This document shows positions 1 through 64,000 of a stretch of 64,000 bases of DNA, piece after piece. Numbering within the stretch: the first letter of the stretch is position 1; each line of letters opens with the position of its first letter. The notes below the pieces were generated by a model. It was not told the origin of the DNA, ran no database searches, and was given only the letters and a program-made list of their open reading frames with translations. Source of the stretch: Ktedonobacteria bacterium (lineage in GTDB: Bacteria > Chloroflexota > Ktedonobacteria > Ktedonobacterales > JACDGC01); NCBI GenBank assembly GCA_027459785.1, contig DAIDGU010000084.1, positions 62,001 to 126,000 of the forward strand, written 5' to 3'. The translations under genes were made by a program, and so were the position numbers.

Positions 1-24
1 AACGATGCAACATAAGGGGGCAGC

Positions 25-1047
25 ATGCCTGTACAGACCAGCAGTTCATTAGCGCGCACGATTATGCGCTTGGGGAGCATCCTGGCCGTCCTCTTCGTGG
101 CGGCCTGTGGCAGTAGCAAAGCGAAAGTGCCGCAACCTACCCCGACGCCAACGCTGCCACCCTGCACCATCGCGGCGGCAGATCTGAGCCTTGGCTCTGG
201 TGGCACCACGAAATATACGCCTTTCAGCAATTATTCAGGGACATTACTCACAGAAAGTCCACCAGGCTTAACCCCTCTGTTGCAGGAAGCTGCGACCGCT
301 TTTGATAATGGCAACAACCATCAGACGAAAACGGTCATTACGAGCGCTGGCGCGGGAAACTCCCTCAAAGATGTCGCGTCGGGCGCGGTCAGCATCGGCT
401 TCTCTGATCTCTTTGCTTCGCAAAGTGGCGTCGGTGGCCTGACGGATACGCAACTTGCCGTGCAGGTGTATACCATGATCGTCAGTCTGGACTTGCAAAA
501 TAAAGTTACCGACCTATCCACCCAGCAGATCATCGACATTTTTTCAGGCCATGACACGAATTGGAATCAGGTGGGTGGTCCAAATGAAGCGATCAATGTG
601 ATCGCGCCACCGACCAATTCGGGCAGTGCGTTTACGTTCACCCATTATGTGCTGGGCAATGCGCCCGGCATGCTCAGCCAACCCACATCGGCGGTGGTCG
701 CCAACACAGCGGATGCGGTGGTGAACGATGTCGCCAACGTGCAAGGCGCAATCGGCTACGTCCCCACGAGTTACGTGGTGAACCCCACGGAGGCAAGCAG
801 CGTCACACCCATTTGCATCAATAGTTACAGCGCCACCGCTAAAGCCGTGGAAGCAGGCACGTATAGCTTTTGGGGCATCGAGCACGCCTATACGAAAACC
901 GGCGGCAACAACGGTTCTGTCGCGCAGGCGTTCATCGCATTCCTCCGCAGCCCCGCATTTCAAAACAGCTACCTTGTCAGAAGCGGCTTCCTGCAACTGG
1001 GCTTGGTGCCGGTGAGCGTGCTTGAAACGCATCAAGCATCCTCATAG
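25..1047 (+). CDS. PstS-like phosphate-binding lipoprotein
   Basis: A 340-residue substrate-binding protein of the PstS/PBP-like type, which would bind phosphate or a similar anion outside the membrane and hand it to an ABC permease. The N-terminus has a hydrophobic signal with a lipobox (VAAC, Cys about residue 28), then a Pro/Thr-rich tether and the binding-protein fold with a Ser-rich loop (SAGAGNS) typical of the family. A good Shine-Dalgarno (AAGGGGG) lies just before the ATG. No pstCAB genes follow; the next 400 bases are repeats. Substrate specificity cannot be read from sequence alone, so phosphate is inferred from family resemblance. Confidence 0.75.
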   Translation: MPVQTSSSLARTIMRLGSILAVLFVAACGSSKAKVPQPTPTPTLPPCTIAAADLSLGSGGTTKYTPFSNYSGTLLTESPPGLTPLLQEAATAFDNGNNHQTKTVITSAGAGNSLKDVASGAVSIGFSDLFASQSGVGGLTDTQLAVQVYTMIVSLDLQNKVTDLSTQQIIDIFSGHDTNWNQVGGPNEAINVIAPPTNSGSAFTFTHYVLGNAPGMLSQPTSAVVANTADAVVNDVANVQGAIGYVPTSYVVNPTEASSVTPICINSYSATAKAVEAGTYSFWGIEHAYTKTGGNNGSVAQAFIAFLRSPAFQNSYLVRSGFLQLGLVPVSVLETHQASS

Positions 1048-1083
1048 GGTTGTGGCCTGGCTTATTCCAATTTTGGGTACAGA

Positions 1084-1330
1084 CGGTGGCCATCGAGGCC
1101 GGACAGACAGGAATGTCTGTCCTCCGTGGTTGTGGAGAATGGCGGTCCGCCGGGGAAGGGTGACAGACAGGAATGGCGGTCCTCCGTGGTTGTGGAGAAT
1201 GGCGGTCCGCCGTTACCCATCAGGAATGGCGGTCCTCCGTTACCCATCAGGAATGTCTGCCCTCCGGTATCCATCAGGAATGTCTGTCCTCCGTGGTTGT
1301 GGAGAATGGCGGTCCTCCGTTACCCATATT
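1084..1330. repeat. tandem short repeats, GGAATGTC/GGAATGGC family
   Basis: A stretch of direct repeats. A 32-base block (CCTCCGTGGTTGTGGAGAAT followed by GGCGGTCCGCCG) occurs at 1121 and again at 1181, exactly 60 bases apart, and 27 bases of it recur at 1288. Shorter CCGTTACCCATCAGGAATG units occur in between. The words GACAGACAGGAATGTC and GGCGGTCC also make local inverted repeats. Related single copies occur near 9229 and 25405. This occupies the whole gap between the PstS-like gene and the ABC gene promoter. There is no spacer structure of a CRISPR array. Confidence 0.8.
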
Positions 1331-1347
1331 GATTATCCGCAAAGGTA

Positions 1348-1376
1348 TTACCACGTTCCGCGTTCAGTGCTATAAT
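1348..1376 (+). promoter_or_regulatory. sigma-70-type promoter for the ABC ATPase gene
   Basis: TTACCA at 1348 and a perfect TATAAT at 1371 are separated by 17 bases and lie 70 bases before the start codon of the downstream ABC ATPase gene. Predicted from sequence only. Confidence 0.5.
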
Positions 1377-1445
1377 GGCTCTGCACCCCTCCCCCGCCGT
1401 GGGCCGAGGGGTGGTCGCCGTGCGTGCGCAACGAGGGAGGCCAGC

Positions 1446-2492
1446 TTGGAACCGATCATCAGCGCGGAGGACTTGAGCAAAACGTTTCGGGTGGCGCGGC
1501 GGCGCGGCGGGATCGTCGGTGGGCTGCGCAGCATCGTGGACCCAGAAGTGCGCGAGGTAGCGGCGGTGCGCAGCATCACGCTGGCGATCGCGCCCGGCGA
1601 AATGGTGGGCCTGGTGGGGCCGAACGGGGCAGGCAAAAGCACGACGATCAAGATGCTGACGGGCATCCTCACGCCCAGCGGCGGGCGGGTGCGCGTGGCC
1701 GGTCTCGTCCCCGTGCGCCAGCGGCGCGAGCTGGCGGCGCGCATCGGCGCGGTCTTCGGCCAGCGCACGCAGTTGTGGTGGGATCTCCCGTTAATCGACT
1801 CGCTGCGGCTGCTGCAATATCTTTATCGCGTGCCGGCGGCGCGCTTCACGGCCAGCCTGGATCGCCTGCGCGCGATGCTGGCGCTGGATGAATTCAGCGC
1901 GACGCCGGTGCGCCAGCTTTCCCTGGGCCAACGCATGCGCGGCGACCTGGCGGCGGCCCTGCTGCACGAGCCGGATTTACTCTTTCTGGACGAACCGACC
2001 ATCGGGCTGGATGTCGTCGCCAAGGCGAACATCCGCGACTTCCTGCGCGAGATGAACCATGCGCGCGGCACGACCATCCTGCTGACCACGCATGATATGG
2101 ACGACATCGAGGCGCTTTGTCCGCGCATGCTCATCATCGACCACGGGCGCAAGCTGTATGACGGCACCGTCGCGGCCATCCGCGAACGCTTCGGCGGCGA
2201 GCGACAACTGATCGCCGTGCTGGACCCCGACGCGCTGCCCGCGCTGCTCCGCACCCCGGCTGGCACCGTCGCGCTGCCAGATCTGCCGGCGGGCGTGCGC
2301 CTGACGCGCACGGAAGGGCCGCGCTTGTGGCTGAGCTTCGCCCGCGACGCCATCCCCGCCCATGAACTGATCGGCTGGCTGGGGGCGCGCTATCGCTTGC
2401 GCGATATCACCTTCGCCGAACCAGAGATCGATGATATCATCCGCCGCATCTACACGGAAGGTCTCCTGTTGGAGGACAACGTTGCGCCATAA
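1446..2492 (+). CDS. ABC-2 type exporter ATP-binding protein
   Basis: A 348-residue ATPase that would energise an ABC-2 type exporter at the membrane. Walker A is GPNGAGKST, the signature is LSLGQRMRGD in place of LSGGQ, Walker B is LLFLDEP, and the H-loop is in LLTTHD. The part before Walker A with VREVAAVRSI and the C-terminal extension after residue 230 match the larger DrrA-like/viologen-exporter subfamily. The open frame extends 91 codons upstream into the tandem repeats, so the TTG at 1446, preceded by GAGGGAGG, is the likely start. Such ATPases usually sit beside one or two permease genes, but none follows here; the next gene is on the other strand. Confidence 0.85.
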   Translation: MEPIISAEDLSKTFRVARRRGGIVGGLRSIVDPEVREVAAVRSITLAIAPGEMVGLVGPNGAGKSTTIKMLTGILTPSGGRVRVAGLVPVRQRRELAARIGAVFGQRTQLWWDLPLIDSLRLLQYLYRVPAARFTASLDRLRAMLALDEFSATPVRQLSLGQRMRGDLAAALLHEPDLLFLDEPTIGLDVVAKANIRDFLREMNHARGTTILLTTHDMDDIEALCPRMLIIDHGRKLYDGTVAAIRERFGGERQLIAVLDPDALPALLRTPAGTVALPDLPAGVRLTRTEGPRLWLSFARDAIPAHELIGWLGARYRLRDITFAEPEIDDIIRRIYTEGLLLEDNVAP

Positions 2493-2508
2493 CCGCCGGG
2501 ATGTATAG

Positions 2509-3498
2509 TTACGTCTCTGCATGCCAGGCCGCCAGCACGGCGCGTTCACGGTCGGGTGATAAGCCCGCGCCCCAGGCGTGGTCGGCGGGGCGGGTGCGGT
2601 CCCAGGCCAAGGTGGCGCTGACCGTAGCGGCGAGAGGTCGGCAGGTGAGGCCGGCGGCGATGGCACGGGCGCAGTTCACGCGGTTGAAGGCCGCCATCTC
2701 GCTCGGCACCCACAGCGGCAGGTCGGACCACGGCGCGACTCCCTGCGCCGCCAGGAAGGCCGCGTTGACCCAGGTGAAACGCGCGTCGCTACCGCTGACG
2801 GCGCGACAGGTATCCAAGAGTGCGCCGAAGGTGAGCGGAGTGACGGGGCCGGTGGCGTTGAAGATGCCCGTCCGCTGGCCTTCGACCAGGCGAAGCGTCC
2901 ATTCCGCCAGATCGCGAGCGTCGATGCACTGCGCGCGGTCGGCAGGATCGTTCGGTGCAAGCACCTCGCCCCCCTGCGCGATGCGGTGCGGCCAGTAGGT
3001 GAAGCGGTCGGTGGGATCATACGGGCCGACGATGAGGCCGGGGCGGATGATCAGTGCGCGATCTGGCAGCGTTTGCGTGACGGCTTGCTCGCACAAGGCT
3101 TTCAGCGCGCCATACGTCGCGCCCGTCACTTCCTCCACTGTAGGATCGCTCAATGGCGCCAACGGCGCATCTTCGTCGGCATCCGGCGGCATGCCTTCGG
3201 CGAAGACCGAGATCGTGGAGATGAAGGTGTAGCTACCAATGTGATCGGCCAGCGCCGCCGCCGACTGGCGCACAAGGCGTGGCACATAGCCGCTGGTGTC
3301 GATGACGGCGTCCCACGTGCCGTCAGCCAGGGACGCTAAGGATGCAGTGCGGTCGCCGAGAATCTCCGTGACGCCGGCGGGAAGTTCCGCCGGGTGCTGG
3401 CCGCGATGGAAGATCGTGACGGTGTGGCCGCGCGCCTGAGCCGCTGCCACCAGATGTCGGCCCAGAAAGACCGTGCCACCGAGGATCAAGATCTGCAT
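2509..3498 (-). CDS. NAD-dependent epimerase/dehydratase-like protein
   Basis: A 329-residue extended short-chain dehydrogenase. It begins directly with a Rossmann nucleotide-binding strand (MQILILGGTVFLGRHLV), in which the usual GxxGxxG is GGTVFLG, and it carries NATGPV and RPGLIVGPYDPTDRF segments common in sugar-nucleotide epimerase-like proteins. It probably acts on a sugar or sugar-nucleotide in the cytoplasm; the substrate is unknown. The ATG at 3498 has an AGGAGG site 7 bases before it, which favours it over an upstream in-frame start. It runs convergently to the ABC ATPase gene, their stops about 16 bases apart. Confidence 0.75.
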   Translation of the reverse strand: MQILILGGTVFLGRHLVAAAQARGHTVTIFHRGQHPAELPAGVTEILGDRTASLASLADGTWDAVIDTSGYVPRLVRQSAAALADHIGSYTFISTISVFAEGMPPDADEDAPLAPLSDPTVEEVTGATYGALKALCEQAVTQTLPDRALIIRPGLIVGPYDPTDRFTYWPHRIAQGGEVLAPNDPADRAQCIDARDLAEWTLRLVEGQRTGIFNATGPVTPLTFGALLDTCRAVSGSDARFTWVNAAFLAAQGVAPWSDLPLWVPSEMAAFNRVNCARAIAAGLTCRPLAATVSATLAWDRTRPADHAWGAGLSPDRERAVLAAWHAET

Positions 3499-3576
3499 AG
3501 TGTCGCCTCCTATGCTATCACTGTAGCAGCACGCGGCGTGGCACGCCAAGGACAAACCCATGCGCAGAACATCAAT

Positions 3577-3966
3577 TCACTCTGCTGAGTCGGCGGCATG
3601 CTCGTCGGCGAGCCACTTGTGGCCCCAGCGTTGGATGGCGATGAACATCTCGTGCAGATCGTGGCCCGCCGCCGTCAGCTCGTATTCCACCCGCACTGGC
3701 GAGGTGGTGAGGACGCGCCGCTCAATCAAGCCCTTCTCTTCGAGGTCGCGCAAGCGTTCCGTCAACAGCCGATCCGAGATGCCGGGGATCGCCGCCAGCA
3801 GTTCGTTGAAGCGGCGCGGGCCGCACATCAGCGTCAGGACGATGGCACCCAACCAGCGCCGCCCGATGAATTCGACGGTACGGTGAAAGGTGGGGCAAAG
3901 TGATTCAAGCTCAGTAGTTGGCGGTTCATCCTGGACCGCATGCCTGGTTTCATCGCTATGCGTCAT
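3577..3966 (-). CDS. HxlR-family winged-helix regulator
   Basis: A 129-residue HxlR-type transcription regulator. The family hallmark, an N-terminal Cys-Pro just before the first helix (ESLCPTFHRTVEFIGRRW), is present. It is followed by the recognition helix region (FNELLAAIPGISDRLLTERL) and the wing (VRVEYELTAAGHDL). Many HxlR proteins sense electrophiles or oxidants through this Cys. The gene has an AGGAGG site and is divergent from the DoxX gene across a 143-base region that holds a strong promoter and two inverted repeats, so it probably represses doxX and itself. Confidence 0.85.
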   Translation of the reverse strand: MTHSDETRHAVQDEPPTTELESLCPTFHRTVEFIGRRWLGAIVLTLMCGPRRFNELLAAIPGISDRLLTERLRDLEEKGLIERRVLTTSPVRVEYELTAAGHDLHEMFIAIQRWGHKWLADEHAADSAE

Positions 3967-4024
3967 CAGTGACCTCCTGCATATGCTCTCACGCCCTCAG
4001 TATATCACATACAGCTTACGATAG

Positions 4025-4066
4025 GTAGCCTGGCTACTTGACATCGGCGACAATTAAGGCTATGAT
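4025..4066 (+). promoter_or_regulatory. doxX promoter with likely HxlR operator
   Basis: TTGACA at 4038-4043 and TATGAT at 4061-4066 with a 17-base spacer make a near-consensus promoter 44 bases before the doxX ATG. A perfect inverted repeat GTAGCC-T-GGCTAC (4025-4037) abuts the -35 element, and a second, similar GGTAACTTAC word lies after the -10. Binding here would block RNA polymerase. The assignment to HxlR is inferred from the divergent layout. Confidence 0.6.
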
Positions 4067-4109
4067 GTATAGGTAACTTACACTTAGTATCCTTAAAGGA
4101 GGATCAGCG

Positions 4110-4643
4110 ATGTCTGTCTCTTGGGGTTTGCTGCTAGTACGCCTGATCATCGGTTTCTTGCTGGTGGGGCATGGGGCGCAGAAGCTCTTCGGTTGGTTTG
4201 GTGGCGCTGGCTTTGGCAAAAGCGTCGGCATGATGCGCGCCATGCATTTTCGTCCGGCGGAGTTCTGGGCCGTGCTGGGTGGCGCGGGTGAATTCGGCGG
4301 TGGATTGCTCTTTATGGCGGGCTTCCTGTGGCCGCTTGGCCCCATCGCTATCATCGCCGCGATGCTGATGGCCATCGTGCGCTTCCACCTGCCCGGCACG
4401 CTTTTCGGTGCCAAGGGCTTCGAATATCCCTTGCTGCTGTTGCTGCTGAGCGGCATCGTGGGGTTGGTCGGACCGGGTCACTTCGCGCTCGATGTGGCGC
4501 TTCGGCTGCATCTGCCCACTACGCTGCTTTTCTGGCTCGGCCTGGTCGGTGCCGTCATCGTCGATGCCATCGGCTACTTCATCTCCGAGAGCGGCAAACA
4601 GGCGCACGCGCAGACGCAAACGCAGTCCGCCGCGCAGGGCTAG
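4110..4643 (+). CDS. DoxX family membrane protein
   Basis: A 177-residue integral membrane protein of the DoxX/YphA type with about four membrane helices (for example VRLIIGFLLVGHGAQKLFGW, PIAIIAAMLMAIVRFHL, and a C-terminal pair). The helix-1 signature GHGAQKLFGWFGG is the most conserved DoxX motif. Some family members take part in redox or thiol-stress responses, which fits the divergent HxlR regulator. The C-terminus is a short Gln-rich hydrophilic tail. The start is fixed by a strong AAAGGAGG site at 4096. Function beyond the family is not known. Confidence 0.85.
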   Translation: MSVSWGLLLVRLIIGFLLVGHGAQKLFGWFGGAGFGKSVGMMRAMHFRPAEFWAVLGGAGEFGGGLLFMAGFLWPLGPIAIIAAMLMAIVRFHLPGTLFGAKGFEYPLLLLLLSGIVGLVGPGHFALDVALRLHLPTTLLFWLGLVGAVIVDAIGYFISESGKQAHAQTQTQSAAQG

Positions 4644-4682
4644 CCGCCCACCGGCGCAACGCCTCCGGCTTTTTTCACAGAT

Positions 4683-4717
4683 ACAGGAGTCGGCTTCTGA
4701 ATGAAAGCGGCTCCTGT
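4683..4717 (+). terminator. hairpin after doxX
   Basis: ACAGGAG (4683) pairs with CTCCTGT (4711), giving a 7-base stem with partial extension, 40 bases past the doxX stop. There is no clear T-run after it, so a rho-independent terminator is only possible. The rest of 4718-4885 shows nothing recognisable. Confidence 0.35.
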
Positions 4718-4885
4718 GGCATCTTTCACCGACAGAACGAACCTCTGCTGCTGAGCGTTCTATCGCTTGAAAATAATACTTGTTCTTTGGTATGATGTCT
4801 CTATCGGAATACGCAAAGAGCAGTTTTTTGTTGAAATGGGGCGACGAAACGCATTGCCACCTGCTATACTATTGAGGAACGTATC

Positions 4886-5081
4886 ATGATGACTGTGCGC
4901 GATATCATCGCCATCATTGAGGCAGATGGTTGGTATCTCGTCGCTACTAATAGGTTCGCACCGACAGTACAAACACCCTACAAAAAAAGGTAGAGTCACC
5001 GTGCCAGGAAAAGCAAGCAATGCTGTTGCACCTGGCACTTCTGCCAGCATCTTCAAACAAGCACAGATAACAAGGAGATAA
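4886..5081 (+). pseudogene. hicA: hicA toxin gene broken by a one-base frameshift
   Basis: The first frame from the ATG at 4886 reads a HicA N-terminus (MTVRDIIAIIEADGWYLVATN) and then ends at a TAG at 4991. Moving to the next frame at 4953 restores the rest of HicA: GSHRQYKHPTKKGRVTVPGK and a C-terminus ending in IFKQAQITRR at a TAA at 5079. The catalytic His of the GSHRQY motif lies in the second frame, so the product as read would be inactive. One extra base near 4949-4952 explains this. HicA is a small double-stranded RNA-binding-fold mRNA interferase. Either the toxin is dead or the base is a sequencing error; the hicB partner just downstream is intact. Confidence 0.8.
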
Positions 5082-5083
5082 TT

Positions 5084-5299
5084 ATGCGCTACCTCATTAT
5101 TATCGAGAAAGCCGGCGACACCTACAGTGCCTATTGCCCTGATCTGCCGGGCTGCATCGCTACGGGCGCAACGATTGAAGAAACCAAAGAGAGTATGCGA
5201 GAAGCCATCGCGTTTCACTTAGAAGGCATGCTGGAGGATGGTGATCCTATCCCCCAACCCTCTGATGCTGAATGGATCGATATTCCCATTGCTTCGTGA
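5084..5299 (+). CDS. hicB: HicB-like antitoxin
   Basis: A 71-residue HicB-type antitoxin with the RNase-H-like N-terminal fold; the motif AYCPDLPGCIATGATIEE matches the family closely. The AAGGAG site at 5072 overlaps the end of the hicA frame, as expected for a coupled hicAB operon. It lacks the C-terminal DNA-binding domain of longer HicB proteins. With hicA broken upstream, this antitoxin may be an orphan. Confidence 0.85.
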   Translation: MRYLIIIEKAGDTYSAYCPDLPGCIATGATIEETKESMREAIAFHLEGMLEDGDPIPQPSDAEWIDIPIAS

Positions 5300-5467
5300 T
5301 GAAACTTTCGCGCTAAGTATCCGGCTCGTGTTGCCGTCCCACATGTCTTTTATGGCCACGAACAGTCTTCAGAAAACAGCATATGTGGGTTGCGCCGAAT
5401 GTTGGATGCGCTGCTGCTGCATATTTTATACTGCACTGTACGATATAGTAAAGGATGCGACCGATGC

Positions 5468-6706
5468 ATGGCGACGCGCTCTGATACCCCCACCACGGCC
5501 CGCGCGCAGCGGGCATTTTCATTACCGCTGGTGCTGACGGCGCTGGTCTTCGCCGGCTTCAATCTGCGCACGGTGCTGCTCGAAGTGCCACCGATCCTGC
5601 CATTGATCCAGCACGATCTGGGCTTGGATTACACAGTGACGGGCCTGGTGAATTCGCTGCCGCCGCTGATCCTGGGCGCGCTGGCTTATCCCGCCGCGCT
5701 CATCATCGGGCGCGTGGGCGCGCGCGGGGCGATGGCCGTGGCGCTGGTGCTGATGACGGCCTTCGCGCTGTTGCGGGCGACCGCGCCGAACGTGGGCTGG
5801 CTCTTCGCGCTGACGGTGCTGCTGAGCGTGGGCATCGCGCTGGGCCAAACGGCGGTGCCGATGTTCATCCATGAATACTTCCCACGCTTCATCGGCCAGG
5901 TGACGGCGGCATATTCCACGGGGTTGATGGTCGGCGAGGTCGTGGCGGCGGCGCTAACGGTGCCGTTGGTGTTGCCGCTTTTTGCCGGCGGTCAGTGGCG
6001 TGCGACCTTCGTCTTTTGGAGCGTGCCGGTGCTGGTGGCCTTCGTACTCTGGCTCCTCACCGTGCCGCGCCCGCCGACCGTGACGGCGGAAGCCGCCGCA
6101 GCGGCGCTCCTGGCGCGACCAGGGCGCGTCGGCCTGCGCTCCTGGCGTGTCTGGCAAAGCAGCCTGCTCCTGGGCGGCGGCTCGCTGCTCTTTTTCGGGC
6201 TGGATACCTGGATTCCGGTCTACTACCATCACCTGGGGCGCAGCGATGGCTCGCTGGCGCTGGCCGTGCTGACCCTGGCGCAATTGCCGGCCAGCCTGGC
6301 GCTGACGGCGTGGGGCCAACACATCGCCGGTCGCCCTATCGGCTTCGTTCTGGCCGGCGGCACGGCGTCGGTGGCGCTGATCGCCTGGTTCATCGCGCCG
6401 GTCGGCTGGGATGTCGTGCTGGCGGGTATCGCTGGCGCGGCCTCGGCGGCGATCTTCATCCTGGGCCTCTCGCTGCCGCCCTATCTGGCCTCCGGCGCGG
6501 GCGTGGCGCAGGTGAGCGGTATTATGCTGGGCATCAGCTATACCCTGGCTTTCGTCGGTCCCTTCATCGGCGGCGTCCTATGGGACACGACCCACATTCC
6601 CATCACCGCGTTTATCCCCATCGCGCTTGCCTGCATCGCCACAACCGTGCTGGGCGCGTTCCTGCCGGACCTGCGGCTGCATCCTTCGGCGCAGGCAGAT
6701 GGATGA
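5468..6706 (+). CDS. MFS transporter, CynX/NimT-like
   Basis: A 412-residue major facilitator superfamily carrier with about 12 hydrophobic helices in two halves. The FAGFNLRTVLLEVPP stretch of helix 1 and the loop RVGARGAM resemble the CynX/NimT (cyanate/nitroimidazole) group. A second half begins near residue 215 after a Pro/Ala-rich cytoplasmic loop. It would act at the cytoplasmic membrane as an exporter or uptake carrier; the substrate is unknown. The ATG at 5468 follows AAAGGA by 12 bases. It lies 168 bases after hicB and shares its strand, with no other partner gene. Confidence 0.75.
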   Translation: MATRSDTPTTARAQRAFSLPLVLTALVFAGFNLRTVLLEVPPILPLIQHDLGLDYTVTGLVNSLPPLILGALAYPAALIIGRVGARGAMAVALVLMTAFALLRATAPNVGWLFALTVLLSVGIALGQTAVPMFIHEYFPRFIGQVTAAYSTGLMVGEVVAAALTVPLVLPLFAGGQWRATFVFWSVPVLVAFVLWLLTVPRPPTVTAEAAAAALLARPGRVGLRSWRVWQSSLLLGGGSLLFFGLDTWIPVYYHHLGRSDGSLALAVLTLAQLPASLALTAWGQHIAGRPIGFVLAGGTASVALIAWFIAPVGWDVVLAGIAGAASAAIFILGLSLPPYLASGAGVAQVSGIMLGISYTLAFVGPFIGGVLWDTTHIPITAFIPIALACIATTVLGAFLPDLRLHPSAQADG

Positions 6707-6936
6707 TGGTGGTTGACGATGCCGTCAGTAACGAGCAAAACGTTGTCGGATGATCACCGGGGGCGATGCCAGTCGTCGCACGGTCGGCGGGGACGATGAA
6801 TATTTCGTCCCTATGTAACAACCATGCGAGTCTCCTCTTAAGGACACGCACCACGGTCAAACTTGTGCTATACTTGGGCAACTATCTGAACGTGGACAAG
6901 GACGCGCGGCAAGCGCGCCAGAAGGTGGAGCGCACG

Positions 6937-8088
6937 ATGGAACCGACACGCGATGACTTACTGGCCATGTATTATCTGATGAGCCTGACGCGGGCGCTGG
7001 AAGACGCGGTGGGCGATCTCGCGCAAAAACGCCGTATCGCTGGCGCGGTATATAGCGGGCGCGGATTGGAAGCGACGACGGTGGGGGCCGCGCTGGCGCT
7101 GGAGCCGGGCGATGTGCTGGCCCCCCAGCACCGCGACCTGGGGGCGCTGCTGGCGCGCGACGTGACGCCGCGCGAGATCATGGCGCAGTGGCTGGGCCGC
7201 GCGACGGCGCTGGACGGCGGGCGCGACGGGCAGGCGCACATCGGCGAGATGGCCGCGCGGCGCATCTTGCCAGCGACCGGCCTGCCGGGGCTGGCGCTGC
7301 CGGTGGCGGCGGGCGCGGCGCTGGCCGCGCGGCACGCGGGCGAACGGCGCGTGGTGCTGGCCTTCATCGGCGACGGCGGCAGCAACACCGGCGACTTCCA
7401 CGAGGCGCTCAACCTCGCTGCCACGCTGGATCTGCCGCTGATCTGCGTCATCGAGAATAATGGTTATGCGGGTGCCACCCCCACAAGCAGCCAGGTCCAC
7501 ATCAAGCACCTGGCCGACCGCGCGGCGGCTTACGGCATGCCGGGCCATGTGGTTGACGGCAATGATCCGCTGGCGATGCACGAAGTGACCGCGCACGCAG
7601 TGGAACGCGCCCGCGCCGGGCGCGGCCCCAGCTTGATCGAAGCCAAGACGTTTCGCATGCAGGGGCATAGCACCACGGACCAGGGCCATTACATGCCGCC
7701 CGCCGCGCTGGACGACTGGCGGCAGCGCGATCCTCTCGACCGTTTCTCCCGTCACCTGGAAAACCTGGGCTTGCTGAACGCCGCCCTGGTGCAGGAATAT
7801 GCCGCGCGCATCGCCCAGACGGTGCAAGACGCCCTCACCTATGCGCAAAACTGCCCCACGCCGGACCCCGCGACGTTGACCAACCACCTCTTTGCGCCCG
7901 CCACAGCGACCACCCCACCGGACGCCGCACCCATCGGCAACGCCGCCCCTGCTGCATCAATGAATGGGATGAATGGGCAACGTGCCGCCACGAGCGTAAC
8001 GCCCGATGTGACTATAAACGACGCGCCCGCCGCGAACCAGCGCGGGCCGCTGGCACCAGGCGTGGAAAGGAGCCGGGCGTGGAACTGA
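6937..8088 (+). CDS. pdhA: pyruvate/2-oxoacid dehydrogenase E1 alpha
   Basis: A 383-residue alpha subunit of a thiamine-diphosphate-dependent 2-oxoacid dehydrogenase (E1). The ThDP/Mg motif is GDGGSNTGDFHEALNLAA ending in ENNGYA, and the phospholoop region FRMQGHSTTDQGHY is present. Together with E1 beta it would decarboxylate pyruvate or a branched 2-oxoacid and pass the acyl group to an E2. The last 50 residues are a low-complexity Ala/Pro/Thr tail that is longer than usual. The ATG at 6937 follows GAAGGTGGAG, while the longer frame upstream has no such site. It overlaps the E1 beta gene by 10 bases, so the two are translationally coupled. No E2 or E3 gene follows. Confidence 0.88.
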   Translation: MEPTRDDLLAMYYLMSLTRALEDAVGDLAQKRRIAGAVYSGRGLEATTVGAALALEPGDVLAPQHRDLGALLARDVTPREIMAQWLGRATALDGGRDGQAHIGEMAARRILPATGLPGLALPVAAGAALAARHAGERRVVLAFIGDGGSNTGDFHEALNLAATLDLPLICVIENNGYAGATPTSSQVHIKHLADRAAAYGMPGHVVDGNDPLAMHEVTAHAVERARAGRGPSLIEAKTFRMQGHSTTDQGHYMPPAALDDWRQRDPLDRFSRHLENLGLLNAALVQEYAARIAQTVQDALTYAQNCPTPDPATLTNHLFAPATATTPPDAAPIGNAAPAASMNGMNGQRAATSVTPDVTINDAPAANQRGPLAPGVERSRAWN

Positions 8089-9077
8089 CGCAGCCAGAAA
8101 CGTCGTATGCCGACGCGGTGCGGCAGGCGCTACGCGAGGAGATGCGGCGCGATCCAACGGTGGTCATTCTGGGCGAGGATGTCGGTGAGCGACCGCATGC
8201 CAGCCCACGCGTCACCTCTGGCTTGCAGGCCGAGTTCGGGCCGGAGCGTGTCATTGATATGCCGGTGATGCAATCGGCTTTAGTGGGTGCGGCGGTCGGC
8301 GCGGCGCTCGCCGGCTTGCGACCCGTGGTGACGCTGCCGGCAGCGGACTTCCTGGCGGGCGCGTTCAACCCCATTGTTGAAGTGGCGGCGAAGATGCACT
8401 GGCGCACGGCGGGCCGGCTGCGCGTGCCGCTGGTGATCCGCTGCGCGGCGGGTGGCGGGAACCACGACGGCTCCTGGCGCTCGCAGAGTCCGGAAGGGTG
8501 GTTCGCCCATGTGCCGGGCCTCAAGATCGTCATGCCCGCGACGCCCTATGATGCCAAAGGTTTGCTGAAAGCCGCAATCCGCGACGACAACCCCGTCCTG
8601 TTCCTGGAACACAGCTATCTCTATCGGCGCACCCACGAGCCGCTGCCAGCGGAAGAATACACGCTGCCGCTCGGCCAGGCGGAGATCCGGCGCGAAGGCG
8701 CGGACCTGACGATCATCACCTATGGCGCGCAGGTCTACCACGCGGCGGAGGCGGCGGAGATGCTGGCGGGTGAGGGCATCAGCGCGGAAGTGCTTGATCT
8801 GCGCACCCTGGCTCCGCTGGACCTCACGGCGCTCACCGCATCCGTCGCGCACACGCACCGCGCGCTGATCGTCCACGAAGCCACGCTGACCGCCGGGCTG
8901 GGCGCGGAGATCGCCGCGCACCTCAGTGATCGCAGTTTCAGTGATCTGCGCGCACCGATCCTGCGTGTCGCCGCGCCCGACACACCCTACCCCGCCGCCC
9001 CCGCGCTCGAAGCCGCTTACCTGCCCGATGCCGCGCGCATCGCCGCCGCCGCCCGCACCCTCGTCGCCTATCAGTGA
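8079..9077 (+). CDS. pdhB: pyruvate/2-oxoacid dehydrogenase E1 beta
   Basis: A 332-residue beta subunit that completes the E1 heterotetramer. It has the family's N-terminal VVILGEDVGE motif, the pyrimidine-domain stretch IDMPVMQSALVGAAVGAALAGLRPVV and the transketolase C-terminal domain beginning near residue 205 (LTIITYGAQVYHA). The start is a GTG at 8079, within the end of the alpha gene, with AAAGGAG at 8066. Substrate (pyruvate or branched-chain 2-oxoacid) cannot be fixed without the E2. The downstream gap contains only repeats. Confidence 0.88.
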   Translation: MELTQPETSYADAVRQALREEMRRDPTVVILGEDVGERPHASPRVTSGLQAEFGPERVIDMPVMQSALVGAAVGAALAGLRPVVTLPAADFLAGAFNPIVEVAAKMHWRTAGRLRVPLVIRCAAGGGNHDGSWRSQSPEGWFAHVPGLKIVMPATPYDAKGLLKAAIRDDNPVLFLEHSYLYRRTHEPLPAEEYTLPLGQAEIRREGADLTIITYGAQVYHAAEAAEMLAGEGISAEVLDLRTLAPLDLTALTASVAHTHRALIVHEATLTAGLGAEIAAHLSDRSFSDLRAPILRVAAPDTPYPAAPALEAAYLPDAARIAAAARTLVAYQ

Positions 9078-9460
9078 CTCTGGGGACGAGGCGGGACGGG
9101 AACACAACAGTCATGCAAAAAGAACAGAACGTGGCCTGCTGCCGGAGCTGGCGCGGCAAGGACGCGAAAGAGGGCAGGGGGAGAGCCAGGGCGACCACAA
9201 AGGTCCGCCCCTACAGACCCAGCATGACGTGGGGCGGACAGGAATGTCCGCCGTCCCGTTCCTGCATCGTAACGATCATCGGAGGCACGCATGGTGATGC
9301 TGGTGAGAACCCGTGCAGACGGGTTTCGTGGCGGCACGCCCCACCGGCGCGGTTTCAACCGCCCGCCGTCCCTCACCGCCAATCACACGGTGGGAGCATT
9401 GATTGAAAGCTCGGTAGGGGGCGTACCCTGGTGGTTGCCCTGGTCGCTCTGGGGGTGAGA
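9078..9460. repeat. gene-free stretch with two repeat families
   Basis: This 383-base gap holds a copy of the AGGGCGACCACAAAGGTCCGCCCCTACAG repeat family (9188-9216; other copies near 20512 and 47471 and a partial one near 24288) and a palindromic GGCGGACAGGAATGTCCGCC copy near 9233. No gene of credible length was seen. It separates the plus-strand pdh genes from the minus-strand rpoD. Confidence 0.6.
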
Positions 9461-10729
<1,269 letters not shown>

Positions 10730-10815
10730 CAATCATCCCTCCGCAGCAAGAAACTATCCCCCAGGCGAGGTGCGCCCGCGTGTCCCCGCCTGTCAATGTT
10801 CCTTTTCATGTCAGA

Positions 10816-12810
10816 CTACGTTTGCACCACGTGGGTAGCATCGAGTCTGTGCCGTTCCAAGGTCAGTCGCAGCGCCTGCTCCCGTAAAGAGCGGGCAGTC
10901 TCGCGGTCCTCGCGGGCATCCGCCTCGCGCTGCAAGTAGGAAATCTCTGTGATCGCATCAGACAACCGGAGGCGTCTGAGCCGATAGGCAATCTGCTTCG
11001 CGGTCCTTGCCAGTTGGGTGCGGTCCAGGGCGGGCTGTGCCGCGCCGCTGGTGCGCGCGTGCTGGGCTGCACTCTGCAAGATCTCCGGCTCCATTGCCAG
11101 AGCGGCGTCAACGGTGGCGCGAGTGCGCGGCAGAGGTAGTGCAGCGAGCAGGGAGAAGAGTGTGCGTGTCTCCGTACCCCAAAAGTCACTTGCAGTAAGT
11201 ATACCACAAGCCTCTGTAATGGCGTCGGGGTAGTTCAGCAACAAGCCGATACAGTGACTTTCCAAGGCGTAGCCTGCGCTCGCGCGCTCTTCGAGGAGGC
11301 TACCTTGCGTCAACTTGTGCAGGATCGGCGTATCTTGGGTTTGGTACTTTTCTACTATCTCATCGGTTTCTGGCATCCTTGCCCCAGGACTATTCTGGAT
11401 CACATTTTGCCGCCGGTACCGGCGGAAATCCTCTAGGGTGCTGCGTTCATCGATACGCAAGAGACTGGCCAATTGACGAATATACGCTTCTTGCTTGGCG
11501 CGGTCGGCGACAGCGGCCAGCACTTTAAAGATACGATTTTTCGCCTCGATCTGATCGGTCGGCGCTTTCAAATCCAGGCCCAGCAACAGGCGATCAAAGT
11601 AAAAATCGATCAGCGGCAACGCCTGTTTGAGCGCCGCAGCCCAGGCGGGCGGATCGGCGCGAATGAACTCGTCGGGGTCCACGCCGTCGGGCAAGTGCAG
11701 GACGCGGATCTCCGCGTTCACCTGCTCCTCGAAGCGCACCATGCCGGCGGGGAGTTCGTTCTTACGCTTGCCCCTGGCGCGCGGCGCTTTGTCGTCGGCG
11801 GGCATCGGCACCGGCACCAGTTCGCGGTCGAAACCCTCCTGCGCGTTTTGAATGGCGTTCAGTGTGGCGGCCTCGCCGGCGGGGTCAGGGTCCAGCGCCA
11901 ACACCAGGCGGTGCGTCAGCTTCTTGATCACCTGCACATGCTTGATCGTGATGGCGCTGCCGATGCAGGCGACGGTGTTATGATAGCCATATTGGTGGGC
12001 CATCAGTGCATCGACATAGCCTTCGACGATCACCACTTCATCCTGCTTGCGGATGGCCTCGCGGGCGAGATCCATGCCGTATAGCGTCGCGCTTTTGTCG
12101 AAAAGGAGCGTCTGGGGGGTGTTGAGGTATTTGGGCGTGCCGCCGCCCAGTTCGCGCCCACCGAAGCCGATGGTTTGGCCACGTCCGTCGCGGATGGGGA
12201 AGATCACGCGGTTGCGAAAATAATCATAGGTGCCGGCGCGTTCGCCCTCGCGCCGCCGCGAGAAACCGGCCTCGACGATCTCGTCCTCGCTATAGCCTTG
12301 ATCGAGCAGATAGCGCGTCAGTTGGTCGCCTTCCGGCGCGAAGCCCAGGCGGAACTGCGTGATGGTCTCGTTGCTGATGCCACGCGATTGCAGGTAGGCA
12401 CGCGCATACTGGGCCGCGTGCGCCGTGAGCAGTTGGTGATGGTACCAGACGGCGGCGGCGTCGTTCAGGGTGCGCAGCCGCGCTTTGACATGGCTCTGTG
12501 CCGACGACTCGTGCGAGCTTTCATCCCCGCTCAGCGCGACGCCAGCCTTTTCGGCGAGTTGCACCAGTGTGTCGCGGAAGTCCAGCCCCTGGTGGCGCTG
12601 CACGAAGGTGAAGATGTCGCCGCCCTCGTTACAGCCGAAACAGCGCCAGGTCTTGCGGTCGGGATTGACGTAAAAGGACGGCGTGCGCTCGTTGTGGAAC
12701 GGACACAGACCCTTATAGTCTTTGCCCGCCCGTTTCAACGCGACGACCGCGCCGATCTCGTTTACGATATCGAGCTTCTCTTTGATCTGCTCGATGATCC
12801 CGTGCGCCAT
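10816..12810 (-). CDS. dnaG: DNA primase DnaG
   Basis: A 664-residue primase that makes RNA primers at the replication fork. The N-terminal CHC2 zinc-binding motif is CPFHNERTPSF with the distal CFGC pair. The catalytic core carries IGFGGRELG, and the Toprim metal site is VIVEGYVDAL followed by LALDPDPAG. The C-terminal third is the DnaB-interacting helical region. A Gly/Lys-rich insertion (APRARGKRKNEL) lies within the Toprim region. The ATG at 12810 begins the family-typical MAHGIIEQI, and the GTG 10 codons earlier is less likely. Confidence 0.93.
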   Translation of the reverse strand: MAHGIIEQIKEKLDIVNEIGAVVALKRAGKDYKGLCPFHNERTPSFYVNPDRKTWRCFGCNEGGDIFTFVQRHQGLDFRDTLVQLAEKAGVALSGDESSHESSAQSHVKARLRTLNDAAAVWYHHQLLTAHAAQYARAYLQSRGISNETITQFRLGFAPEGDQLTRYLLDQGYSEDEIVEAGFSRRREGERAGTYDYFRNRVIFPIRDGRGQTIGFGGRELGGGTPKYLNTPQTLLFDKSATLYGMDLAREAIRKQDEVVIVEGYVDALMAHQYGYHNTVACIGSAITIKHVQVIKKLTHRLVLALDPDPAGEAATLNAIQNAQEGFDRELVPVPMPADDKAPRARGKRKNELPAGMVRFEEQVNAEIRVLHLPDGVDPDEFIRADPPAWAAALKQALPLIDFYFDRLLLGLDLKAPTDQIEAKNRIFKVLAAVADRAKQEAYIRQLASLLRIDERSTLEDFRRYRRQNVIQNSPGARMPETDEIVEKYQTQDTPILHKLTQGSLLEERASAGYALESHCIGLLLNYPDAITEACGILTASDFWGTETRTLFSLLAALPLPRTRATVDAALAMEPEILQSAAQHARTSGAAQPALDRTQLARTAKQIAYRLRRLRLSDAITEISYLQREADAREDRETARSLREQALRLTLERHRLDATHVVQT

Positions 12811-13124
12811 AACAGAACGACCTTTGACCAAGGATGCCACAAACGGGCCGCACTGCGCCTGATCTTACCCGCCTTGTTTTACTTTAACGAATGAGATCGC
12901 CGAAAGTAGCCCAAATTGGTGAATATTTCCGTTGCATTTTCGCATATTTCCCGTATGCGGCGCAATTGTTGGCGAGTACCACCGCGTGTGTGAATCCGGT
13001 GACGCCCGCTAGTGTCTCTTTATCGCAGGCGAATTTTGCCATCCTATCTATGACACAGCGCCAAGATCGGCTATGATAGAGGCAACGACATCACGAGGAA
13101 GCGGGCAGTGGAAAGCGGTGAGCG

Positions 13125-14369
13125 ATGAGTACAAATAACCATGACGATATCGAGCAGGCAGATACGCAGGAGCGCCCGGCGGCGCAACGCATGCGCATTT
13201 TAGTTTCCGGTGGCGGCACAGGCGGGCATATCTATCCCGCGCTGGCGGTGGCGCGCGAGTTGCAGCAGCACTACGGCGCGGAGATCCTCTACCTGGGCGA
13301 CGCGGACGGGCTGGAAACACGCCTGGTGCCGGAGGCCGGCTTCCCGCTGGTGACGGTCCACGCCGGGCGCTTGCACCGCTATTGGTCGGCGCGCACGGTG
13401 CGCGACCTGGCGCGCGTGCCGGTTGGCTTCGTGGAGGCGCAGCGGCATCTGCGGACCTTCGGGCCACACGCCGTCTTTACCAGCGGCGGCTATGTGGCCG
13501 TGCCTGCCGGAGTGGCCGCGCGCCGGCTGGGCGTGCCACTGCTGATTCACCAGCAAGACGTACCGCCCAACCTGGCGAACCGCATTCTGCGACCAGTGGC
13601 GAATCGCATCTCTGTCTCGTTCGAGGCATCGCTGCCGTTTTTCCCCAAGGACCGCACGCGCCTGTTGGGGAATCCTGTGCGGGAAGAGGTGCTGGCCGTG
13701 GCGGGGTCCGACCCACGGGTGCAGAAACGCGCGTTGGGCTTTTCGCCGGCTTTCCCACTGCTGGTGGTGACGGGCGGCAGCCAGGGCGCGCGGCATATCA
13801 ACGCGGCGACCGTCGCGGCGCTGCCAAACCTGCTGGAACGCTTCCAGGTGCTGCACATCAGCGGCCAATATACTTATGACGAGACGCAGGCAGCGGCGGA
13901 CGAGCAGGTGCGTGGGCTGTCGCCGCATGTGCGCGAACGCTATCGCCTGGTGGCGTACCTCAGCGCCGAGATGCCCGTCGCGCTGGCGGCGGCGGACGCC
14001 GTGATCGCGCGTGCCGGTGCGGCGACGCTGGCGGAACTGGCCGTGCTGGCCAAGCCCAGCATCCTCGTCCCACTGCCGCCGGGCTTCGGCGGCTCGCCCC
14101 AGGAAAGTAACGCGGCCACCTTCGCCAAACAGGGCGCGGCGCACGTCTTGCTAGATAAAGACATGACCGGCGCGACGCTCTTGGCCGCCGTGAGCGACCT
14201 TTTCACCGCGCCCGAAGCGCGCATCCAGATGGCTCAGGCCGCCCGCGCCTTCGCCCGCCCCCGCGCCACGCAAGATCTCGCCGCCGCCGTCGTCGGCCTG
14301 GCGCAAGCCTACATCGAGGAGCGCCGCAAGCAGATGGTGCTGAACGCGATCCAGAAAGCGTCGCGGTGA
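13125..14369 (+). CDS. murG: MurG, lipid II synthesis glycosyltransferase
   Basis: A GT28-family enzyme that transfers GlcNAc from UDP-GlcNAc to lipid I at the inner membrane, giving lipid II. The N-terminal loop GGGTGGHIYPALAVA, the acceptor stretch TSGGYVAVP and the donor-site segments TGGSQGAR and ARAGAATLAELA are all conserved. The frame gives 414 residues, about 50 longer than usual: a 22-residue polar extension precedes the conserved MRILVSGG at 13191, which could be the true start. The C-terminus ends in a basic helix. No other mur gene is adjacent. Confidence 0.93.
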   Translation: MSTNNHDDIEQADTQERPAAQRMRILVSGGGTGGHIYPALAVARELQQHYGAEILYLGDADGLETRLVPEAGFPLVTVHAGRLHRYWSARTVRDLARVPVGFVEAQRHLRTFGPHAVFTSGGYVAVPAGVAARRLGVPLLIHQQDVPPNLANRILRPVANRISVSFEASLPFFPKDRTRLLGNPVREEVLAVAGSDPRVQKRALGFSPAFPLLVVTGGSQGARHINAATVAALPNLLERFQVLHISGQYTYDETQAAADEQVRGLSPHVRERYRLVAYLSAEMPVALAAADAVIARAGAATLAELAVLAKPSILVPLPPGFGGSPQESNAATFAKQGAAHVLLDKDMTGATLLAAVSDLFTAPEARIQMAQAARAFARPRATQDLAAAVVGLAQAYIEERRKQMVLNAIQKASR

Positions 14370-14423
14370 CGGTGGGTGGCGGCGTGCTTTGCGGGCGCTA
14401 CCCGCGTCGCCACTTTTGCCCCA

Positions 14424-15866
14424 TTACGGCGTGGGTGAGTTCGGCGGTGTGGTCGGGTTGGCCGGCGGTGTGAGCGTCGTGGGCGCGGTGCGCGGGCGGC
14501 GGTGGATGTTGCCGCTGGCGTCAACGAATTCGTCGTAATCACGCACACGGCTGCTGCGCACGTTGCCGGTTTTGCGATCCACGACCTGCGTGGTCACGCG
14601 CACGGCGCGCACGAAACGCATCGTCCCCATCTGCGCGACGCCGTTAGGATCTATCTGGTTGGTGATGTCTTCTTCAGTGACGATCACTTCCTGGTTGCGC
14701 CGCCACAGCAACAATAGCAACAGAATGGCGAAGAGCGCCAGCAAGCCCAGCACCATCAGGCACAGCAGCCAGCCGGGGAAGGAACTATTCGCGTTGCAGA
14801 AGTTGCCGGGCAGGGGCGGGCAAGGGCCGGTATTCGTGCCGGAGCCACCCCCGCCGCCACTACCGGGCGTCCTGGTGGGGGTGGGCGTGCGGTTGGGTTC
14901 GGGGACTTGCGTGCTGCCGGGGGCCGGCGTGGCGTGGCCGGGCGTGGGCGTTGCGGTGGCATGGCCACTCGTGGGTGTCGGCGTGTCGCCAGTACCAGTG
15001 CCAGGCGTCGGTGTGCCGCCGGTGCCGGTGCCAGGCGTCGGGGTATTGCCGGTGCCGGGCGTGGGCGTCGACGCGGCGTTGCCGCTGGGATCAATGGTGA
15101 GCGTGGTCGTTGTATGCAGGGTGGGGGCCGGTGTGCCACTGCACGTCCCCGCCGGGCTGCTGGCCGTGATGATATAGTTTGTCGGGCTGCTGACCGTGGG
15201 TACGGTGAAGCTGCCGGTGATCGTGCCGGGATCGCCCTGCGATGTCAATGTCGCCAGCAGGTTCGCGCAGAGATTGCCGCCCTGTGGCCCGCCGTGGATC
15301 TCGACGACCGTGCCGCTCGGCACCCAGTTCGAGCCGCTGATGCTGACCGTGCTGCCACTGGTTGCCGTGGTCGGCGTGATGATCAGCAGGGGCGTCGCCG
15401 AGGTCAGTTCAGTGAATGAATTCGAGGACTTAACGCCGCCGGAGGGTGCGCCGGGGCCGTCGCCGCAGATCGGGTAGGTATTCGCTGTGAGGCTATTGGG
15501 CCAGGTGAAGCTGATTGTCACGGCACCGGTATTATCGACTGTCGCCGAAGCTCCGTCCACCGCTGTCGTGGTGGCACAACTGCCGGAGGCCGTGCCGATG
15601 CTGAGTTGCACCGTCGTACTTGGTACCCAGTGACTGCCCGACACAACCACCAGCGCGCCGGCAGGACCACTCGGTGGATTGGGAGAACTGATGGCCAGCG
15701 CCGGAGTGTTGCCGCCGACGCCTGATAGCGGCATGGCTTGCGCTGCGCTGTAAGGTGCTACCGCGAGTACGATGGCTCCGATGATGCCGACGACGATGCT
15801 GCCGACCCAGTGCCTCCGGGCGGCTTGTATGCTGCGCTGCTGCGCCTGCTCACGCTGCGATGTCAT
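14424..15866 (-). CDS. IPT/TIG-repeat surface protein with membrane anchor
   Basis: A secreted or surface-anchored protein of 480 residues. The N-terminus has a signal-like helix (VGSIVVGIIGAIVLAVAPYS). Two immunoglobulin-like TIG/IPT domains follow, each beginning with a GSHWVPS or GSNWVPS motif (about residues 70-160 and 170-260). A long Pro/Thr/Gly stalk with repeated TPTPGTG comes next, then one membrane helix of Leu/Ile and a basic cytoplasmic tail. The start at 15866 is preceded by a GGGGTGGGCGGG stretch. Binding partner unknown. It converges with murG with a 54-base gap. Confidence 0.7.
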   Translation of the reverse strand: MTSQREQAQQRSIQAARRHWVGSIVVGIIGAIVLAVAPYSAAQAMPLSGVGGNTPALAISSPNPPSGPAGALVVVSGSHWVPSTTVQLSIGTASGSCATTTAVDGASATVDNTGAVTISFTWPNSLTANTYPICGDGPGAPSGGVKSSNSFTELTSATPLLIITPTTATSGSTVSISGSNWVPSGTVVEIHGGPQGGNLCANLLATLTSQGDPGTITGSFTVPTVSSPTNYIITASSPAGTCSGTPAPTLHTTTTLTIDPSGNAASTPTPGTGNTPTPGTGTGGTPTPGTGTGDTPTPTSGHATATPTPGHATPAPGSTQVPEPNRTPTPTRTPGSGGGGGSGTNTGPCPPLPGNFCNANSSFPGWLLCLMVLGLLALFAILLLLLLWRRNQEVIVTEEDITNQIDPNGVAQMGTMRFVRAVRVTTQVVDRKTGNVRSSRVRDYDEFVDASGNIHRRPRTAPTTLTPPANPTTPPNSPTP

Positions 15867-16239
15867 CCCGCCCACCCCTTGCTCGAACACGCTCCCCAAC
15901 TCCTCAGCGCAACCGTGCCGGATTCAGAGCAAGTGTATCATGCGCAAGGGCCGATGTCAAAAGATCAGCACAAAATGGGTGTAGCAAAGAGTTATCAGGG
16001 AAAAATCTCCTGGTAGAACGAGCAGGGGGTAGCAAACGAAATATGATTGAGATGATTTATGCCGCACGGTCGCCGGGGACGGTACCAGTCGCCGCACGGT
16101 CGCCGGGGGCTGTTCTGTAAACACATTTGCCCCCGGCTCGGAACAGGAACCCCTCCGGGCTAGGACGCTATATGGCGGTGCGGGCGTGAAAACATGGTAT
16201 ACTGCGGCTGAAAGCAACAGGCGAAGGGGTAGCGGGGGC
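15867..16239. repeat. gene-free stretch with GGCTCGGAA repeat (family B)
   Basis: GTCGCCGCACGGTCGCCGGGG is present twice in tandem (near 16062 and 16090). A copy of a GGGG...CCCCGGCTCGGAACAGGAACCCCTCCGGGCTAGG element follows at 16101-16164. The element folds through its GGGG/CCCC and GGCT/CCGGG parts and recurs at 33855, 49211, 57241 and, reversed, at 52248. No gene seen. Confidence 0.7.
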
Positions 16240-17082
16240 ATGACGGCACAATTGCTCGATGGACGCACGCTGGCGGCAAACTTGCGACGAGAGTTACGCA
16301 CGCACGCACGCACGTTCGCAGCAGAGCATGGGAGGGCGGCTTACCTGGCCTTGCTGGCGGTCGGAGACGACCAGAATGCTTTGCTCTTCGGCCAGCAGGT
16401 GATCAAGGTATGCCAGGCGCTCGGTGTGGCGTATTCCTTGACGCGCTTCGCGGCAGACGTGAGCGAGGCGGCGATCCGCGCGCAGGTGGCGCATGCTGGC
16501 AATGATCCAGCGACGGACGGCGTCGTCGTGCTGCTGCCGCTGCCGGGCGGCGTGCGCCAGCGGGTGGTGACGGAAGTGCTGGCACCGGCGAAAGACGTAG
16601 ACGGCCTGGGGCCGCGCAATGCCGGCAACCTGATGTTGGGCTTTCCCAGCTTCGTGCCTGGCACCGCCGAAGCCGTGATGACGTTATTAGGGCAAACGGG
16701 GATCACGTTGCGCGGCAAACACGCGGTCATCGTGGGGCGCAGTAATGTCGGCGGCAAACCGGTGGCGCTGCAACTGTTGCGGCACGACGCCACCATCACC
16801 GTTTGCCATTCGCACACGCCTAATCTGGCGGAGATCACGCGCACGGCGGACATCCTGGTGGTGAGCGTGGGACGACCGGGGGCGCTCACCGGCGCGATGG
16901 TGCGACCGGGCGCAGTGGTGCTGGATGCTGGGATCAATCCGACGGCGCAGGGCATCGTGGGCGATGTGGATTTCGCCAGCGTGCGCGAGGTTGCCGGCTG
17001 GCTGACGCCGGTGCCGGGTGGCCTGGGACCGCTGACCCACCTGATGGTGATCCGCCATACGCTCTTGGGGCCGACACCGTAA
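16240..17082 (+). CDS. folD: FolD-like methylene-THF dehydrogenase with altered active site
   Basis: A 280-residue FolD homologue. FolD normally oxidises 5,10-methylene-THF and hydrolyses methenyl-THF in the cytoplasm. The NADP-binding GRSNVGGKPVALQLL and the PGGLGPLTHLMV motif are intact, and KDVDG is kept. By hand alignment, the usual catalytic Tyr-x-x-x-Lys (as in YVxxK) is FGQQV here, so both Tyr and Lys are replaced, and the usual Gln of VQLPLP is Leu (VLLPLP). These three residues support cyclohydrolase and dehydrogenase chemistry, so activity may be changed or lost. The ATG at 16240 follows GAAGGGG. Confidence 0.85.
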   Translation: MTAQLLDGRTLAANLRRELRTHARTFAAEHGRAAYLALLAVGDDQNALLFGQQVIKVCQALGVAYSLTRFAADVSEAAIRAQVAHAGNDPATDGVVVLLPLPGGVRQRVVTEVLAPAKDVDGLGPRNAGNLMLGFPSFVPGTAEAVMTLLGQTGITLRGKHAVIVGRSNVGGKPVALQLLRHDATITVCHSHTPNLAEITRTADILVVSVGRPGALTGAMVRPGAVVLDAGINPTAQGIVGDVDFASVREVAGWLTPVPGGLGPLTHLMVIRHTLLGPTP

Positions 17083-17117
17083 GCGAGTTGATGGGATCGG
17101 ATGCGCTTTTGGTATCG

Positions 17118-17200
17118 AACACGAAAGCCACGAAATGTCCACGAAGAGCACGAAAGCCACGAAAGATACGAAATTCCCACGAAGATCACGAAAGGGATGA
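17118..17200. repeat. CACGAA repeat, plus orientation
   Basis: A run of GAACACGAAAGCCACGAAA words with variants (CACGAAGAGCACGAAAGCC and so on), immediately before the start of the Asp-box lipoprotein gene. It is one arm only; no matching opposite arm lies nearby. It belongs to the large repeat family seen at 27.7, 36.7, 40.3, 42.7, 43.5, 49.3 and 60.1 kb. Confidence 0.8.
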
Positions 17201-17204
17201 CGAT

Positions 17205-18908
17205 ATGCGACGCTTGAGCAGAGGTGCAGATTGGCGGCTGGGGAGCTATGGGATAGTAGCGGTGCTGGCGCTGACGTTTTTCGCTGCCTGTGCCAGCACT
17301 TCCACCACGACGACCGGGCAGCCGACGCCGGGGCCATTCGCGCGTGGCACGTGGGTACGACCTGCGTTCCCGACGACGAGCCAGCCGACGGTTTCCATCG
17401 TGGGCTTCGCGGATGGCGACCAGCGCGTGGGCTATGCATGTGCCGCGACGCTCATGACCAGCACGCCGACGGCGACCGGCACGCCCAGCACGGCGACGCC
17501 GACGCCGGTCAACACAACCATCCCAGCGGCAACGGCCACACCGGGCCAGCCGGGCGTGCCGACGGGCGCGGTCGTCAGCGCGTTGCTACGCACGAATGAC
17601 GGTGGCCTCACATGGCAGGCGGCGACGCTGCCGAGCAGTGGGACGGGCTTGCTCTGCCCCATCTCGGCCATCGTCGCGCCCGATGTCGCTGATCCGCTGG
17701 ATGTCTTCTTCCTGGCGGCGTTCGGCGACCTGAACCTGCAAGATCCGGCGAGCATCGCGCCCGGCCAGGTGCGCTTCGAACTCTGGCGCAGCCAGGATGG
17801 CGCGCAGACCTGGACCCAATTGGCCCTGCCAGTGGCGCCGAATCCTATCAACCCCGTCGTCCTCTCACCTTACCATCTGATCATCAACGTGCATGGGCAA
17901 ACGCTTGTGCTTGGCTCGAATTATAGCGGCCAGAACTTCCTTTTCCGGAGCACAAACGGTGGCAAAACCTGGCAGCAGATCACCGGCATTCCACTGAAAA
18001 GCGGCACGGTCACGCAACCGGCGCGGTTGACCTTCGCCGGCTTCGCGCAGGGAGCGAACGGTGCGTTGCTGGCGCTGGTGGATAGCCCAGGTGCGCAGAG
18101 CAGCGGAGCCTATGAGATCTATCAGAGCAACGACAGCGCGCAGACCTGGAAGCTGTTGGCGAGGCCGACGCTCACCCTGCCCAGCGGCGCGACAGCACAG
18201 GCGCAACTTTTCGCCGCGCCAGGTGGTAGCACGCTCTTCATGCTAGTGCGGAGCGTGACCGACACGACCACGCCGGCCACGCCCACCGCTGCGGCAACGC
18301 CGGACGCGACACCGCCATCGGCTTCCGGCGTGCAGGTCACGTCACTGCGTTCCACTGATAATGGGGCCACCTGGACGACACTCCCCTGGCCGACCGAAAC
18401 CGGCACGACCACCACGCCGGTCGGCAGCGTCAATATCGCCACGTTGGGGACGGAGTTCGCCGTGGATGCGCGGGGCGACGCCTTCATGGCACCGACCAAC
18501 AGCGATCTGCCGCCGCAGCAAGATGCCAATGGGCCGTTGAGCGCGGGCTTCTTCGAAGCACCGATCAGCGCCACCGCCTGGAGTGCGGTCGCGTCGCCAC
18601 TCGTCGCGCAAAATACCGCTTTCACGCTGGCCGTCTCGCTCGTACCGACGGGCGCGATCTCCGGCACACCGACTGGCACGGGTACGCCGAGCGGTACAGG
18701 TACGCCAGGGACAGCGCCGATCGGGCCGGAAACGCCCGTCCCCGGCACACCAGGCGCGACGGCGACCAGCACAGCCGCCCCCGCCGGTACGCCCACGCCG
18801 CTGCCCGGCTCCGACGGCCTGCCGACGTTGTGGACGAACTTTGGGCCGCTGGGGCAATTCACCAGCGCGCCGGACTCAGCGGGCTTCTTCCTGAACGTGC
18901 TGCCGTAG
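17205..18908 (+). CDS. Asp-box (BNR) beta-propeller lipoprotein
   Basis: A 567-residue extracellular lipoprotein. A signal helix with lipobox FAAC is followed by a Thr/Pro-rich tether. The body has repeated Asp-box motifs of the form S/N-x-D-x-G-x-T-W: NDGGLTW, QDGAQTW, NGGKTW, NDSAQTW, and DNGATW. These are hallmarks of sialidase-like or VPS10-like beta-propellers, but no sialidase catalytic residues are evident, so enzyme activity should not be assumed. A long Pro/Thr/Gly tail lies near the C-terminus. The ATG at 17205 follows AAAGGGA, and the CACGAA repeat precedes it. Confidence 0.75.
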   Translation: MRRLSRGADWRLGSYGIVAVLALTFFAACASTSTTTTGQPTPGPFARGTWVRPAFPTTSQPTVSIVGFADGDQRVGYACAATLMTSTPTATGTPSTATPTPVNTTIPAATATPGQPGVPTGAVVSALLRTNDGGLTWQAATLPSSGTGLLCPISAIVAPDVADPLDVFFLAAFGDLNLQDPASIAPGQVRFELWRSQDGAQTWTQLALPVAPNPINPVVLSPYHLIINVHGQTLVLGSNYSGQNFLFRSTNGGKTWQQITGIPLKSGTVTQPARLTFAGFAQGANGALLALVDSPGAQSSGAYEIYQSNDSAQTWKLLARPTLTLPSGATAQAQLFAAPGGSTLFMLVRSVTDTTTPATPTAAATPDATPPSASGVQVTSLRSTDNGATWTTLPWPTETGTTTTPVGSVNIATLGTEFAVDARGDAFMAPTNSDLPPQQDANGPLSAGFFEAPISATAWSAVASPLVAQNTAFTLAVSLVPTGAISGTPTGTGTPSGTGTPGTAPIGPETPVPGTPGATATSTAAPAGTPTPLPGSDGLPTLWTNFGPLGQFTSAPDSAGFFLNVLP

Positions 18909-18962
18909 ACGAGAGCGAACACGAAAGGCACGAAAGCATCACGAAAAACACGAAAGAGTGAC
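18909..18962. repeat. CACGAA repeat, plus orientation
   Basis: GAACACGAAAGGCACGAAAGCATCACGAAAAACACGAAAG begins within 10 bases of the stop of the Asp-box lipoprotein gene. That gene therefore has a copy on each side. Confidence 0.75.
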
Positions 18963-19062
18963 ATGGAACGCGGTAGATACGGGAAAAGGACGATCCCCCC
19001 GAAACTGCCGCGTTGTCAATTGTCACCAACTGTGGCCTAGAGCGTAGCGAGCAAGGAACACA

Positions 19063-19749
19063 TCAGCTTTTGCAGGCGCAGATGAAGCCGGCACCGGGGA
19101 ACGCAGAGAAGCGCAAGGCAGGGAGATCCTCTGTTGTGACCTGGGTCAAGCCAGCCGCCTGTACGAGGATGGCCAGATCGGTCATGCTGCTGCCGCCGGC
19201 ATGAAAGTGTGCGGCGCGCCCCTGGCGTTCCTGTTTGCGCTTGAAATCGGCGATGATCAGGCGTCCGCCTGGTTTGAGGACACGTGCGATTTCAGCGAGT
19301 CCTTGGCGCTTGAGGTTCTGCCCCAGGTGATGCATCATCAGGGTTGAGAACACGACATCGAACGTCTGGTCGGGGAAGGGAATCTGCTCGATCACGCCCA
19401 CCTGGAAATCAGTGGGCAAGTGGCGTTGTGTGGCTTTGGCGCGGGCGCGAGCGATTTGTTGAGTACCGGGGTCAATGCCGCAGACGTGGCCCGTGGTGCC
19501 AACGGTGCGTTGGACTTCGAGCGCCAGTGTGCCGGTGCCGCAACCCACATCCAACACCTGCGCCCCTGGCTGAAGGCCTGCCAGGGTCACAGCGCGCCGC
19601 CACATCTGCCGTAACTGGCCGCGAAACAAGAACATGTCGCTATACCATAGCGTGAGGTCGTAACGCCAGCTTTGGTTGAGGACTAATCCTTTGGTTTTGA
19701 GGGTTGTCGCATCTGATGGATCATGGTGGTGGCGGGCAAATGCATGCAT
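19063..19749 (-). CDS. class I SAM-dependent methyltransferase
   Basis: A 228-residue UbiE-like methyltransferase that would methylate a small molecule using S-adenosylmethionine. Motif I is VLDVGCGTGTLA, the acidic loop is IDPG, motif II lies in FDVVFSTLMMHHL, and motif III is LKPGGRLIIADF. The start at 19749 follows AAAGGA by about 11 bases; the longer frame upstream lies in the divergent promoter region. It is divergent from a TetR gene, and the intergenic region holds a perfect palindrome, so the TetR protein may control it. Substrate unknown. Confidence 0.8.
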   Translation of the reverse strand: MHAFARHHHDPSDATTLKTKGLVLNQSWRYDLTLWYSDMFLFRGQLRQMWRRAVTLAGLQPGAQVLDVGCGTGTLALEVQRTVGTTGHVCGIDPGTQQIARARAKATQRHLPTDFQVGVIEQIPFPDQTFDVVFSTLMMHHLGQNLKRQGLAEIARVLKPGGRLIIADFKRKQERQGRAAHFHAGGSSMTDLAILVQAAGLTQVTTEDLPALRFSAFPGAGFICACKS

Positions 19750-19874
19750 AGACGTGGTTCCTTTCCGATTGACAAAGTGACCCAAATGGAACATACTGTC
19801 CCAGTTGAGAGTGCGTATCGCTTTTACTAGTGTAGTCGAATAAACGCCGTGCAACAAGGTTCAATCTGGAAGAG

Positions 19875-19892
19875 TTGTCTCAGATGAGACAA
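19875..19892. promoter_or_regulatory. palindromic operator, likely TetR target
   Basis: TTGTCTCAGATGAGACAA is a perfect inverted repeat with 8-base arms and a 2-base centre. It ends immediately at the AAGGAG ribosome site of the tetR gene. A TetR dimer binding here would block its own expression; control of the divergent methyltransferase gene is possible. A TTGACA at 19769 with a CATACT 17 bases later is the only promoter-like pair seen on the plus strand. Confidence 0.65.
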
Positions 19893-19902
19893 GGAGCGCG
19901 AA

Positions 19903-20490
19903 ATGACTCGGCAAGTCGCTAATGTACGGGTGCGGCGCACGCAAAAACTGCTGCGTGAGGCGTTGGTTGAACTCATCGAGGAGCGTGGTTTCGATGCGCT
20001 GACCATCGGGGAGATCACCGAGCGCGCGATGGTGAGCCGCGCCGCCTTTTACCGCAACTATCAGGATAAATATGATCTGGTAGAGCAGATCTTCGAGGAA
20101 GCTATGCGCGCCCTGCTGAATGCGCTGGACGAGGTGGGGCAGCAACATCCACCGGCGGTCTGGGTAGAATTTTTCGCGCATATCGCAGCATATGATCGGC
20201 TATATCGCGCTTTGCTCGGTGGTAAGGGCAGCCCGTGGTTTGCGCGGAAGATGCGCGCTGCTTTGGCTGATATGGTCAAAGCCCTGGGGCAAGGGCCACT
20301 CAACGCGCACGCTGCCGAGCATCACTCCCACACCTTTGCGGATGATTTTGTGCCGGATGTGGTGGCTACGATGTTTGTCGAAGCTACAACCTGGTGGCTT
20401 GAAAAGGGCCGACCTTACGCGCCCAAAGAGATTGCCATGCGCACGTCCCTGCTCGCCTCCGCCATCTTCAAGGAAGCGAGTACGTGGTAG
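19903..20490 (+). CDS. TetR/AcrR family regulator
   Basis: A 195-residue TetR-type repressor. The N-terminal helix-turn-helix is classic: RRTQKLLREALVELIEERGFDALTIGEITERAMVSRAAFYRNYQDKYDLV. The rest is a helical ligand-binding domain that resembles the TetR_C_33/14 type; the ligand is unknown. A strong AAGGAG site precedes the ATG, overlapping the operator palindrome, which suggests autoregulation. The neighbouring divergent methyltransferase is the likely regulated partner. Confidence 0.88.
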   Translation: MTRQVANVRVRRTQKLLREALVELIEERGFDALTIGEITERAMVSRAAFYRNYQDKYDLVEQIFEEAMRALLNALDEVGQQHPPAVWVEFFAHIAAYDRLYRALLGGKGSPWFARKMRAALADMVKALGQGPLNAHAAEHHSHTFADDFVPDVVATMFVEATTWWLEKGRPYAPKEIAMRTSLLASAIFKEASTW

Positions 20491-20511
20491 ATGTGGTGGC
20501 TGGCGGAGGGA

Positions 20512-20543
20512 CCGGGGCGACCACAAGGGTACGCCCCTACAGA
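20512..20543. repeat. GCGACCACAAGGGTACGCCCCT repeat (family C)
   Basis: A copy of the GGGGCGACCACAAGGGTACGCCCCTACAG family between the tetR gene and the dehydratase gene. GGGGCG and CGCCCC form a short stem. The other copies are near 9188 and 47471, with a partial one near 24288. Confidence 0.7.
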
Positions 20544-20575
20544 CGCAATGGCATCATAATTATGGGGGACGGGAG

Positions 20576-21538
20576 TTACGTCGAGAGGATTTCGATGAGT
20601 TTGGCGGGGTCGGCATTGCCGCCGCTGAGGACGGCGACGGTGACGGCGTTGGGCGGGAGGTCGGCGACGCCTTCGAGGAGCGCGCCCACGGTGGCCGCGC
20701 CGGAAGGTTCGACCATGAGCTTGGCGCGTTGCAGCAGGAGGCTGACGGCCTGGGCGATGGCGGGGTCGGCGACCTGAACGACGGCATCAAGGTATTGCTG
20801 GGCCAGTGCCAGGTTGATTTCCCCGACATGGGGGGCGCGTAAGCCGTCCGCGATGGTGGTGGAGGGCGGGATCTCGACGGGGTGGCCGGCGGCAAGGGCT
20901 TCGCTCATCTTGGTGGCGAGGGCGGGTTCGACGCCGATGACTCGCACGTCGGGCCGCAGGGACTTGACGGCGAGGGCGATGCCGGTGGAGATGGCTCCGC
21001 CGCCGATGGGGACGAGGACGGCTTGTACATCGGGGCGGTCTTCCAGGATTTCGAGGCCGATGGTGCCGTGGCCGGCGATGACCAGTTCGTCGTCATAGGG
21101 ATGGACGAGGGTGAGGCCGCGCTCGGCGATGAGTTTGTGGCCCATCTCCCAGGATTCGACGTGGCTGGCACCGTGGCGAATGACTTCCGCGCCATAGGCC
21201 GTGGCGGCATCGGTTTTGGCGCGCGGGGCGGCGGCGGGGACGACGACGGTGCAGGGGATGCCTTCCAGGGCGGCGGCCCAGGCGAGGGACTGCGCGGTGT
21301 TGCCGGCGGAAACCGTGATGAGGCCGCGCTTGCGCTCTTCCGGCGTGAGACGCGCCAGTTTATAGAGGACGCCGCGCGGCTTGAAGGAGCCGGTCTTTTG
21401 CAGATTCTCGGCCTTCAGCCAGAGCTGCGTCGGTGGTTTGGTCATGGCCCCGATGACGTGGCTGGAAAGCAGCGGCGTGCGATGGATCTTGCCTTGTAGG
21501 AAGGTCTGGGCGTCGCGGATATCGTCGATGGTGATCAC
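20576..21538 (-). CDS. threonine/serine dehydratase-like PLP enzyme
   Basis: A 320-residue fold-type II PLP enzyme of the threonine dehydratase/serine racemase group, which would deaminate Thr or Ser to a 2-oxoacid and ammonia. The PLP lysine lies in GSFKPRG (about residue 52), the Asn-containing VSAGNTAQS loop contacts the cofactor, the phosphate loop is PIGGGAISTG, and the C-terminal Ser-Gly-Gly of LSGGNAD is present. It lacks the regulatory ACT domain, so it resembles catabolic or biodegradative forms. The start is a GTG with AAGGAG 12 bases before it. No neighbour suggests a pathway. Confidence 0.85.
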   Translation of the reverse strand: MITIDDIRDAQTFLQGKIHRTPLLSSHVIGAMTKPPTQLWLKAENLQKTGSFKPRGVLYKLARLTPEERKRGLITVSAGNTAQSLAWAAALEGIPCTVVVPAAAPRAKTDAATAYGAEVIRHGASHVESWEMGHKLIAERGLTLVHPYDDELVIAGHGTIGLEILEDRPDVQAVLVPIGGGAISTGIALAVKSLRPDVRVIGVEPALATKMSEALAAGHPVEIPPSTTIADGLRAPHVGEINLALAQQYLDAVVQVADPAIAQAVSLLLQRAKLMVEPSGAATVGALLEGVADLPPNAVTVAVLSGGNADPAKLIEILST

Positions 21539-21631
21539 GTGGATAATGGTCTCCTTGCATGGAATGCCTTGATGCTTACAGGATAGCCGGTTTGGGGTGG
21601 GGAACGCAAGGGGGAGATTAAGGCGGAAGGG

Positions 21632-21868
21632 TTAATCTTCCCATGCATCGCGCTCCTCTTGGATATAGGCATCGACATCTGCGGCGGTCTTGAACAAACG
21701 ATGACCTGGGAGAGCAGCGACGATATCAAGCACATGTAGTCCGGCTTGGGCAGCGTCTTCAATGGTAACGGTAACATGTGCGATGGTGCCGGGCGCGAGT
21801 TCAGGTGCGGTGATTTCGATTTTGCCATCAGGTAAAACGGTGGTGGTGAGATGAATAACTGTATTCAT
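21632..21868 (-). CDS. small antitoxin-like protein
   Basis: A 78-residue protein, MNTVIHLTTTVLPDGKIEI then a Pro-rich turn and a charged C-terminus ending in YIQEERDAWED. The beta-strand N-terminus with an acidic C-terminal tail is common in small antitoxins that pair with PIN toxins, but no partner lies next to it. GAAAGGAG precedes the ATG by 12 bases. It is probably an orphan antitoxin; function not proven. Confidence 0.5.
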   Translation of the reverse strand: MNTVIHLTTTVLPDGKIEITAPELAPGTIAHVTVTIEDAAQAGLHVLDIVAALPGHRLFKTAADVDAYIQEERDAWED

Positions 21869-22094
21869 TATAATTATAAGCTCCTTTCGTAGATGCAAGA
21901 ATGACCATTTCAGTATAGCACATTGGTGCCTTCCCCACTGGTCCTGAGAATGGCGGGACCGACGCAAATTGGGGCGATTTTGGGTAACATTTGCGAAAAC
22001 GCGGCACCTTCATGTTAGGCAAACCCCATGACACGATGCAAGGATCTCTGCTGGGCAGGCGTCCCACGGTGGCGATGTGGGACGCGCGGGAGGT

Positions 22095-22778
22095 TTATGG
22101 TGCCGGCTGAGTGGGGTGGCGCACGTGTTCTTTCAGGTGCGCGCAGGTGAAGGCGATCTTAGACATCAGCCAGACCAGATCGCGCATCAGGTATCTGAGC
22201 AAGGTGAGATCGATGCCCTGGCCGTTGGGCAGCGTTGCCTGGGCGAGGGTGGTTTGGGCCTCGATCACGGCTGTGTGGGTAAAGCTGCCCAGATCATGCA
22301 GGGCATCGACCACATTGACGTGGGTGGGAATGAGTTGGCCATCCATCTCGACGGCGAGCATGGGGACGCAGTTGATGATCGTGTCGATCACCGTCTCGGC
22401 GGCGGATTGCAGTTCACGCACGTGCTTTTCTACCAGAATCGCCCCGTTGTGCTGCATCTTCATCCCTTGGCGTGCGAACCAGTTGCGGTGCGCTTCGGTG
22501 CGCGCGACTCGTTCGAGGAGCGCCAGGCTACGCTGTAAATTCGTAGCGACCTCGGTGGCCTCGGCAGCGGAAAGCGGACGGTTGACCACGTGCGCGCTGA
22601 TCCACTGGCGAATGTTGCCCAACAGCGTTGCCGGGGTATCGCGCGGGATAAGGATCTTGAGCGCGCCACGGTGTTGCCACGCTGCCTGAAGCAGCGCGGC
22701 GAATTGTGGCAACAAGGTGTCTTCCCACCCTTGGCCGTGTTCAGGGCCGAAGGTGTTCGGGGGGGGGTTGGCGTGCAT
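22095..22778 (-). CDS. helical protein of unknown function
   Basis: A 227-residue protein that I do not recognise. It is mostly helical with Ala/Leu/Thr/Val-rich segments; a region near residues 105-185 (EKHVRELQSAAETVIDTIIN) could form helical hairpins. There is no signal peptide or membrane segment. The start at 22778 has AAGGAG 13 bases before it. It is divergent from the portal gene, with AT-rich DNA (22830-22980) between them. Confidence 0.5.
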   Translation of the reverse strand: MHANPPPNTFGPEHGQGWEDTLLPQFAALLQAAWQHRGALKILIPRDTPATLLGNIRQWISAHVVNRPLSAAEATEVATNLQRSLALLERVARTEAHRNWFARQGMKMQHNGAILVEKHVRELQSAAETVIDTIINCVPMLAVEMDGQLIPTHVNVVDALHDLGSFTHTAVIEAQTTLAQATLPNGQGIDLTLLRYLMRDLVWLMSKIAFTCAHLKEHVRHPTQPAP

Positions 22779-22995
22779 TGATGGCAAGCTCCTTTTTGGG
22801 GCTGGATTGGCGGGATCATCCCTCGGCCTGTTTTCACTATACATATCATCTGTTAAATTTGTGTTAATAATGTTAAACCAATGTTATTGCTACGAAATTT
22901 CCTGTAAAAAACGAAGCTCACATGCTTCGTTGATCAGTGTTCAATGTGTATAGTATATCACTTTTCAAAGACACATATCAAGGGAGGAAGTGGCG

Positions 22996-24252
22996 ATGAC
23001 GAAACGTAGACAACGTGTACTGAATGCGCAGCGCGTGCCAGCGCGGGCAATAGATCCCACAGCGATCAATGAGCATGGGATTACGGCCTTTACGCCGGGA
23101 CAGCCGCCACCGCCGGGGCCGGGCATCGTGGCGGTGGATGGCACGCCGCGCCAGTTCACCTTCCCTGCCGGTTACAACATCGCCCAGCGACCACGGGCGA
23201 CGGAGCTGACTTCCTTCGAGCTGCTGCGCCAGTTTGCGGCGCTCTATGTCGGCGTGCAGTTGTGCGAGCGTGTGTACCTGGACATCCTGGGGCGACTGGA
23301 ACTCCGGGTGGTGGCGCGGGCCGGGGGGCGGGCGGATGCCGCGACGGTGCGGCGCATCGAGGATTGGCTGGCGCGACCGGACGGCGAGCGCGATCTGCGG
23401 GCCTGGCTAGGCGCGGCCACCCGCGATCTGCTGGAGATCGACGCGCTGGCGATCTATCGCCGCCGGCGACGCGACGGGCGGATCTGGGGGCTGGAACTGG
23501 TGGACGGCGCAACAATTAAGCCGCTGATTGATGCGCTGGGGCGGCGACCGGAACCGCCCGCGCCGGCCTACCAGCAGTTCGTGTGGGGCATGCCTGCCGG
23601 GCTGTATGCCAGCACCGAACTGGATTACCTGTGCGAGACGCCGCGCACCGACAGCGTGTATGGTGTGAGTCGCGTGGAGCGCGTGCTGTATTGCATCAAT
23701 CAGGCGTTGCGCAAACAGACCTTTGATCTGGCGCGTTATACGGACGGCGTGGTGCCGGCGGGCATCTTGTATCCGCCCGTGAACTCGGAGTGGACGCCGG
23801 AGCAGATCGTGGAGTATGAGCAGCACTTCAACGCGATGTTGGCCGGCAACGATCAGCAGCGCATGCGGGTGAAGGTGGCCCCGCCGGGCTTCACATTCGC
23901 CGGGACGCATCCGCAGGAACCGAACGTGGCTTTCGACCAATGGCTGCTGAACATCACGGCGGCGTGCTTCGGGCTGACGATGGCGGAACTGGGCATGACG
24001 GAACAGGTGAATAAATCGAGCGGGGAAACGCAAGAGAACGTGGTGTATCGCCGCGCCGTGCGGCCCCTGGCGGACTTTTTTGCGCGCTACCTTTCGCGCG
24101 TGGTGGCGGAGGAGCTTGATCCGGGCTATGCCGTCACCTGGGGCGGCTTCGACGAGCCGGAGGATTTCGCTGCCAAGGCGCAGTCGCTGGCGCTGCTGGT
24201 GGAACGGGGGATCATTCCGCCGGAGCGGGCGCGGGAGATGTTGGGGTTATGA
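22996..24252 (+). CDS. phage-type portal protein
   Basis: A 418-residue portal protein resembling the HK97/SPP1-like portals of tailed phages, which form the ring through which DNA enters the capsid. Seen are an Arg/Lys-rich N-terminus, the wing/stem region with SVYGVSRVERVLYCINQALRKQ (the conserved portal helix), and the C-terminal crown with GLTMAELGM. The AGGGAGG site supports the ATG at 22996 rather than a GTG two codons upstream. It opens the phage-like set. The terminase gene that normally precedes a portal is absent. Confidence 0.75.
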   Translation: MTKRRQRVLNAQRVPARAIDPTAINEHGITAFTPGQPPPPGPGIVAVDGTPRQFTFPAGYNIAQRPRATELTSFELLRQFAALYVGVQLCERVYLDILGRLELRVVARAGGRADAATVRRIEDWLARPDGERDLRAWLGAATRDLLEIDALAIYRRRRRDGRIWGLELVDGATIKPLIDALGRRPEPPAPAYQQFVWGMPAGLYASTELDYLCETPRTDSVYGVSRVERVLYCINQALRKQTFDLARYTDGVVPAGILYPPVNSEWTPEQIVEYEQHFNAMLAGNDQQRMRVKVAPPGFTFAGTHPQEPNVAFDQWLLNITAACFGLTMAELGMTEQVNKSSGETQENVVYRRAVRPLADFFARYLSRVVAEELDPGYAVTWGGFDEPEDFAAKAQSLALLVERGIIPPERAREMLGL

Positions 24253-24408
24253 GGCGGCCCCATCCCCAGGACGAGTTCAAGGGGAACCAGGGCGAGTACA
24301 TGTAGGGGCGTACCCTTGTCCCTACACCTCATCCGCGGATGGCGGGGGGGCGCGATGAATCGCGCCCGTACTCAGATGCGGTGGAGCAAAGATGCTCCGG
24401 GGTGGGGG

Positions 24409-25356
24409 TCACTGGCATTCGATGGTGACATCAGCGGAGCCGCCGTTGCTGGTGAAGTGAATGGTGAACGAGGCGACACCGGCAACGATGCCGGAGAGCT
24501 TGACGGTTTGCGAGGTACTGGCGCTCAGCGAGCCACTCGATGGCGTGATGGTAATGCCGCTGGGGCCAGTGGCGCTCCATGTGAGGGTGGAACCGCCGGT
24601 ATTGGCGACGGTGATGTCGTTGGGATAGCCGCCTTGGGAGCAGAATGCGGTCGTTTTGCTGGGCCTGAGGGTCAGCACGGGCGGATTCTGTGGCACGGGG
24701 GTGGCTGTCGGCTGCTGGGGGACGGGTGTGGCTGTTGGCTGGGCGGGCGGCGTTGGCGTGGGCTGATTTGGGTTGCTAGGCTGCGGCAAGCCACCCCAGC
24801 CGATGATATCGCCGGTGGACGTGTCGAAGAGCATATAGGCGACGGAGAGGTGGATGGGCGGCACATTGGGCGGCGTGGGGAAGTCGAAGCTGCCCTGTAA
24901 TTCGACGTAACCGACGTTCGTTGCGGCTTGTAGGCCAGTGGTGTAGCCTGTGAGATCCTCTACCTCGCTATTGGGGATGAAGATCTTTTGGGTGATGCTG
25001 GGCGTACCGTCTTCGCCGATGTTGGGAAAGCCGTGTCGCAGGACGAAATTGGCCATGTCATCCTGAGTGAAGGCGGGGATCTGGCCAGGCAGGGTGGGCT
25101 TGAGGCCGGGGACGCCGGGCACGATGGGTTGCTGTGTGCCGACAGCGGTGGCGACGGGTGGGGTGGTCTGGATGGTGGGCGGGGTAGCGAATGTTTGGCT
25201 CTGGTTGCCGCCATTGCCAGAGGCTGATGACGAGCCGGAGTCGCTACCAGCACTGCACGCGACAACGAAAAGCGCCAGGATGAGCGCCAGGCCTACCAGG
25301 GGCGCGGCCAAGCGCGACGTGGGTGCAGGCGCGCGGCGCGGTGAAAGTCTACGCAT
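24409..25356 (-). CDS. Pro/Thr-rich lipoprotein with Ig-like C-terminus
   Basis: A 315-residue lipoprotein. The signal helix (PLVGLALILALFVVAC) ends in a lipobox with Cys near residue 33. A Ser/Gly/Gln/Thr-rich tether follows, then a domain that spans the middle, then a Pro-Thr-Gln linker with PTATPVPQQ repeats. The C-terminus (LSGIVAGVASFTIHFTSNGG) looks like a small beta-sandwich in the style of secreted proteins with an abnormal-spindle-like domain. The start follows GGAGGATTTCCC. It is divergent from nothing nearby and lies between portal and protease on the opposite strand, so it is an insertion relative to the phage genes. Confidence 0.65.
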   Translation of the reverse strand: MRRLSPRRAPAPTSRLAAPLVGLALILALFVVACSAGSDSGSSSASGNGGNQSQTFATPPTIQTTPPVATAVGTQQPIVPGVPGLKPTLPGQIPAFTQDDMANFVLRHGFPNIGEDGTPSITQKIFIPNSEVEDLTGYTTGLQAATNVGYVELQGSFDFPTPPNVPPIHLSVAYMLFDTSTGDIIGWGGLPQPSNPNQPTPTPPAQPTATPVPQQPTATPVPQNPPVLTLRPSKTTAFCSQGGYPNDITVANTGGSTLTWSATGPSGITITPSSGSLSASTSQTVKLSGIVAGVASFTIHFTSNGGSADVTIECQ

Positions 25357-25404
25357 GGGAAATCCTCCATATTTACTTCGCGGATCATCACGATATCCTT
25401 GCAG

Positions 25405-25432
25405 AGTGGCGGACAGGAATGTCCGCCCCACG
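25405..25432. repeat. GGCGGACAGGAATGTCCGCC palindrome (family A)
   Basis: GTGGCGGACAGGAATGTCCGCCCCAC lies upstream of the lipoprotein gene. The GGCGGACA and TGTCCGCC halves pair. The copy near 9233 and the tandem array at 1084 are relatives. Confidence 0.7.
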
Positions 25433-25468
25433 AGGACGACATGCTGCTCCAAGGAGCGTATTAGGCGG

Positions 25469-26470
25469 CTAGCGGAACGAGCCGCCGCAACAGGTGAAAA
25501 ACATGATGTCGTTGACGGGATCCGTGGCCGAGGTGGTGGTCCAGTGGAAGGTCAGCGGATTCGACGTGGTATACCACCATGCGCCATAGGGCGGTGAACC
25601 GACTGCTACGGGCGGCCCACTGCCACCAGGGAAGGTCAGACTTTCGCTATCGTGATAGAAAAGGAGTGGGATGCCTGCCGCAGAGGGTCCCAGTTGGGTG
25701 GGATAAAGGTTGTTGGGATAGCCAGCCGTGATGGCGGGGAGCGAGGTGCTACCCACGACATCGCTGGTGACTTACGGCGGATCGATGGCCGTAAGGTCAG
25801 CGGTGGCACCGCTGGTGCCGTGCAGGAATTCGCCGGTTTCCACATGGGTGAGGGGGGTGGTGGGCGCTTGTAAACCGACGCTATTTGGCACTGAAACGGA
25901 GATGTGAGTTGGGGTGAATGACGCTACGGGACCACCATACCAGGCGGCGTAGCGAAACAGATAGCCATTATCGGTGCCGCTGGCGCTATAGCGTTGGATC
26001 TCGACGCCGATGCCATAGGCCGGGGAACCCAAGCTGCTAACTGGCAAGACGGGGCGATAGGTGGGGATGCCGCCGATGCCGACGCCGTAGACCAGCGTGA
26101 TGCCCGGACCCAAGAACCCTTGCGACGGGTTGACATAGCCATCGTTCCAGACACCGGATTCGACCCAACTGTTGTTGTCGCTGCTGTTCATCATCAACAT
26201 GTTGGCGATGTAACCCGCGCTGGCGGAAACGGCACAGGCTCCGGTGCAAGTGAGATTCGTGTTTTGGATGTAGGTATAGGCACCGTTGATGGCCGGGCTG
26301 CCAGTGAAGTCGCTACTGGCGAACGTGGCATAGGTGGCGCAATAGCTGTTGGTGAGGTTGCAGGCATAGCCGGGCGGCGTGGGGGCGGTGCTGCCGCCAC
26401 AGGCGGCGACGACCAGCGCCAGGGCCATGGCCGCGGCCAGACCGAAACGATATGCGATGCGCTTTGGCAT
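25469..26470 (-). pseudogene. lipoprotein gene split by an in-frame stop
   Basis: Two frames with the same phase (starts at 26470 and 25756) are separated by a TAA at 25772-25774. The upstream part has a signal helix with lipobox VVAAC, a Cys-rich start and a Gly/Tyr-rich beta domain. The downstream part continues without a break (GSTSLPAITAGYPNNLYP to TCCGGSFR). The residues before the stop, IDPP, and after it, VTSDVV, suggest one sense codon became TAA. The intact protein would be about 333 residues, exported and lipid-anchored. Function unknown. AAAGGAT precedes the ATG at 26470. It may be real decay or a sequencing error. Confidence 0.7.
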
Positions 26471-26620
26471 AGGATCATAATCCTTTCCGGGTAACGGCTG
26501 GGGCCGACCGACGACAGCGTTGGCACCAATCTGCCCCAGTAAAACTCTCAGATTCATAGCGCGCTATCGATCTCTGTGAACGTGAGCGCGCCAATTTTTA
26601 TGGCATGCAGAAGGGAAACT

Positions 26621-27724
26621 ATGATGAGTACACATGTTGAGGCGATCCAGCGGGTGGCGTTTGCGCCGATCACGCGCATTGATGCGGCGACGCGGGAGAT
26701 CGAGGTGACGGCGACGAGCGAGGCGCTGGATGCGTTTGGGACGGTGTTCGATTATGCGGCGAGCAAGGAGGCCTTTCAGCGGTGGCTGGGGAATGTGCGC
26801 GAGATGCACGCGAACGTGGCGGTGGGCAAGCGCGTGGCGGTGATCTGCGACGACGTGGCGCGGCAGATTCGCGTGCGGCTGAAGATCTCGCGGGGGGCGG
26901 CGAGTACCTGGGAGAAGATCCTGGATGGGACGCTGTGTGGGGCGAGCATTGGGGCGGCGAACGTGGTGTGGCGCGAGGCACGCCGCGCGGACAGGGACGC
27001 GGCACCGGTGCGGGTGGCGACGGCGTATGACCTTGTCGAACTGAGCCTGGTGGATCATCCGGCGAATCCTGATTGCGTGGGCATCGCGGTGGTGCGGGGG
27101 ATGGTGGCGGATGTGGGGGTGTTGGATGAGATCGAGGAGGGACGGGAACACGGAGGACACGGAGATCTCACGGAAGACACGAAAGAGGACGAAGGGACGG
27201 AACGGGAGGAAGAGGAGGCGGAACGCGAGATGACGCGAGATGGGCGCGAGATGACGCGAGATGGGCGCGAGGTGACGTGGGAGGCGGTGGCGGAAAGGGC
27301 AACGGCGGGGGAGGCGCGAGAGGCGGAGGAGGGAGCCGGAGAGATGGCGACGACTGTGATCGAGCCAGGAGGGCGGGACGTAGGACGCGCGGCGGCGGAG
27401 GCGCGGGTGCTGGCGGCGGCGCGCACGGCGGCGACGGGGGTGGCGCTGTTGCGGGGGGTGGTGGAGCGCATGGCGGCGGAACAGGCGGCGGCGCTGGATG
27501 AGGTGCGGGCGCGGTTGGCGCGCATCGAGGCGCAGCCGATGCCGGGCGGGCCGGCGCTGCGGGCGGCGGAAAAGGTGCTGGGCGTGCCGGCGGGCAATCC
27601 CACGGTGAACGTGGCGGAACGCATCGCGGCGCTGCAAGAGTTCGGCGCGGGGCGGTCGGACCAGCGGGCGCAGGTGGAACTGGCGGCGGAGATCCTGCGG
27701 CTGCAACGCGGCTGCGGGGAATAG
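26621..27724 (+). CDS. prohead protease with scaffold-like C-terminus
   Basis: A 367-residue protein. Residues 1-170 form a phage prohead protease domain (HK97-type U35-like), with the recognisable NVREMHANVAVG, GTLCGASIGAANV and YDLVELSLVDHPANPDC motifs; the last is the most conserved. It would cleave capsid proteins during head maturation. Residues 174-220 are a charged Glu/Arg linker that comes from a CACGGA/CGCGAGATG repeat inserted in frame. The rest (about 225-367) is Ala/Arg/Glu-rich and mostly helical, as in scaffolding domains. AAGGGA precedes the ATG. It sits just before the major capsid gene, the canonical order. Confidence 0.72.
   Translation: MMSTHVEAIQRVAFAPITRIDAATREIEVTATSEALDAFGTVFDYAASKEAFQRWLGNVREMHANVAVGKRVAVICDDVARQIRVRLKISRGAASTWEKILDGTLCGASIGAANVVWREARRADRDAAPVRVATAYDLVELSLVDHPANPDCVGIAVVRGMVADVGVLDEIEEGREHGGHGDLTEDTKEDEGTEREEEEAEREMTRDGREMTRDGREVTWEAVAERATAGEAREAEEGAGEMATTVIEPGGRDVGRAAAEARVLAAARTAATGVALLRGVVERMAAEQAAALDEVRARLARIEAQPMPGGPALRAAEKVLGVPAGNPTVNVAERIAALQEFGAGRSDQRAQVELAAEILRLQRGCGE
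27139..27275. repeat. CACGGA/CGCGAGATG repeat inside a coding sequence
   Basis: This stretch inside the prohead protease gene begins GACGGGAACACGGAGGACAC, then CGGAAGACACGAAAGAGGACG, then GGAACGCGAGATGACGCGAGATGGGCGCGAGATGACGCGAGAT. These words match the intergenic repeat family. The frame stays open and the repeat adds about 45 charged residues containing REMTRDG twice. Confidence 0.8.
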
Positions 27725-27730
27725 CGGGCG

Positions 27731-27938
27731 AGCGACGAGATCGAACACGAGAGACGAGATCGAACACGAAAGCCACGAAAGATCCACGAAGGCCACGAAA
27801 GATGGTTGAAGCGGGATCGAACACGAAGGCCACGAAAGGGTCACGAAAAACACGAAAAGACACAAGCGGAACATGTCATTCCTGTTCCGTCTTTTACATT
27901 TCGTGACCTTCGTGAATCTTTCGTGGCTTTCGTGTTCG
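27731..27938. repeat. large CACGAA inverted repeat before the capsid gene
   Basis: The left arm is 27761-27800 and the right arm is 27899-27938. The 40-base arms (starting CGAACACGAAAGCCACGAAA) are complementary at all but two positions. Before the left arm is an extra copy of GATCGAACACGA. The right arm ends 29 bases before the capsid gene start, and transcripts would fold into a very stable hairpin there. Confidence 0.9.
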
Positions 27939-27967
27939 GAAAAATTGTACGAAAGAGGTTGGGAGCG

Positions 27968-29458
27968 ATGGGGATCAATTTGAATGAAGAGACGATTGCG
28001 CTGTTTCGGCAGGCGCAGGAGACGCGGGCGATCAACACGACATCTGGGCTGATCGGGTATGACCTGGAAGCGCCGGCCAAGGTGATCGTGCCGGTGACGA
28101 CGCCGCTGGTGAACATGTTGCCGCGCCAGCGGGGTAAGGGCATTGATGTGACGCACTGGAAGGCGATCACTAGCTTCGACACGGCGCGCAGCCTGGGGGC
28201 GCTGGCGGATGGCGCAACGCCGACGCAGGTGAGCTATGCCGTGGCGAACATGCTGAACAGCTACCAGACCATCGCGCTCTCGAACGCGGTGACGTTTCAG
28301 GCGCAGTGGCGCGGGCGCTCGCTGGAAGGCGATGTGCGGGCGCGGCGGACGGCGGAATTGCTGTATCAACTCAAGATCGTGGAGGAACGCTGGCTGGTGC
28401 AGGGATCGAGCCTGCTGATGGTGCCGCCCGCGCCGGTGGTGAGTACCTCGGCTAGCGGCGGGAGCATCGCGGCGGGGACGTATTGGGTGCAGGTGACGGC
28501 GACCAATGCGCAGGGCGAGACGCTGCCCAGCGCTCTGCCGGCGACCAGCAACGGGACGACGGCGGTGGTGACGACGAGCGGCGCGACTTCGACGATCACG
28601 CTGACGCTTTTCACGGTGCCGAACGCTGCCGGCTACAATGTGTATATCGGCGCGGGCAGCACGCCGCCGGCGAACGCGGCGATGTGGAAGCAGAACGGGC
28701 TGACGCAGACACAGCCGGCCTATGGCGCGAGCGTGCAACTGGCCAACGGCGGCACGACGACTGCCGGCGAGGTGGTGCCACCGACGATCACCGTGACGCT
28801 GACAACGGCACCGGCGACCAGCGGGACGAATCCGCCGGCGAGCAACACGGCGAAGACGCTGGTGGATGGCAGCGGCAATCCGCTGATGTTCGACGGGCTG
28901 CTGGCGCAGGCGCTGAATAACGCGACGCTGACGAACGGCGGATCGCTGGGGACGCAGGTGGCGCAGCCGGCGGCCAGCAGCGGCATCCTGGCGCTCAGCG
29001 ATATCGACGCGATCCTGATGAACCTCTACCAGCAGGCGGCAGGCGATCCGGATATCATCGTGATGAACCCGATCGACAACGTGAAGCTGACGAATCTGGT
29101 GGTGGCCGCCGGGCAGATGCGCTACGTGATCGACGCGGGCAAGGCCAGCGAGGCGGCGCACGTGCTGGCCCCCTTCCGTGTGACGGCGTATCTGAACAAG
29201 GTGACGGGGCGCGAGATTCCTATCGTGCTGGACCGCTATTGCCCGATGGGGACGCTGCTCTTTTTGCCGCTGAGCCTGCCCTATCCCGTGCCGGAGATCG
29301 ACCATGCCATCGAGATCGAGACGAACCAGGATTACTGGGGCATCGATTTCGCCATCACCACCTCGCAATGGCAATTTGCGAACTATGTGGATGAGACGAT
29401 CAAGGTGTATTTCCTGGGCGGGCTGGGGGTGTTGCGGGGGATCGTGCCGTCGGTGTAG
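27968..29458 (+). CDS. phage-type major capsid protein with Ig-like insertion
   Basis: A 496-residue protein likely to be the major capsid protein. The N-terminal part and the C-terminal part (about 290-496; LLAQALNNATLTNGG, SDIDAILMNLYQQAAGDPDIIVMNP, LPYPVPEIDHAIEIETNQDYWGIDF) look like the HK97-like fold. Between about 153 and 290 lies a Thr/Ala/Pro-rich domain (SIAAGTYWVQVTATNAQGET, AAGYNVYIGAG) that resembles an Ig/FN3-like surface insertion. Such insertions decorate some phage heads. The ATG at 27968 follows GAGG, and the frame upstream runs through the inverted repeat, so the longer form is unlikely. It follows the protease/scaffold gene. Confidence 0.65.
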   Translation: MGINLNEETIALFRQAQETRAINTTSGLIGYDLEAPAKVIVPVTTPLVNMLPRQRGKGIDVTHWKAITSFDTARSLGALADGATPTQVSYAVANMLNSYQTIALSNAVTFQAQWRGRSLEGDVRARRTAELLYQLKIVEERWLVQGSSLLMVPPAPVVSTSASGGSIAAGTYWVQVTATNAQGETLPSALPATSNGTTAVVTTSGATSTITLTLFTVPNAAGYNVYIGAGSTPPANAAMWKQNGLTQTQPAYGASVQLANGGTTTAGEVVPPTITVTLTTAPATSGTNPPASNTAKTLVDGSGNPLMFDGLLAQALNNATLTNGGSLGTQVAQPAASSGILALSDIDAILMNLYQQAAGDPDIIVMNPIDNVKLTNLVVAAGQMRYVIDAGKASEAAHVLAPFRVTAYLNKVTGREIPIVLDRYCPMGTLLFLPLSLPYPVPEIDHAIEIETNQDYWGIDFAITTSQWQFANYVDETIKVYFLGGLGVLRGIVPSV

Positions 29459-29462
29459 GGGG

Positions 29463-29582
29463 ACGAGCGAACACGAAGAAAAAAGAAGAAAACGAAGGAC
29501 GCGAAGTTAAAGAAGGATACGAAGAAGGGGCAATGGGGACGGGAACACGGATGGCACGGAAGCTGGCACGGAGGACCACGGT
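29463..29582. repeat. degenerate CACGAA/CACGGA repeat after the capsid gene
   Basis: GAACACGAAGAAAAAAGAAG, GAAGGACGCGAAG and GGGAACACGGATGGCACGGA are degraded copies of the repeat, starting directly after the capsid stop. No gene is seen between it and 29798. Confidence 0.6.
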
Positions 29583-29798
29583 AAGGGCAATGATGGTAAA
29601 ACCAATAGTTATGGAGCAATAATAAATGGTAGCTTGACACCTCGGCTGTTGCCAGGTATACTACGAATTATCCTTGATCGAATGAGGCGGTAAGCACAAA
29701 AAGGCGCAGCACGGGCAATGAACGCCGCAAGAGGCGCGGGACGATGACGAGCAGCGCACCTGCTTGCAATTTTTATAAATCAGGAAGTAGGTAACAGG

Positions 29799-30388
29799 AT
29801 GAGCCAGCAGACACCGGAGGAGCAAGCGACACCGAAGCTGCAAGCGGCCCGCAGTCACGCCGTTCGTTCTTGAAGGCGGCGGCGATCACGGCGGCGACGA
29901 CGGCAGCAGCCGGCGCGGCGGTCACGGCAGTCGTCGCCAGCAAGGGGCAGAACGCGGCCCACCTGATCCAGAGCTTCGGGCCGGCGCACGCGCTGGTCAG
30001 TGGCAGCACCTGCACCACACTGTATACGGGGTCTACGTCGTTCTATCAATTTGCCTACATTGACCTGGAATCGAATTCGGGGTTAGCTGGCGCGGGGGCC
30101 GATCTCATCTTCAATGGGGAAGGCACCACCAGTTCGCAGCTTCCTTTTATCGCGGCGTATAGTAGTTCTGTTGGGCTAAACGATCTGGGAAACTACTATT
30201 ATCCGGCGCTGAGTTGTGCGACGCTGCAAAGCTTGAGTTATTCGACGAGTACGCAGATCAACAATTTACAGGTCGGGCGGGTCTTCGCGGTGAAAACGCG
30301 GGACGGTGATTACGCCAAATGCCAGGTTACGGCAGTGACTTTTGTCAATCCCTATTTCGACATTACCTTGGAATGGGAGACATACTAG
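29799..30388 (+). pseudogene. Tat-exported protein gene with frameshift in its signal
   Basis: From the ATG at 29799 (AGGAAGTAGG before it) the frame reads MSQQTPEEQATPKLQAARSH and stops at a TGA at 29871. In another frame the DNA from 29855 encodes SRRSFLKAAAITAATTAAAG, a clear twin-arginine signal, and continues to 30388. A missing base near 29853 would join the two. The joined protein would be about 196 residues, exported through Tat, with Tyr/Ser-rich beta segments and two or three Cys. I do not recognise the mature domain. As read, only a weak TTG start at 29870 is available, which lacks the Arg pair. Confidence 0.6.
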
Positions 30389-30768
30389 GCGGGACGGCAC
30401 CTCACTTGCGGGGCGAACTGGGCGGCGATCAGGGTGACGATGTGCGGTGCCGAGACAACCACCAGGGTACTATCCAGACGCCAATCATACGAGAGCGAGC
30501 AGTGTTGGTGTCTGAACCGCTCAGGCTTGGTGGCTCAGGAACAACGTAACACGCGGCGCGAACGCCGGCGAGAGCAACATCACCGTTTTCGTATCGCATG
30601 TAGACGGCGATGTTGCTCTTGGGAGGCATGGGACGACGGCAGGGAAGCCCGGCATGGGCAGCACGCAAAGACTGCGCTGTCGCGCCCTACTGGCGCGTCG
30701 TATGCTTCCTGGCGAGACCCGCTGACCTCACCTGCGCACGGTTCCTCAAGGATGCAGCATTCGTTCCC
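30389..30768. other. gene-free stretch
   Basis: This 380-base gap holds no convincing gene. The one clear structure is the inverted repeat at 30571-30619. The stretch lies between the Tat-protein remnant and the convergent GH3 gene. Confidence 0.5.
30571..30619. terminator. inverted repeat, possible terminator
   Basis: AGAGCAACATC at 30571 pairs with GATGTTGCTCT at 30609 (11 bases perfect, 15 with one mismatch) around an AT-containing loop. It lies between convergent genes, where a two-way terminator is common, but no T-run is present. Confidence 0.4.
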
Positions 30769-32712
30769 TTAGAAGGGGGAGATGCCATATCCATAGGGGA
30801 ACAAGGCGCCGGTGCAACCATTGTTCTGGTTGCAGGGTTCCTGTGTGACTGAATTCGGCCAGGTATAGGTCAACTTACCGGTAAAACCGTAATCGCCAAA
30901 CAGCACGTCGGTGATGCCTTCCCCTTCTGTAGAGCCGATCCAGGCGGCGACGAAGGCGGAAGATTGGTTCAACTGCGTGTTGATGATGATCGGGCGTCCG
31001 GAGAAGAGTATCACGATGCACTTGGTGACACGACTGCACACATCCGAGACCTCTGTCGCGTCAGTGCTGCTGAGTGCCAGCGTGTTGGTGTCCCCATTGC
31101 CCTCGGCATAGGGGGTTTCGCCCACGGCGACGATGCCGACATCTCCCGTATAATGGCCCTTTGTTTGCGTTCCCACAAAGTTCAGCTTCACCGAGGATGA
31201 TAAGCCCGCTTGCTGGATCGCCTGCCAGAGCGTGGTGCCAACGGTGGTGGTGCCGCTGCCGCCTTGCCAGGTGATCGACCAGCCGCCTAGCTGATACCCC
31301 AGGTTATTCGCGTGGTCGCCGCCCACCACCAGGGTATAGCTACCGGTCTTTGATAACGGGAGCACGCTATTGTTTTTCAACAACACCAGCGACTCGCGTT
31401 CCGCCTGGCGCGCGACGGCACGATGCGCCGCTGACCCCACGTTGGGGGTATAGCTGCGATCGGTGTACGGCTGCGTGAACAGGCCCAGGGCGAACTTCGC
31501 GGTCAGGATGCGCGTGACGGCGTCATCGATGCGCGACATGGGGATGTTGCCGGCTTTGATCTCCGTATCCAGGGTGCTGATGAAGGTCTTGTACTTGTCG
31601 GGTACCATGACCATATCAATGCCTGCATTGATCGCCGTGCGCACATCGTAGTTGTAATCCGAGGAGATTTGGTCGATGGCCTGCCAGTCCGACACTACGA
31701 AACCCTGGAAGTCCAGATTGGGCGTGCCGTAGCTGTCGGTGCCGGTGCCTTTCAATTTAGTCGAGATCAGGTATTGGTTGGCGTGGTCTTTCAGCCCATT
31801 CCAACTGCTATACGAGATCATGACCGACCCGACTTTGTTGTTCACCGCCGCTTGGTAGGGCGGCAGGTCAATCGTATCCAGTTGCTGCTCGGTGATCTGG
31901 TCGTCACCTTCATTGAGGTAAGGTGAGCCCGTTCCCCAGGCGGTGTTGCCATCCCCAATGAAGTGTTTGGCCGTCGCCAGGATATTGCTGGTTCCTAATG
32001 CGCCATTCGATCCCTGGAAGCCGACAATGGCCGCAGCACCGTCGGTGCTGTTATCCGATGGCACTTCGCTGAACCCCTCGTACGTGCGCCCCCAGCGGAT
32101 ATCTTGCGGCGTACATACGCAGGGCGCGAAAGTCCAGCGGACACCGGTTCCCAGCACCTCGTCGCGCGTGACCTGTTCCTCCTGGGTGATCAGCGCGGGA
32201 TCATGGGTCGCGCCCATCCCGATGTTATGCGGAAACAGCGTGGCACCATATACGTTGTTGTGGCCATGCACGGCGTCCGCACCATAAATGATCGGGATTC
32301 CCAAGGGGGTCTTGAGCGCGTAGCTCTGGAAATTGTCCACCATATCCGCCCATTGGGTGGCCGTTCCGCCCGCGCCATTGGGGCCGCCGCCGCCGCCACT
32401 TAACACCGACCCAATGTAGTAGGTGGTGATGTCGGAGATCGAGTTGCCCGACTGGGTGAAGGCATTCTTCTCGACCTGGGTCATCTGCCCCTCTTTTTCG
32501 GGCAGCGTCATTTTCGAGAGGCAATCACTGGGCGAAATGCAGCCAGCGGTGTACGTTGTCGCAGGCCGGCCCGCGCGCGGCTGTGCCGCCAGAGCAGGCA
32601 TCACTGCTTGCACAAACACGACCAGGACAGTAAACAGGAGGGCGGTGACGACGATGACGCGCGTGGGGCGCAGCGCACCGAGGCGCGGCAGGAAGGGACG
32701 GTCAGATCGCAT
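30769..32712 (-). CDS. GH3 family beta-glucosidase, secreted
   Basis: A 647-residue glycoside hydrolase of family 3, which would remove terminal beta-linked sugars from oligosaccharides such as cello-oligosaccharides. A signal-like helix (VIVVTALLFTVLVVFVQAV) occupies residues 20-38. The GH3 N-domain shows EKEGQMTQVE, IPIIYGADAVHGHNNV, KHFIGDGNTAWG and the nucleophile motif GFVVSDWQAI; the C-domain has GEGITDVLFGDYGFTGKLTYTWP. Six Cys suggest export with disulfides. The ATG at 32712 follows GAGGAAAGGC. It sits alone on the minus strand between phage-like genes, so it is probably cargo. Confidence 0.88.
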   Translation of the reverse strand: MRSDRPFLPRLGALRPTRVIVVTALLFTVLVVFVQAVMPALAAQPRAGRPATTYTAGCISPSDCLSKMTLPEKEGQMTQVEKNAFTQSGNSISDITTYYIGSVLSGGGGGPNGAGGTATQWADMVDNFQSYALKTPLGIPIIYGADAVHGHNNVYGATLFPHNIGMGATHDPALITQEEQVTRDEVLGTGVRWTFAPCVCTPQDIRWGRTYEGFSEVPSDNSTDGAAAIVGFQGSNGALGTSNILATAKHFIGDGNTAWGTGSPYLNEGDDQITEQQLDTIDLPPYQAAVNNKVGSVMISYSSWNGLKDHANQYLISTKLKGTGTDSYGTPNLDFQGFVVSDWQAIDQISSDYNYDVRTAINAGIDMVMVPDKYKTFISTLDTEIKAGNIPMSRIDDAVTRILTAKFALGLFTQPYTDRSYTPNVGSAAHRAVARQAERESLVLLKNNSVLPLSKTGSYTLVVGGDHANNLGYQLGGWSITWQGGSGTTTVGTTLWQAIQQAGLSSSVKLNFVGTQTKGHYTGDVGIVAVGETPYAEGNGDTNTLALSSTDATEVSDVCSRVTKCIVILFSGRPIIINTQLNQSSAFVAAWIGSTEGEGITDVLFGDYGFTGKLTYTWPNSVTQEPCNQNNGCTGALFPYGYGISPF

Positions 32713-33029
32713 GCCTTTCCTCTTTCTTAGCTCGCCAGTCGATAGGGGACGTCGATATCCTCTTGCGCGGGTCCGGCAAGTACCTGGGATGGTGGCGATG
32801 CTATGTACGTCTATCGCGGGTACGTCGTTGTTCGCCCGCTTCACTGACTGGCTGTAAACAACGATACCAGAAATACGTTAGTTTGTCAAGAGGATAAACT
32901 ACGATTCACGGCGATGGTGGCACGTGCTGGTGCTTCTTTTAGGATAAAGCTTCTGGCAAGCGGTGAAATGGTCGAACGAGCTTCAGTCAAAGCGGCTTGC
33001 TTAGCAGCGGAGGACGGTGCGGATACATA
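32713..33029. other. gene-free stretch upstream of the GH3 gene
   Basis: This 317-base region contains AT-rich patches near 32856-32900 that could hold the GH3 promoter. No clear -35/-10 pair and no gene were seen. Confidence 0.4.
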
Positions 33030-33323
33030 CTACATACTTTCTTTGGCGGCAGGGCGGCTCCCGAAGATGGCGTCATGCTGCGCTACCCACGCGCGATCCT
33101 TGCCCAGCTTAAAGGCACCGATGAAGGCGGCGAGTGGATCAGCGGCGGGATCGTAGCCTTCGACGGATTCGTCATCATCAGAAGGGTGGGCGGGAGGCTC
33201 TACCTCATCAATATATTGTTCCACCAATGTGTTGATGACATCATCTGCGGTTTTGCCCTGTTGCGTGGCGATAGCTGTCAGGTGAGCATAGATATCATCA
33301 GGGAGAGCAATCATCTGGCTCAT
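33030..33323 (-). CDS. CopG/RHH-like small protein, possible antitoxin
   Basis: A 97-residue protein. Residues 4-40 (IALPDDIYAHLTAIATQQGKTADDVINTLVEQYI) look like a ribbon-helix-helix DNA-binding unit. Next is an acidic linker with PSDDDES and a C-terminal stretch resembling a partner-binding tail. The ATG at 33323 follows AAAGGACC. No toxin gene follows on the minus strand, so it is either an orphan antitoxin or a stand-alone regulator. Confidence 0.5.
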   Translation of the reverse strand: MSQMIALPDDIYAHLTAIATQQGKTADDVINTLVEQYIDEVEPPAHPSDDDESVEGYDPAADPLAAFIGAFKLGKDRAWVAQHDAIFGSRPAAKESM

Positions 33324-33417
33324 GCGTGATGGTCCTTTCTTGGCATCGGATGCCTTCACTATAGCATATGCACACGCTTATAACAAGGCAAGCTCTGTTT
33401 CTGCGTGACGCAACCGA

Positions 33418-36400
33418 TCACGGCTCCATCTCCGGTAGCCCCAGGTTTGGCAGCGCGCCGATGATGCGCTGTGTTGCCAGGCTGACGGTGATGACCTGAC
33501 CGACGAGGCGCACGATGTATTCGGGGTCGTCGCGCCGGTTGGGATCGCTGGTGATGCCGCTGCGCTTGTCGGTGGTGACTTGATATTGGTCGATGACCCA
33601 TTCCAGGGCGGAACGGTTGCCCAGGCGATAGGCATACGCTTCCGGCGGGATGCCTTCCAGGCGCAGGGATTCGTTGACCTGGAGGGCGGTTTTGTCGCGG
33701 CTGAGGGTCATCTTGGTGACGCGCCAGGTGAAGGGGGCGGCGTTAGCGATGACGCGGCGCAGGGGGTAGGGTTCCGCTTGCTCGTAGCCGATGTGCAGGC
33801 GCGCGAGGGCGCTGCCGGCGGCGACAAATTGAGTGAAATCATTCATCGGCGGCTCGCCGGGGGTTAAACCCCCCGGCTCGGAAAAGGAACCCCCTACGGG
33901 GCTGGGGACGGGCGCGATCGCGGTGGGGCCGCCGACGAGCGGGATGCGCGGCAGTTCGCGTTTCAGGTTTTCGGCGTAGCGAGCGCGATAGGCGGGGTGG
34001 TGGAGGATGGCGTAGACGTAGTGGAAGATGTCGCGCTTGGTGACGGCGGGGCCATACGCGGCGCGGAATTGCGCCAGCGCCCAATCGGTGATGTTTTCCT
34101 GGCGGTTGCTACCGTCGGGGTCGTAGGTGTAGAAGGGGAAGCACTGCGCCCCTGTTCCCGCACCTGATAGATGTAAATCTGCTAACATTGAAGTTGCTAA
34201 TACCATAAATGGTTTTTCAGAACCAATGCCAGTAAGACAAATTGCTTCATTTTCATGAGCTTTTGCAGTTGGAGGAAAGAAATAATTGTTGGTTCCTTGT
34301 TCATCAACAATCATATCAGCAAAATAGAGCCGCAAATTTGTATATGGACGATATAAGGATTGGCGAATTGCATTGCTATCAAATTGCATATAGCGTTCAT
34401 TGCGAAGGTCGCGCTTGAGGTTGCGACTCCATTTTATTTTTTCATAATGCAAAAAATCATCAATATCTTTAGGTTTGCCTGCTCTTACCCATCGAAAAAC
34501 CTCTCCGTTATAATTTTCAATGAACTGTTCTACCCGCGAGGCCAATATCTCACCATCAAAGTCATAAGCAACGCCGTCACGTGCTGTATTTACACCGAGT
34601 GAATACGTCTTGAAAATGGATGATACGTCTAGGTATTTCGCAGCTTTAGCTGTTTTCGATCCCATTGGTAGGAAAGTGGCGAATTCGGGGCGCATGCCTT
34701 CGGTCAGCCAGTTGTGGTGGTCGTCGGGTTCGAGTTCTTGCCAGTCGATATGGGTGATATCGCTCTTTTCTTCCAGATAGGCTAGTTTCGTCTCTTTGCG
34801 CCAGTCTTCAGGGACGCGGTAATACCAGAGGCCAGTGGCGGGGTTTTCGCGCTTGCGGATGGCGATGGTAATGCCGACGCCGACTTGAATACCGAATACG
34901 TTGTGCGTCGTGCCGGAGAGCTTGGGATTCTTGCGGACATTGCCATGCAAGTCGAGATGCCAAATTTGGGTGAAGTCGGCCAGGAGATGATGCCGCATGC
35001 CGTCGAAGGCGATCTGATCCAGGAAGGAATTGTTGCTGACGTAGCAGACGATGCCGTCGCGTTCGCCCAGGCGGTCGGTGGCCCAGCGGAAGAATTTGAC
35101 ATAGGCGTCGTAGAGCTTGGTGTTGAGCGTGGCATGGGAGTCTTTGGCGTAGGTGGATTGGATGCGGTCGTCGATCTGGTCGGGGTCGGTCTTTTTGGCT
35201 TTGCGATAGCGGCGGTTCTTGTTGTTGTCGTTCTCGTTTTCCTGGCCGACGTTATAGGGCGGGTTGCCGATGATGACCATGATCTGGGCATTCAACTCGT
35301 TTTCGACGCGCTGGGTGTTCTTTTCGGTGAAGATGGAGGATTGCACCTGGGAGCCGGTCTGGCCGGCGGTGGCGAGGGTATCCACGAAGCAGAGACCCTC
35401 GAAGGGCGCATAGGTGCCGGTGCGCTCGTAATATTTATGCTCGATATTCATGGCGGCGATGTAGTAAGGCAGCAGCATGATCTCGTTGCAAAAGAGGTCG
35501 TGGGCATATTTATAGGCCAGGTCGGGCGCGGCGATGCGGTCTAGCAGGTTGACGATGAAGTTGCCGGTGCCGGTGGCGGGGTCCAGGATCTGCACGCCAC
35601 GGTCGGAGAGCGAGCGGGCGAATTCGCGCTGCAACACGGCTTCCACGCTGGCGCACATGAAGCTGACGATGGGCTGGGGGGTATAGACGATGCCGTGGGT
35701 GTCGGCTTCCTTCACGGCGAAGCCCTGGAAGAAGCGTTCATAGACGGTGTTGAGGAAATCTTGCTTTTCGGCATAGGTGGTGATGGTGCGGGCGGAGTTT
35801 TCGATGGCGACATAGAAAGGATCGAGGGCGCGCAGGAAGTCGGCGCGGTTGAAACTATGGTGCGTGAGGGCGGCGATGACGGTTTCAATCTCGTTGGCGA
35901 TGACGTTGCGGCGGGTGAAATCGGGATTTTCGAAGACGGTGCGAAAGAGGCGTTCCGTCAGCAAGTGCTGGATGAGCATCTCATCAATCGCCGCCGCGCT
36001 GATGGTGGGATCGATGGCCGTTTTGCAGAGATCCCAGAAGCGGGCGAAGGCGGCGAGGAACGTGGCGTTGCGCTGGACGCGCTGCTCCTCGATCTTGGCG
36101 CGCAGACCGGCGGCGAGTTCGGGGATGCGCTCCTTGAACTGCGCGACGGCGGTGGTGAACGCTTCATAGGCCGGCTCCGTCCACGTGAAGAACGCTGCCA
36201 GCAGATCGGCGAGATCCTGCGGCTGGGCCAGATCGAAGGTGCGGGGGTCGCGGCGGTTGTTCTGGAAAAGGACGGCGTGCAGGGTGTCTTCAAAGATGAT
36301 GTTGGTGGTGGGATATTTCAGGCGCAGCTTGGCCTTGATCTCGGCTTCCAGGTTGTCCGCCGGATCTTTCGCCTCCCAATAGCCGCGTGGCAGGCCGTTC

Positions 36401-36606
36401 GCGTCGCGCAAGACGGCATCCGGGCGCTTGCCGCCGGCGAGGGTCTGCTCGGCCAGGAGCGTCCAGCCGTGTTCGCGGCCCACTTCCACCAGCAGATGCT
36501 CGAAGGCGCGGCGCAGCCCGCCCTCTTTATTGACGCCCTGGGCGCGAATCTCGACGATGGTGGCGTAATAGTGCTTGATGGCGCGGTGGGCGGGGGTGAT
36601 GGGCAT
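33418..36606 (-). CDS. PD-(D/E)xK nuclease-DNA methyltransferase (type IIG/ISP-like)
   Basis: A 1062-residue single-chain restriction-modification-type enzyme. The N-terminus has a PD-(D/E)xK-like site (RPDAVLRDANGLPRGYWEAKD, about residues 62-82). A helical connector follows. The N6-adenine methyltransferase core then shows motif I DPATGTGNF and motif IV NPPY (in IIGNPPYNVGQ), preceded by the X motif region GIVYTPQPIVSFM. The C-terminal half would recognise DNA. There is no helicase domain, which separates it from classical type ISP enzymes. The segment encoding residues about 650-820 is clearly AT-richer than the rest, suggesting exchange of the recognition domain. A family B repeat is read in frame near residue 905. 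AGGAG precedes the ATG. Confidence 0.8.
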   Translation of the reverse strand: MPITPAHRAIKHYYATIVEIRAQGVNKEGGLRRAFEHLLVEVGREHGWTLLAEQTLAGGKRPDAVLRDANGLPRGYWEAKDPADNLEAEIKAKLRLKYPTTNIIFEDTLHAVLFQNNRRDPRTFDLAQPQDLADLLAAFFTWTEPAYEAFTTAVAQFKERIPELAAGLRAKIEEQRVQRNATFLAAFARFWDLCKTAIDPTISAAAIDEMLIQHLLTERLFRTVFENPDFTRRNVIANEIETVIAALTHHSFNRADFLRALDPFYVAIENSARTITTYAEKQDFLNTVYERFFQGFAVKEADTHGIVYTPQPIVSFMCASVEAVLQREFARSLSDRGVQILDPATGTGNFIVNLLDRIAAPDLAYKYAHDLFCNEIMLLPYYIAAMNIEHKYYERTGTYAPFEGLCFVDTLATAGQTGSQVQSSIFTEKNTQRVENELNAQIMVIIGNPPYNVGQENENDNNKNRRYRKAKKTDPDQIDDRIQSTYAKDSHATLNTKLYDAYVKFFRWATDRLGERDGIVCYVSNNSFLDQIAFDGMRHHLLADFTQIWHLDLHGNVRKNPKLSGTTHNVFGIQVGVGITIAIRKRENPATGLWYYRVPEDWRKETKLAYLEEKSDITHIDWQELEPDDHHNWLTEGMRPEFATFLPMGSKTAKAAKYLDVSSIFKTYSLGVNTARDGVAYDFDGEILASRVEQFIENYNGEVFRWVRAGKPKDIDDFLHYEKIKWSRNLKRDLRNERYMQFDSNAIRQSLYRPYTNLRLYFADMIVDEQGTNNYFFPPTAKAHENEAICLTGIGSEKPFMVLATSMLADLHLSGAGTGAQCFPFYTYDPDGSNRQENITDWALAQFRAAYGPAVTKRDIFHYVYAILHHPAYRARYAENLKRELPRIPLVGGPTAIAPVPSPVGGSFSEPGGLTPGEPPMNDFTQFVAAGSALARLHIGYEQAEPYPLRRVIANAAPFTWRVTKMTLSRDKTALQVNESLRLEGIPPEAYAYRLGNRSALEWVIDQYQVTTDKRSGITSDPNRRDDPEYIVRLVGQVITVSLATQRIIGALPNLGLPEMEP
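33855..33906. repeat. GGCTCGGAA repeat (family B) inside the methyltransferase gene
   Basis: CCGGGGGTTAAACCCCCCGG followed by CTCGGAAAAGGAACCCCCTACGGGGCTGGGG. On the minus strand it encodes VGGSFSEPGGLTPGEPP in frame, so the insertion leaves the gene open. Confidence 0.8.
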
Positions 36607-36665
36607 GGCGGCGCGGCTCCTGGCAGGTGGTGATGACAGCGACTAGGGGACATTGTAGCACAAGT

Positions 36666-36716
36666 ATTGGAGGACGGGAACACGAAGGCCACGAAAATTG
36701 CACGAAGGACACGAAA
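36666..36716. repeat. CACGAA repeat, plus orientation
   Basis: GACGGGAACACGAAGGCCAC, then GAAAATTGCACGAAGGACACGAAAGG, between the response-regulator gene and the methyltransferase gene. Confidence 0.75.
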
Positions 36717-36733
36717 GGCGAGAGGGAAAAGAT

Positions 36734-37486
36734 TCACTGTTGTGGCATACTGGCGGCGTTCAGGTAGATGCCGATCTGGGCGATCTGTTGGTCACGGAAG
36801 CGGAAGAGGACGCCGCCGGCGAGGGAGGCGCGTTCACCGGCGCTGGTGCGCCAACTGCCCAGATAGCGCGCGGCCAGGCCGGCGGGGGTGGGGTAGATGG
36901 TGATGTCGGTGAAGGCCACATCGGGATAGTGCTGGAAGGTCGTTGCGGTGTAGGCGTGGAAGGCGGCTTTGCCGGTGATGACGGCGGCATGCAGCGATGC
37001 ACCAGGGAGGACATAAGTGACATCGTCGGTGCAGAGCGCGGTGAAGGCGTCCAGGTCGTGGGCGGCGAGGGCGGCGAAATAGCGATGGATGATGGGTTGC
37101 AGGGCGCGCTGCTCCTCTGTCAAGGGCGCGGCGATGGCGGCGGCGATGTGCGACAACAGATTGTCGATGTCGAAGGGCTTGGTCAAGACAAAGGCGAACG
37201 GGGCGAGCGCGGGGTGGTCGTGGGGCAGCGTGTGTGCAGTGAGGATGCCGGTGGGAACGGGGAAGGCGCGCAGGCGCACGGTTTCGGCAGAGGCGATCAG
37301 GTGCGGCGTGGTGGTGCCGAAGAGATCGGTGAGGACGCACTGCACGGGGGTGGTATCGAGCAGCGCCAGGGCTTCTTCCGGCAACCGCGCAACGCAGGTG
37401 GCATACCCTTCTTCTTCGAGCAACATCTGGAGCGTTTCAAGGATACTTTCGTCGTCTTCGATGATGAGGATACATTCATCAGCCAT
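36734..37486 (-). CDS. response regulator receiver fused to SnoaL-like domain
   Basis: A 250-residue protein with two parts. Residues 1-118 form a CheY-like receiver: acidic pair in LIIEDDES, phosphoacceptor Asp in CVLTDLFG, and Lys in LTKPF. Residues about 123-250 (RALQPIIHRYFAALAAHDLDAFTALCTDDVTYVLPGA) are a SnoaL/NTF2-like domain, a cone-shaped fold that binds small molecules. The fusion suggests a signal-controlled ligand binder or enzyme rather than a transcription factor, as no DNA-binding domain is present. Start at 37486 after GGTGGAGATGG. No sensor kinase is adjacent. Confidence 0.72.
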   Translation of the reverse strand: MADECILIIEDDESILETLQMLLEEEGYATCVARLPEEALALLDTTPVQCVLTDLFGTTTPHLIASAETVRLRAFPVPTGILTAHTLPHDHPALAPFAFVLTKPFDIDNLLSHIAAAIAAPLTEEQRALQPIIHRYFAALAAHDLDAFTALCTDDVTYVLPGASLHAAVITGKAAFHAYTATTFQHYPDVAFTDITIYPTPAGLAARYLGSWRTSAGERASLAGGVLFRFRDQQIAQIGIYLNAASMPQQ

Positions 37487-37912
37487 TGTCTTCCATCTCC
37501 ACCGCCAAACCAGACCTAACCAACACAACCAAGCAGTATCAATGCAAAAGAGGTTGGGGGCAAACTGAGGTTGTGCTGCTTACATACTACGCTGCTTTTG
37601 ATTGAAACGCAACTTCTTGGTTTTGTGTTGCGAAATGCGAGATTCACAACAGCGGGAGCAAAGCGTTTGCTACTTCATAATCAGGCCAATAGGAGATCGT
37701 GTGCTAAATCTTGCTCTTGTGTTTAGTATGCTGTGAACAGCAATGAGCGTTATAGGTTTTGTTAGATGATAGGGCTATACTAGGGGCGTCTTCGTTGGGC
37801 AACTCTTTAAACGGGGGCAAACGAGGCACCGCGAAAGCCCAGCATCTGCGGCTGTGGCAGGCGGCATCCCTAACAGATAGGGAACCATACGATGAAGTGA
37901 CGGAGTTTCACT
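37487..37912 (+). promoter_or_regulatory. AT-rich leader of the beta-helix gene, with hairpin over its ribosome site
   Basis: The gap between the response regulator and the beta-helix gene is lower in GC than its surroundings up to about 37780 and then becomes structured. Features near the gene are GGGGCAAACGAGGCACCGCGAAAGCCC (37812-37838), a CCCT-AACAGAT-AGGG hairpin (37868-37882) and a stem AGTGA (37896)/TCACT (37908) whose loop holds the GGAG ribosome site, one base before the ATG. The first motif loosely recalls the start of a c-di-GMP-I riboswitch, but I cannot fold it into the consensus. The RNA-based control is only a suggestion. Confidence 0.3.
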
Positions 37913-37913
37913 G

Positions 37914-38918
37914 ATGAAGAAAATCTTGCTGGTCGGTGGGGGACTATTGAGCGCGCTCGGTATCGTCCTCCTTAGCCTCACGTTGAGTTTACATCATGCG
38001 CAGGCCGCCTATACCTGCACGCCGACGGGGTTTTACCGCGATGGACTGAATCTGACGGCGGCGTTACTCAATCCCAGCGGCACAGTGAGCGGCGACATCG
38101 ACGCGAGCGGCTGCAACATCGGCGTCTACTATGGCCCAGGCGCGAGTGGCACGGTGAATGGCGCGACGATCGACAACGCCAACTACTTCGGCGTCGTCAA
38201 CAACGGCGCGAACGCGACGATCAAGGACAGCGTGATTCACGATATCGGCGAAGTTCCCTTCAATGGGGATCAACATGGCGTCGGCATCTACTTCGCCTTT
38301 GATAGCGGCGCGACCGGCACCATCACGGGCAATCAGGTCACGCGCTACCAGAAAGGCGGCATCGTCGTCAATGGTCCCAGCGACAGCGCCATCGTCAGCG
38401 ACAACATCGTCAGCGGCCTGGGGCCGGTCGCTTTCATCGCGCAGTACGGGATCCAGATCGGCTATGGCGCGTCGGCGTCGGTCATGCGCAACACGGTGTC
38501 TGGTAACTCGTATACCGGAACGAGTACGGTATCCGGTGGCATCGTCGCGGTCGGCGGACCCTGCTACGGCGCGGGGACGGCGTATACAACCGGCACGCAG
38601 ATCGACGACAACACGGTGACGAATAACGATGTCGGCGTCTTCCTGACGAACCTGGATGACAACTGCAACGCGCCGACGACGGCGACGAACATCAAGGTGG
38701 TCGGCAACACGATCAGCGACGACGGCGTCACGAACGACTACGGGGGCTTCGGCTACCAGGCGGGCGTCTCGGACGTAGGCAACAACGACAAGATCATCAA
38801 CAATACGATCTCCGGCGTGGGCTACACGCCCGTCACCAGCGGGGCTTACCTGATCGGCATCGACGCCTCCACATCGTTCACCAATCGCCCCAAGGTTCAC
38901 GCCAATACGACGCCGTAG
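37914..38918 (+). CDS. secreted right-handed parallel beta-helix protein
   Basis: A 334-residue exported protein. A signal peptide (KKILLVGGGLLSALGIVLLSLTLSLHHAQA) is cleaved near residue 32. The mature part is a beta-helix with many Asn/Gly/Thr turns (TIDNANYFGVVNNGANATIKDSVIHD, TGNQVTRYQKGGIVVNGPSDSAIVSDNIVSG, DDNTVTNNDVGVFLTN), as in pectate-lyase-like or NosD-like surface proteins. No lyase catalytic residues were recognised. The ATG follows GGAG by 8 bases, in the hairpin loop noted upstream. It neighbours a GH5 gene, consistent with a role in polysaccharide binding, but that is only context. Confidence 0.7.
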   Translation: MKKILLVGGGLLSALGIVLLSLTLSLHHAQAAYTCTPTGFYRDGLNLTAALLNPSGTVSGDIDASGCNIGVYYGPGASGTVNGATIDNANYFGVVNNGANATIKDSVIHDIGEVPFNGDQHGVGIYFAFDSGATGTITGNQVTRYQKGGIVVNGPSDSAIVSDNIVSGLGPVAFIAQYGIQIGYGASASVMRNTVSGNSYTGTSTVSGGIVAVGGPCYGAGTAYTTGTQIDDNTVTNNDVGVFLTNLDDNCNAPTTATNIKVVGNTISDDGVTNDYGGFGYQAGVSDVGNNDKIINNTISGVGYTPVTSGAYLIGIDASTSFTNRPKVHANTTP

Positions 38919-39121
38919 TGGTGTGGCGCACAGAGGGGAAGCAGGGGACGCGAGGGCGCGAGGGAGGACGAGAGAACGCGATCAATCGCGCCCGTACAAG
39001 GGCCAAGGGCGCGATCTGCCCCAAGAGTCCCAGCGGTTAGACAAGAGGCAGCATTCCTGGTATAGTTGAGATCAGCCACGTGGACGGATGACCAGCGCCT
39101 TCTGAGCGACAGGAGACGTTG

Positions 39122-40306
39122 ATGCAACAACAATACCGGGGATGGCAGGCGATCGGGGTCATCATCGTCCTCGCCGTCATCGTGACGGTCAGCCTGGTGC
39201 GGGCGATCAGCCAGGTACGCGCGCCCTTTGGCACGACCAGCGCCAACTTCCACACCACCTCAGCCGGCGGCAGCACGCCGGCACCAACCACTTTCCCCAC
39301 GGCGACGCCGCAGCCACTCATGCCAGGGCTGCGCGTGCAGGGGACGCAGTTCGTGAACGACGCGGGCCAGCCGGTGCGGCTGATCGGGGCGTCGCGGCAA
39401 TCCCTCGAATATCTGTGCCACGGCGACGGGCATTTCACACGCGGCGACTTCCAGGCGATGCGCGCGTGGGGCATGAACGTCGTGCGCATCACGCTGTCGT
39501 CGGAATTTTGGGCCGGCGCGGGGGGCAACTGCCCCGATTATCACACAACCGTCACCCAGGCGGTCTTCAACGCCGAGAGCGCCGGGCTGTATGTGATCCT
39601 GGATCTGCAATGGAATGCGCCATTTGATACGGCCTTCGACCGGACGCACGGCGGCGTGCAATGTCCCCTGCCGGACGCGACGGGCGACGCGCAGATGTGG
39701 ACCGACCTGGCGACGATCTACCACAACGACCACGCCGTCCTCTTCGACCTTTTCAGCGAGCCGCACGACGTGTCGTGGGCGCAATGGCTGCACGGGGGGA
39801 CGATCTCCTGGGGCTGCTACGTGCTGAACGCGGGGGCGGGGGCGACGCTGGAAAACGCGACGTACCAGGCCATCGGCATGCAAGATCTGGTGGATCGTGT
39901 GCGGGCGGTCGCGCCGGCGAACATCCTGATCGTGAGCGGGCTGAACTGGGGCTACGACCTGAGTGGCATCGCGCAGGGCTACGCGCTCCACGGGACGAAC
40001 ATCGTCTATGGCACGCATCCGTTCAATTACAGCAACAAACAGCCGGCAGACTGGCCGGCGGCCTTCGGCGCGCTGACGGCGCGCTATCCGGTCATCGCCA
40101 CGGAATTCGGCTCGTATGACTGCGGCACCAGCTACACGGCGACGGCGATCAGCTATTTCAATGCCCATAGGATGTCGTGGCTGGCATGGGCCTGGAACGC
40201 GGGGGATTGCGGCGGACCGAGCCTGTTGGCAGGGTGGGACGGCACGCCTTCACAGCCATATGGGGCATACATCCAGGCGCAGATGCAAGCGGCGCAACGG
40301 GGCTAG
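39122..40306 (+). CDS. GH5-like glycoside hydrolase, membrane-anchored
   Basis: A 394-residue enzyme of the GH5 cellulase-like clan. Residues 9-27 form a signal anchor (AIGVIIVLAVIVTVSLV), followed by a Ser/Thr/Pro-rich tether. The catalytic barrel has the substrate-side motif MRAWGMNVVRITLSSEFW, the acid/base Glu in FDLFSEPHD and the nucleophile Glu in VIATEFGSYD near the C-terminus. It would cut beta-1,4-linked glucans or mannans at the cell surface. The start at 39122 follows AGGAG. It is next to the beta-helix gene on the same strand. The phage-like connector gene begins 200 bases later, after a repeat. Confidence 0.82.
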   Translation: MQQQYRGWQAIGVIIVLAVIVTVSLVRAISQVRAPFGTTSANFHTTSAGGSTPAPTTFPTATPQPLMPGLRVQGTQFVNDAGQPVRLIGASRQSLEYLCHGDGHFTRGDFQAMRAWGMNVVRITLSSEFWAGAGGNCPDYHTTVTQAVFNAESAGLYVILDLQWNAPFDTAFDRTHGGVQCPLPDATGDAQMWTDLATIYHNDHAVLFDLFSEPHDVSWAQWLHGGTISWGCYVLNAGAGATLENATYQAIGMQDLVDRVRAVAPANILIVSGLNWGYDLSGIAQGYALHGTNIVYGTHPFNYSNKQPADWPAAFGALTARYPVIATEFGSYDCGTSYTATAISYFNAHRMSWLAWAWNAGDCGGPSLLAGWDGTPSQPYGAYIQAQMQAAQRG

Positions 40307-40333
40307 TTGGATAGAAAACTGAACGCGGCCTAA

Positions 40334-40479
40334 AAGACGGAACGCGAAATAACGCGAGATGTCCACGAGATAGAGATGTCCACGAGATAACACGAGATGT
40401 CCACGAAATGGCGTGAGATAATTTCATCCTTATTTCGCGTCTCCTCGTGGGTTTTTCGTGTTATTTCGCGTTCCGTCTT
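40334..40479. repeat. CGCGAA inverted repeat before the connector gene
   Basis: AAGACGGAACGCGAAATAAC (40334) is exactly complementary to GTTATTTCGCGTTCCGTCTT (40460). The interior has more GAGATGTCCACGAGAT-type words. The right arm ends 26 bases before the connector gene. Confidence 0.92.
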
Positions 40480-40505
40480 TCCTTTATGTAAGCAGGGGGT
40501 GGGGT

Positions 40506-41441
40506 ATGACGTTGTTTAGTTGTTATGTGGATGTGCCAACATTTGTGCGCGGGGCGATGGGGGTGGAAACGGCGTCGCTGCTGGGAGGGAATAGCGTGCT
40601 GGCGAGCGCGGCGGCGCAGGGGGCGACGAGCCTGGCGGTGGCGGAGGGAACGGGGTTCGCGGCGGGGATGGGCTGGGTGCTGGATGGGCCGAACAGTGAG
40701 TTGATCACCATCGCGTCGGTGAGCGGGGGAGCGCTGACGCTGAGCGGGGGGACGCAAGCGGCGCACGGCGCGGGGGTGTGCGTGGCAACCGGCGGGGCGA
40801 GCGGATCGCTGGCAGAGGCGCTGGTGCGCGCCTCGGCGTGGGTGGAGGGCTATTGTGGCCACGGGCGACCGGGCAACGCGAGCGATCCGATGCTCTTCGC
40901 GCTGAGCCGCAGCGAACGCTATCGGCTGCCGGGCGCGCACGCGACGCTCGATCCGGCGGGGGTGCTGACGGTGCGGCCCTTGCACTTTCCCGTGCAGACC
41001 GTGAGCGCGCTGACGCTGGATTGGGGGCTGGGGCAGACGTGGACGCTGGATGTGACGCAAGTTGAAATGCTGGAGACGGCGCGCAGCTTCGATGTGCCGC
41101 CGCCGCTGCCGGTGACGGGGACGACGGGGTTCACGGGCCTGCCGGGCGGCTGGCCGCGCGCGTGGAGCGACATCGCGCTGAGCCGCTCCGGGCCGCTGTG
41201 GGTGGCGCTGACGTATACGGGCGGGCTGACGGCGGGGGCGCTGCCCTATGACTTCGTGCAGGCGGTGAGCTGGGTGGCGTGCCATCTGCTGGGCTACCGC
41301 GAGAATCCGACGGGGGCAGCCCAACGGCGGCTGGGCAAGAAGGCGCTGGTGAGCCGGCTCCGGGGCGATCCGAGCGACGAGAGCCTGCTGCTGCTGGACG
41401 CGAAACGGGCGCTGGCAGGGTATCGCAACCAGCCTTTTTGA
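40506..41441 (+). CDS. phage-type head-tail connector/adaptor protein
   Basis: A 311-residue protein. The C-terminal part resembles phage head-tail connector proteins (FVQAVSWVACHLLGYRENPTGAAQRRLGKKALVSRLRGDPSDES, ending in LLLLDAKRALAGYR). The N-terminal region contains a small beta-rich domain with a Gly/Ser-rich stretch (QGATSLAVAEGTGFAAG), unusual for such a protein. It would attach the tail machinery under the portal. The ATG at 40506 follows a GGGGGTGGGG stretch. It occurs 11 kb after the capsid gene, at a position where the connector gene would normally follow the capsid immediately. Confidence 0.55.
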   Translation: MTLFSCYVDVPTFVRGAMGVETASLLGGNSVLASAAAQGATSLAVAEGTGFAAGMGWVLDGPNSELITIASVSGGALTLSGGTQAAHGAGVCVATGGASGSLAEALVRASAWVEGYCGHGRPGNASDPMLFALSRSERYRLPGAHATLDPAGVLTVRPLHFPVQTVSALTLDWGLGQTWTLDVTQVEMLETARSFDVPPPLPVTGTTGFTGLPGGWPRAWSDIALSRSGPLWVALTYTGGLTAGALPYDFVQAVSWVACHLLGYRENPTGAAQRRLGKKALVSRLRGDPSDESLLLLDAKRALAGYRNQPF

Positions 41442-41452
41442 AGAGTTGAAGG

Positions 41453-41602
41453 GACGGAACGCGAGATGCCACGAAATGGCCGCGAGATGACGCGAAAAAT
41501 GTATCGTATGGGGTGGAATTTATTGGCTACTATACGGCTATATTCCCTGCGGGTGATGTTCGCGTTATCTCGTGGCCATCTCGTGCTATTTCGTGTTCCG
41601 TC
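41453..41602. repeat. CGCGAGATG inverted repeat
   Basis: GACGGAAC (41453) pairs with GTTCCGTC (41595), and the interior CGCGAGATG/CGTGGCCATCTCGTG words pair imperfectly. It lies between the connector gene and a convergent GNAT gene. Confidence 0.75.
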
Positions 41603-41615
41603 TCCTTTTTCGTCC

Positions 41616-42212
41616 TTATTCCGGCCAGCGGGGGTCGGAGGGGATGAGGGAGAAGACGAGGATGTCGCGCGGGGGATCGGCGGGGGTGGGGCCAGGTTCC
41701 AGGTGGCGCTGGCAGCCCTCGGCGACGAAGCCCAGGCGGCGCGGGATGGCGGCGCTGCGGTCGTTGCGCGCGTCGCAGCGGATGGTGATGCGCTGCGCAC
41801 CGAGGACAGCGAAGGTGTAATCCGTGAGGGTGCGGACGGCTTCGGACATGTAGCCGTGGCCGGTGGCGCTGGTACGCTGCCAATAGCCGATCTCGAACGC
41901 GGGCAGCTTCCAGTTGCGCGGATGGAGGCCGATGCCGCCCAGGAACGTGCCATCCTCGGTGCGGATGAGGGCGGCGTTGAAGTTCTCGCGCAGGAGCCAT
42001 TCGGCCTGGGAGCGGATGAGGAAGGCGCGCAGTTCGTCCATGCCGTCCGGCTGGGCATACAGATCGGCCCACGGCAGCCAGGGGCGGATCTCGGCCAGCG
42101 ATTCGGTGGCGGCGGCGAAAACCTGGGGCGCGTCGTCCGGGCGATAGGGGCGCAGGGTGACGCGCGGGCCGTGCAGTTCCTCGAAAAAAGTCATGAGTTC
42201 GGGCTTGGGCAT
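41616..42212 (-). CDS. GNAT acetyltransferase, RimJ/RimL-like
   Basis: A 198-residue N-acetyltransferase that would move acetyl from acetyl-CoA to a protein N-terminus or small amine. Typical pieces are RVTLRPYRPDDAPQVFAAATE at the start, EIGYWQRTSATGHGYMSEAVRTL as the pyrophosphate-binding region, and RITIRCDARNDRSAAIPRRLGFVAEGCQR near the C-terminus. The start at 42212 follows AGGAG. Lying on the minus strand between phage-like genes, it is probably an inserted cargo gene. Confidence 0.82.
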   Translation of the reverse strand: MPKPELMTFFEELHGPRVTLRPYRPDDAPQVFAAATESLAEIRPWLPWADLYAQPDGMDELRAFLIRSQAEWLLRENFNAALIRTEDGTFLGGIGLHPRNWKLPAFEIGYWQRTSATGHGYMSEAVRTLTDYTFAVLGAQRITIRCDARNDRSAAIPRRLGFVAEGCQRHLEPGPTPADPPRDILVFSLIPSDPRWPE

Positions 42213-42241
42213 AGGGATGTGATCTCCTCTGGGGAAAGGGC

Positions 42242-42338
42242 AAGACGGAACGCGAAATTTCGCGATATCATCCACGAGATGACGCGAAATATTTCGAGTT
42301 ATTTCGTATCCATTTCGTGTTATTTCGTGTTCCGTCTT
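42242..42338. repeat. CGCGAA inverted repeat before the head-closure gene
   Basis: AAGACGGAACGCGAAAT (42242) pairs with ATTTCGTGTTCCGTCTT (42322), 17 bases with a single G-U type mismatch; AACGCGAAATTTCGCG gives a further inner palindrome. It ends 49 bases before the next phage-like gene. Confidence 0.9.
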
Positions 42339-42387
42339 CATGGCAACGATACCGTGTGCTTTGTTGATCCGATGAAAGAGGTGTGTG

Positions 42388-42685
42388 ATGTATTCTACCA
42401 CAATCCAGATCGAGCGACCGGAGGGGACGATACTTGCGACGGGCGTGGCGGCGCAGATCGAGCTGGCGGCGGCGCTGCCGGTGCATGACGAGAACAACCA
42501 ACGGGATGCGCTGCGGATCGACCTTGGGGGTGCTGGCGGTGGGTTTGCAGCGGCGCGATGTGGTGCAAGACGAGCGGAACAGCGATCCGCTGACGGGGCA
42601 GGGGGTGCGGCTACGAGTGATCAGCGTGGAGGTGTTCGAGAGCGATCATATCGAGGCGGTGTGCGAGCAGATCGTGGGGACATAG
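42388..42685 (+). pseudogene. small phage-like protein, frameshifted at a G-run
   Basis: From the ATG at 42388 (AAAGAGG before it) the frame reads MYSTTIQIERPEGTILATGV, on to RIDLGGAG. A second frame carries VLAVGLQRRDVVQDERNSDPL and ends at a stop at 42685. Removing one G from GGGGG at about 42525-42530 joins them into a 98-residue protein. Its place between connector and tail-terminator-like genes suits a head-closure or head-tail joining protein, which are often of this size. The function is inferred from order, not from a recognised motif. It could be decay, a real frameshift site or a homopolymer error. Confidence 0.6.
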
Positions 42686-42717
42686 AGGAGGACGAGCGAA
42701 CACGAAGGATGGACGAG

Positions 42718-42865
42718 CGAACACGAAAGCCACGAAAGATGCACGAAATGCACGAAAGAAAAGAAAGAATGAGGGATGAGACCTTGTTCATTCGCCGAAG
42801 GTCATCATTGAGTGTTTTCTTTCCCTTTTCGTGTTTTTCGTGGAATTTCGTGGCTTTCGTGTTCG
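42718..42865. repeat. CACGAA inverted repeat before the tail-terminator-like gene
   Basis: The arm at 42718 (CGAACACGAAAGCCACGAAA) is exactly complementary to 42846-42865. The right arm ends 38 bases before the next gene. The loop contains AAAGAAAAGAAAG and CTTTCCCTTTTC words that also pair. Confidence 0.92.
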
Positions 42866-42903
42866 ATCCCATCTGAGTGTTCAATAAAGCTGGGGGTGTG
42901 GGT

Positions 42904-43446
42904 ATGGCGAATGTGCCGGGGGCGCCGAACACGCTGGGGGTGTTGCGGGCGGTGCAGACATTGATCGTGAATGATGTGTTGATCGGCGGGGTGTCGCCCT
43001 TCGCGGCGCTGGCGAGCGCGGATGCGGCGCGGTATGGGGTGGGGCGGGCGGTGTACGTGGGTGCGCCGAAGGATTTCAAGGATACCTATCTGCCGCAGTG
43101 CCAGATCGTGGCGGAGGAAGAGGCGGTGGTGCTGGCGGGCGCGCAGGGGCGGGCGGACGATGCGCTGACGGTGCGCGTGACGGCGGTGGTGGACTTTACG
43201 GATTGGTGGGCGGCGGAACAGAACATCCTGGCGCTACGCGATGCGCTGTGGCCGGTGTTGCTGACGCACCTGCGCGGCGGGGCGGGCGCGGGAACGAGCT
43301 TCGTCGCGCTCGATCCAGCGACGGGGGCGGCGGAACACCGCGACGGCTTCGCCACGGAGGAGATCGCTGGCGTGTGGTACCGCACGTGGACGGCACGGCT
43401 GATCGCGCGCCAGGTGTGGGCGGCAGCGGGAGGGCTGGTGCCGTAA
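42904..43446 (+). CDS. phage-like protein, possible tail terminator
   Basis: A 180-residue protein. It starts MANVPGAPNTLGVLRAVQTLIVND, has a central FKDTYLPQCQIVAEEEAVVL and ends in WYRTWTARLIARQVW. The small alpha/beta character and the position after a head-closure-like gene fit a tail terminator or completion protein, the part that caps the tail tube. Evidence is mostly gene order. It carries a GGGGGTGTGGGT stretch before the ATG and a repeat on both sides. Confidence 0.45.
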   Translation: MANVPGAPNTLGVLRAVQTLIVNDVLIGGVSPFAALASADAARYGVGRAVYVGAPKDFKDTYLPQCQIVAEEEAVVLAGAQGRADDALTVRVTAVVDFTDWWAAEQNILALRDALWPVLLTHLRGGAGAGTSFVALDPATGAAEHRDGFATEEIAGVWYRTWTARLIARQVWAAAGGLVP

Positions 43447-43456
43447 GATGTGAAGG

Positions 43457-43667
43457 GACGGGAACACGAAAGCCACGGAAATTGTCACGGAGATCACGGA
43501 AAAAGAGATGATGGAGGACGGAACGCGAAATGACGCGAGATCGGCGCGAAATGACACGAATTGAATGGAAGTATCTATTTCGCGTCATCTCGCGGGTATT
43601 TCGTGGCCATCTCGCGTTCCGTCCACCCTTTTTCCGTGACATCTTCTGTGGCCTCCGTGTTCCCGTC
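43457..43667. repeat. nested inverted repeats before a small basic gene
   Basis: Outer arms 43457-43476 (GACGGGAACACGAAAGCCAC) and 43648-43667 pair with two mismatches. Inner arms from 43516 (GGACGGAACGCGA) and up to 43624 pair through TCGCGTTCCGTCC. Two hairpins are stacked inside each other, so the whole 211-base region can fold into one long structure ending 26 bases before the next gene. Confidence 0.92.
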
Positions 43668-43693
43668 CTTTTCATGATGGGAGGGTTGATGAG

Positions 43694-44128
43694 ATGGCGA
43701 AGCGCAAGAGTTTGGCGGGGCAGGTGTTGGTGCGGGTGGGTGGGGCGATGGGTGGGGCGGGGCTGGTGCGACGCATGGGACCGCGCGGGGTGGTGGCCGT
43801 GGCGCTACCCCATGCGCCGGCGACGCTGCGCCAGGAGCCGCATGCTCCAGCGACGCACGCGGCGAAGACGCACAAGGGCAAGACGGCACACCATACCAAG
43901 AAGCAGCACACGACGCATAAGAAGACGACCACGCACCACGGTAGCACCAGCAGCCACCACGCGATGACGGACGCGGAGGTGATCCAGGTGGTGCTGGGGG
44001 CGCTGGCGGGCGGGCCGCTGCGCCTGGCGGTGGCAGATATCGCGCTGCAAGTGTGCCTGCAATTGCAAGCGCAGCAGCAGGGGGCGATGGCGCAAGCAGG
44101 GTCGTATCAGCGGATGGGGGGATTTTAG
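43694..44128 (+). CDS. small basic protein with Lys/His/Thr linker
   Basis: A 144-residue protein that I do not recognise. An N-terminal segment (MAKRKSLAGQVLVRVGGAMG) is followed by a linker built of HAAKTHKGKTAHHTKKQHTT words (residues 55-85) and a C-terminal helical segment (AEVIQVVLGALAGGPLRLAV) rich in Gln and Ala. It lies between tail-like genes and the DGR. The GGGAGGG site fixes the start. The Lys-rich linker would bind nucleic acid or wall polymer, but this is a guess. Confidence 0.45.
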   Translation: MAKRKSLAGQVLVRVGGAMGGAGLVRRMGPRGVVAVALPHAPATLRQEPHAPATHAAKTHKGKTAHHTKKQHTTHKKTTTHHGSTSSHHAMTDAEVIQVVLGALAGGPLRLAVADIALQVCLQLQAQQQGAMAQAGSYQRMGGF

Positions 44129-44174
44129 GCGGCTCCATTCCTGCGCATCCCTTCGTGTCTCGTCTCTTCTCCTC

Positions 44175-44204
44175 TTGCCTCCCACCGCCCCTATGCGCTA
44201 TGAT
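44175..44204 (+). promoter_or_regulatory. promoter for the DGR target gene
   Basis: TTGCCT (44175) and TATGAT (44199) with an 18-base spacer, 47 bases before the target gene start. A moderate sigma-70 match. Confidence 0.45.
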
Positions 44205-44250
44205 GAGGATGCACCGTCGGACGAATTGTGAGCGCCGGGAGGAACACACC

Positions 44251-46206
44251 ATGACCACCCCACGGATCTTCATCAGCCACAGCCATCATGATAATGCGTT
44301 CGGGCAGCAGTTGGTCGCGGACCTGCGCGGTCTGTTGGGCGAAGACGCCGTGTGGTACGACGCCTCCGGTGGCTTGCACGGTGGGGACGAGTGGTGGGAC
44401 CGCATCGTCGCCGAGATCACCGAGCGCACCACCTTCATCGTCATCCTCTCACCGGAGGCGCTGGCCTCCAAATGGGTGCCGCGCGAGATGAGCATCGCCT
44501 ACCGGCTGCACGTGGAACTGGGCCACCACCTCATCCCGATCATGTTTCAGCCCTGCCAGCGCCGGTCGGACTGGGCGCTGATCCAGGAGGTCGATTTCGT
44601 CGCGCCACGCGCCTATCAGGATGCTTTCGCGGATCTCTGCGGCGTGCTGGGCATTGCGGCCACCGCCGTCGCCGCGCCCGCGCCTGCCCCCGTAGATCGC
44701 CGTTCGCCCGTCACGCAGCGCCTGACGCAAGAGACGCATACTGCCTTTGGCCGCGAAGATTGGTCGGTGGTCATCGACAAGACCGACGTACTGATCGCGC
44801 GCAACGAGATGACGCCCGTCCTCTGGCGCGAGCGCGGCCTGGCCCTGCTGGCGCAGCGCGATGCGCGCGATGCCCTCGCCGCGCTGGAGCGCGCCTTGGT
44901 TGCCGATCCCGATGATGTGCCGACCCTGCGTGCCAAAGCCAAAGCCCAACTGGCGCTGGGCCAAGACGACCCCGCCGCCCAGACCCTCACCCTGGCGCAA
45001 TCGCTGGCCGCGCTGGATGACGCCGCCACCCGCCTGCCCCTGCTGGACGAGCTGTATCCGGTGCTGGTGCGGCTGGGCCGCTGGCCGGAGGCCGCCCGCC
45101 GCGTGCAAGACGCGCTGCGCCTGGCCCCGCGCGACCCTGCCTGGGTGCAGCGCCAGAACGACGTGCAGACGCATCCGATGCAGGAGCAATATGATGCCGC
45201 CAGCGCCAAGCAGGACTGGCCCGCCGCCCTGGTCGCCTGCGCTGCCGCTATTCTGCTTGCCCCCGGCGATGCCGCCTGGCAGCAGCGTCACGCCCACGCG
45301 CAAGCACAGAGCGAAGCCGCCCGCCACGCCGCCGAGGAGGCCGAGCGCCAGCGCAAGGCGCAAGAGGAAGCTGAGCGGTTGCGCAAAGAGCAGGAGCGGC
45401 TGCGTCAGGAACAAGAGCGTAAGGATCGCCTCTTGCCCTCGCGGCTGCGCACCCTCGGCTTCGTCCTCGCGCCCAACGCGGAGGCCATCATCCCACCCAC
45501 GGTCGAAGTCCCCGCTGGCCCCTTCACGATGGGCAGCGACAAGAAACGCGATCCCGATGCGAGCAAATATACGCCGGAACCGCTGGTTTCGCTGACACTA
45601 CCAGCCTTCCGCATCGGCGTGTATCCGGTGACGGTGGCGGAGTATACCTGCGCGCTGGCCGCGAAGGCGAAGGATGTCACCCAGCCGAACAACTGGGCCA
45701 GCCAACAGCAGCAGCCAGACCACCCCGTCGTCTACGTGTCGTGGCTGATGGCGAGCGCCTATGCGGCGTGGTTGAGCCAGATGACGGGCGAGCCGTGGCG
45801 GCTGCCGACGGAAGCCGAGTGGGAGAAGGCCGCGCGTGGCACGGACGGGCGGATCTATCCCTGGGGCGACCAGTGGGACAAGGCGCGGGCGAACACCAGC
45901 GACGGCGGTGCCGGTGGCACCACACGCATAGGGCAATATATGGACAAAGATGCCAGTCCGTATGGCTGCCACGACATGGCCGGCAATGTGTGGGAGTGGA
46001 CCAGTAGCCTCTGGAACAATGGTGCGCCTTACGACAAGATTAAAAGTGAGAATGATAGTGATAGAACAAATTACCGTGTGCTGCGTGGTGGCTCGTGGGG
46101 CGGCGGTCCGCCGATCGCGCGTGCGGCCTATCGCTTCAGGGTTCGGCCCGATCTCGTGAGCCTCGACCTCGGGGTTCGCCTCGCGCGTGGGCGGGCTGGT
46201 ACATAA
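44251..46206 (+). CDS. DGR target: TIR-TPR-coiled coil-FGE protein
   Basis: A 651-residue protein. Residues 4-136 are a TIR domain (RIFISHSHHDNAFGQQL; putative NAD-hydrolysing Glu79 in SKWVPREM). Residues 155-350 look like TPR helices. A charged coiled coil (AEEAERQRKAQEEAERLRKE) spans about 360-392. From about 415 to the end is an FGE-sulfatase/C-type-lectin-fold domain (VEVPAGPFTMGSD, RLPTEAEWEKAARG, DMAGNVWEWTSSLW, LRGGSW, GVRLARG). Residues 609-651 are the variable repeat. There is no signal peptide, so it is probably intracellular. The start at 44251 follows GGGAGG; a longer frame lies upstream. TIR proteins of this type often act in antiphage or cell-death responses; here the recognition face would be varied by the retroelement. 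Confidence 0.88.
   Translation: MTTPRIFISHSHHDNAFGQQLVADLRGLLGEDAVWYDASGGLHGGDEWWDRIVAEITERTTFIVILSPEALASKWVPREMSIAYRLHVELGHHLIPIMFQPCQRRSDWALIQEVDFVAPRAYQDAFADLCGVLGIAATAVAAPAPAPVDRRSPVTQRLTQETHTAFGREDWSVVIDKTDVLIARNEMTPVLWRERGLALLAQRDARDALAALERALVADPDDVPTLRAKAKAQLALGQDDPAAQTLTLAQSLAALDDAATRLPLLDELYPVLVRLGRWPEAARRVQDALRLAPRDPAWVQRQNDVQTHPMQEQYDAASAKQDWPAALVACAAAILLAPGDAAWQQRHAHAQAQSEAARHAAEEAERQRKAQEEAERLRKEQERLRQEQERKDRLLPSRLRTLGFVLAPNAEAIIPPTVEVPAGPFTMGSDKKRDPDASKYTPEPLVSLTLPAFRIGVYPVTVAEYTCALAAKAKDVTQPNNWASQQQQPDHPVVYVSWLMASAYAAWLSQMTGEPWRLPTEAEWEKAARGTDGRIYPWGDQWDKARANTSDGGAGGTTRIGQYMDKDASPYGCHDMAGNVWEWTSSLWNNGAPYDKIKSENDSDRTNYRVLRGGSWGGGPPIARAAYRFRVRPDLVSLDLGVRLARGRAGT
46075..46203 (+). 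repeat. DGR variable repeat (VR)
   Basis: The last 129 bases of the target gene. Aligned without gaps to the template repeat at 47952-48080 it matches at 106 of 129 positions. All 23 differences fall on template adenines (12 to G, 6 to T, 5 to C), and all 98 non-adenine positions are identical. Variable codons are 617-619, 621-622, 629, 631, 632, 635, 637-640, 649 and 650, plus a silent change at 623. VR ends exactly at the final codon; the next base starts the stop. Confidence 0.97.
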
Positions 46207-46298
46207 TAAAGTTTGCTCGCTTTCGTCCTTTCTTTCAGCATTACAATATCGATAAAGTGAGTGATGTGGTGTAATGGTGAGGGTGCGCCAGCCGTCCT

Positions 46299-46320
46299 CG
46301 CGCGTAGCGCGATCGAAATT
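46299..46320 (+). terminator. hairpin with T-rich tail between target and RT
   Basis: CGCGC-GTA-GCGCG at 46299-46311 is followed by ATCGAAATTTTTTATATTTT. It may terminate or weaken transcription from the target into the reverse transcriptase gene, keeping its level low. Confidence 0.45.
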
Positions 46321-46342
46321 TTTTATATTTTGGGAGGTGCAA

Positions 46343-47470
46343 ATGGACAACGAGGGCTACCCGGTGACGTTGTTCGCCCAGGTCTATTATTTCGAAAATC
46401 TGCTACGCGCCTATCGCCAGGCGGCGCGCGGTAAACGCTCGCGCCCAGATATCATCCGCTTCGACTACCAGTTAGAGTGGCAGTTGCTACGTTTGCGCGA
46501 TCAGTTGCGCGCTGGCACCTATCGCCCCGGTCCCTATCGGAGCTTCGCCATCACCGATCCCAAGCCGCGCCGCATCTCCGCCGCGCCCTTCGCCGACCGC
46601 GTGGTGCATCACGCCGTCGTCAACGTCATCGAGCCATTGTTCGAGCGCCGCTTCATCAAAGACTCCTACGCCAACCGCATCACCAAGGGCATCCATGCCG
46701 CGCTCGACCGCTGCACGTTCTTCGCCCGCCGCTACCGCTATGCGTTGCGTTGCGACATCGTGCAGTTCTTCCCTTCTGTCGATCACCTCGTCCTCAAGCG
46801 CCTGCTCTGGCCCGTCGTGCGCGATCCCCAGGTGATGGCACTCTGCGAACAGATCATCGATGGCGGCGCGCACGAACTCACCGATCAATATACCCTCGTC
46901 ACCTTCCCGCAAGATCGCTACGGTGCGGAAGCCTATCGCGCCCGCGGCCTGCCCATCGGCAACCAGACCTCGCAATTCTGGGCCAACTGTTACCTCAACC
47001 CGCTCGATCATCTCGTCAGCGATCAACTTGCCTGTCCCGCCTATCTGCGCTATGTCGATGATTTCCTGCTTTTCAGCGACGACAAAGCCCAACTCCACAC
47101 CTGGAAAAAGGCGATTATCACCCATTTGGGTGCCAAACTGCGGCTGGTGTTACATGAGCCGGAAGCCGCCGTCATACCTTGTGAGACGGGTATCCCGTTT
47201 CTTGGCTTTCGCGTCTATCCCGACCATCGCCGCTTGCGACGGCGCAATGGCGTAGCCTTCGCCCGGCGCTTACGTGACATGGCCGATGGTTTTGCGGCAG
47301 GTGAACTCATCGGTGAGCAGATTACCCCGCGTGTGCAGGGTTGGGTGGCGCATGTCGCCCACGCCAACACCTGGGGGCTGCGCCGTTCTCTGCTGGCAGC
47401 CGTTACCTTCACCCAGCATAGCGAACGCACTCCAATTCTCTCCCCCTCTCCATCCGCCGAGGGGGTGTAG
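46343..47470 (+). CDS. DGR reverse transcriptase
   Basis: A 375-residue reverse transcriptase of the diversity-generating retroelement class. Motif A Asp is D138 in LRCDIVQFFPSVDH. The DGR hallmark IGNQTSQ (residues 205-211) replaces the QG...SP of group II and retroviral enzymes, and YVDD is at 237-240. Motif 0-2 parts such as RRISAAPFADRVVHHAVVNVI and RRFIKDSYANRITKGIHAAL are present. It would copy the template-repeat RNA into cDNA, misincorporating opposite adenines. Start at 46343 after GGGAGG. The final residues (SPSPSAEGV) come from an intergenic repeat, so the ancestral end may be a little earlier. Confidence 0.95.
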   Translation: MDNEGYPVTLFAQVYYFENLLRAYRQAARGKRSRPDIIRFDYQLEWQLLRLRDQLRAGTYRPGPYRSFAITDPKPRRISAAPFADRVVHHAVVNVIEPLFERRFIKDSYANRITKGIHAALDRCTFFARRYRYALRCDIVQFFPSVDHLVLKRLLWPVVRDPQVMALCEQIIDGGAHELTDQYTLVTFPQDRYGAEAYRARGLPIGNQTSQFWANCYLNPLDHLVSDQLACPAYLRYVDDFLLFSDDKAQLHTWKKAIITHLGAKLRLVLHEPEAAVIPCETGIPFLGFRVYPDHRRLRRRNGVAFARRLRDMADGFAAGELIGEQITPRVQGWVAHVAHANTWGLRRSLLAAVTFTQHSERTPILSPSPSAEGV

Positions 47471-47503
47471 GACCAGGGCGACCACAAGGGTACGCCCCCA
47501 CAT
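47471..47503. repeat. GCGACCACAAGGGTACGCCCC repeat (family C)
   Basis: A copy of the family seen near 9188 and 20512, located between the RT and avd genes. A palindromic CCCCCTCTCCATCCGCCGAGGGGG word directly precedes it and encodes the last residues of the RT. Confidence 0.75.
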
Positions 47504-47526
47504 GTGCTTGCCCTGGGGGTGGGGCC

Positions 47527-47907
47527 ATGACGGAATCGCCGATCTTCATCAAGGTGCTGGATTTCCTAGCCTGGCTGGTGCCACAGATCCAGAAGTTTCC
47601 GCGTGAGCAGCGGTTGGTGATGGCCGCCAGAGTCCACACCACCGCTTTCGCCTTGCATGAGGCGCTGGTGCGCGCCGCCCAGGCGACCACAGCGGAAACC
47701 ACGCTCCAGCAGCTTGATGAAGCCGTGACGCAACTGACCCTCCTGCGCTTTTACCTGCGTTTGTGCGAAAAGCTGTCGCTCATCGCACCCAAACAATACG
47801 AATATGCCAGCCAATGTCTCATGGAGGTCGGCAGTCTGTTACAGGCGTGGCGGCGCAAAACCGCCGCCACATCGTCCAAGGCAGTTCCCACACCGGCTTC
47901 CATCTGA
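47527..47907 (+). CDS. avd: DGR accessory variability determinant (Avd)
   Basis: A 126-residue four-helix-bundle protein of the Avd/S23-like family. The helices run MTESPIFIKVLDFLAWLVPQ, EQRLVMAARVHTTAFALHEALVRA, TLQQLDEAVTQLTLLRFYLRLCEKL and YEYASQCLMEVGSLLQAWRR, with the expected amphipathic pattern. Avd forms a pentamer that binds RT and the template RNA and is needed for mutagenic cDNA synthesis. It starts 56 bases after the RT stop and ends 44 bases before the template repeat, an order seen in many DGRs. Confidence 0.9.
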   Translation: MTESPIFIKVLDFLAWLVPQIQKFPREQRLVMAARVHTTAFALHEALVRAAQATTAETTLQQLDEAVTQLTLLRFYLRLCEKLSLIAPKQYEYASQCLMEVGSLLQAWRRKTAATSSKAVPTPASI

Positions 47908-47951
47908 TCGATCGATGGGGTTGGTGATGGTCTGTGGGGCATGACCGAATG

Positions 47952-48080
47952 CGTGTGCTGCGTGGTGGCTCGTGGAACAACGATCCGCAGAACGCACGTG
48001 CGGCCTATCGCAACAGGAATCAACCCGATAACGTGAACAACAACATCGGGGTTCGCCTCGCGCGTGGGCGGGATGATACA
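47952..48080 (+). repeat. DGR template repeat (TR)
   Basis: The 129-base template for diversification. It contains 31 adenines; 23 have been changed in the VR, 8 are unchanged. It holds eight AAC codons and one AAT in the target frame (AACAACGATCCGCAGAAC and others), the codon type that gives the widest amino-acid choice after adenine mutation. The 3' part GTTCGCCTCGCGCGTGGGCG is identical in TR and VR and GC-rich, as expected of the homing-initiation region. It lies 44 bases past avd and is not expected to be translated. Confidence 0.97.
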
Positions 48081-48177
48081 GGGTTGCGGAGCCTGAAATC
48101 CGGCACATACTTTCGGGCGATGACCGGCGCGGCTCCCATATGCTTGTACCAGCGCGGTCTTGCCCCCGCTGAGGTTC

Positions 48178-48202
48178 GGCGGATCGCTTGCAACGATCCG
48201 CC
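48178..48202 (+). ncRNA. stem-loop 98 bases after TR
   Basis: GGCGGATCG-CTTGCAA-CGATCCGCC, a perfect 9-base stem with a 7-base loop. In characterised DGRs the RNA downstream of TR forms a structure bound by Avd and RT that primes cDNA synthesis; this hairpin lies at the right place. It could instead be a plain terminator. Confidence 0.5.
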
Positions 48203-48367
48203 GGCCAGCGAAATAGCGAAAATGCGCGCGTCTCGAACCGCATGCTGCGTCGTGCATCACGCCTGCTGAGCGGCTGGGGACACGCCCTCCGTCCTCTCCC
48301 TCTCTCCATCCACAGATGGGGAGAGGTTGGGGGCAGGGTTCCCGTGGAGCGACGGCGCGGGGCCATC

Positions 48368-48769
48368 TCACCAGATGGTCGGCACCTGGGAAAGCTGGAT
48401 CTTGCCGTCGCGGCTGATGACGGGGACGGCCAGGCGCACCGCCGTGGCGGCGATGATGCGGTCGGGCATGTCGGGAACCTGGGCGCGGGGGATGGTGCGC
48501 AAGGCGAGCGCGACCTCCCGATCACAAGGGAACTCTTGAAAGACGGCGTTCGGCAGATCGAGAACGAGTCTGAGCGTATCAAACGTACCAGGGACAATGC
48601 GCCCCTTTTCGATCAGATAAATCATCTCGATGAGCGTAATCGTCGAGATGCCGATGCGATCACCATTTTGTGCGGCGGTATCGATGGTATCGCGTGCCGT
48701 CGCAGAGAGGCGGGGATCATTCTCCAGATACCAGATGACCGCATGTGTATCAGCGATCGCCTTCAACAT
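48368..48769 (-). CDS. vapC: VapC-like PIN-domain toxin
   Basis: A 133-residue PIN-domain ribonuclease. The first catalytic Asp is in KAIADTHAVIWYL, the conserved Glu in ISTITLIEMIYLIE, and later acidic residues in VPDMPDRIIAATAVRLAVPVISRDGKI, giving the expected D-E-D-D set. VapC toxins cut tRNA or rRNA when not bound by VapB. It overlaps vapB by 20 bases, so the pair is an operon on the minus strand. It follows the DGR in the opposite direction. Confidence 0.85.
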   Translation of the reverse strand: MLKAIADTHAVIWYLENDPRLSATARDTIDTAAQNGDRIGISTITLIEMIYLIEKGRIVPGTFDTLRLVLDLPNAVFQEFPCDREVALALRTIPRAQVPDMPDRIIAATAVRLAVPVISRDGKIQLSQVPTIW

Positions 48770-49118
48770 ACTCTCCCCACATCTCGCGCCGTGCTTCGGC
48801 GATATCTTCTTCCGAAACTGAGCTGTTATAGTGCGCCCATAATCCGCGTAAAGAACCAATAGGGCGAGTAGGATCAGCGGCAATGGCAGCCTGCAATCCC
48901 TGGCGGGCAACCTCGATTTCATCAGGCGTGGGATTGGGACCAAGCTGTGTTAGAATATCGCGCACTGACGGTGTCGGTGTTGGTGCAGCAAGTTGCTGCC
49001 GCTGCTTGACATTTTGCGCGAGATCTTCGGCTAACTTACTGATCAACCGCGCTTTTTCTTCGGGTGGGAGTTGATTAACCAATGTCAGTGCTTCTTCTGC
49101 GGTGGTGATAGTCGGCAT
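48750..49118 (-). CDS. vapB: VapB-like antitoxin
   Basis: A 122-residue antitoxin. Its N-terminal part (MPTITTAEEALTLVNQLPPEEKARLISKLAEDLA) is a short DNA-binding or dimerisation region. The middle is a Pro/Thr linker (APTPTPSVRDILTQLGPNPT) and the C-terminus is a helical acid-rich stretch (EEDIAEARREMWGEY) that would wrap the toxin. The start at 49118 follows GAGGATTTTGCT. It belongs with vapC, which starts inside its last codons. Confidence 0.75.
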   Translation of the reverse strand: MPTITTAEEALTLVNQLPPEEKARLISKLAEDLAQNVKQRQQLAAPTPTPSVRDILTQLGPNPTPDEIEVARQGLQAAIAADPTRPIGSLRGLWAHYNSSVSEEDIAEARREMWGEYVEGDR

Positions 49119-49210
49119 AGCAAAATCCTCCTGGTTCACATCAGCATCATCCTCATTATAGCATCTCCGCCGATGTGCGGGACGCCGGTGGCGATCCCAT
49201 TCACCGCGCG

Positions 49211-49372
49211 CCCGCCGGGGGTTAAACTGTAAACACATTGCCCCGGCTCGGAAAAGTAACCCCTCCGGGCTAGGGTACGACAGCATTTCCGTGATTTCCG
49301 TGAGCATGTTCTGTGGTCTCCGTGTTCCCGTCCTCGCTTCGTTCCCTGCGTTGACCTTCGTGTTCGCTATCT
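49211..49372. repeat. family B repeat and reversed CACGAA repeat
   Basis: Family B element (GCCGGGGGTTAAACTGTAAACACATTGCCCCGGCTCGG, 49211-49275), followed by GTGATTTCCGTGAGC, CCGTGTTCCCGTCC and CTTCGTGTTCGC words in minus orientation up to 49372. Both types precede the large tail gene by 30 bases. Confidence 0.8.
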
Positions 49373-49401
49373 TTTTCACCCATTGATTGGAGGTATTGCC
49401 G

Positions 49402-52056
49402 ATGACCTATCTTGTGCAGTTGGGGATGTATGCGCCGCTGAGCGACTCGTGGACGCTGGTGCTGGATTTGAATGACGGGCAGACGTTGGAGGTGGCGGCG
49501 GAGGGATTGGAATTGCCGCCGCCGACGCTGGAGGTGTATGGTGCTGGCAATCCGCGCGTGGCGGGCGAGCGGGTGGCGCGCGGGCGGTACGATGCGCGGA
49601 CGATCACGGTGACGTGCGAGATGGGGCCGCTGGCGACGGAGGCGGCGCTGGCAGGGGTGGTGGCGCAATTGTTGGCGCTGCAAGCGCGGACGCTCGCGCC
49701 GACGGGCGCGGGGGTGGCGGGCGTGGGCAGCGCGCCGCGTGTGGCGCTGTTGATCCAGCCTCCTGGCTGCGCCGCGCCGTATTACGCCGATGTGTTGGCG
49801 CTGGCGCACGACCTGGCCGGGGTGGGCAGCGCGGCGGCGTGGGTGCGGCTGCGGGATGACGGGCTGACGCTGGAAGTGCTGTGCGCGCCGTTCCTGCGCG
49901 GGCCGCGCGTGGTGCTGGATAATCTGGTGGTGAATCCGGGGATGGACCAGCCTGCGCAGGTGATTGCCTGGGCCGACGCCGCGACCAACGCGAACTATGC
50001 CGGCGGCTACAGCGTGAACGCGGGCAGCGCGCCAACGATCAGCGGCAACACGCTGACGCTGGTGGCGGGGACAGACGTGAGCTTAGGCGCGATGAACTGG
50101 GGCGGCATCGCCCAGTGGGCGGTGGCATTCACGGCGCAGAGCGCGGGGACGTTCACGTTCTGGCTGCATCGCACCGCGACGAATACGGGGATTCAGGTGG
50201 TGGTGAATGGCACGGGATCGCTGAGCATCGTCACGGATGTGGCGGGGGTGACGACGACGCTGGCCACGGGAACGCTGACGCTGACGAGTGGCACGCGCTA
50301 TTGGCTGGTGACCTCGGCGCTGCCGTATATCAGCAACAACGCGCTGGCGACGCTGGTGCAGGCGCAGATCTTCGCGAATAGCTCCGGCGCGATTGGCGCG
50401 GGGATCGGATCGGCGCTGTATGGCGCGGTGACGGCGGCGGGGTTGCAGGCGGGGCAATGCGGCTTCACGGCGGCGGGGGCGAGCCTGGCGATCTCGACGG
50501 GCGGCGGCACGAATCCGGCGGCGAATCAGGTGACGAGCCTGGGGGCGAGCGGGTGGACGGCGAACCCAACCAACAGCGACGCGACGGCGACACCGGCCTG
50601 GGCGGGCTGGGACGGGGCGATGACGTATCCGGGCGGGGCGTGGGCCAGCCAGCGGGCGCTCAGCCTGACCGCGCCGCCAGCGGGCAAGCTGAATGCGGCC
50701 TGGACGAGCAGCCTCGCGCCAGTGACGCCGGGCGGCACGGTGACGGGGCGCATGCAGATGGCGCAAGCCGGGCTGAGCGGCACGGCGACGGTGACGCTGG
50801 CGTTGCTGCAATATACCAGCGGCGGTGCGTTCATCTCGACGAGCGCGCTGGGGACGGCGACGGCGGCGCAGATCGGGAGCGGCTGGTACGCGATCTCCGG
50901 CAGCGTGACGCTGGCGGCGAATTGCGCGCAGGCGGCCCTGGCATGCAGCGTGGCGGATGCCACGGTGGGGGCGAGCGCGGGGGCGACGGTGTGGTGCGAC
51001 GCCGCACAACTCAACGCCGGATCGACGCTGTTGCCCTATTGCGCGAATCGCTTCACCGCCGCGCCGGCCCAAGTACAGTTCAGCGGCCTGATGGGGGATG
51101 TGACCGCGCCGTGCCAGATCGCGCTGGGGACGAGTCCGGCGGGGGCGGGGCTGGCTGCCGGCGGGAGCATCGCGCTCTATGCCGGGCGGCGGGTGCTGGC
51201 GGGGTACGGCGCGGCGCTGGTGGGCAGCGCGCTGGCGAGCGGAGCCGACGGCGTGAATCAGCAGCTTGTGCCGGATGCGACGGCCTGGGGCGGCATGCAA
51301 ACACAGTTCCACGGCAGCGGGGCGAACTATGAGCCGCTGATCACGTCGGGCGCGGTGGCGGATGACACCGGCAGCTACCATGTGATCGCGCGGCTGCGGA
51401 CGCACGACACACCGGCGACGAGCCAGAACATCCAACCGCTGGCGTATCTGCTGCAACATCCGTGGGTGGGGCTGGCGGCGAAGACGGATCGGCTGGGGAT
51501 CTACCAGGGGCCGTTCGTGTTCCCGTTCACCGGCGCAGCGTGGCAGGTGGTGGATGCCGGGCAGATCGCGCTGCCGCCCTTCCCGCTGGCGTCGCAGGCC
51601 GATCCGATGCAGGTCTACGCGACGGCGGGCGCGCTGAATACGAGTTCCAGCGTGGAATTGGATGCTGATTGGGGCGCATTGTTGCCGGTGGATGGCGATG
51701 TGCTGGCGGCGACCTTCCAGAATAATAGCACGGGCATCACGCTCAGCGGCTGGATCTGGCTCTACTTCGACGGCCTGGCGGCGCACGCGACGGGCAGCGC
51801 CAGCGCCACGTGGAGCCTGGAAACCCTAGCAGCGCCGAATCCAGCGCACGCGGGCGGCGGGCCGGGTGTGACGAATCAGCCGACACCGGCACTGATCTCG
51901 TCGGGCGATAGCGTGCCGCAGGTCGATCCGGCCATTAGCACGAGCGCGGCGACGGGCGTGAACCAGTGGGTCGTGGTGGTGACGGATAACAATGCGAATA
52001 TTTTACCCGTCGCGGTGGTGCTGACCTATACGCCACTGTATCTGGAGCCGAGGTGA
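49402..52056 (+). CDS. large phage-like tail/adhesion protein
   Basis: An 884-residue protein. The N-terminal 180 residues (MTYLVQLGMYAPLSDSWTLV, ERVARGRYDARTITVTCEMG, DDGLTLEVLCAPF) resemble the start of siphovirus distal-tail-type proteins. The rest is a chain of beta-rich modules with many Gly/Ala/Thr, such as NPGMDQPAQVIAWADAATNA and SGSVTLAANCAQAALACSVADA, typical of carbohydrate-binding jelly rolls in tail fibres. No catalytic residues are evident. The GGAGG site before the ATG at 49402 fixes the start. It follows the DGR and vapBC, which interrupt the phage gene order. Confidence 0.55.
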   Translation: MTYLVQLGMYAPLSDSWTLVLDLNDGQTLEVAAEGLELPPPTLEVYGAGNPRVAGERVARGRYDARTITVTCEMGPLATEAALAGVVAQLLALQARTLAPTGAGVAGVGSAPRVALLIQPPGCAAPYYADVLALAHDLAGVGSAAAWVRLRDDGLTLEVLCAPFLRGPRVVLDNLVVNPGMDQPAQVIAWADAATNANYAGGYSVNAGSAPTISGNTLTLVAGTDVSLGAMNWGGIAQWAVAFTAQSAGTFTFWLHRTATNTGIQVVVNGTGSLSIVTDVAGVTTTLATGTLTLTSGTRYWLVTSALPYISNNALATLVQAQIFANSSGAIGAGIGSALYGAVTAAGLQAGQCGFTAAGASLAISTGGGTNPAANQVTSLGASGWTANPTNSDATATPAWAGWDGAMTYPGGAWASQRALSLTAPPAGKLNAAWTSSLAPVTPGGTVTGRMQMAQAGLSGTATVTLALLQYTSGGAFISTSALGTATAAQIGSGWYAISGSVTLAANCAQAALACSVADATVGASAGATVWCDAAQLNAGSTLLPYCANRFTAAPAQVQFSGLMGDVTAPCQIALGTSPAGAGLAAGGSIALYAGRRVLAGYGAALVGSALASGADGVNQQLVPDATAWGGMQTQFHGSGANYEPLITSGAVADDTGSYHVIARLRTHDTPATSQNIQPLAYLLQHPWVGLAAKTDRLGIYQGPFVFPFTGAAWQVVDAGQIALPPFPLASQADPMQVYATAGALNTSSSVELDADWGALLPVDGDVLAATFQNNSTGITLSGWIWLYFDGLAAHATGSASATWSLETLAAPNPAHAGGGPGVTNQPTPALISSGDSVPQVDPAISTSAATGVNQWVVVVTDNNANILPVAVVLTYTPLYLEPR

Positions 52057-52407
52057 GGCGGCCCCACCCCCGACCCCTCCCCATCGGTGATGGAGAGGGG
52101 CGACAGATCGGCGAGGGGATCGCGCGGGAATGAACGATGAACGAGGAGGGCCGCTTGACGAGAGCGATCGGCCATAACAACGAAATCACGGAGTGGGGCC
52201 AGCCGGCGGGTAATACGGTTTTACCATGTACCTTGGACACGCCCGCTCCTAGTCGGGAGGGGTTCCTGTTCCGAGCCAGTAGGTTGATCTCCCGGCGGGA
52301 CGGCCCAGAGATCATGATCATTTCATGTGGCACACTTCCCACGCGAGGCAGCGGACGAGAGCGAGCATCGTGTATAGTGAGAACGAAATATACGATGGAG
52401 GCGGGCG
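52057..52407. other. gene-free stretch with repeats
   Basis: It holds a CCCCTCCCCATCGGTGATGGAGAGGGG palindrome (near 52073) and a reversed family B element (near 52248-52281, CTCCTAGTCGGGAGGGGTTCC). A short AT-rich segment near 52375-52395 precedes the next gene. No gene seen. Confidence 0.55.
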
Positions 52408-52662
52408 ATGGAAGTTACAACGCAGGCGATGCGTGAGATCGCGCGTTTCTTCGTGAGCCAGCCATCGCCTGAACAGATCATCGCGTTCCATGCGTCGCCG
52501 GAAGTCACGGCTCACCTGTATGCGTTATTGGCCGCCGAACGCAAGGAGCGCATCACTGATGAGGAGCGGCGCGAACTCGATAGCTATGAGACGATTGAGC
52601 ATATCATTATATGCATGAAAGCGGAAGCATGCCGGCGCTTGCGCCAAGACAGCGATAGTTAA
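52408..52662 (+). CDS. small protein, function unknown
   Basis: An 84-residue protein with GGAGG before the ATG. Sequence MEVTTQAMREIARFFVSQPS followed by helical segments with AAERKERITDEERRELDSYE. The pattern of an acidic, helical small protein ahead of a larger one resembles prokaryotic regulatory partners; a similar protein family often accompanies toxin-like genes, but no partner domain is recognised. Confidence 0.5.
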   Translation: MEVTTQAMREIARFFVSQPSPEQIIAFHASPEVTAHLYALLAAERKERITDEERRELDSYETIEHIIICMKAEACRRLRQDSDS

Positions 52663-52674
52663 GGGTGAGGCGAG

Positions 52675-53988
52675 ATGGATGAGCAGAGCGCGCCCGCGCA
52701 CCCGGCGTTGAACGACCGCGCGGGGTGGCGCGCGTATTGGGACGCGCAGGGGCAGCCGTGGCGCACGGAGCCGGAGATCGGGCCGAAGCGCCAGGCGGTG
52801 TTGGCGGAACGGCGGGATCAGGCGATCCAGGCGGGTGACACGGTGGGGGCGGCGACGAGCGCGCCCTTCATGGGGGTGAAGCTGGACCGCGCGGACGTGG
52901 AATGGTTGCTGGCGACGCACGAGAGCCGGGGGATACGCGGGCCGGTGGAGGCGGACGATCCGGCGCAACGGCTGCGCGAAGGACCGAACCTACAGAGTGC
53001 GGATCTGCGTCAGGCGAAACTAACCGGTTTGCCGCTTGCGCGGGCGAACCTGAGCAGCACCAAGCTGGATCACGCGAATTGCAGCCAGGCGCACCTGGAA
53101 CGGGCGAGCTTCGTCGGCAGCCAATGCGCGGGGGCCAGTTTTACGAGAGCGTGGCTGATCGATGCCAGCTTCCGGAGCGCGAACCTGCGCGATGCGCTGT
53201 TCACTGAGGCCCACCTGGAAAGCGCCAATCTCTATCAGGCGGATTGCGCGAATGCGTCGTTCTATATCGCGCACCTGGACGGCGCGTACCTGGGGCAGGC
53301 GCGCTTGGGCCGGGCGACGCTGCGCCGCGCGTTCTTCGATCCGGCGACCTCATGGAACGACACGATCTTGTGGGATGAGCAGCATGTCGCAGCCAGCCTG
53401 GCGGATGCGCGCTGGAATGGTACGAACCTGGCGACACTGGATTGGACGCAGGTGCGCCAGATTGGCGACGAGCGTGAGGCACACAGCGCCACCGACCACG
53501 ACGGCAAACCCAAGACCAAGCAGAAGTGGCAGGATAACTATCGCCGCGCCGTGCGGGCGAACCGCCAGCTCGCCGTGGCACTACGGGCGCAGGGCATGAA
53601 CGAGGAGGCCGACCGTTTCGCCTATCGCGCCCAGGTGTGCCAGCGGGCGCTGCTGCGCCGCCAGGGTCGCATCGGCGGCTACCTGTGGTCCGGCTTCCTG
53701 GACCTGCTAGCGGGCTATGGCTTCAAGCCGGTGCGGACACTCTTGGTCTATCTCATCGTCATTTTCGGCTACGCGACAGCCTACTATCTCTTCAATGATG
53801 GCGTCATCACGTCGCCGGTGGCGGCGCTGATCTTCAGCATCACGTCGTTCCACGGGCGCGGCTTCTTCCCTGGCGGCCTGGCGCTGGACGCGCCGGTCAC
53901 GATCCTGGCGGCGACGGAAGCCATCGTGGGTCTAGTGATCGAGATCAGCTTCATCGCTACCTTCACGCAACGGTTTTTTGCACGCTGA
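52675..53988 (+). CDS. pentapeptide-repeat protein with ion-channel-like C-terminus
   Basis: A 437-residue membrane protein. Residues about 103-225 carry tandem pentapeptide repeats of the form A(D/N)LxX (SADLRQAKLTGLPLARANLS, ANLRDALFTEAHLESANLYQ), which form a right-handed quadrilateral helix. A charged linker follows, then two membrane helices (LLVYLIVIFGYATAYYLF and AIVGLVIEISFIATFT) framing SITSFHGRGFFPGG, a pore-like segment similar to two-transmembrane channels. The combination suggests a surface-gated or effector channel in the membrane; this is inferred. GGGTGAGG precedes the ATG. It lies 12 bases after the small acidic gene, so the two may be co-expressed. Confidence 0.65.
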   Translation: MDEQSAPAHPALNDRAGWRAYWDAQGQPWRTEPEIGPKRQAVLAERRDQAIQAGDTVGAATSAPFMGVKLDRADVEWLLATHESRGIRGPVEADDPAQRLREGPNLQSADLRQAKLTGLPLARANLSSTKLDHANCSQAHLERASFVGSQCAGASFTRAWLIDASFRSANLRDALFTEAHLESANLYQADCANASFYIAHLDGAYLGQARLGRATLRRAFFDPATSWNDTILWDEQHVAASLADARWNGTNLATLDWTQVRQIGDEREAHSATDHDGKPKTKQKWQDNYRRAVRANRQLAVALRAQGMNEEADRFAYRAQVCQRALLRRQGRIGGYLWSGFLDLLAGYGFKPVRTLLVYLIVIFGYATAYYLFNDGVITSPVAALIFSITSFHGRGFFPGGLALDAPVTILAATEAIVGLVIEISFIATFTQRFFAR

Positions 53989-54064
53989 GCGCCAGCAAAC
54001 AAGAATATTCACTCAATGGAGAGACCGGCGGGCAGACCTGATCCCTTATGGGAGAAGCAGGACT

Positions 54065-54108
54065 GAACGCGAGATAGCGCGGGATCGGCGCGAGATAGCG
54101 CGGGATAC
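54065..54108. repeat. CGCGAGATAGCGCGGGAT repeat
   Basis: GAACGCGAGATAGCGCGGGATCGGCGCGAGATAGCGCGGGAT. Two tandem CGCGAGATAGCGCGGGAT units; a member of the CGCGAA/CGCGAGATG family at the end of the propeller gene. Confidence 0.75.
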
Positions 54109-55191
54109 TTATGGGGCGATGTTGATGATGCTGCCGGTGGGGTTCGTGGGATCGGCGTCGTACCAGACGAGTAGGTGGCTGCCGGCCCAGGAGGCGCTGG
54201 TTGTGGTGGCGGATAGGCGCGGCAGCGTGATGACGCGATTCGCCGCGCGATCCCACACCTGTGCCGGCCCCTGGCCATCCCAGGCCACGAAGCGCGGGCT
54301 GAGCGCGACGAATTGCAGGTTCGCGCCGGTAAAGACGATCTGGTCGTTTGTAGGCATGCTGAGGTCGGGGATGAGGTGGATGGCGTGCAGGTCGCCGGTG
54401 ATGTAGGCCAGGCTCGCGCCAGCCATTGCCAGGGATGAGGCGGCGATGGGGAGGGTGCGCTGCTGGCCGGTCTGGCGATCAGCGAGGGTAAGCGTCGGCA
54501 TGCCATTCGCGCTCTGTTGCCAGGCCAGCCAGGGGGAGCCACAGGCCGGTGCGCCGGCGCTTGTCGCCAGCGTCGTGATCGCGCCGGTGGTGAGATTCGC
54601 CGCGCGCACGACCGCGTTATGCAGATCGGGCGGATTGAGCGGGCCGACCGCCTGGCCCCAGACGAGCGTACCCGCCGCCAGGCACGGCGCGGGCGCGGGA
54701 CCGGCGATGGGCTGCCCGGCGGCATCACGAGTGGCCTGGGCCAACTGAGCAATGTGACCGGATTGACGGTCGTAAGCGAATAGGGTCCAGTCGTCGTTGT
54801 TCGGATCGTCAGCTTCGGACCAGGCGATCCAGCGATCATCGGCGGTCGCGGCAATGATCTGGCTGGTGGGCGTCTGCAACGCAGCGATGGGGATGACACG
54901 ATCTGTAGCAATATCATAGCGCGCGATGAAGGAAGGCTGGGTGGTGGAGGGGAAGTCGCGCGGCTGGATGCCCAGGATAAGATCGTGACCATCCGGGGTG
55001 GCGGCGTTCTCGAAGATCAGCACGTCATTCGGCTGGCGAAGGGTCGCCAGGTGGCGCACAGCTTGGCTGGCCCAGGGAGCGGCGTTCACCGTGGACGCGG
55101 GCGGGAGCGACAGGGTGGCACCGGCATCCGCCGCTAAAGCCAGCAGCACGCTCCCCACAAGCAGGTTGCTGAGCCAACCGCGCCACTTCAC
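54109..55191 (-). CDS. secreted beta-propeller-like protein
   Basis: A 360-residue exported protein. A signal-like helix (LLVGSVLLALAADAGATLSL) lies near the start. The body has repeated blade-like segments (ATADDRWIAWSEADD, LFAYDRQSGHIAQLA, WLAWQQSANGMPTLTLADRQTG, FVAWDGQGPAQVWDRAA, LLVWYDADPT) as in TolB- or kelch-type propellers. The GTG at 55191 overlaps the TGA of the peptidase gene by two bases (GTGA), so the two are translationally coupled. Function is unknown; probably acts with the peptidase. Confidence 0.6.
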   Translation of the reverse strand: MKWRGWLSNLLVGSVLLALAADAGATLSLPPASTVNAAPWASQAVRHLATLRQPNDVLIFENAATPDGHDLILGIQPRDFPSTTQPSFIARYDIATDRVIPIAALQTPTSQIIAATADDRWIAWSEADDPNNDDWTLFAYDRQSGHIAQLAQATRDAAGQPIAGPAPAPCLAAGTLVWGQAVGPLNPPDLHNAVVRAANLTTGAITTLATSAGAPACGSPWLAWQQSANGMPTLTLADRQTGQQRTLPIAASSLAMAGASLAYITGDLHAIHLIPDLSMPTNDQIVFTGANLQFVALSPRFVAWDGQGPAQVWDRAANRVITLPRLSATTTSASWAGSHLLVWYDADPTNPTGSIINIAP

Positions 55192-56195
55192 CAGATGAAC
55201 CCGAACGTGTTCAGCAGCGGATCCATGACGGATTTCGCCGAGACGGCGCTGAAGGCGGGAACGCGATCTGCCCACCACCAAAAACGGGTGTCACCATGCA
55301 CGGAATCGGCATAAATCACCTCTGCGCCATATTGGCTGTAGCCACTGATGGTGATCCAGTGATAGTGGGTCTGGTTGGTGGGGAAACCGACGAGGTGCGG
55401 GCGCGTCGGGGTGGGGTCCATGCGCACACCGCCCAGAAGCGGATGACCGGAGTTGATATCCAGAATCATATCGCGCTCGAAGGTTGCCAGGCTAAAATAC
55501 CCGCCCATGTTCGAGCCGTTGACGGCGATATAGTAGTGGTGGTGATACCAGGCGTTGAGCGTGCGTGGCACCACGCCCGATCCCCAATTCGTGCCGATGT
55601 AGTGATCCGTCTGCAAGTAGCTCCAGCCGGCCAAGACGTGCTGCCCATACGCAGGATAGGGTGCCGCCGTCAATCTTTCGCCGTGGGGACCGACGGTAGC
55701 GTGCAACGCGATCAGCGCCTCTTCCACCGCTGCCGGCCCGCAGTAGTACATGTTGATCTGCGACTCTTGGGGCATCCACAGGCGTGCATACGACTGGGCG
55801 CAGGGGGAAGTGCAGCTTGCGATTGCCGGCGCGGCGAGGGCAGCAGCACCAACCTGGCGCTGCGCGAAGGCGTTCCAATCGTGCTGAAACGCCACCGCAC
55901 TCATCTGCCCCGCCTGCACCTGCGCGTATTCCTGTGCCAGTTGCGTTTTCAGTATCAGTTCCTGGTTATCTGCCGCCGACAGTATGACCGGACCACTCGC
56001 GGCCAAGGCCACATCACCACTATTTGCGTCGTTCGGCGGCGTTGCCGTCAGGGCGGCTGGGGCCGCGTTCGTTTGCGCCGTGGTGGCTGCCGTGGGACGA
56101 TGCAGCGCGAACAGGGCGAGCGCCAATGCTGCCGCCACGACCAGCATGATTGGCGCGACGCGCAGCCATAGCTTTGTGTCAGCAAATAGCTTCAT
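55188..56195 (-). CDS. C39-like cysteine peptidase, secreted
   Basis: A 335-residue protein with a signal anchor (IMLVVAAALALALFALH), an Ala/Thr-rich spacer and a Peptidase_C39_2-like domain. The nucleophile Cys is in YYCGPAAVEEAL, the His is in HYHWITISGYS and the Asp in YADSVHGDT, a complete papain-like triad. A long spacer of Gln-rich helix (EYAQVQAGQMSAVAFQHDWNAFA) precedes it. It would cut peptides outside the cell, often leader or wall peptides. The start follows AAAGAGG. It is followed immediately by the propeller gene. Confidence 0.8.
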   Translation of the reverse strand: MKLFADTKLWLRVAPIMLVVAAALALALFALHRPTAATTAQTNAAPAALTATPPNDANSGDVALAASGPVILSAADNQELILKTQLAQEYAQVQAGQMSAVAFQHDWNAFAQRQVGAAALAAPAIASCTSPCAQSYARLWMPQESQINMYYCGPAAVEEALIALHATVGPHGERLTAAPYPAYGQHVLAGWSYLQTDHYIGTNWGSGVVPRTLNAWYHHHYYIAVNGSNMGGYFSLATFERDMILDINSGHPLLGGVRMDPTPTRPHLVGFPTNQTHYHWITISGYSQYGAEVIYADSVHGDTRFWWWADRVPAFSAVSAKSVMDPLLNTFGFIW

Positions 56196-56315
56196 AACCA
56201 GCCTCTTTTGCGCAAAATCGAGCGGGCAAGCCCATCTGGTACGATTATACCTGCCAGGTAGAAAGGCGTCAAGAGATATGGTTAGATCTTCGATCCAGCG
56301 ACCGAAAAGTGGAGG

Positions 56316-57128
56316 TTACAGATGACGTACATATGACGCTGGGTTGTTGAGGAAATCGCGGGTGAAACGCACATGCTCGATCTCGTCATAGGCAATGGGT
56401 GCCAGGCCGTTTGCGCTCAGGGTATAGATCGTGGATTGGGGGGCGGCCAGCAGGATCGGCGAGTGCGTTGCGATGATGAACTGGGCATCCTGTTCAGCTA
56501 CGCCTTGCTTGATGAGGGCCAATAAGGCGAGTTGGCGCATCGGCGAGAGCGGCGCTTCGGGTTCGTCCAGGATGTAGACGCCGTGTGGCACGAAACGCGC
56601 CTGAAACAGGCGCAGAAAGCTTTCGCCGTGGGAGATCGTATCCAAGCCCGCGCCATAACGCTGCTGCATCGCCGCCACCTCGCGGCCATACGGTAGCTGC
56701 GCCAGTCCTTTTTGGGTGCGGGTCAGCCCTTCGTCGGCCTGGATGCGCCGCACCTCGGCTTGATATTCCTGCAACGTGCGCTGCATACGCTGGGCGTAGC
56801 CAAAGAAATCCTCCGCGCGCAGGAAGAAGCCGCGCTTCGTTTTCTGGTTCCAGATCAGTTTCAGGTGATCGGCCAGGGGGCGCACGGCGTCGAGCGAGGG
56901 ATCGCGTCCCACGTCTTCGGTGCCGACGGTGATGGAGCCGATGGCGACGGCCAGCGCCTCTAACAGCGTCGATTTGCCGGAACCGTTTTCGCCCACCAAT
57001 AATGTGACGGGGGTCGTCAGATCCAGCCGCGTCCCCAGCAGCGCCGCGATGGCCGGCACGGCGAAGGGGAAGCGCGCGGCGCGCTCTGCCGGCGGGGTGC
57101 GCAAGGTGATGGACCGCAGATGGATCAT
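56316..57128 (-). CDS. AAA ATPase of the SMC/RecF-like (OLD-like) group
   Basis: A 270-residue ATPase. Walker A is GENGSGKSTLLEAL, Walker B is YILDEPEAPLSPMRQLAL, and the signature-like SHGESFL and the H-loop ATHSPIL are present. Between them is a short coiled region (RMQRTLQEYQAEVRRIQADEG). Such stand-alone ATPases of the RecF/OLD type act in DNA repair or phage defence, usually with a nuclease partner, but no nuclease gene is adjacent. The start at 57128 follows AAAGAGG. Confidence 0.75.
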   Translation of the reverse strand: MIHLRSITLRTPPAERAARFPFAVPAIAALLGTRLDLTTPVTLLVGENGSGKSTLLEALAVAIGSITVGTEDVGRDPSLDAVRPLADHLKLIWNQKTKRGFFLRAEDFFGYAQRMQRTLQEYQAEVRRIQADEGLTRTQKGLAQLPYGREVAAMQQRYGAGLDTISHGESFLRLFQARFVPHGVYILDEPEAPLSPMRQLALLALIKQGVAEQDAQFIIATHSPILLAAPQSTIYTLSANGLAPIAYDEIEHVRFTRDFLNNPASYVRHL

Positions 57129-57533
57129 CGCAATGCCTCTTTCTGCGCGCTCATGCGCTACTCTCTCGTATAGCCTAGTATAGCGCAAAAATGAACACAC
57201 TATCCGCCAGCCCGCCAGGGGCGCGAGCCATGCCAGCGCCGGCCCACCAGGGGCTGAACCCCCTGGCTCGAAAATGCGAACCCCTAACGGGCTGGATTCT
57301 GGCAGATCCCCACGTGATGCGCAACGAGCTTGTTGAAGAGCTAATCATCAAACTGTAAGCGAAAATCATGCAGACTGGGCAGGGGAGTCCAGAAGATCCA
57401 GCCAAACTGGTGGGAGAGGGCAAACCACGCAGAAGAGAGGAAGAAGTGAGAACCAGTCGGGAAACGAGGCCAGAAAGATGCGCTCGGAGAAGCCAGCTTG
57501 TCCGAGAAAGTCGATCGGCGGGGAAGCGCGAAG
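57129..57533. repeat. gene-free stretch with family B repeat
   Basis: A family B element (ACCAGGGGCTGAACCCCCTGGCTCGAAAATGCGAACCCCTAACGGGCTGG) occupies about 57241-57296. The part from about 57340 is probably the 3' end of the transposase remnant. No intact gene. Confidence 0.55.
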
Positions 57534-58151
57534 TTACGCCGCAGCGAAACCGAGTGAGGTGGCAACGTCTGCTGGGATGCCAAACAGCATGATCGCAACT
57601 TGCCCAGAAGTTTCCGTGCGCGCATTGCGAGCGAGCCGCTTAGTCCACGAGAGGCGCGAGTGCGCACGCTGCGCTCTGGAGAGGATCGCGTCCGTGGTGG
57701 GTGAGAATGCGGAAGAAGGCAGCAGGCGCACGTCGAGGCGTTGGTGCCGCACGAGTTGGATACAGGCACGCCGATGTTCTCTGCGGCGCCAATCTCGCCA
57801 GAGCAGTGGTGCGGGACCGACGCGAAGCGGATGCAACAGCACGCTGACCTGGCGCGGTTTCGAGGTATTGCTGCCCAGCCATTGGCACTGCTCCCACAAA
57901 GCACAGGGACGACAACTGCGGATGCTAGCTCCATACACGATGCGCAGACTCCCATCAGCTTCTCTGCGGTGTTCATGCGGGGTCGGTTTCTGGTCTGCCG
58001 AGCACCGAAACTTTCTATCGGGCTGGAGGGCAAAATCCTGGCCCGCGAAGCGACCGGCCTTCCATGCGGAACCCACTTCTGGGGGAGCATAGCCAGAGGC
58101 AGGAATGGAGGGTGGTAAGAGACGAGTCTGGTCTCTTACCGGCAACGGCAT
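57534..58151 (-). mobile_element. IS1182-like transposase remnant
   Basis: One frame preserves the C-terminal half of a DDE transposase: DQTRLLPPSIPASGYAPPE, then GRFAGQDFALQPDRKFRC, a Cys cluster CRPCALWEQCQW that is typical of IS1182-type enzymes, then VRHQRLDVRLLPS and a terminal SGQVAIMLFGIPADVATSLG. The N-terminal catalytic core with the DDE triad is missing. No terminal inverted repeats or target duplications were identified. The fragment abuts the stop of the SDR gene at 58151, so an insertion or recombination likely removed the rest. Confidence 0.7.
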
Positions 58152-58996
58152 TAAAGCGCACCCGCATCTCTGGCAGCATAATACGAAGGATAGATGGGGC
58201 GGAAGCCCAGTTCATCGCGGATGCGGAGGGTATCGAGGATCAATTCCCACGGATTCTTGAAGGCGGTATCTGCATCACTTGCATCTTCTGACAGGCCATT
58301 CAAGTGCCGCAACTCTGCGAGACTTACGGGTGCGTCATCGGCGACATTGTAGATCTGGCCATCGATCCCAGCGGTAGTAACAGCACGCAGCAATGCCTGC
58401 GAGACATCAGCATGATGCACCATATGCAGCCGTTTTGCTGGATGCCATTGACGTAATAGCGGCAGGGACTCATGCACATGCGGATCTCCTTCTCCATAGA
58501 CAAAACCCAGACGCAGGATACGCACTCCCAACCCTCGTGTGCGATACAGTTCCAACAGCGCCTGTTCAGCCGCAACCTTGCTTTGTGGATACGTGGCTGT
58601 TGGTTGGAGGGGGTCATCTTCGCGACCGGGCCGATGAAGACCTGGACCATAGACGTTGCTCGTGCTGGTGAAGACAAAACGCTCAACCCCTGCGGAAAGG
58701 GAGACGTTCGCTAGAGCCAGAGCACCATCCTCATTGGTCGTCCTGATTCGCTGCTGGTCAGTTCCCCGGAAAAAGGCTGCCAGATGAACGACGATCTGGA
58801 CCCCTGCAACAGCCGAAGCAAGGCTCTCGGGCTGGCTCAGGTCTCCCACGATCACCTCAGCCCCTACCTTTTGGAAAGCCTCAGCCTGTTCCGCTCGGCG
58901 AACGAGAAGACGCACGTTATTTTCACGTTGCAACAGACGAGGCACGAAGTGACTTCCAACCTTCCCAGTTGCACCAGTGACAAGAATGGTTTTCAT
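58151..58996 (-). CDS. NAD(P)-dependent epimerase/dehydratase
   Basis: A 281-residue extended SDR. It begins MKTILVTGATGKVGSHFVPRLL with the GATGKVG nucleotide motif, has an NEDGALALANVSLSAGVERF block, a TSTSNVYGPG motif with the catalytic Ser/Tyr region (YPQSKVAAEQALL contains the Tyr-x-x-x-Lys), and a C-terminal substrate lobe. It would epimerise or reduce a sugar nucleotide or related substrate; the substrate is unknown. The AAGGAG site is best spaced for the ATG at 58996. It is divergent from an MmyB-like regulator, which may control it. Confidence 0.8.
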   Translation of the reverse strand: MKTILVTGATGKVGSHFVPRLLQRENNVRLLVRRAEQAEAFQKVGAEVIVGDLSQPESLASAVAGVQIVVHLAAFFRGTDQQRIRTTNEDGALALANVSLSAGVERFVFTSTSNVYGPGLHRPGREDDPLQPTATYPQSKVAAEQALLELYRTRGLGVRILRLGFVYGEGDPHVHESLPLLRQWHPAKRLHMVHHADVSQALLRAVTTAGIDGQIYNVADDAPVSLAELRHLNGLSEDASDADTAFKNPWELILDTLRIRDELGFRPIYPSYYAARDAGAL

Positions 58997-59078
58997 GATC
59001 ATTTGACTCCTTGTGAATCAAAGCTTTTCTCTCGGCTGTCGCAAGAGAGGGGTTGCCAGGTTTCTTCGCCTGTCTCGC

Positions 59079-59108
59079 TTGACCTGGATACCACATTCTT
59101 AGTATGCT
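59079..59108 (+). promoter_or_regulatory. promoter for the MmyB-like regulator
   Basis: TTGACC (59079) and TATGCT (59103) with an 18-base spacer, 70 bases before the regulator start, in the region shared with the divergent SDR gene. A moderate match. Confidence 0.4.
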
Positions 59109-59178
59109 TGAGAGACATTGAGATAACCAGCCTCTCGTGATCGTATGATTGCGAGTAGTAGGATAAGGAGTGAAACAG

Positions 59179-60003
59179 ATGGAAGAGAAAGAACGCCGAC
59201 AAGCACTTGCGGCCTTCTTGCGCACCCGCCGCGCCCGGCTCTCTCAAGCAGAGGTAGGATTACCAGCACCGAGCCGTCATCGAACGCCAGGGCTGCGGCG
59301 CGAAGACGTGGCGGAATTGGCGCATATCGGGGTTTCGTGGTACACCTTGCTGGAGCAGGGAAAGGACGTTCATCCCTCAAAGCTTGTCCTGGAAAGCCTT
59401 ACACAGGCGCTCCGGCTCACCCATGTAGAGGAGAAGTATCTGTTCTTGCTGGCAGGTCACGCCCTGCCTGTGAAAGCGCCACCAGAGGAAGAAGAGGTCC
59501 CCCCAGAACTACGGCGCGTGGTGGACGTGCTAACGCCTCATCCAGCCTTTGTAATCGGGCGGCGCTGGGACATTCTCTTCAGGAATCGAGCGGCTGATCT
59601 GGTCTTTTGCTTTGATGAGCCCTTTCCCCCGCACTCGCTCAATATGGTCTGGCGCTTCTTTCAGATGCAAGAACACTCGCTCGATCTTGACTGGGAGGTG
59701 CAGGCACGCAATCTGGTGGCCCACTTTCGTGCCGATTACGCTCGCCATCCAGGCGATGCTTCGTTTGAGGAATTACTCCATGATTTGCAGCATATGAGCC
59801 CATTTTTTCAGGAATGGTGGGAGCAACATGATATAGGAGGTTTGCCCAATGGGCCACGACCCATGATGCATCCAGTGCTCGGTCTCCTGGAATTTGACCA
59901 TGTGCAAACTTTTTTTTCTGCCAATCTCCGTGTGCAAATCTATGCAGCTTCCCCTTCAAGCGCTTCGAAGTTAGAACAGGCGTTGTCTGCTTCCTCTTCA
60001 TGA
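59179..60003 (+). CDS. XRE/MmyB-type transcription regulator
   Basis: A 274-residue regulator. The N-terminal HTH has RTPGLRREDVAELAHIGVSWYTLLEQGKD, which matches the MmyB group (the Trp-Tyr and Glu-Gln-Gly pattern). The C-terminal PAS-like ligand domain shows GRRWDILFRNRAADLVF, a family hallmark, and ends in VLGLLEFDHVQTFF. MmyB-type proteins may bind fatty acids and often regulate a divergent SDR gene, exactly the layout here. The ATG at 59179 is 8 bases after AAGGAG; a GTG at 59170 is less likely. Confidence 0.88.
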   Translation: MEEKERRQALAAFLRTRRARLSQAEVGLPAPSRHRTPGLRREDVAELAHIGVSWYTLLEQGKDVHPSKLVLESLTQALRLTHVEEKYLFLLAGHALPVKAPPEEEEVPPELRRVVDVLTPHPAFVIGRRWDILFRNRAADLVFCFDEPFPPHSLNMVWRFFQMQEHSLDLDWEVQARNLVAHFRADYARHPGDASFEELLHDLQHMSPFFQEWWEQHDIGGLPNGPRPMMHPVLGLLEFDHVQTFFSANLRVQIYAASPSSASKLEQALSASSS

Positions 60004-60107
60004 GAGGATCGTAAGCAGCGCCTGTCTCGTTGCGCATCGTGTGGGCAGATCCGATCGCTTCGTGAACATGCTCCGCCACCAGGCGGTTCTATAAGCGATC
60101 CTCCGCT

Positions 60108-60157
60108 TCTATCTCTTCGTTTTTTGTGGCAATTTGTGGCTTTCGTGTTCGATCTTC
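60108..60157. repeat. CACGAA repeat, minus orientation
   Basis: CTTCGTTTTTTGTGGCAATT then TGTGGCTTTCGTGTTCG directly precedes the last phage-like tail gene. It is a single right-arm-type copy without the left arm. Confidence 0.75.
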
Positions 60158-60179
60158 TCCCCAATAGGAGGCAATCTCT

Positions 60180-61919
60180 ATGCTCTCACACAACCTGAGT
60201 TTGATCTGTGCCACGACGGGTGCGCCGGGCAGTTCCGGTGCGCTGGTTGATTACGCGCCGTATGTCGAACAATTGCGGGTCACGAGCGCCAGCCCCGGCG
60301 GCTATGGCGCACTGCACGCGCGGCTGCGGCTGCCTGCGGGGCGCGTGCGCCTGCCGCGCCCGGAACTGGGCGTGCTGAACGGGCGGGTGACGCTGTTGGA
60401 TGGCCGCGACTGCGTCTATTGCGGCGAGATCACGGAGGCGGCGCTGACGCTGGCGGCGGATGGCGAGGCGGTCGATCTGCTGGCGCAGGGCGGCGCGGGG
60501 GCGCTGGCGGACGATCCGCAAGATGCGACGTATGCGAACCAGACGGCGCAGGCGATCATCGCCGCCGAGTTCAGCCGCCGTAGCGCGTATCTCGCCGTCG
60601 CGGCTGATCAAGCGGCGGTTTTGCCAAATGCGCCCACGGCGACTTTTTCACCATTTTTCGATGGCCGCACGCTCGAAGACATTTTGCATGAACTGTGCGA
60701 TCTGCTGGGCGATTATACCTGGGGTGTGTGGCACCATCCGGTGCAGCGCGATGCCTTTGGGCTGCCGACGTGGCAATTGCAGGTGCATGCGCGTGATACC
60801 ACGACGGTGAGCTATCGGGCGCTGCTGGCCGATGTGGTCAGTTGGCGCATCGCGCCCGCCGCCACGCGCGCTTTCAACAGCGTTACGCTGCATTATCTCG
60901 ATCCGGTCGCCGGCCCCGGTGCCGTGACGGTGCAGGATAGCCGGCTGAATGGCGATCTGTCGCAGGGGAGCGCGCCGTTCCGCTTCCGCCGTTTTCGGCG
61001 CGACTTGGGCCAGCGCGCCCTGACGGCAAGCCAGGCGACGGCGCTGGCGAACCAATACCTGGCGTCATTCCAGAACATCAGCAATGTGATCGAAGTGCGC
61101 CTGGCCGCTGTGCGCGATGCCAACGGCGTTCCCCTGCCGCTGCCGCGCGTGCGCGCCGATGGCAACATCGCCATCCCCGAATTGCTGACCCGCGCCGCCA
61201 CCTTCCCCGCCACACCCGCGATGCAGCCCGGTACCAACCTGTTTTACATCCGTCAGGCAACCTATGACGAGCAGCGCGGCCAAACGCCTACCCTCACGCT
61301 CTTGCTGGATCAAGTCGCCGACTTCGCGGCGGCGGACCTCACGCGCTTGCGCTACGAGGAGCAGTTGCGCCAGCGGTCAAAGCGCGCGAACCGGATCGTG
61401 CAGCCGGCGGGGCTGGCACTCAAAGGCGCATGGTCGGTGCTATTCACCGGCGCGGGCCAGTGGGGCAGCGCCATCCAGTTTCCGGCGGTACTCGCCGCCG
61501 CGCCCACCAGCATCACCTTCAGCGGGCAGACGAGCCAGAATATCAGCAGTGGACCAAATGCCGGCAACATCACCGTCTGGGGGTGTGATGTCTACGTCGG
61601 GGCGACCAGCACCGGCAACGGCTGGTGGATCGGCCTCTATACCACTAACGGCAACTGCCTGCGCGATGTCGATGCTAGCGCCCGCACGGCCCGCCACCAC
61701 TGCGACGCCTGCGGCACCCTGAGCGATGCGCTGCCCCTCGCCAATCTTATCGAGCGCGGGCAGATCGCCGGCCTGCCGACTTACGCCGCCACCTGCCGCG
61801 CCTGTGGGGCGCGCGAGTGCTTCAACGCGGCGCTCACCGTCGCCGACGAGGCCGATCCCGATCCCCGCCGCGCGGCCAACGCGCGGGCGATCCGCGCGGT
61901 GGTGGGGCTGGTGGGATAG
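60180..61919 (+). CDS. phage-like tail/baseplate protein with Cys-rich end
   Basis: A 579-residue protein. The N-terminal half, with VDYAPYVEQLRVTSASPGGY, ILHELCDLLGDYTWGVW and WRIAPAATRAFNSVTLHYLDP, resembles baseplate hub or tail-lysin-like proteins that come after the distal tail in siphoviruses. It ends in a small beta-rich module and a Cys-rich motif (HHCDACGTLSDAL...CRACGARECF) that looks like a zinc ribbon, which is odd for a tail protein. AGGAGG precedes the ATG. Another phage-like gene is not seen after it; the structural set seems to end here. Confidence 0.5.
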   Translation: MLSHNLSLICATTGAPGSSGALVDYAPYVEQLRVTSASPGGYGALHARLRLPAGRVRLPRPELGVLNGRVTLLDGRDCVYCGEITEAALTLAADGEAVDLLAQGGAGALADDPQDATYANQTAQAIIAAEFSRRSAYLAVAADQAAVLPNAPTATFSPFFDGRTLEDILHELCDLLGDYTWGVWHHPVQRDAFGLPTWQLQVHARDTTTVSYRALLADVVSWRIAPAATRAFNSVTLHYLDPVAGPGAVTVQDSRLNGDLSQGSAPFRFRRFRRDLGQRALTASQATALANQYLASFQNISNVIEVRLAAVRDANGVPLPLPRVRADGNIAIPELLTRAATFPATPAMQPGTNLFYIRQATYDEQRGQTPTLTLLLDQVADFAAADLTRLRYEEQLRQRSKRANRIVQPAGLALKGAWSVLFTGAGQWGSAIQFPAVLAAAPTSITFSGQTSQNISSGPNAGNITVWGCDVYVGATSTGNGWWIGLYTTNGNCLRDVDASARTARHHCDACGTLSDALPLANLIERGQIAGLPTYAATCRACGARECFNAALTVADEADPDPRRAANARAIRAVVGLVG

Positions 61920-61948
61920 GTGGTAGCTTTTCAAGCAAAGCTGATGAT

Positions 61949-62619
61949 TTAGCATCCCTGCTTGACTTGGAGCGGAATTTGGAACACCCAGGCGGGTACA
62001 TCATTGGCATAGGCGGTTGAGAAGGTGTAGACCGTACTGGTGGAATACCATTGATCGCTCGTTGTCTTCGTCGCTGGATCGGTGCGGCGGATATCATTAC
62101 TGATGATGCGCCCATCGGCAGCCGTGGCAAATGCTACCGTTTGTGTCAATGAATGATTGGTTTTTCCGGTTGCGCGCCAAATGCGGAACTGGGCAGGAAC
62201 GGCAGCTTGTTGGGTATGAAGAGTAGTTGGGAGGGCGGGAACACCTTGCGGCAGTGGTTCAATGGGGGTGGTCGAACTTGAGGCGGTGAAATGCTCGTTC
62301 AACAATTCTTGCTGGTTCACATACCAGGGAAAAACATAAAGCCGTGGTTATCTGTTTCGTACCAGTTACTATACGTTATGATAACACCTGTGCCGGGATC
62401 GGCAGGATTAGGGCCGGGGCCGATATAGCTCAGCCCTTGCCAATAGATGATGCTGTTCGCTGGCTCACCGTGCGTAATGACCCAGGGTTGATGGTGAGTG
62501 GGGAATGTGAAAGCTGCGGCATCGTTCGCCGAAGCTGGGCGGGCCTTCACAGAAGTTCGATTTTTCACTACCGCAATGAAAGCAACGAGCAGAACGAAAA
62601 CAGCGAAGACGATTAACAA
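61949..62619 (-). pseudogene. membrane-anchored protein gene with frameshift in a T-run
   Basis: Frame one (62317-62619) codes for a membrane anchor (MLIVFAVFVLLVAFIAVV) and an extracellular part ending in NHGFMFFPGM. Frame two (61949-62320) starts with a GTG overlapping the first stop (GTGA) and continues VNQQELLNEHFTASS. One extra T in TTTTT near 62331 would read ...FFPWYVNQQELL, a natural continuation. The full protein would be about 222 residues with one membrane helix and a Thr/Ser-rich outer part. It could instead be two coupled genes. I do not recognise the family. Confidence 0.5.
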
Positions 62620-62758
62620 TTGTATTATACATTATAAGCAAAGATCGCTAGATTGTCAACATCGGTATCTTAGGCTATGCAAATGAGGGCAGACAAGCCG
62701 GTATTCTGTGTTATACTGCGGGTACGAGATGCACCCAAGGGGACGGACACAGGCGCAG

Positions 62759-63148
62759 ATGGCGAAGACGAAAGCGCGCAAGCGCGCATTAGAGAAGAAG
62801 CGCGGCACCACGGCGCACGATCCGTTCATCCCCGCCCGCAACGCGCGCCCACTACGGCCATTGGAGGTGAATATGCGACCCAAAACGCCGGCGCGACCAG
62901 CCGTTAGTAGCACATCCGCACAGCGGCAACGGTGGTATTCGTTCGGTCCGCTCACCTTCATCGGGCTAGGGATCGCGGGGTTATTTTGCACACTTGTGCT
63001 GGGCGATCGCTTCTATGGGTTGCTGGAAGCAATTCCACTCCCACTGCCCGTGTTCGTCGGGGATAGCGGCTTTTGGCTGCTGGTGTTGGTGGGAGGCGTG
63101 ATCTGGGGCATACAGCGCCTCATCACTGCGGCCAGGAAACACGCATGA
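62759..63148 (+). CDS. small membrane protein
   Basis: A protein of 129 residues with a Lys/Arg-rich cytoplasmic N-terminus (MAKTKARKRALEKKRG) and two membrane helices (LTFIGLGIAGLFCTLVLG and WLLVLVGGVIWGIQRLI). Topology suggests both ends inside the cell. A further ATG at 62729 could be the start; neither has a strong ribosome site. No family recognised. Confidence 0.5.
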   Translation: MAKTKARKRALEKKRGTTAHDPFIPARNARPLRPLEVNMRPKTPARPAVSSTSAQRQRWYSFGPLTFIGLGIAGLFCTLVLGDRFYGLLEAIPLPLPVFVGDSGFWLLVLVGGVIWGIQRLITAARKHA

Positions 63149-63270
63149 GCGTAGCTGCCCACTTGTTCTGCGCCAAGATAACCTGAGCTTAACATCGATG
63201 TATTATGCTACAGATGAGGCTAGCGTTCGCAGAGGGTTTTTTGTCATGTTTTGAAGCGAGGTAGCGTTGT

Positions 63271-64000
63271 ATGCCTACGGATTCCACCGCGCGCCCGGTC
63301 GTTTTGCGCCAACGGTATACGCTGTGGCAACAGGTGCGCGCGAACATGTATGGCCGGCTGCCATTGCTGCTGGAAACGCTGATCGCGCTGGGGTTGATCG
63401 CCGCGCTCTTCGTAGTAGATAGCGTCTTTTTCTTGCACCACGGCTCTGCGACCTTGGGCGACGCACTTGTGGCGACGCTGGGGCTGCTGGCGCTGCAAGT
63501 GCCGAACATCGGGCATGGCGACCAGACGACGTTGACACTGCTGGCCTTCAATCTGCTCTTTTCGCTGCTCTTCGCCCAGAGCGTGCTGAACTCGCTGCGT
63601 GCGCTTTTCACGAAGCGTAGCTTCGCGCTGCAACAGCAAGGCTTGGCCGCCGTGTTGCGCGGCCATCTCATCATCTGCGGGCTGGGGCGCTTGCAGATTC
63701 GCGCGGCGGTGCGGCTGGTGGAGGAGGGGTATGCCGTCGCCATCATCCAGCAAGACGATGATTCGCCCTTACTGCAACGCGCGCTGGCGCTCCACATCCC
63801 CGTCATCTATGGCAACGCGGTGGCGGCACAGACGCTGCGCCTGGCCGGCATCCAGCATGCCAGGGCCGTGCTGGCGATCATCGATGGCGATCTGATCGAT
63901 GTGGAGATCGCGCTGGCTGTCCGCGCTTTGCGCCCAAACATACGCATCATCCTGCGCGCTTTCAGCGAGGATTTCGACCGTGGATTGGAAAAGGTCTTCG
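63271..64000 (+). CDS. TrkA-N/RCK potassium channel-like protein (partial)
   Basis: The first 243 residues of a longer protein that runs off the window. Residues 30-110 have two membrane helices (LLETLIALGLIAALFVV and LTLLAFNLLFSLLFAQSVL) around a pore-like region. From about residue 128 a TrkA-N domain starts: GHLIICGLGRLQIRAAVRLVEEG and the acidic IIQQDDDSP are the NAD-binding pieces. Such proteins are RCK-gated potassium or cation channels. GCGAGG lies before the ATG. Confidence 0.75.
   Translation, partial: MPTDSTARPVVLRQRYTLWQQVRANMYGRLPLLLETLIALGLIAALFVVDSVFFLHHGSATLGDALVATLGLLALQVPNIGHGDQTTLTLLAFNLLFSLLFAQSVLNSLRALFTKRSFALQQQGLAAVLRGHLIICGLGRLQIRAAVRLVEEGYAVAIIQQDDDSPLLQRALALHIPVIYGNAVAAQTLRLAGIQHARAVLAIIDGDLIDVEIALAVRALRPNIRIILRAFSEDFDRGLEKVF

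Follow-up and report, generated by a model that had tools for sequence, protein, structure and literature searches.

The window, the whole stretch of 64,000 nucleotides analysed here, carries a cassette in the order target gene, reverse transcriptase (RT), Avd, template repeat (TR) and structured RNA. The features of this locus are as follows:

44251–46206, + strand: target gene of the diversity-generating retroelement (DGR), 651 aa, with the variable repeat (VR) at its C-terminus (Pfam matches)
Target aa 6–129: TIR domain (Pfam TIR_2, 9e-18)
Target, about aa 165–256: TPR-like region (TPR matches under curated cut-offs)
Target aa 416–646: FGE/CLec domain (Pfam FGE-sulfatase, 3.1e-51)
46075–46203, + strand: VR, in frame, with the stop codon directly after it
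46196–46199, + strand: VR side of a terminal mark, C at 46196 and G at 46199 (IMH/IMH*-like discriminator)
46298–46312, + strand: GC hairpin TCGCGC-GTA-GCGCGA, 95 nt past VR and followed by AAATTTTTT; proposed target-recognition hairpin
46343–47470, + strand: DGR RT, 375 aa (RVT_1 1.6e-12, phrog_1423 2.3e-112, tree)
47527–47907, + strand: Avd, 126 aa (NF033474 9.2e-24, bAvd 8.2e-16, phrog_3206 8.6e-21)
47952–48080, + strand: TR, in which AAC forms eight codons when read in the VR frame
48081–48290, + strand: structured 3′ part of the template RNA (consensus fold over 13 loci, covariance model R1)

Phage-like genes also lie around the DGR, without a link to it.

Alignment of VR with TR by program gave 129 ungapped columns and 23 mismatches, every one of which sits on one of the 31 adenines of TR (12 A→G, 6 A→T and 5 A→C), and the 98 non-adenine columns are all identical; the A-only alignment claimed in an earlier sequence-only reading was thereby reproduced exactly. 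Under random placement of 23 mismatches, the probability that all would land on A is 4.7e-19. Identity ends abruptly at both borders. The attribution of all 23 mismatches to mutagenesis holds for 21, found among the 27 adenines upstream of the terminal mark, and fails for the other two, which belong to the mark itself. Nine related loci supplied 10 further VR/TR pairs, and pairs are present in 44 of the 72 named loci. A letter control of the pair scan returned 63 runs for A, 0 for C, 8 for G and 1 for T. The 58 scanned pairs, which include three tandem repeats in L077 and three ambiguous cases in L093, have 884 of 890 mismatches at A, a ratio that is not independent evidence because the scan over named loci demands runs without a non-A mismatch and favours the A-only pattern by design.

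The best solved relative of the RT is 8ub7_A (2.4e-45), from the BPP-1 complex, and the top NCBIfam model is that of a group II RT, at 114 bits far under its cut-off of 300. RT phylogeny, put forward as a check in the sequence-only reading, was run as a quick tree of 82 RTs, excluding the short sequences L132, L133, L138 and L139 as well as L038, L040 and L042, which gave no match. The window RT groups with 12 other Ktedonobacterales RTs, and this group nests in 70 mostly Chloroflexota RTs; the window RT lies on the side of five phage DGR RTs, BPP-1 brt among them, and away from four group II-type RTs, with long branches flagged. Avd scores 83.8 bits on NF033474, against an NCBIfam cut-off of 80, and matches the solved structure 4dwl weakly (E 0.042). 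The RT with IGNQTSQ and YVDD motifs and the Avd claimed between VR and TR were located at 46343–47470 and 47527–47907; both frames are intact, and YVDD is kept. With a DGR-type RT, Avd, TR and a VR in an FGE/CLec target all present, the claim of a complete DGR is supported, and every ingredient of the element has published precedent.

The DGR of the Bordetella phage BPP-1 has RT, Avd, TR, VR and A-only mutagenesis in common with the window DGR, and the two RTs are 34% identical (tblastn). The gene order is target, Avd, TR and RT in BPP-1, whereas it is target, RT, Avd, TR and RNA in the window, and the BPP-1 target is a tail protein, in contrast to the TIR protein of the window. Passages on BPP-1 in PMC12875486 and PMC3240598 describe a structured RNA beyond the 3′ end of TR and a hairpin beyond that of VR, both of which also occur in the window. 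The window RNA element is the equivalent of the BPP-1 ‘sp’ spacer and contains four helices:

48090–48093/48156–48159, + strand: RNA helix
48127–48132/48149–48155, + strand: RNA helix
48167–48183/48197–48210, + strand: RNA helix
48226–48241/48270–48285, + strand: RNA helix

In the consensus over 13 loci, compensatory changes are found in 27 of 44 pairs, and 89.9% of cells are paired versus at most 40.2% after sliding. Folded as a single sequence, the RNA does not outperform shuffles (z −0.81), so the evidence for a structured RNA 3′ of TR is that of covariation. The covariance model gave no match to BPP-1. This covariation-backed model provides a handle on the structure needed by the RT–Avd complex.

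The target protein combines TIR, TPR-like and FGE parts. The predicted structure of the FGE domain has a mean pLDDT of 92.5, and its Foldseek matches include FGE folds as well as TvpA, a DGR protein (2y3c, E 1.3e-15); VR forms the C-terminal end of this C-type-lectin-fold domain. TIR is a module in bacterial anti-virus alarm proteins. Glu79 of the TIR domain, presumably the catalytic Glu, is shared by all 12 aligned proteins, a hand-picked set of full-length Ktedonobacterales targets and orphans from which targets cut by contig ends were excluded. PADLOC matches are confined to the TIR part (E 9.4e-12 and weaker): the TIR domain was matched to Thoeris ThsB, the TIR of pAgo systems and TIR-NLR, with the remainder of the target unmatched, and partner genes of these systems did not turn up here. 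No NTPase (NACHT/STAND) was matched in the target by Pfam and NCBIfam profiles, so it is not a STAND NTPase-FGE protein; of the 32 targets at other loci, 24 have NACHT. In the subset of neighbour genes scanned with Pfam, there was no MoxR ATPase or vWA gene. The sequence-only reading had noted neither the TIR domain nor the RNA and the hairpin that follow TR and VR, respectively, nor the relatives with trans targets.

In ten TR-bearing genomes, 8 of 51 unlinked FGE stretches differ from their own genome’s TR almost only at A, with at most two non-A differences. Five of these (L208, L211, L212, L234 and L245) are followed by more than 5 kb of contig without an RT, and the contigs of L210, L221 and L255 end within 0.5 kb past VR. 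Judged from these sequences, unlinked genes of the TIR-FGE and NACHT-FGE types in Ktedonobacterales relatives were written from a single template, which provides a handle on how one template serves many targets. The criterion applied here is the near-absence of non-A differences, whereas remote targets of cyanobacterial DGRs were called at >50% identity to TR, as given in part of PMC7517822. Two other TR-like places in the window genome, C27 and C64, are orphan TIR-FGE genes. They carry 20–26 non-A differences from the window TR (20–23 over 84–85 columns), which rules them out as its remote VRs, and they are therefore not current targets. C27 and C64 appear to have once been targets of a sister DGR that is now lost; a second TR was not found in the assembly, for a genome 94.4% complete.

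The TR counterpart of the terminal mark has A at 48073 and 48076, so that TR reads GATGA where VR reads GCTGG. All 11 Ktedonobacterales pairs have A→C at the first position, and at the second all 10 pairs with A in TR have A→G; owing to this uniformity, the last two mismatches are a constitutive TR/VR difference, not mutagenesis, and form a fixed mark of the IMH*/IMH type that separates TR-side from VR-side 3′ ends. One-by-one checking covered these 11 pairs; in a wider survey, from which L093 and pairs less than 250 nt apart were dropped, about 10 of 56 picks were interior sites rather than the terminal mark. Passages of PMC4891356 likewise report near-identical 3′ ends with few fixed TR/VR differences in Treponema denticola.

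The hairpin past VR has a 6 bp stem and a GTA loop (GNA triloop) at +95, and the 4.84 Mb assembly contains a single copy of its motif with the A/T tail. Among 28 VR flanks, the best hairpin has a GNA triloop in 15, compared with a mean of 0.23 and a maximum of 2 for shuffles, and lacks one in the other 13; within this survey the hairpin was not found in five Ktedonobacterales cis flanks. BPP-1-type hairpins, as described in part of PMC3240598, lie 4–34 bp from VR with 4-nt GRNA loops, unlike the window hairpin with its 95 nt distance and 3-nt GNA loop, and a site of that type (7–10 bp, 4-nt GRNA loop, 4–34 bp after VR) is not present in the window. Even with a real A-only pattern, the hairpin could be a transcription attenuator or terminator instead of a homing signal, since the stem is followed by AAATTTTTT in most lineages and the window hairpin lies immediately upstream of the RT gene. 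This explanation is considered unlikely. The hairpin recurs next to both cis and trans targets, including all seven trans targets that have enough sequence and no RT behind them, which makes an RT attenuator in particular unlikely; G004 keeps the GNA loop on an unrelated stem with an A run in place of T, and a general terminator scan did not list the hairpin. Together with the fixed two-letter mark, the GNA-loop hairpin provides a handle on the choice between recipient and donor.

Recent activity of the element, claimed earlier from the identical non-A columns, is likely, although the argument is weaker than stated because 0 changes in 98 columns bound the VR–TR divergence only at 3.0% (95%). 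The same bound leaves room for a DGR that was once active and is now silent, with VR as the frozen product of old homing, and the frozen former targets C27 and C64 of the window genome and truncated RTs in relatives (L059, L060 and L061) point in this direction. Nevertheless, such silence is improbable, given the intact RT and Avd frames and the presence of YVDD, TR, RNA element, mark and hairpin; moreover, C27 and C64 carry at least 20 non-A differences from TR, unlike VR. That a phage tropism DGR was located by chance in a prophage is highly improbable: portal (22990–24252), protease (26621–27724) and head-tail adaptor-like (40506–41441) genes lie upstream in the window, but the target is TIR-TPR-FGE and no tail protein, the phage-like genes are absent from the 20 related DGR stretches examined with their limited flanks, no relative was obtained on scanning viral_contigs with the RT, and portal relatives in 17 of 47 genomes of the order lie, among the hits listed, on other contigs or far from DGRs.

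The locus is thus read, with high confidence, as a cellular Ktedonobacterales DGR that rewrites a TIR-TPR-FGE sensor. The A-only pattern, the cassette parts, the RNA covariation, the mark, the recurrent hairpin and trans writing in relatives are read from sequence, and cDNA synthesis and homing would take place in the window strain. RT with Avd would copy an RNA spanning TR and the following structured element, template adenines would be misread, and the cDNA would replace VR at the C-terminus of the target. At most 27 adenine positions, in putative ligand-facing loops of the lectin-fold domain, would change while the remainder stays constant, and the 3′ mark and the GNA-triloop hairpin would designate VR, not TR, as recipient. 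A changeable ligand sensor may thereby arise from the variable FGE domain, bound ligand would switch a probably NAD-cleaving TIR enzyme on the same polypeptide, and the domains suggest a defence role. Ktedonobacterales would then be added to the bacterial orders whose DGRs alter the sensor part of TIR effectors made as a single protein.

A broader reading, offered tentatively, is that in Ktedonobacterales one template diversifies immune receptors genome-wide, in trans, on TIR and NACHT modules, and that lost DGRs leave a frozen repertoire. As part of this tentative reading, the shared sensor tip would bear the recipient mark and GNA-loop hairpin at scattered sites, and the window genome would have one target still served, with C27 and C64 frozen. 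If the targets are immune sensors, live, recently frozen and old targets would allow a direct test of receptor diversification by hypermutation in prokaryotes. Related arrangements have been described elsewhere. Clade-5 cellular DGRs of multicellular bacteria (Thiohalocapsa PB-PSB1) have, according to passages of PMC10907252, CLec/FGE sensors linked to effector or STAND modules, proposed as antigen sensors, and TIR is the N-terminal effector of some targets and is named, together with CHAT, in DGR 2. The window target resembles these by domains, but has no NTPase in the same protein, unlike the clade-5 STAND targets. In cyanobacterial DGRs, 121 CLec genes are apparently diversified, 76 of them remote, and target domains include TIR-like and TPR parts (PMC7517822, in part). 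In the TvpA DGR of T. denticola, one TR writes remote targets, and targets of lost DGRs remain (PMC4891356, in part). TvpA shares the FGE-type fold (2y3c) with the window target, whereas target domains and taxon differ.

The variable repeat (VR, window 46075-46203) and the template repeat (TR, 47952-48080) align over 129 columns with abrupt borders, and their 23 mismatches all fall within 31 template adenines, as the sequence-only reading had claimed; family matches likewise bear out a reverse transcriptase (RT) and an Avd protein between the repeats. The VR is in frame and forms the C-terminus of a 651-aa target protein with the domain order TIR, TPR-like region, and FGE, and codon positions 1, 2, and 3 take 8, 13, and 2 of the mismatches. 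The home assembly (4.84 Mb, 94.4% complete) contains one DGR RT and a single match to bAvd. RT phylogeny, proposed earlier as a possible refutation, places the window RT on the DGR side of a quick tree of 82 RTs, in which long phage branches were flagged. The 13 Ktedonobacterales RTs form a single group (SH-aLRT 94 at the fork, 99 counting grouped rows only) nested within 70 RTs (support 99) on the same side as the Bordetella phage BPP-1; six DGR clades have been reported (PMC8144416). RT matches of at least 57% identity were found in 13/47 genomes of the order, two of which (G011 and G012) hold RT fragments only, and the remaining matches reach at most 35%. Ten more adenine-only VR/TR pairs were obtained from nine related loci; a twelfth pair from the same scan (L058) was discarded as part of a tandem-repeat protein. 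A scan of named genomes yielded 72 RT loci, chiefly of Chloroflexota, 44 of which have adenine-only pairs. The window RT had no relative in the viral_contigs scan; more distant DGR RTs are present in phage records (156, every one below 60% identity).

The 3′ end of the TR in Ktedonobacterales pairs reads GATGA (CATGA in three) and its VR counterpart GCTGG (CCTGG), a fixed mark located at VR positions 46196 and 46199 in the window. The first A is replaced by C in 11/11 pairs and the second by G in all ten pairs with A there in the TR; C in 11/11 is not chance, because the VR letters at interior sites of all pairs are 362 G, 330 T, and 111 C. Two of the 23 window mismatches therefore need no mutagenesis, and the earlier attribution of all 23 to mutagenesis stands for 21 of 27 upstream adenines and falls for the two at the mark. 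One terminal A-to-C change also occurs in most pairs of other Chloroflexota (46 C, 6 T, and 4 G over 56 picks, approximately 10 of which are interior sites) and is absent from both Crocosphaera pairs. The mark resembles the IMH*/IMH difference of BPP-1 (PMC4891356).

Every FGE match outside the DGR loci was compared with the first 112 nt of the TR in ten genomes with a known TR. Among the 51 stretches, eight differ from their own genome's TR at 10-19 adenine and 0-2 non-adenine columns, and the other 43 show at least 12 non-adenine differences. The eight trans VRs, all of which carry the fixed mark and lie on contigs with no RT match, are as follows:

Trans VRs and their non-adenine differences from the TR
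G001: L208, L210, L211 (0/83); L212, L221 (1/83)
G004: L234 (0/84)
G010: L245 (1/87)
G013: L255 (2/85)

Seven were scanned for domains: four are TIR-FGE proteins (L210, L212, L245, and L255), two have NACHT matches (L208 above the cut-off, L221 just below), and L211 is incomplete at its start. None of the three other FGE genes in the window's genome is a current target. G001, of the same family, has 21 FGE matches, the highest number among 14 genomes searched.

A hairpin with a GNA triloop, represented in the window by a GC stem with a GTA loop 95 nt beyond the VR, is the best hairpin in 15/28 Ktedonobacterales VR flanks (shuffles: mean 0.23, maximum 2). It is best in 6/15 cis flanks, 2/2 flanks beside truncated RTs, and 7/8 trans flanks, the eighth of which (L255) offers just 97 nt of sequence, and in 0/1 at L163 (loop TCC) and 0/2 at ex-targets; both cis flanks of G001 carry it as second hairpin and are excluded from the count. 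The flanks of L052, L027, L057, L062, L049, L053, and L029 have no hairpin or another one. In G004 the loop is the same and the stem unrelated, at cis and trans flanks alike, and the motif with its tail is found once in the window's own assembly. Since trans targets have no RT behind them, the hairpin is more likely a homing signal similar to that of BPP-1 (PMC3240598) than an RT attenuator, although its distance and loop size are not those of the BPP-1 hairpin.

Approximately 200 bases 3′ of the TR are alignable across 13 loci. Their consensus fold comprises 44 pairs, 27 of which show compensatory change; paired cells amount to 89.9%, whereas shuffling gives 74.4% and sliding no more than 40.2%, and 97 cells changed on both sides vs. 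36.4 in shuffles. The single-sequence fold is not significant, and an Rfam search of the window gave no match. R1, a covariance model built from the first part of this RNA, matches 17 places in 12/47 genomes of the order, all 12 of which also have DGR RT matches. Outside the order (36 sources, E ≤10), 6/17 matches (L104, L136, L138, L123, L076, and L079) are in sense orientation 18-54 nt downstream of the TR run, with weak E-values of 2.6e-5 to 0.89, and the other 11 lie elsewhere; BPP-1 is not matched. Because the folded post-TR sequence of BPP-1 recruits RT and Avd (PMC12875486), the same role is the natural reading by analogy for the RNA described here. Among the titles listed by literature searches on DGR RNA structure, none was a covariation study of DGR RNAs. 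In L060, L061, and L163, deletions have removed most or all of the RT, Avd, and TR and spared part of the structured RNA, which at L163 follows a complete TIR-FGE gene.

Two orphan TIR-FGE genes in the window's own genome, C27 and C64, look from their sequences as though they were once targeted by a sister DGR that this genome no longer contains, since they differ from the TR of L162 (G003, same genus) at 8/86 and 10/86 non-adenine columns, vs. 39/86 for the control C65, and since the two are 81% identical to each other at third codon positions within the VR part, against 62% upstream of it. Leftover targets are known in Treponema denticola (PMC4891356). At L162 (G003 contig 5), Avd, TR, and the RNA element come, judged by eye, after the apparent end of a TnpB-type transposase gene, which suggests that an insertion cut off the RT. 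Two paralogous DGR loci in G002 differ at 131/1026 RT sites and 118/635 target sites upstream of the VR, and at only 5/103 non-adenine VR columns. L052, also in G002, has two in-frame TGA codons in its RT, yet its VR and TR are in perfect adenine-only register. At L049 (G017) the VR is, by eye, approximately 15 nt shorter than the TR inside the adenine-rich part; AAC-repeat slippage has been noted in DGRs (PMC12875486). In the TR place of G009 itself (L029 2493-2624), non-adenine letters occupy columns that are normally adenine, as overwriting, decay, or an assembly swap would produce.

FGE is found in all 32 targets taken from loci that belong chiefly to other Chloroflexota, NACHT in 24 of them, and TIR_2 in one, and TIR_2 with FGE is found in 12/12 aligned Ktedonobacterales proteins. 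TIR is thus common in Ktedonobacterales targets and not exclusive, because their trans targets include NACHT matches. Structural matches of the modeled FGE domain (mean pLDDT 92.5) include FGE-type folds and TvpA, a DGR protein. The VR part of the window target has no cysteine, so the formylglycine-forming cysteines that true FGEs have in the corresponding part are absent, and the domain would serve in binding rather than catalysis. PADLOC matches are confined to the TIR part. Ktedonobacterales are mycelial. Proteins such as this target have been proposed as candidate antigen sensors in multicellular bacteria (PMC10907252); TIR together with DGRs (PMC10907252, PMC7517822) and conflict systems in which FGE domains occur next to DGRs (PMC7159879, PMC8195603) have been reported. 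The literature search found no paper with "diversity-generating retroelement" and "Ktedonobacter" together.

The surrounding genes include the following:

22990-24252, phage-like portal gene
26621-27724, phage-like head protease gene
27968-29458, phage-like gene of a PHROG of unknown function
40506-41441, head-tail adaptor-like gene
48368-48769, minus strand, PIN-domain gene directly after the DGR

The phage-like genes, which are interspersed with cellular genes (GH3, GH5, GNAT, and a type IIG/ISP restriction enzyme at 33418-36606), would represent a prophage in decay or else a particle that has been domesticated; portal relatives occur in 17/47 genomes of the order. The PIN-domain gene and a small upstream gene are possibly a toxin-antitoxin pair.
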